Positions 1 to 11,443 of a stretch of 11,443 bases of DNA are shown here, piece by piece. Below the pieces are notes generated by a model. It made no database searches. It had not been told where the DNA came from and saw only the letters and a program-made list of their open reading frames with translations. This stretch comes from Desulfobulbaceae bacterium. Lineage in GTDB: Bacteria; Desulfobacterota; Desulfobulbia; Desulfobulbales; Desulfocapsaceae. Location of the stretch: the NCBI GenBank assembly GCA_030632405.1, contig DAOVUU010000032.1, positions 1 through 11,443 on the forward strand, written 5' to 3'. Positions within the stretch are counted from its first letter, which is position 1; each line of letters starts with the position of its first letter. The translations under genes were made by a program, and so were the position numbers.

Positions 1-756
1 GAAATCCAGGAACTTCTTGAGGAGGGTGAGGAACATGGATTGATATCCAGCCTGGAAGAAAAGATGATTTCATCTATCTTAGACTTCAGAGAAACACGAG
101 CCAACGAAATTATGACACCGGCGGCGGAGGTTGTCTCTTTTGATGAGTCCGCTCCTATTGCCGAACTGATCGATATTGTAATAGACAACGGTTTAACTCG
201 AATTCCGATATACAGGGATAACCCGGATCAGGTAATTGGTATTGTTCACGCCAAAGACCTGCTCGAGTTTTGTATTCGTCCACCGAAGGAAGAGGTGATC
301 CTGGAAAAATATCTGAGACCCGTTTATTTTATCCCCGAAGCCAAACTGATAGTCGATCTGTTACCTGAATTCCAGAAACGTAAAGCGCATATGGCCATGG
401 TTACCGATGAGTTTGGCACGATTCGAGGCCTGGTTACTCTCGAGGATATTCTGGAAGAGATTGTCGGTGAGATTGATGATGAATATGATCTTGAGCAGGA
501 TGATGTAGAGAAAATTGATCAGAATAAAGTGTTAGTCCACGCCAGGATCGATATAGAAAAAATTGAAGAGTATTTTGATCTTGAATTTTCAGAAGGACCC
601 TATGAATCGGTTGGTGGTCTCGTTATTCATGCTTTGGGCCGTTTGGCCGTAGTGGGAGAAACCGTCGATGTCTCCGGATTGCGTTTCGAGGTTAAAAGTG
701 CGAGTGACAGGCATCTTAAAAAAATCAAAATAAGTCGGCTTGTATCTGAATCGTAA
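1..756 (+). CDS. corC: CorC/HlyC-family CBS-domain protein, 3' part
   Basis: The reading frame is open from base 1, so the start lies outside the window; 251 residues are visible. Two CBS repeats follow a short acidic helix: the first covers the IMTPAAEVVSF...VIGIVHAKDLLEF stretch (visible residues about 36-90), the second the LRPVYFIPEAK...GLVTLEDILEEIVGEI stretch (about 104-160). A C-terminal CorC_HlyC (transporter-associated) domain covers about residues 175-245, with the typical YESVGGLVIHALGR motif. CBS pairs in this family bind adenine nucleotides, and the family is tied to Mg2+/Co2+ handling and membrane integrity; 'hemolysin' is a historical label. E. coli CorC (292 residues) has no membrane domain, but many relatives carry an N-terminal DUF21 domain, and which type this is cannot be told here. 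It is usually followed directly by lnt; here a reverse-strand gene intervenes. The family call is firm, the exact role is not. Confidence 0.9.
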   Translation, partial: EIQELLEEGEEHGLISSLEEKMISSILDFRETRANEIMTPAAEVVSFDESAPIAELIDIVIDNGLTRIPIYRDNPDQVIGIVHAKDLLEFCIRPPKEEVILEKYLRPVYFIPEAKLIVDLLPEFQKRKAHMAMVTDEFGTIRGLVTLEDILEEIVGEIDDEYDLEQDDVEKIDQNKVLVHARIDIEKIEEYFDLEFSEGPYESVGGLVIHALGRLAVVGETVDVSGLRFEVKSASDRHLKKIKISRLVSES

Positions 757-797
757 TGTGATCTGATTACTTTTGAAACCTGGCCTGACTTTCTAAA

Positions 798-2033
798 TTA
801 CCAATAAGATATTTCCATCTTATTGTTTGTTTTAATCTCATCTAAATACGCCTCTGAAACCTGAATCTCACCAAGTTCAGAGGTGTTTTTAATTTTAACG
901 ATTCTTAAATTATCACGATCAATTCCTCGTGATGCCTTTATAGCCATGCAGACAGCTTCTTTTTCATGCCTGGCAAGCATCGGAATTTTAGAATCTTCTA
1001 TTGATTTACAGGCAAGGCTGTTGGCATACATTGAGTCTAAATCCATTTCATCAAAGACATCTTTCAGCATAAAATCAAAAAGTCCCGCACCGATTGCGTT
1101 CCCATAGCTTTCTCTGGTCAAGCCCAGCAAAATCATCTTTCCAATTTTTGGTATTGGCATGATATATTTTTTTAGCATCGGGCTTCTGCCTATTACATTC
1201 GGGTCAAATCCAGCGCCTGAAATATTTTTCCCTATTTCCTCAACAATTAAAATATCTATATTATCGACCATGAGCCGGGGCATGTTGTTTTTACATATTT
1301 CAACAAGAGCTGATTCTCCTGCTACAAAATCTTTCCCTTTTATAGTTTCAATTTTGAGTGGCCTGCCGTATGCGTTTTCTACGATTCCTATGCCAAATGG
1401 GACATTTGCTTTTTCTTTTATTATTTCAGAAGCTTCAATGAGTACATCTGCAAAATATTCAGGGGCCACCTCATGTATTGCTGAGCAACCCTTATGGTTT
1501 CCAAGGCCAATAACAAGCATTTTTGACAGGCCGCTTTGTATTCTGCCGATAAAATCTGTATGAATTTTTATTCTGTTTATGGGAATAATATAATCGGCTC
1601 CAAGGGCAACGGAATCGAAATACACGGGTATTCCTTCCCCTGTTGTTCTGATTTTTTCAACCTCAACTGAACTGACGATGTCAATATCAAGGAACTTTTC
1701 AGTTATGTTAAGAGATGTTAAAATTTCAAGCTGACCTTCTTTTGTTCCATTTCCATGACTTCCCATTGCCGTGAGAATAAAAGGCTCTGCACCGGAGGTT
1801 TTTATATGGTCAACAACGGCTTTAACTACCAGGTCAAGTTTATGAATGCCGCGACTTCCAATGGCAATGGCCACCTTGTCACCTTTTTTAAACTTGACGG
1901 TGCTATTCATCTTTTCCAGTTGATTTGTCAAAGTATGGGTAACGTCGGTTAATTCATGATTATTGAATTTTTGTGTTACTCTGTACATTTTGGGGAATTT
2001 AATTTCTGTATCTTCTCTAAGTAATATTGCCAT
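798..2033 (-). CDS. LarA-like (DUF2088) protein, function unknown
   Basis: The 411-residue product resembles the lactate-racemase (LarA/DUF2088) superfamily. The N-terminal half has an alternating hydrophobic core (VAIAIGSRGI, residues 54-63), a GSHGNGTKEGQ loop (91-101) and an IHTDFIGRIQSGLSK segment (157-171) leading to GLGNHKG (176-182). LarA binds a nickel-pincer nucleotide through histidines and one lysine; H93, H158, K171 and H180 are candidates, but the H-to-K spacing (13) differs from what I recall for LarA (10), so cofactor binding is uncertain. The C-terminal half carries the motif IVEEIGKNISGAGFDPNVIGR split around 263-283, seen in uncharacterised LarA homologues. No lar maturation genes are nearby. 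The gene is visibly more AT-rich than corC, lnt and prfB and runs against them, suggesting later insertion. The start has only a weak upstream GGAT. LarA-like racemase or epimerase activity is a guess; lactate as substrate is not supported. Confidence 0.75.
   Translation of the reverse strand: MAILLREDTEIKFPKMYRVTQKFNNHELTDVTHTLTNQLEKMNSTVKFKKGDKVAIAIGSRGIHKLDLVVKAVVDHIKTSGAEPFILTAMGSHGNGTKEGQLEILTSLNITEKFLDIDIVSSVEVEKIRTTGEGIPVYFDSVALGADYIIPINRIKIHTDFIGRIQSGLSKMLVIGLGNHKGCSAIHEVAPEYFADVLIEASEIIKEKANVPFGIGIVENAYGRPLKIETIKGKDFVAGESALVEICKNNMPRLMVDNIDILIVEEIGKNISGAGFDPNVIGRSPMLKKYIMPIPKIGKMILLGLTRESYGNAIGAGLFDFMLKDVFDEMDLDSMYANSLACKSIEDSKIPMLARHEKEAVCMAIKASRGIDRDNLRIVKIKNTSELGEIQVSEAYLDEIKTNNKMEISYW
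802..833 (+). terminator. Rho-independent-type terminator inside the 3' end of the convergent gene
   Basis: A perfect 9-bp inverted repeat (CAATAAGAT at 802-810, ATCTTATTG at 817-825) with the 6-base loop ATTTCC is followed on the plus strand by TTTGTTTT (826-833). It lies 46 bases after the corC-type stop codon. The stem is AT-rich, so strength is uncertain. On the minus strand it is not followed by a clear T-run, so it should mainly stop plus-strand transcripts. It falls within the last codons of the minus-strand LarA-like gene. Confidence 0.65.
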
Positions 2034-2282
2034 TTATCAATATCCAACGTTATATTTGAATTTACTTACAATAAAGTTTTATCATTACGATGCACCTTAG
2101 TACGCCAAAATAACAGAACATTTGCACGCCACATAAAGGAAGCCTTTTACTTAGCCATCCTGAAATTTTATTTATGGTTTTTACGCGTTTGTCGTATTTT
2201 ACAAAATACAGTATGTAGATAAATACTAGGAGCTATTTGTACAAAAAACATTCTTTTTAGAAGAATACAGCCGTTTTCAAAA
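2034..2282. other. AT-rich intergenic region between divergent LarA-like gene and lnt
   Basis: This 249-base gap must hold the promoters of the LarA-like gene (leftward) and lnt (rightward). Reading leftward, a TATAAC-like -10 (reverse complement of 2049-2054) lies close to the LarA-like start, without a convincing -35. Toward lnt there is a short inverted repeat (2194-2209) and an AGGAG at 2228-2232, which is 50 bases before the lnt ATG and so is not its ribosome binding site. No significant ORF or RNA gene was seen. Confidence 0.5.
2194..2209. repeat. Short inverted repeat upstream of lnt
   Basis: GTATTTT and AAAATAC are perfect 7-base arms separated by AC. A second, weaker pair (AGTAT, then ATACT about 8 bases on) follows immediately. 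The position 74-89 bases before the lnt start suits a regulator-binding site or promoter DNA, but AT-rich sequence makes chance symmetry likely. No assignment to a known operator family is possible. Confidence 0.35.
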
Positions 2283-3836
2283 ATGTTCATGGTGAGAAAT
2301 ATTTTATTCGTGGCTGCCGCGATAACCGGAATTTTAGTCTGGTTGTCATTTCCAGGTGGTGGTGAGTTATGGCCTCTTCTGTTTGTGGCTCTGGTTCCTC
2401 TGCTTGTTGTGATCCGCAAAGGTTCAGGCAGGGAGGCTGGACTGTGCGGTCTTGTTTCCGGCATTGTACACTTTCTTCTTCTGCTTTACTGGATTGTGAC
2501 CGTTCTGGAACAGTATGGCAATCTGCACTGGACAATTTCTGCACTGGCACTTGTGGCACTTGCCCTCTATATGAGCATCTATCTTCTCATTTTTAGTGTT
2601 CTTGCCAGATACATATTTCTGTCTTTTCCGGCTGGAGTAGTGTTATGGCTGCTGCCCACGCTCTGGGTGGGCATTGACTGGCTGCGCGGTATTCTCTTTA
2701 CCGGTTTCCCGTGGATGGATCTCGGTTATGGCCTCTGGGAAAAAACCGATCTTATTCAGATTGCCGATCTTTTAGGTCACCATGGGGTTACCTGGGCGAT
2801 TGTTTTTACAAATAGCTTTCTGACAATTTTACTGACCCAAAAGCAGAGAGTCACCTCTGCTCTAATTCTTGCCTCGTCTTTTGTTCTGGTCTTTGGCAGC
2901 AGTGCACTCTATTCAAAACTGCGCATCACAGAGATCAGCACAATTATTTCGGATCATAATATAAAACGAATGAAGGTAGGTATTGTTCAGGGGAATATCG
3001 ACCAGAGTCTCAAGTGGTCAGAATCACATCAGAAAGAGACAGTTGACAGATATCTGTCGCTTTCCCGCACTCTTTTTACTGAAAAACCAGTGGAACTCCT
3101 TGTCTGGCCGGAAACGGCGCTGCCGTTTTATCCACAGAATAATGAATATATGAGACTTCTGGAAGAAATGACTGCTGAATATGCTATTGCACTGCTGACC
3201 GGTGCTCCATGGTATGAAATCATAGATCGTAAGGCACGAAAGGTGGAGTTCTTCAACAGTGCTCTGCTCTTGGATCCTGCAGGACAGTTCAGCGGTAAAT
3301 ATTATAAGACACATCTCGTACCTTTCGGTGAATATGTACCGTTAAAGAAATTGTTGCCGTTTCTGGCTCCACTTGTCGAAGCTGCAGGTGATTTTTCTGC
3401 AGGGAAGGTTAAAGAGCCGCTGGTGTGGGGAGATGGTCGGATCGGTGTTTTGATCTGTTTTGAATCTGTATTTCCCGAAATTTCTAGAAAATGGGTTCGT
3501 TCCGGGGCAAATATGCTTGTTAATCTGACCAATGATGCCTGGTATGGCAGGTCAAGTGCCCCTCATCATTCTCTGGCCATGTCGGTATTTCGTGCAGTGG
3601 AGACTCGGCGTAGTCTCGTGCGCTCGGCGAATACCGGTATCTCTGCCTTTATTGACCCGCTTGGCAGGATTGAATCCAGTTCAGAACTTTTCCAGCCGAG
3701 CGGGTTTTCAGCAGAGGTGATGTTATTTGAAGAGACAACGTTCTGGACGAGTTACGGGTATCTGTTTGGACCCTTTTGTCTTTTTCTGGGAGTGATTGCT
3801 GCATCTGTTGCGGCAATGTTGAGAAAAAATACGTGA
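2283..3836 (+). CDS. lnt: Apolipoprotein N-acyltransferase Lnt
   Basis: Lnt transfers the third acyl chain, from phospholipid, to the N-terminal cysteine of lipoproteins in the inner membrane. The 517 residues are close to the E. coli length (512). About the first 210 residues are strongly hydrophobic with several membrane segments, including the conserved LRGILFTGFPWMDLGYG loop (134-150). From about residue 230 a carbon-nitrogen hydrolase (nitrilase-like) domain follows (KVGIVQGNID), with the expected Glu-Lys-Cys triad: E277 in WPETALPF, K342 in YYKTHLVPFGEYVPL and C392 in GVLICFESVFPE. A last hydrophobic segment (about 490-512) anchors the C-terminus. The start ATG at 2283 has no good Shine-Dalgarno; a second ATG lies two codons on (2289) and is equally possible. 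prfB follows after 94 bases. The protein looks intact and functional. Confidence 0.96.
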   Translation: MFMVRNILFVAAAITGILVWLSFPGGGELWPLLFVALVPLLVVIRKGSGREAGLCGLVSGIVHFLLLLYWIVTVLEQYGNLHWTISALALVALALYMSIYLLIFSVLARYIFLSFPAGVVLWLLPTLWVGIDWLRGILFTGFPWMDLGYGLWEKTDLIQIADLLGHHGVTWAIVFTNSFLTILLTQKQRVTSALILASSFVLVFGSSALYSKLRITEISTIISDHNIKRMKVGIVQGNIDQSLKWSESHQKETVDRYLSLSRTLFTEKPVELLVWPETALPFYPQNNEYMRLLEEMTAEYAIALLTGAPWYEIIDRKARKVEFFNSALLLDPAGQFSGKYYKTHLVPFGEYVPLKKLLPFLAPLVEAAGDFSAGKVKEPLVWGDGRIGVLICFESVFPEISRKWVRSGANMLVNLTNDAWYGRSSAPHHSLAMSVFRAVETRRSLVRSANTGISAFIDPLGRIESSSELFQPSGFSAEVMLFEETTFWTSYGYLFGPFCLFLGVIAASVAAMLRKNT

Positions 3837-3930
3837 ATATTTCGTAAGTGCATAAAATACATTTTACTGGTATGAGATCACCGGACTTGGTGACCATTCA
3901 ATTGACAAAATAAATATACAGGAAATCACT

Positions 3931-5041
3931 ATGAGCACAGAAACCGGAGCTGCAGTATCAAAACAGAAACTCATTGACTTGAAAGTCCGCCTGCTTGCGC
4001 TCAAGGAGCATCTTTGACTTAGCAGGAAAGAAAGAAAAACTTGAACAGCTTGAGCAGCAGACTCTGGCCCCCAATTTCTGGAATGATGCTGAGGCCGCCA
4101 AACATGTTCAGAAAGAACATGGGCAGCTTCAGGATACTGTAAAAGGGTGGGAGGCCAAATGGAATGATTTTGAAGAGACGGAACTCCTGCTTGAAATGGC
4201 GATGGAAGAAAAGGAGAGTGATATAGAGCGCGAGATTGCTCTGAAAATTGATACAATGACGGAGGTTATCTCCGCTGCTGAAATGGAATGCATGTTCAGC
4301 GGTGAGCATGATACTAATAACAGTTTAGTGACAATTCATGCCGGGGCAGGAGGTACAGAGGCCCAGGACTGGGTTGATATGTTATTGCGGATGTATCTGC
4401 GCTGGGCGGAGGAACGGGAGTTTAAGACGGCTATCCTTGATCATCTTGCGGGGGATGAGGCCGGAACCAAAAGTGTTACCTTTATGGTTAAGGGAATGTA
4501 TGCATACGGGTACCTTCGTTCAGAGCTTGGCATCCATCGTCTTGTTCGTATCTCCCCTTTTGATACCAGTGGACGGCGACACACTTCATTTGCTTCGGTG
4601 ATGGTAATGCCCGAACTGGATGACACCACGGATATCACGATTGACGAAAAAGATCTTCGGGTTGACACCTATCGTGCCAGTGGAGCCGGAGGACAGCATG
4701 TGAATAAAACAGATTCGGCTATCCGTCTCACTCATCTACCGACCGGTACTGTTGTGCAGTGTCAAAATGAGAGATCCCAGCATCGTAATAAAGATATGGC
4801 AATGAAGATGCTTCTCTCCCAACTCTACGAGTTGGAGAAGGAAAAAAAGGCTGAGCAGCAGCAAGGATTACATGGCGATAAAAAAGGTATTTCCTGGGGC
4901 AGTCAAATCCGCTCCTATGTACTTCAGCCTTACAGATTGATCAAAGATCACCGAACAGATTTTGAGTCGGGTAATGTGGATTCTGTTCTCGGTGGTAATC
5001 TGGATCCGTTTATTAAGGCATTTTTACTCTGGGCGAGGTGA
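3931..5041 (+). CDS. prfB: Peptide chain release factor 2, made by programmed +1 frameshift
   Basis: RF2 recognises UGA/UAA stop codons and triggers peptide release. Translation starts at ATG 3931 (AGGA at 3920-3923, 7-base spacer), reads 28 codons to CTT 4012-4014, meets the in-frame TGA 4015-4017, and continues after a +1 shift at GAC 4016-4018 to the TGA at 5039-5041. The joined product is 369 residues (E. coli RF2: 365). The N-terminal helical domain is followed by HAGAGGTEAQDW at about residues 136-147. The RF2-type anticodon tripeptide SPF lies at 208-210 and the catalytic GGQ at 253-255, both near their E. coli positions. Without the shift only a 28-residue peptide is made. The usual logic is autoregulation: when RF2 is scarce the ribosome pauses at UGA and shifts frame. 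The gene sits at its usual place after lnt and meets the minus-strand regulator gene tail-to-tail 20 bases later. Confidence 0.97.
4003..4018 (+). promoter_or_regulatory. prfB programmed +1 frameshift site
   Basis: The site reads AAGGAG (4003-4008), a 3-base spacer CAT, CTT (4012-4014), TGA (4015-4017), C. This matches the E. coli prfB arrangement (AGGGGG, TAT, CTT, TGA, C), including the 3-base spacing between the internal Shine-Dalgarno-like element and the slippery CUU codon, and the C after UGA that makes it a weak stop. It is a recoding signal, not a sequencing error or pseudogene. Confidence 0.96.
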
Positions 5042-5061
5042 TATCAGCTTTAGGCTACCCT

Positions 5062-6255
5062 TTATTCTGCAGTTTTTATCGACCGCATCACACCCAGCAC
5101 GAATTCGGTGGATGCAAGCAGGTCGGTTTTCAGCCACTTGCTGACTTTCTCAGGATCGTTTTCCGATATTGCATCGATGATTTTCCGGTGATATTCCCCG
5201 CCGGTTCGTGGATCATGGGAAACAGTCTGGCGAAACATTAAATGGTAGTAAGGGCTTGCCTGATCCCAGAGACTTTTTATCATGGAGAGCAGTATAGGCA
5301 TGTCTGCGTTACTGTAGATTGTAAAATGAAACTTGCGATTTGCAGAAAGTATTTTATCCGCATCATTCGTCTTCTGGGCTTCGATGTATTGATTATTTAT
5401 GCCCTTGAGCGTCTCAATACTGTTTTTACCGGCTGCCAGGGTTGCTTTTCGCGCGGCGGTAAGCTCTATCATTAACCGTATCTCAAGAATTTCTTTGAGT
5501 TTCTTCTCCGAGAGCCCATAAACGGTAGTTCCTTTTTGGGGATGAACGATTAATAAATTCCTGGCTGCCAGGCGACCGATGGCCTCGCGGACAGGGATTC
5601 TGCTGATTCCCATTTGTTTTGCCAATGTTTCGGTTATGAGCCTTTCACCTGGTTTTATGCGTGCAGTGACAATTGCATGCTCTAATTCTCTGTAAACCAG
5701 TTCCTGGGTTGTCGGCGTTTGAATGGAGTTTGCTGAATACCCCGGTTCAAATATTGAGGGACTCGGTTCTTTGTTTTCTCTTATTTCTGACAGTTTATGC
5801 TGTGATTCCCACGTTTTTCTCAGGCTCAAAAAACCACTCATCCCTTTTAGTCCGACCCGTTTAAACCAACCACTGACCAGACGCGATGCGCTGGGAAGGG
5901 CCAGGGAACCGTTGCCTTTTCTCGATTTAAAGAGCAGGTCATCTTCGGGTGGATTATTCTGTATAAGATAGCGCTGAAATGATTTATGACTATGTGGTCC
6001 CACTGTTACCGGCACATTGTGTCCATGTCTGCGCCTTAACAGTGAAATTTCCTCACCTACATTTAAATTGACCAGATCTTTAACATGCAGGGTTAAGAGT
6101 TGATTGGCAGTCACTCCAGTTTCAATGGCCAGATCAAACAACAGCAGGTCCCTGGTGTTTGAACCGATAGTTTGTCGCAGGCGGTCAATCTCAGCTGAAC
6201 CCGGTATTGGGTTAGCCTGTTTCTGCCTTTCCTTTGAAAGTGAATTTTGTGTCAT
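5062..6255 (-). CDS. GntR/FCD regulator fused to a tyrosine-recombinase-like N-terminal domain
   Basis: The 397-residue product has two parts. Residues about 182-250 are a GntR winged helix (ELVYRELEHAIVTARIKPGERL, then GISRIPVREAIGRLAARNLL, then KGTTVYGLS), and 255-385 an FCD ligand-binding domain (EILEIRLMIELTAAR; N306/H310 of ANRKFH; H356 of GEYHRK). Such regulators are normally 220-250 residues long. Residues about 20-155 instead resemble the catalytic domain of phage-integrase-type recombinases: LLLFDLAIETGVTANQLLTL (38-57), a hairpin with VPVTVGPHS (81-89), LLFKSRKGNGSLALPSASRLV (107-127 region) and LSLRKTW (143-149). It should be inactive as a recombinase: the box I Arg is T49, the box II His is L143, only R146 remains, and the box III His/Trp and the nucleophilic Tyr are absent. 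The start is fixed by GGAGG (reverse complement of 6263-6267) with a 7-base spacer. Being divergent from the dapF-mttC cluster, it probably controls that cluster and itself. Confidence 0.85.
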   Translation of the reverse strand: MTQNSLSKERQKQANPIPGSAEIDRLRQTIGSNTRDLLLFDLAIETGVTANQLLTLHVKDLVNLNVGEEISLLRRRHGHNVPVTVGPHSHKSFQRYLIQNNPPEDDLLFKSRKGNGSLALPSASRLVSGWFKRVGLKGMSGFLSLRKTWESQHKLSEIRENKEPSPSIFEPGYSANSIQTPTTQELVYRELEHAIVTARIKPGERLITETLAKQMGISRIPVREAIGRLAARNLLIVHPQKGTTVYGLSEKKLKEILEIRLMIELTAARKATLAAGKNSIETLKGINNQYIEAQKTNDADKILSANRKFHFTIYSNADMPILLSMIKSLWDQASPYYHLMFRQTVSHDPRTGGEYHRKIIDAISENDPEKVSKWLKTDLLASTEFVLGVMRSIKTAE

Positions 6256-6262
6256 TCTCGAT

Positions 6263-6304
6263 CCTCCAGGTGCATACTATATTTTGTATAACATTATAAG
6301 GCAA
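6263..6304 (-). promoter_or_regulatory. Promoter and ribosome binding site of the GntR-fusion gene
   Basis: Reading leftward, TTGCCT (complement of 6299-6304) and TATAGT (complement of 6276-6281) are separated by exactly 17 bases, a good sigma70-type promoter. GGAGG (complement of 6263-6267) follows, 7 bases before the ATG at 6255-6253. The predicted leader is only about 15 bases long. The spacer contains a small palindrome (6287-6298) where a repressor could act. Confidence 0.65.
6287..6298. promoter_or_regulatory. Candidate operator within the GntR-gene promoter spacer
   Basis: TATAA and TTATA are symmetric arms around CA. The element lies entirely between the -35 and -10 boxes of the leftward promoter, a position suited to autorepression by a dimeric GntR-family protein. 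Its length and AT content are unremarkable, so chance is possible. Confidence 0.35.
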
Positions 6305-6449
6305 CATTTTTAAAGATATTCGATTTCTCGCCACTGTTTATTGCATGGGGCAGAAAAATTTATTTCCCATAAAAACATGATATTACAGTTAGTTAAGGTG
6401 TGTATTAACCAGTGTTTCCGGAGTGGATCGAATGGTATGTAAAAAACAA

Positions 6450-6479
6450 TTGACAATATAGTGTATGCAGTGTTATCAC
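6450..6479 (+). promoter_or_regulatory. Candidate promoter of the dapF-UroD-mttB-mttC cluster
   Basis: A perfect TTGACA (6450-6455) is followed after 18 bases by TATCAC (6474-6479), preceded by TGT, giving an extended -10 form. A transcript from here would begin near 6486, about 27 bases before the ATG at 6513. An alternative -10, TATAGT at 6457-6462, lacks a good -35. The -10 is weak, consistent with a regulated promoter. Confidence 0.5.
6453..6469 (+). repeat. Promoter motif shared with the divergent regulator gene
   Basis: ACAATATAGTGTATGCA here closely matches ACAAAATATAGTATGCA on the opposite strand (complement of 6271-6287) in the regulator promoter. The two copies have the same orientation relative to their own genes. 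They share ACAA, TATAG and TATGCA with a 2-base shift. This could be a common binding site for the GntR-fusion protein, or just similar -10 regions. Confidence 0.35.
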
Positions 6480-6512
6480 AATATATCATTCAGGCAAATC
6501 GAAGGAATCAAA

Positions 6513-7427
6513 ATGATGAATAATTACCCCCCTGCCGAGCTTATACCGTGGAGTTCTACTGATGGCTCGTGTCTGATAAAACACGGACATCCATTTCTAA
6601 AAATGCATGGCCTGCGAAATGATATTATCATCGTTGATGCACGGTGTGCACCCTTCAACCCTTCCCGTACTGAGATCCAGCGAATTTGTGATCGCAGAGA
6701 AGGTGTGGGAGGGGATGAACTGCTGATCGTTGAGCCCCCTTTGTTTTCCGATGATAACAAAGAGGTTGCAGCATTCATACGAATCATCAATACCGACGGT
6801 CGCGAAGTGGAGGCATGTGGAAATGCTTCCCGTTGTATCGGCTGGCTTCTGATGAAAGAACGTGGTCTTGATTCGGTTTCGTTTCGAACCCTTGGCGGCA
6901 TACTCCGGTGTCATTTGAAGGGAGACCGGAAGGTATCCGTCTCCATGGGACGGCTTCGAACGGCGTGGCATGAGATTCCCCTTGCAAGGGAAATGGACAG
7001 TCTTCACCTCGGCATTGGTACCGGTCCATTGCAGGATCCCGTTGGTATGAATATCGGCAATCCCCACGCCGTCTTTTTTGTCAGTGATATTGAGCAGGTC
7101 GATCTGGAAACCTATGGCTCAGAGCTTCAGCATCATGACCTTTTCCCTGAGGAGGCCAACATCGGTGTTGCCCAGATGATAGATGCAGGCACGATGAAAC
7201 TGGCGGTATGGGAGAGACCCGGAGTACTGACTACAGCCTGTGGTTCAGGTGCATGTGCTGCTGTTGGTGCGGCATATCGCCGTGGGCTCACAGACGGGCG
7301 AGCGGTTCGTGTAATAATGGCCGGTGGCAGCATGGAAATTGAAATTGACGACAGCAACGAGGTAACTATGACCGGCCCTGTGGCTATCTGCTACGCCGGA
7401 TATTTACCATTTGAGGTTGAGAAATAA
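6513..7427 (+). CDS. dapF: DapF-family epimerase in a methyltransferase cluster
   Basis: The 304-residue product belongs to the PLP-independent diaminopimelate epimerase family, which inverts an amino-acid alpha-carbon with two cysteines (LL- to meso-diaminopimelate for true DapF). Counting from M6513: KMHGLRND at 30-37, the first catalytic Cys C102 in ACGNASRC, GNPHAV at 183-188, and the second Cys C243 in ACGSGACAA, preceded by E234-R235. The motifs differ from the common form (GLRND for GLGND, CGNAS for CGNGA, ERPGVLTT before the second Cys); CGNA-type and ACGSGACAA-type motifs recall alphaproteobacterial DapF. An upstream in-frame ATG (6465) would lie inside the promoter; GAAGGA (6501-6506) six bases before 6513 decides the start. 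About 28 extra residues precede the usual N-terminus. It is the first gene of the cluster, so it may act on a methylated amino-acid substrate or product rather than in lysine or cell-wall synthesis. That role is inferred from context only. Confidence 0.85.
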   Translation: MMNNYPPAELIPWSSTDGSCLIKHGHPFLKMHGLRNDIIIVDARCAPFNPSRTEIQRICDRREGVGGDELLIVEPPLFSDDNKEVAAFIRIINTDGREVEACGNASRCIGWLLMKERGLDSVSFRTLGGILRCHLKGDRKVSVSMGRLRTAWHEIPLAREMDSLHLGIGTGPLQDPVGMNIGNPHAVFFVSDIEQVDLETYGSELQHHDLFPEEANIGVAQMIDAGTMKLAVWERPGVLTTACGSGACAAVGAAYRRGLTDGRAVRVIMAGGSMEIEIDDSNEVTMTGPVAICYAGYLPFEVEK

Positions 7428-7478
7428 TTGAAGGGTACGCTATCCACAACGTCATCAATAAGAGGAGTCTGGAATCTA

Positions 7479-8519
7479 ATGAACGCAAGTGAACGAATGG
7501 CTGCAGCAATTGCCTTAAAACCCGTTGATCGTATCCCAAATGCGCCCTTTCAGGAAGCACCTGTATGTCGGTATTTTGGTCGAACCTTCCGCTCAGCTCT
7601 GCTCGAAGATCAGGATATGGCAGATTGTCATATAGAGGCGATCGAAACCTTCCACTTTGACTGGGTGATGGTAGGTATGGGGCTTATTGGCGGAATTATT
7701 CCGGAGGCGATGGGGTGCACGGTCAGCTGGCCTGAAGATGTTTTTCCTGTCATTGAAAAAACAGCTGTATTCTCCATGGAGGATGTGGTCCGGGTTGCCG
7801 AATCGGATGTATATACAGAGCGAATGGATAGGTTTATAGAAGGAATATTAATTCTTAAAGATCGGTTGAAAGGTGAAGTACCGATTGCCTGTGAATATAT
7901 TTCACCCTTTACCATCGCTACAAGACTTCGCGGCACCAATGAGATCATGCTGGATATGTACAAGAACCCTGATCTGGTAAAGGCCCTGCAGGATGCTATT
8001 GTGCCTCTGGATATTGAGATTGGCAAAGCGTTGATAGATGCAGGTGTTGAATATATTTTCTACGGTGCAGATATGGAATGCCCGATCCTGATGTCGCCAA
8101 AACATTACCGGGAATTTATTCATATTCCAACGACGAAGACTGTCAATGCCCTGGCTGATATGGGTGCGCGTGTTTTACCGCATATGTGCGGTTCCATTGT
8201 TGAAACCGGTATTGTGGACATGTTGCTGGAGATGGATATGCACGGTATTATGCCGGGAAATCTGACCCAGTCGACGGTTCTGGATATTCGCGAGTTGAAA
8301 GAAAAGGTCGGCAACCGAACGGCGGTTTTTGACAATTTGAATCCGAACGGGCCGTTGCTGATTGGTACACCGGAGGAAGTTGAAAGAGATACACTGGTTC
8401 ACCTCGAAAGGGCTCGGGGGATGAGTGGTTATCTGTTTTCTACAGCTGGAACCACATCTCCTAACGTACCTAGAGCCAATTTCGATGCGATGAACCGCAC
8501 TGTTTTGAATTTCAAATAA
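7479..8519 (+). CDS. UroD/MtaA-type methyltransferase-family protein
   Basis: The 346-residue product belongs to the uroporphyrinogen-decarboxylase fold group that includes MtaA, MtbA and CmuA, enzymes that move methyl groups between corrinoid proteins and thiol or pterin acceptors. Its N-terminus has the family pattern SERMAAAIALKPVDRIP; YISPFTIATRL lies at about 141-151 and DNLNPNGPLLIGTPEEVERD at about 285-304. Zinc in MtaA-type enzymes is held by His-x-Cys and a distant Cys. Here H235 and C237 are present in LPHMCGS, but the expected Cys in the C-terminal Gly-Cys-x-x-Pro motif is T325 (STAGTTSPNVP). A TTG just after the dapF stop would give 17 more residues; ATG 7479 is preferred because the family motif begins just after it and AGGAG (7463-7467) precedes it, although its 11-base spacer is long. 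With mttB and mttC downstream it is likely the second methyltransferase or an accessory protein. Heme synthesis is unlikely in this context. Confidence 0.85.
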   Translation: MNASERMAAAIALKPVDRIPNAPFQEAPVCRYFGRTFRSALLEDQDMADCHIEAIETFHFDWVMVGMGLIGGIIPEAMGCTVSWPEDVFPVIEKTAVFSMEDVVRVAESDVYTERMDRFIEGILILKDRLKGEVPIACEYISPFTIATRLRGTNEIMLDMYKNPDLVKALQDAIVPLDIEIGKALIDAGVEYIFYGADMECPILMSPKHYREFIHIPTTKTVNALADMGARVLPHMCGSIVETGIVDMLLEMDMHGIMPGNLTQSTVLDIRELKEKVGNRTAVFDNLNPNGPLLIGTPEEVERDTLVHLERARGMSGYLFSTAGTTSPNVPRANFDAMNRTVLNFK

Positions 8520-8548
8520 CCATGGCCTCAGCGGGATAATTTTTAGCG

Positions 8549-9961
8549 ATGTTTAATAGAGCACTTATTAACTTTGACACGTCTATCCTGGAACAGATTC
8601 ACAGTCGTTCCCTTGAACTTCTGAGCGACTCTGGCATCCGTTTTTTCAGTGAAAAGGCGGTTGATGTATTTCGCAGCAGGGGATTTCGTATAAGCGGGCA
8701 AACTGTATTTTTCGAAGAAAAGGATATTGCAGACGCATTGCAGACAGTTCCCCCGAAATTCACCATCAAGGCCCGAAACCCGGATAAAAATATCTGCATA
8801 GGTGGCGGTGACTATATGATGGCGCCCGGTTACGGACCTCCATTTATCATTGAAACCAGTGGGGAGAAGAGGAATGCCACCCTCAAGGATGTCCACACCT
8901 TCTGCAGACTGGTACAGACATCAGAATATCTTGATTTTAACAGTTCAATAGTTGTTCAGCCAAATGATGTTGCCACCCAGACGGCTCATCTGGATATTCT
9001 GCTTGCAACTATCCTTCTGACAGACAAACCTCTTATGGGCAGCAGTTCATCAGAAATCGCGGCCCGGGACTCATTAAAACTGGCGGAAAGGATTTGGGGA
9101 AACAGCAATGACCCGGTGATGATCTCACTGGTGGATTCACTCTCTCCGCTCCAATATTCTGAAGAATCCCTCGATTCTCTGATGCTCTATGCAGCATCCG
9201 GGCAACCCGTAATTATCCACTCTTCCTGTTCATTGGGATCGACAGGCCCGATCACCATCGCGGGATCATTGGTGATATCCAATGCTACCACTCTGGCCGG
9301 GATTTGCCTCTCTCAACTTATCAGACCAGGAACCCCGATTGTTTATGGTTTAGGAGGCAGCCCCACTGAAATGAGGACCGGAGGCTATGTCAACGCTTCG
9401 CCTGAAGATGCCAAACATACCGCCATTGTCACAGCACTGGGCAGGTTCTACGGGATACCCTGTAGAAGCCAGGGGGCTTTAACGGAATCCTTCTGCCTTG
9501 ATTATCAGGCGGGAATGGAATCTGCAATGATGATGACCACTGCGGCATTATCCGGGGCTGATGTCAGCCTGCACACCTGCGGTACATATGGTTCCATGCT
9601 GGCAATGAGTTTTGAAAAATTCATAGCAGATGAAGATCTCTGTGGAGCACTCAAAAAATTGATGAAGCCTGTGGAGTTCTCAGAAGATGCTTTTGCCATG
9701 GATTTGATAAAGGAACTTGGTACATCCGGGAACTATCTGATGCAGAGACATACCATGAAAAGGTGCCGTACTGAATTCTATGAACCCGCTTTAAATACCC
9801 GGGCCATCCATGCCAGGTGGCAACAGCTGGAATTGCGGGATATGGACAAACGGGCAGGAAAAGTTCTGGAAAACAGGCTCTCGGCCTATGAGAAACCGGA
9901 TATTGATCCTCATCTGGAACGAGACCTGGAGAAGTTTGTTGAAGGAAGAAAAGTGAGTTAA
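8549..9961 (+). CDS. mttB: MttB-family (non-pyrrolysine) amine:corrinoid methyltransferase
   Basis: The 470-residue product matches the trimethylamine methyltransferase (MttB) superfamily, TIM-barrel enzymes that transfer a methyl group from a quaternary or tertiary amine to Co(I) of a partner corrinoid protein. Typical segments are SLELLSDSGIRF (21-32), the IGGGDYMMAPGYGPPFI region (84-100), QTAHLDILLATILLTDKPLMG (144-164 region), SCSLGSTGPITIAGSLV (226-242), GTPIVYGLGGSPTEMRTGG (261-279) and LDYQAGMESAMMMTTAALSGAD (317-338 region). Archaeal MttB has an in-frame UAG read as pyrrolysine; here the frame is uninterrupted, as in the bacterial branch that includes enzymes for glycine betaine, proline betaine, carnitine and butyrobetaine. 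Substrate cannot be assigned. The gene starts 29 bases after the UroD-type gene with only a weak GCGGGA upstream, suggesting translation within an operon. The corrinoid protein follows 67 bases later. Confidence 0.93.
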   Translation: MFNRALINFDTSILEQIHSRSLELLSDSGIRFFSEKAVDVFRSRGFRISGQTVFFEEKDIADALQTVPPKFTIKARNPDKNICIGGGDYMMAPGYGPPFIIETSGEKRNATLKDVHTFCRLVQTSEYLDFNSSIVVQPNDVATQTAHLDILLATILLTDKPLMGSSSSEIAARDSLKLAERIWGNSNDPVMISLVDSLSPLQYSEESLDSLMLYAASGQPVIIHSSCSLGSTGPITIAGSLVISNATTLAGICLSQLIRPGTPIVYGLGGSPTEMRTGGYVNASPEDAKHTAIVTALGRFYGIPCRSQGALTESFCLDYQAGMESAMMMTTAALSGADVSLHTCGTYGSMLAMSFEKFIADEDLCGALKKLMKPVEFSEDAFAMDLIKELGTSGNYLMQRHTMKRCRTEFYEPALNTRAIHARWQQLELRDMDKRAGKVLENRLSAYEKPDIDPHLERDLEKFVEGRKVS

Positions 9962-10028
9962 ATCATGTTATTACATCGACAAATAAGATGAAGAATTTTT
10001 ATGAAGCCATCAAGAAGGAGTTTTTCCA

Positions 10029-10652
10029 ATGACAGTAAAAACCATTTTTGACGCAGTTATCGTCTTTGACGAGGCAAGGGTACAGGCCCAGACTCAGATA
10101 GAACTTGACGCCGGGACAGATGTGAATACCATTCTGAATGATGGGCTGATCAGTGCTATGGATGAGGTCGGAGAGCTTTTCAGCGCAGGCGATATTTTTG
10201 TGCCTGAGATGCTGATGGCAGCCGAGGCCATGAAGGCCGGGTTAAAGATTCTCAAACCCCACCTGGCCGAGGGCCAGAGTCGAAGCAAAGGCACGGTGAT
10301 CATCGGTACGGTCAAGGGAGACCTGCATGACATAGGCAAGAACCTGGTAAGTATGATGATGGAAGGGGCCGGATTCGAGGTGATTGACCTGGGAGTGGAC
10401 GTTGCCGGTGAGACCTTTGTAGAGACTGCGGCTGAGAAGAATGCCCAGGTGATTGCCTTATCGGCGCTGCTTACCACGACAATGCCGTCAATGGAGAACA
10501 CCATCAAAGCGGTCAAAGAGGCGGGCCTGGAAACCAGAATAATCATCGGCGGTGCACCGGTGACCCAGGTCTTTGCCGATCAGATTGGTGCAGATGGATT
10601 CAGTGCTGACGCTCCAGGGGCAGTCAAACTGGTTAAACAATTACTGACATAG
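10029..10652 (+). CDS. mttC: MttC/MtbC-type corrinoid protein
   Basis: The 207-residue product is a methyl-carrying corrinoid protein. Residues about 1-80 form the helical cap domain (ILNDGLISAMDEVGELFSAG, then FVPEMLMAAEAMKAGL), and 88-207 the B12-binding Rossmann-like domain. The B12 signature is complete: D98-L-H100-D-I-G103, with H100 the lower axial cobalt ligand in this family, S145-x-L in the second loop, and GGAPVT (174-179) in the third. AAGGAG (10015-10020) with an 8-base spacer gives a strong ribosome binding site, fitting the high amounts of corrinoid protein such systems use. It ends the cluster: MttB methylates its Co(I), and a second methyltransferase, possibly the UroD-type protein, removes the methyl group. 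No reductive activator (RamA/RACo type) is encoded nearby, so one elsewhere must keep it active. Confidence 0.96.
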   Translation: MTVKTIFDAVIVFDEARVQAQTQIELDAGTDVNTILNDGLISAMDEVGELFSAGDIFVPEMLMAAEAMKAGLKILKPHLAEGQSRSKGTVIIGTVKGDLHDIGKNLVSMMMEGAGFEVIDLGVDVAGETFVETAAEKNAQVIALSALLTTTMPSMENTIKAVKEAGLETRIIIGGAPVTQVFADQIGADGFSADAPGAVKLVKQLLT

Positions 10653-10824
10653 CTCTGGAGACATCTCCCTTCCCTTTTCAGGCGGAGGGTTCAGTTCTTT
10701 ACCTCATCTTCAATCCTGTGGTAGTGGGCGATGCCGAAAGTACGCTTAATCTGATATAATTTCATATAGAAAAACACTCTTTCACATGGAATAATTAAAT
10801 CAGTTGGCATTTTTTTAACATTAA
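10653..10824. other. Non-coding gap after the methyltransferase cluster
   Basis: Directly after the mttC stop, GGAG (10657-10660) and CTCC (10665-10668) flank ACAT and are followed by the pyrimidine run CTTCCCTTTTC; this is at best a weak terminator. The second half is AT-rich and contains a TTGGCA (10804-10809) that could be a -35 for the MarR gene, though no matching -10 is clear. No gene or RNA is recognised. Confidence 0.4.
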
Positions 10825-10844
10825 TTAGCTTAATATTAAGCTAA
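10825..10844. promoter_or_regulatory. Perfect 20-bp palindrome, probable MarR operator
   Basis: TTAGCTTAATATTAAGCTAA reads identically on both strands, with its centre between 10834 and 10835. It ends 17 bases before the MarR-family ATG. Length, full dyad symmetry and position are typical of operators bound by MarR dimers that repress their own gene and a downstream partner. The pirin gene in the same direction would be co-controlled. Confidence 0.75.
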
Positions 10845-10861
10845 CAAACATTGATGTAAAT

Positions 10862-11308
10862 ATGGCGACAAAATTGATCCCAGAACAAGAAAAAATGGCC
10901 CTTAATATTTATACTCAGCTTATGAGGTCCACCAACGCGGTCACGGAAAAAATGCATTCTCATTTGCAGGCTCATCAACTTACCATAAGCCAGTTTGGTG
11001 TGTTGGAAGCAATTTATCATCTCGGTCCTTTGTGCCAGAAGGATCTTGGAAAAAAGATCCTGAAAACCAGTGGTAATATCACCCTTGTGATCGACAACTT
11101 AGAGAAACGTAATCTGGTTGTACGGGAAAAAGATCCTGAGGATAGAAGGCGGTTTACGATTACACTGACACCTAATGGGTTTGATTTAATAGAAAAAATA
11201 TTTCCTGAGCATTCAAAAATTGCAGCCTCAGTTTTTTCCGTATTAGATACTAAAGAGCAGGAGCGGCTCGGGAAATTGTTAAAAAAGCTCGGGCTTAAAA
11301 ATATTTAG
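10862..11308 (+). CDS. MarR-family transcriptional regulator
   Basis: The 148-residue product has the MarR winged-helix fold: an N-terminal dimerisation helix (about 8-36), LTISQFGVLEAIYHLGPLCQKDLGKK (40-65 region), a recognition helix near SGNITLVIDNLEKRNL (70-85), and the wing DPEDRRRFTITLT (91-103) with the conserved D91 and R95/R96. C-terminal helices (about 105-146) complete the dimer interface. C58 is the only cysteine; it is not at the N-terminal position used by OhrR-type peroxide sensors, so redox sensing is unproven. No clear Shine-Dalgarno precedes the ATG, hinting at a very short or leaderless message. The palindrome just upstream suggests autorepression. The pirin gene begins 32 bases after the stop, and MarR-pirin pairs are common. 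Ligand unknown. Confidence 0.92.
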   Translation: MATKLIPEQEKMALNIYTQLMRSTNAVTEKMHSHLQAHQLTISQFGVLEAIYHLGPLCQKDLGKKILKTSGNITLVIDNLEKRNLVVREKDPEDRRRFTITLTPNGFDLIEKIFPEHSKIAASVFSVLDTKEQERLGKLLKKLGLKNI

Positions 11309-11340
11309 TTATTAGCAAAAAGCATGAAAGGAATATCAGT

Positions 11341-11443
11341 ATGATACAGACAATAAAAGCTAAAGACAGACATTTCAACGATTTCGGATGGCTCAAAACC
11401 TATTGGCTCTTTTCGTTCAGCAACTATTATGACCCTGAAAATA
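11341..11443 (+). CDS. Pirin-family protein, 5' part
   Basis: Only the first 34 codons fall in the window. The segment DRHFNDFGWLKTYW followed by LFSFSNYYDPEN is the characteristic N-terminus of pirin/YhhW-type bicupin proteins, some of which are quercetin 2,3-dioxygenases. The metal-binding His-x-His residues of the family lie further downstream and are not visible, so activity cannot be judged. The start is well supported by AAGGA (11328-11332) with an 8-base spacer. It is probably co-transcribed with the upstream MarR gene and controlled from the palindrome at 10825-10844. Confidence 0.88.
   Translation, partial: MIQTIKAKDRHFNDFGWLKTYWLFSFSNYYDPEN

Follow-up and report, generated by a model that had tools for sequence, protein, structure and literature searches.

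Organisation of the locus

The window analysed here, the whole 11,443-nt stretch of contig DAOVUU010000032.1 from a Desulfobulbaceae bacterium, carries on its minus strand an open reading frame of 397 codons with an ATG start (5062–6255). ORF analysis, Pfam searches and comparison with homologues divide its 397-aa product into a solo-integrase-like domain, a linker, a GntR winged helix-turn-helix (wHTH) and an FCD domain, all encoded on the same strand. The degenerate tyrosine-recombinase catalytic domain, delimited by Pfam, PDB profiles and alignment, spans residues 12–156 (5788–6222) and ends after box II; a variable linker (residues 157–177; 5725–5787) stands in place of the box III/Tyr part of a recombinase; and Pfam places the GntR winged-helix DNA-binding domain at residues 184–245 (5521–5706; E = 3e-16) and the FCD effector-binding/dimer domain at residues 255–377 (5125–5493; E = 1.1e-22). 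In the GntR/FCD family, FCD binds a small ligand and dimerises, while the GntR helices bind the operator. The order of GntR followed by FCD is typical of GntR/FadR (FCD) regulators, whereas the wHTH is not N-terminal as is the norm in this family, starting instead at residue 184. A GGAGG ribosome binding site lies 7 nt 5' of the ATG (6263–6267, minus strand, by sequence inspection). The ribosome binding site and uninterrupted 397-codon frame of the original prediction were both found, while its 'good promoter' did not hold up: two promoter-like sites, matching 9 of 12 positions, were seen against a mean of 1.6 in shuffled sequence.

On the plus strand, a divergent run of genes encodes a DapF-like epimerase (6465–7427, the true start possibly lying further in), an MtaA/URO-D-like methyltransferase (7428–8519), an MttB-family methyltransferase without an in-frame stop (8549–9961) and a corrinoid protein of the MttC/MtgC type (10029–10652), all four being presumed targets of the regulator. 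The location next to mttB/mttC genes had been anticipated, and the neighbourhood is indeed the same, but these genes lie on the opposite strand and are separated from the regulator by the DapF-like and MtaA-like genes. A 62-bp block 5' of the divergent genes (6430–6491, no strand assigned) is well conserved in the one pair aligned, between the window and the intergenic region of the congener G004, making it a candidate promoter/operator of the divergent operon; G004 keeps the divergent gene arrangement of the window up to its contig end.

When the whole protein was searched, Phage_integrase (PF00589) matched residues 22–149 over profile positions 7–136 of 172 (E = 2.2e-5), and the front part alone gave E = 5.2e-6 and 26.8 bits, slightly under the 27.1-bit cut-off; the NCBIfam model XerA matched the whole protein at 3.2e-7, under the cut-off of that model. 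Among PDB structures, profile A2, made from 21 front parts of fused proteins, matched XerH (5jjv, 3.8e-7), XerA (5hxy, 1.2e-6) and 4a8e (4e-6), and retrieved nothing below 0.1 other than tyrosine recombinases. In alignment A1 (103 of the 120 best-listed homologues, with the window's own sequence replacing P0001), GntR followed by FCD was present in 103/103 members and Phage_integrase, at E ≤ 1e-3, in 86/103. These matches agree with the original prediction of phage-integrase-like residues that precede a GntR–FCD protein and stop after box II, and from such profiles we infer a recombinase fold for the front part, together with any DNA-facing surface that it may carry. In the FCD domain, the polar residues R260 (179/179), N306 (178/179), H310 (179/179) and H356 (176/179), which we take to be pocket residues, are conserved across the fused alignment described below.

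Catalytic residues of the front domain

A search with A2 over lengths of ~80–254 residues returned 1172 proteins at E ≤ 1e-3. The best 120 were mostly integrases of ~200 residues, a few of the top ones being pieces of fused proteins, and among these 120 the nearest relatives of the front part were 'solo' integrases, catalytic-domain-only proteins of ~200 aa found in Desulfobacterota and others. Alignment of 115 fused proteins with 108 solos was collinear between the PI motif at the N-terminus and LRKT, with homology ending sharply at about residue 156. The solos are not fused and differ from the front part in keeping all six catalytic residues (R, K, H, R, H and Y), every one of them present in 105 or 106 of the 108 sequences. 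In the window protein, the box I Arg column (R in 105/108 solos) holds T49 (6109–6111), the catalytic Lys column (106/108) R76, and the box II His column (105/108) L143 (5827–5829), in line with the residue assignments made originally; the second Arg (106/108) is kept as R146 of LRKT (5818–5820; all codons on the minus strand). The second His and the Tyr of the solos (each 105/108) fall past residue ~156, beyond the end of fused–solo homology, so box III and the catalytic Tyr are absent, as had been predicted. The R-K-H-R-H/W plus Tyr set of an active tyrosine recombinase is not present in the window protein.

The same condition prevails across 179 fused proteins. The box I Arg is kept in 19, the catalytic Lys in 86 and the second Arg in 161, while the box II His occurs in a single protein (P0109), where the box I column holds Pro; none of the 179 combines the box I Arg with the box II His. 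From residue 150 to the GntR part there are only 17–31 residues (median 25), and the [HW]x7-10Y strings present in 4/179 linkers are taken for chance. Of 50 columns conserved at ≥90% in solos, 21 are kept in fused proteins (including R35, K113, G114, W130, R146 and K147), 8 partly kept and 21 lost (including R49, D52, T77, K79 and H143). Most of the losses are at box I, in the beta-hairpin, at the box II His and in the stretch that follows LRKT; the hairpin signature found in solos (K76-T77-G78-K79, plus E74 and N81) has largely decayed. The net charge of the front domain has a median of +9 in fused proteins (quartiles 6 to 11), compared to +14 over the same span in solos.

Since the box III/nucleophile piece is missing and the box II His and mostly the box I Arg are replaced, the front part should be unable to recombine DNA, and judged by its residues it is catalytically dead as a recombinase. 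The sequence data support the view that the protein is a GntR–FCD regulator preceded by a captured, catalytically dead tyrosine-recombinase domain.

Distribution of the fusion

Homologues were collected with the window protein (best 120 of 680 at E ≤ 1e-3, the remainder probably including unfused GntR proteins) and with the front part of P0102 (best 120 of 181). The two lists, after exclusion of ids from the solo search, held 184 different ids; 179 proteins of 360–470 residues were aligned, and five shorter than 360 aa were left out. The two-part architecture is therefore common to at least 179 full-length proteins, including the window's own near-identical cluster P0001. All 179 carry the front domain ahead of the wHTH, with R35 in 179/179, W130 in 178/179 and K113 in 174/179, and close homologues do not begin near residue 180.

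At the genome level, a search of 257 genomes from the order found the fusion, with both parts verified, in G000, G001 and G004, three of the seven representatives of the window's genus, and in two further members of its family, G146 and G149. It is also present in Desulfococcaceae (L031), a Spirochaetes MAG (L032), SAR324 (L033, three paralogues) and Desulfobacterales (L034), these four loci being among the 80 listed by a contig scan whose patterns all lay in the GntR–FCD part. At least 8 of the 291 genomes of L031's order have it (G636, G712, G860, G687, G820, G696, G864 and G806, the gene of G806 being cut by a contig end), and G748 and G903 have short frames covering the front part that may be either cut fusions or solos. 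A sample of 395 genomes from the phylum yielded a single match with a frame of >260 aa at E ≤ 1e-10, namely the window's own. The recurrence in many proteins and genomes led us to reject a front part unique to this genome or produced by assembly, and the occurrence of 179 full-length proteins in several lineages upholds the earlier view of a working gene rather than a chance junction. A further candidate for an extended GntR protein, a 370-aa frame at L030, was discarded, its extension being merely open frame upstream of the likely start.

Several individual loci deserve mention. The SAR324 genome G638 has three fused paralogues (L187, L188 and L189), each adjoining a different uptake/catabolic gene set. 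In a Spirochaetes MAG, a fused regulator (L190, 7777–8970, minus strand) has as neighbours the genes of a peptide ABC transporter together with a DapF-like and an MtaA-like gene; its presence there may reflect horizontal transfer or a binning error, and the seven other genomes searched in that order gave no match. P0123 (173 aa, on a 25 kb contig) is a dead domain apparently without GntR–FCD, 60% identical to that of the window, and could be a split gene. In the congener G003 (contig C196), the stretch L175 4651–4800 is 58% identical to fused residues 348–397 within a 53-codon frame, the rest missing, and looks like a remnant.

Origin of the fusion and selection on the front part

In a tree of the front part (117 rows, 145 columns), the 38 fused rows group together as a single clade with 100/100 support, nested among solos that occupy several deeper branches; 33 of the 114 inner forks are open and many are weak. 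A tree of the GntR–FCD part, built by a quick method from 147 rows, likewise places all fused rows in a single 39-row set (SH-aLRT 96), with no unfused protein within the fused clade; L034, which falls inside this set, is fused itself, with SGKG in place of the RKG by which fused rows were recognised. One clade of fused rows in the trees of both halves points to a single capture. The simplest account of the sequences would be one fusion event, probably in an ancestor within Desulfobacterota, followed by duplication (as in the three SAR324 copies) and transfer.

The 19 fused proteins that keep the box I Arg are scattered over deeper fused branches in a quick-method tree of 68 rows, in which 37 of 79 inner forks are open, and they are absent from a 28-row subgroup holding the window's relatives (SH-aLRT 89). 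Labelling this tree by the box I residue needs at least eight changes, three of them forced by starred branches. The box I Arg was thus probably lost repeatedly, in events that came later than the fusion. An earlier candidate for the first fused branch, P0102 (93/78, the sole Arg-keeper in the front-part tree), was refuted by the tree containing all 19 Arg-keepers.

To gauge constraint we used dN/dS between the window and G004 (76% identical), the single measurable pair, that of the window and G001 being saturated. The NG86 method gave 0.189 (domain), 0.433 (linker), 0.095 (GntR) and 0.149 (FCD); the corresponding YN00 values were 0.258, no value, 0.121 and 0.225. In this one pair, purifying selection on the front part is close to that on FCD, and across 115 proteins column conservation in residues 21–60 and 101–140 equals that of much of FCD. 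The anticipated conservation of the fusion across lineages with constraint on its N-terminal part is thus observed in 179 proteins and, with a front-part dN/dS of 0.19, in one pair. The loss of catalytic residues and the variable linker could also be expected of an inert passenger acquired when two genes fused by accident. Such a passenger would have to have been kept in 179 proteins with R35, W130 and K113 nearly invariant, under selection similar to that on FCD in the measured pair and without one unfused protein inside the fused clade of the 147-row tree, and we consider this explanation highly improbable.

Solo integrases and a second capture

Solos are common in the phylum, and some genomes hold three or four copies. 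One of them (L229 1–3338) has a 150-residue N-terminal extension and lies beside a ubiquitin-like set, its neighbours resembling ThiF/E1-, E2- and JAB-type proteins by eye.

Their presence raises the question of whether the fused protein could be a non-catalytic recombination subunit that works with a solo integrase in trans. Integrase domains were detected in 24 of the 395 phylum genomes at E ≤ 1e-10, a count that covers the fusion of the window, and in 59 of the 291 genomes of L031's order at E ≤ 1e-15, again counting fusions; G146, G639 and G696 hold a fusion together with a solo, and G820 has a solo-sized frame with one stop. An ORF resembling a transposase by eye also occurs at 2 of the 17 fused loci (L173 and L230). 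On the other hand, 12 of the 16 genomes with verified fusions (G000, G001, G004, G146, G149, G636–G639, G712, G860, G687, G820, G696, G864 and G806) gave no solo-sized match at the thresholds used, a count to be read with the 73% completeness of the window's genome and the strict threshold of the 291-genome search in mind, and the ORF starts that were read reveal no mobile gene as a recurrent neighbour of the fusions. A role as such a subunit is therefore very unlikely. An obligate solo partner was also judged unlikely, as few fused genomes hold a solo as well.

A different arrangement was met in four proteins of 600–640 residues from three genomes, in which a full-length solo-type integrase domain is followed by PAS-PAS according to Pfam (L225 3–1802, minus strand; L226 3393–5273, plus; L227 1596–3515, plus; L228 1422–3341, minus). 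Three of them have a C-terminal LuxR-type HTH, and L225 is cut there by the contig end. These fusions are present in 3 of the 291 genomes of L031's order, and the same three were found in a search of 389 genomes, together with one further frame, in G884, that holds a stop. The box I Arg is present in L226 only and the box II His in L225 and L226, while all four have the second His and the Tyr. In a quick tree they form a separate clade (SH-aLRT 96) whose nearest rows are different solos from those next to the fused GntR clade, which indicates that this integrase group entered regulators at least twice; on sequence, integrase–PAS-PAS–LuxR is a second, independent capture by a regulator. More tentatively, and with the odds somewhat against it, solos of Desulfobacterota and neighbouring groups may recurrently supply DNA-binding or assembly parts (at least two captures), and may perhaps themselves be sequence-specific DNA binders that regulate genes.

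Genomic context of fused regulators

Neighbouring genes were compared by tblastn between 17 fused loci and 20 unfused control loci from G006, G007, G011 and G019, in each of which the GntR–FCD gene was verified. MttB, MtaA or MttC genes were near 8/17 fused and 0/20 unfused loci (Fisher p = 6e-4, uncorrected), and the Pro_racemase/OCD/AcnX group near 5/17 and 1/20, respectively (p = 0.075); both p values are rough, as the queries were drawn from fused loci and the loci are related by descent. Besides the window, MttB is found near the fused genes of L031, L034, L233 and L235, MtaA/URO-D near those of L031, L171 and L190, and a corrinoid protein with a URO-D piece at L231. DapF-like genes are near the fused genes of L171 and L190. 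Other fused loci adjoin Pro_racemase (L173, L174 and L230), OCD (L173 and L188) or AcnX (L189), families known from the breakdown of hydroxyproline and proline, and uptake systems adjoin some of them.

As 9/17 fused loci have no MttB, MtaA or MttC and contexts differ, the regulator could instead act on distant genes, the MttB neighbourhood being incidental. The excess of these genes over the unfused loci speaks against this, as does the fact that other fused loci lie next to uptake systems and to members of the Pro_racemase, OCD or AcnX families, and we regard distant targets as unlikely. FadR-type operator sites, sought at 10 of the 17 fused loci, were near chance at nine (1–4 seen, shuffled means 1.0–4.8; one of the two sites at L188 was exact) and above chance at L034 (3 versus 0.83).

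The DapF-like gene at 6465–7427 is one of three in the window's genome. Its recurrence beside MtaA in L171 and L190 suggests that the protein may epimerise a betaine rather than diaminopimelate.

Proposed function and relation to known systems

The reading that we favour, and consider likely to be correct, is that of a local GntR/FCD regulator of the divergent catabolic genes in which a once-captured, dead solo-integrase domain serves as an accessory module. Under this model, a one-component GntR/FadR (FCD) regulator would control the divergent DapF-like epimerase, MtaA, MttB and MttC genes, which would serve the demethylation of a quaternary amine or betaine. Its N-terminal 155 residues would derive from a solo tyrosine integrase fused once upstream of a GntR–FCD gene, with the recombinase core and its basic charge retained and the box III/nucleophile piece absent past the junction. 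The FCD-dimerised protein would sit on its operator through the GntR helices, and its two recombinase-derived domains may make additional contacts, with the DNA on either side or from one dimer to the next, tightening control or making it cooperative until an FCD ligand releases it. The control of adjacent genes, the FCD ligand and the contacts attributed to the front domain are inferred.

Retention of the front part and its basic charge would fit an added DNA contact, while the eroded hairpin signature and the drop in charge from +14 to +9 speak against the usual DNA grip of a recombinase. The loss of the hairpin signature would rather fit a protein-contact role, and the front domain could chiefly be a protein-interaction or oligomerisation module without DNA contact, in which the surface laid bare where the box III/Tyr helices are missing binds a second copy or a partner. 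This has precedents in the available text of two studies. In TnsF, a partial, inactivated recombinase catalytic domain is predicted, with support from mutants, to contact TniQ (PMC10293859), and in NanR, an N-terminal extension of only 32 residues makes a GntR regulator cooperative through dimer–dimer contacts that couple dimers on DNA (PMC8012715). The hairpin signature and part of the basic charge are gone and the core is kept, as such a module would have it; however, the domain is still basic, R35 is invariant, R146 is retained in 161/179 and no partner gene recurs in all contexts in which ORF starts were read. A purely protein-binding module thus appears a less probable, if reasonable, alternative, and accessory DNA contact is ranked somewhat ahead of it.

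Among characterised regulators, PdhR, LldR, NanR and CsiR (GntR/FadR, FCD) share the GntR wHTH and FCD in the usual order, but in the window protein these are preceded by ~180 residues that include a recombinase-derived domain, and its matches to the NCBIfam models of these regulators were all below cut-offs. TnsF of Tn6022 resembles the front domain in being a partial and dead tyrosine-recombinase catalytic domain put to non-catalytic use; it differs, according to the available text, in having zinc fingers and core-binding domains and in acting as the target selector of a Tn7-like transposon (PMC10293859). By comparison, the window has the catalytic-domain core alone, fused to a host regulator with catabolic neighbours; Pfam identified no zinc fingers or tandem core-binding domains in the window protein, and no Tn7-like genes were recognised in the 17 fused contexts from the ORF starts read. 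The ALOG domains of plants, in which a tyrosine-recombinase part has given rise to a predicted transcription factor, are similar but eukaryotic, as far as the available text indicates (PMC3537659). In the IntDes tyrosine recombinases of Desulfovibrio, too, the first Arg is shifted and the first His replaced, but these enzymes contain an arm-binding domain, and the available text mentions no GntR fusion (PMC8138268).

A bacterial review deals with the takeover of ready-made HTH regulators and with programmed rearrangements by integrases, and its available text describes no recombinase catalytic domain as part of a regulator (PMC8987985). Among the matches listed, the titles and abstract openings revealed no publication on a recombinase domain fused to GntR or PAS-LuxR, and the terms integrase, recombinase and domain architecture are all absent from a paper on GntR motifs (PMC4494728).

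These proteins would represent a clear example, from bacteria, of a transcription factor that has incorporated the catalytic domain of a recombinase. In eukaryotes, the conversion of transposases into regulators is well known. Stages of decay are visible among living relatives, with 19/179 still keeping the box I Arg, nearly all having lost the box II His and none showing homology as far as box III and the Tyr. The family would show how an enzyme of mobile DNA can become, in bacteria, a component of the switch that controls nutrient-breakdown genes, and it names a testable group of regulators for the catabolism of methylated amines and imino acids.
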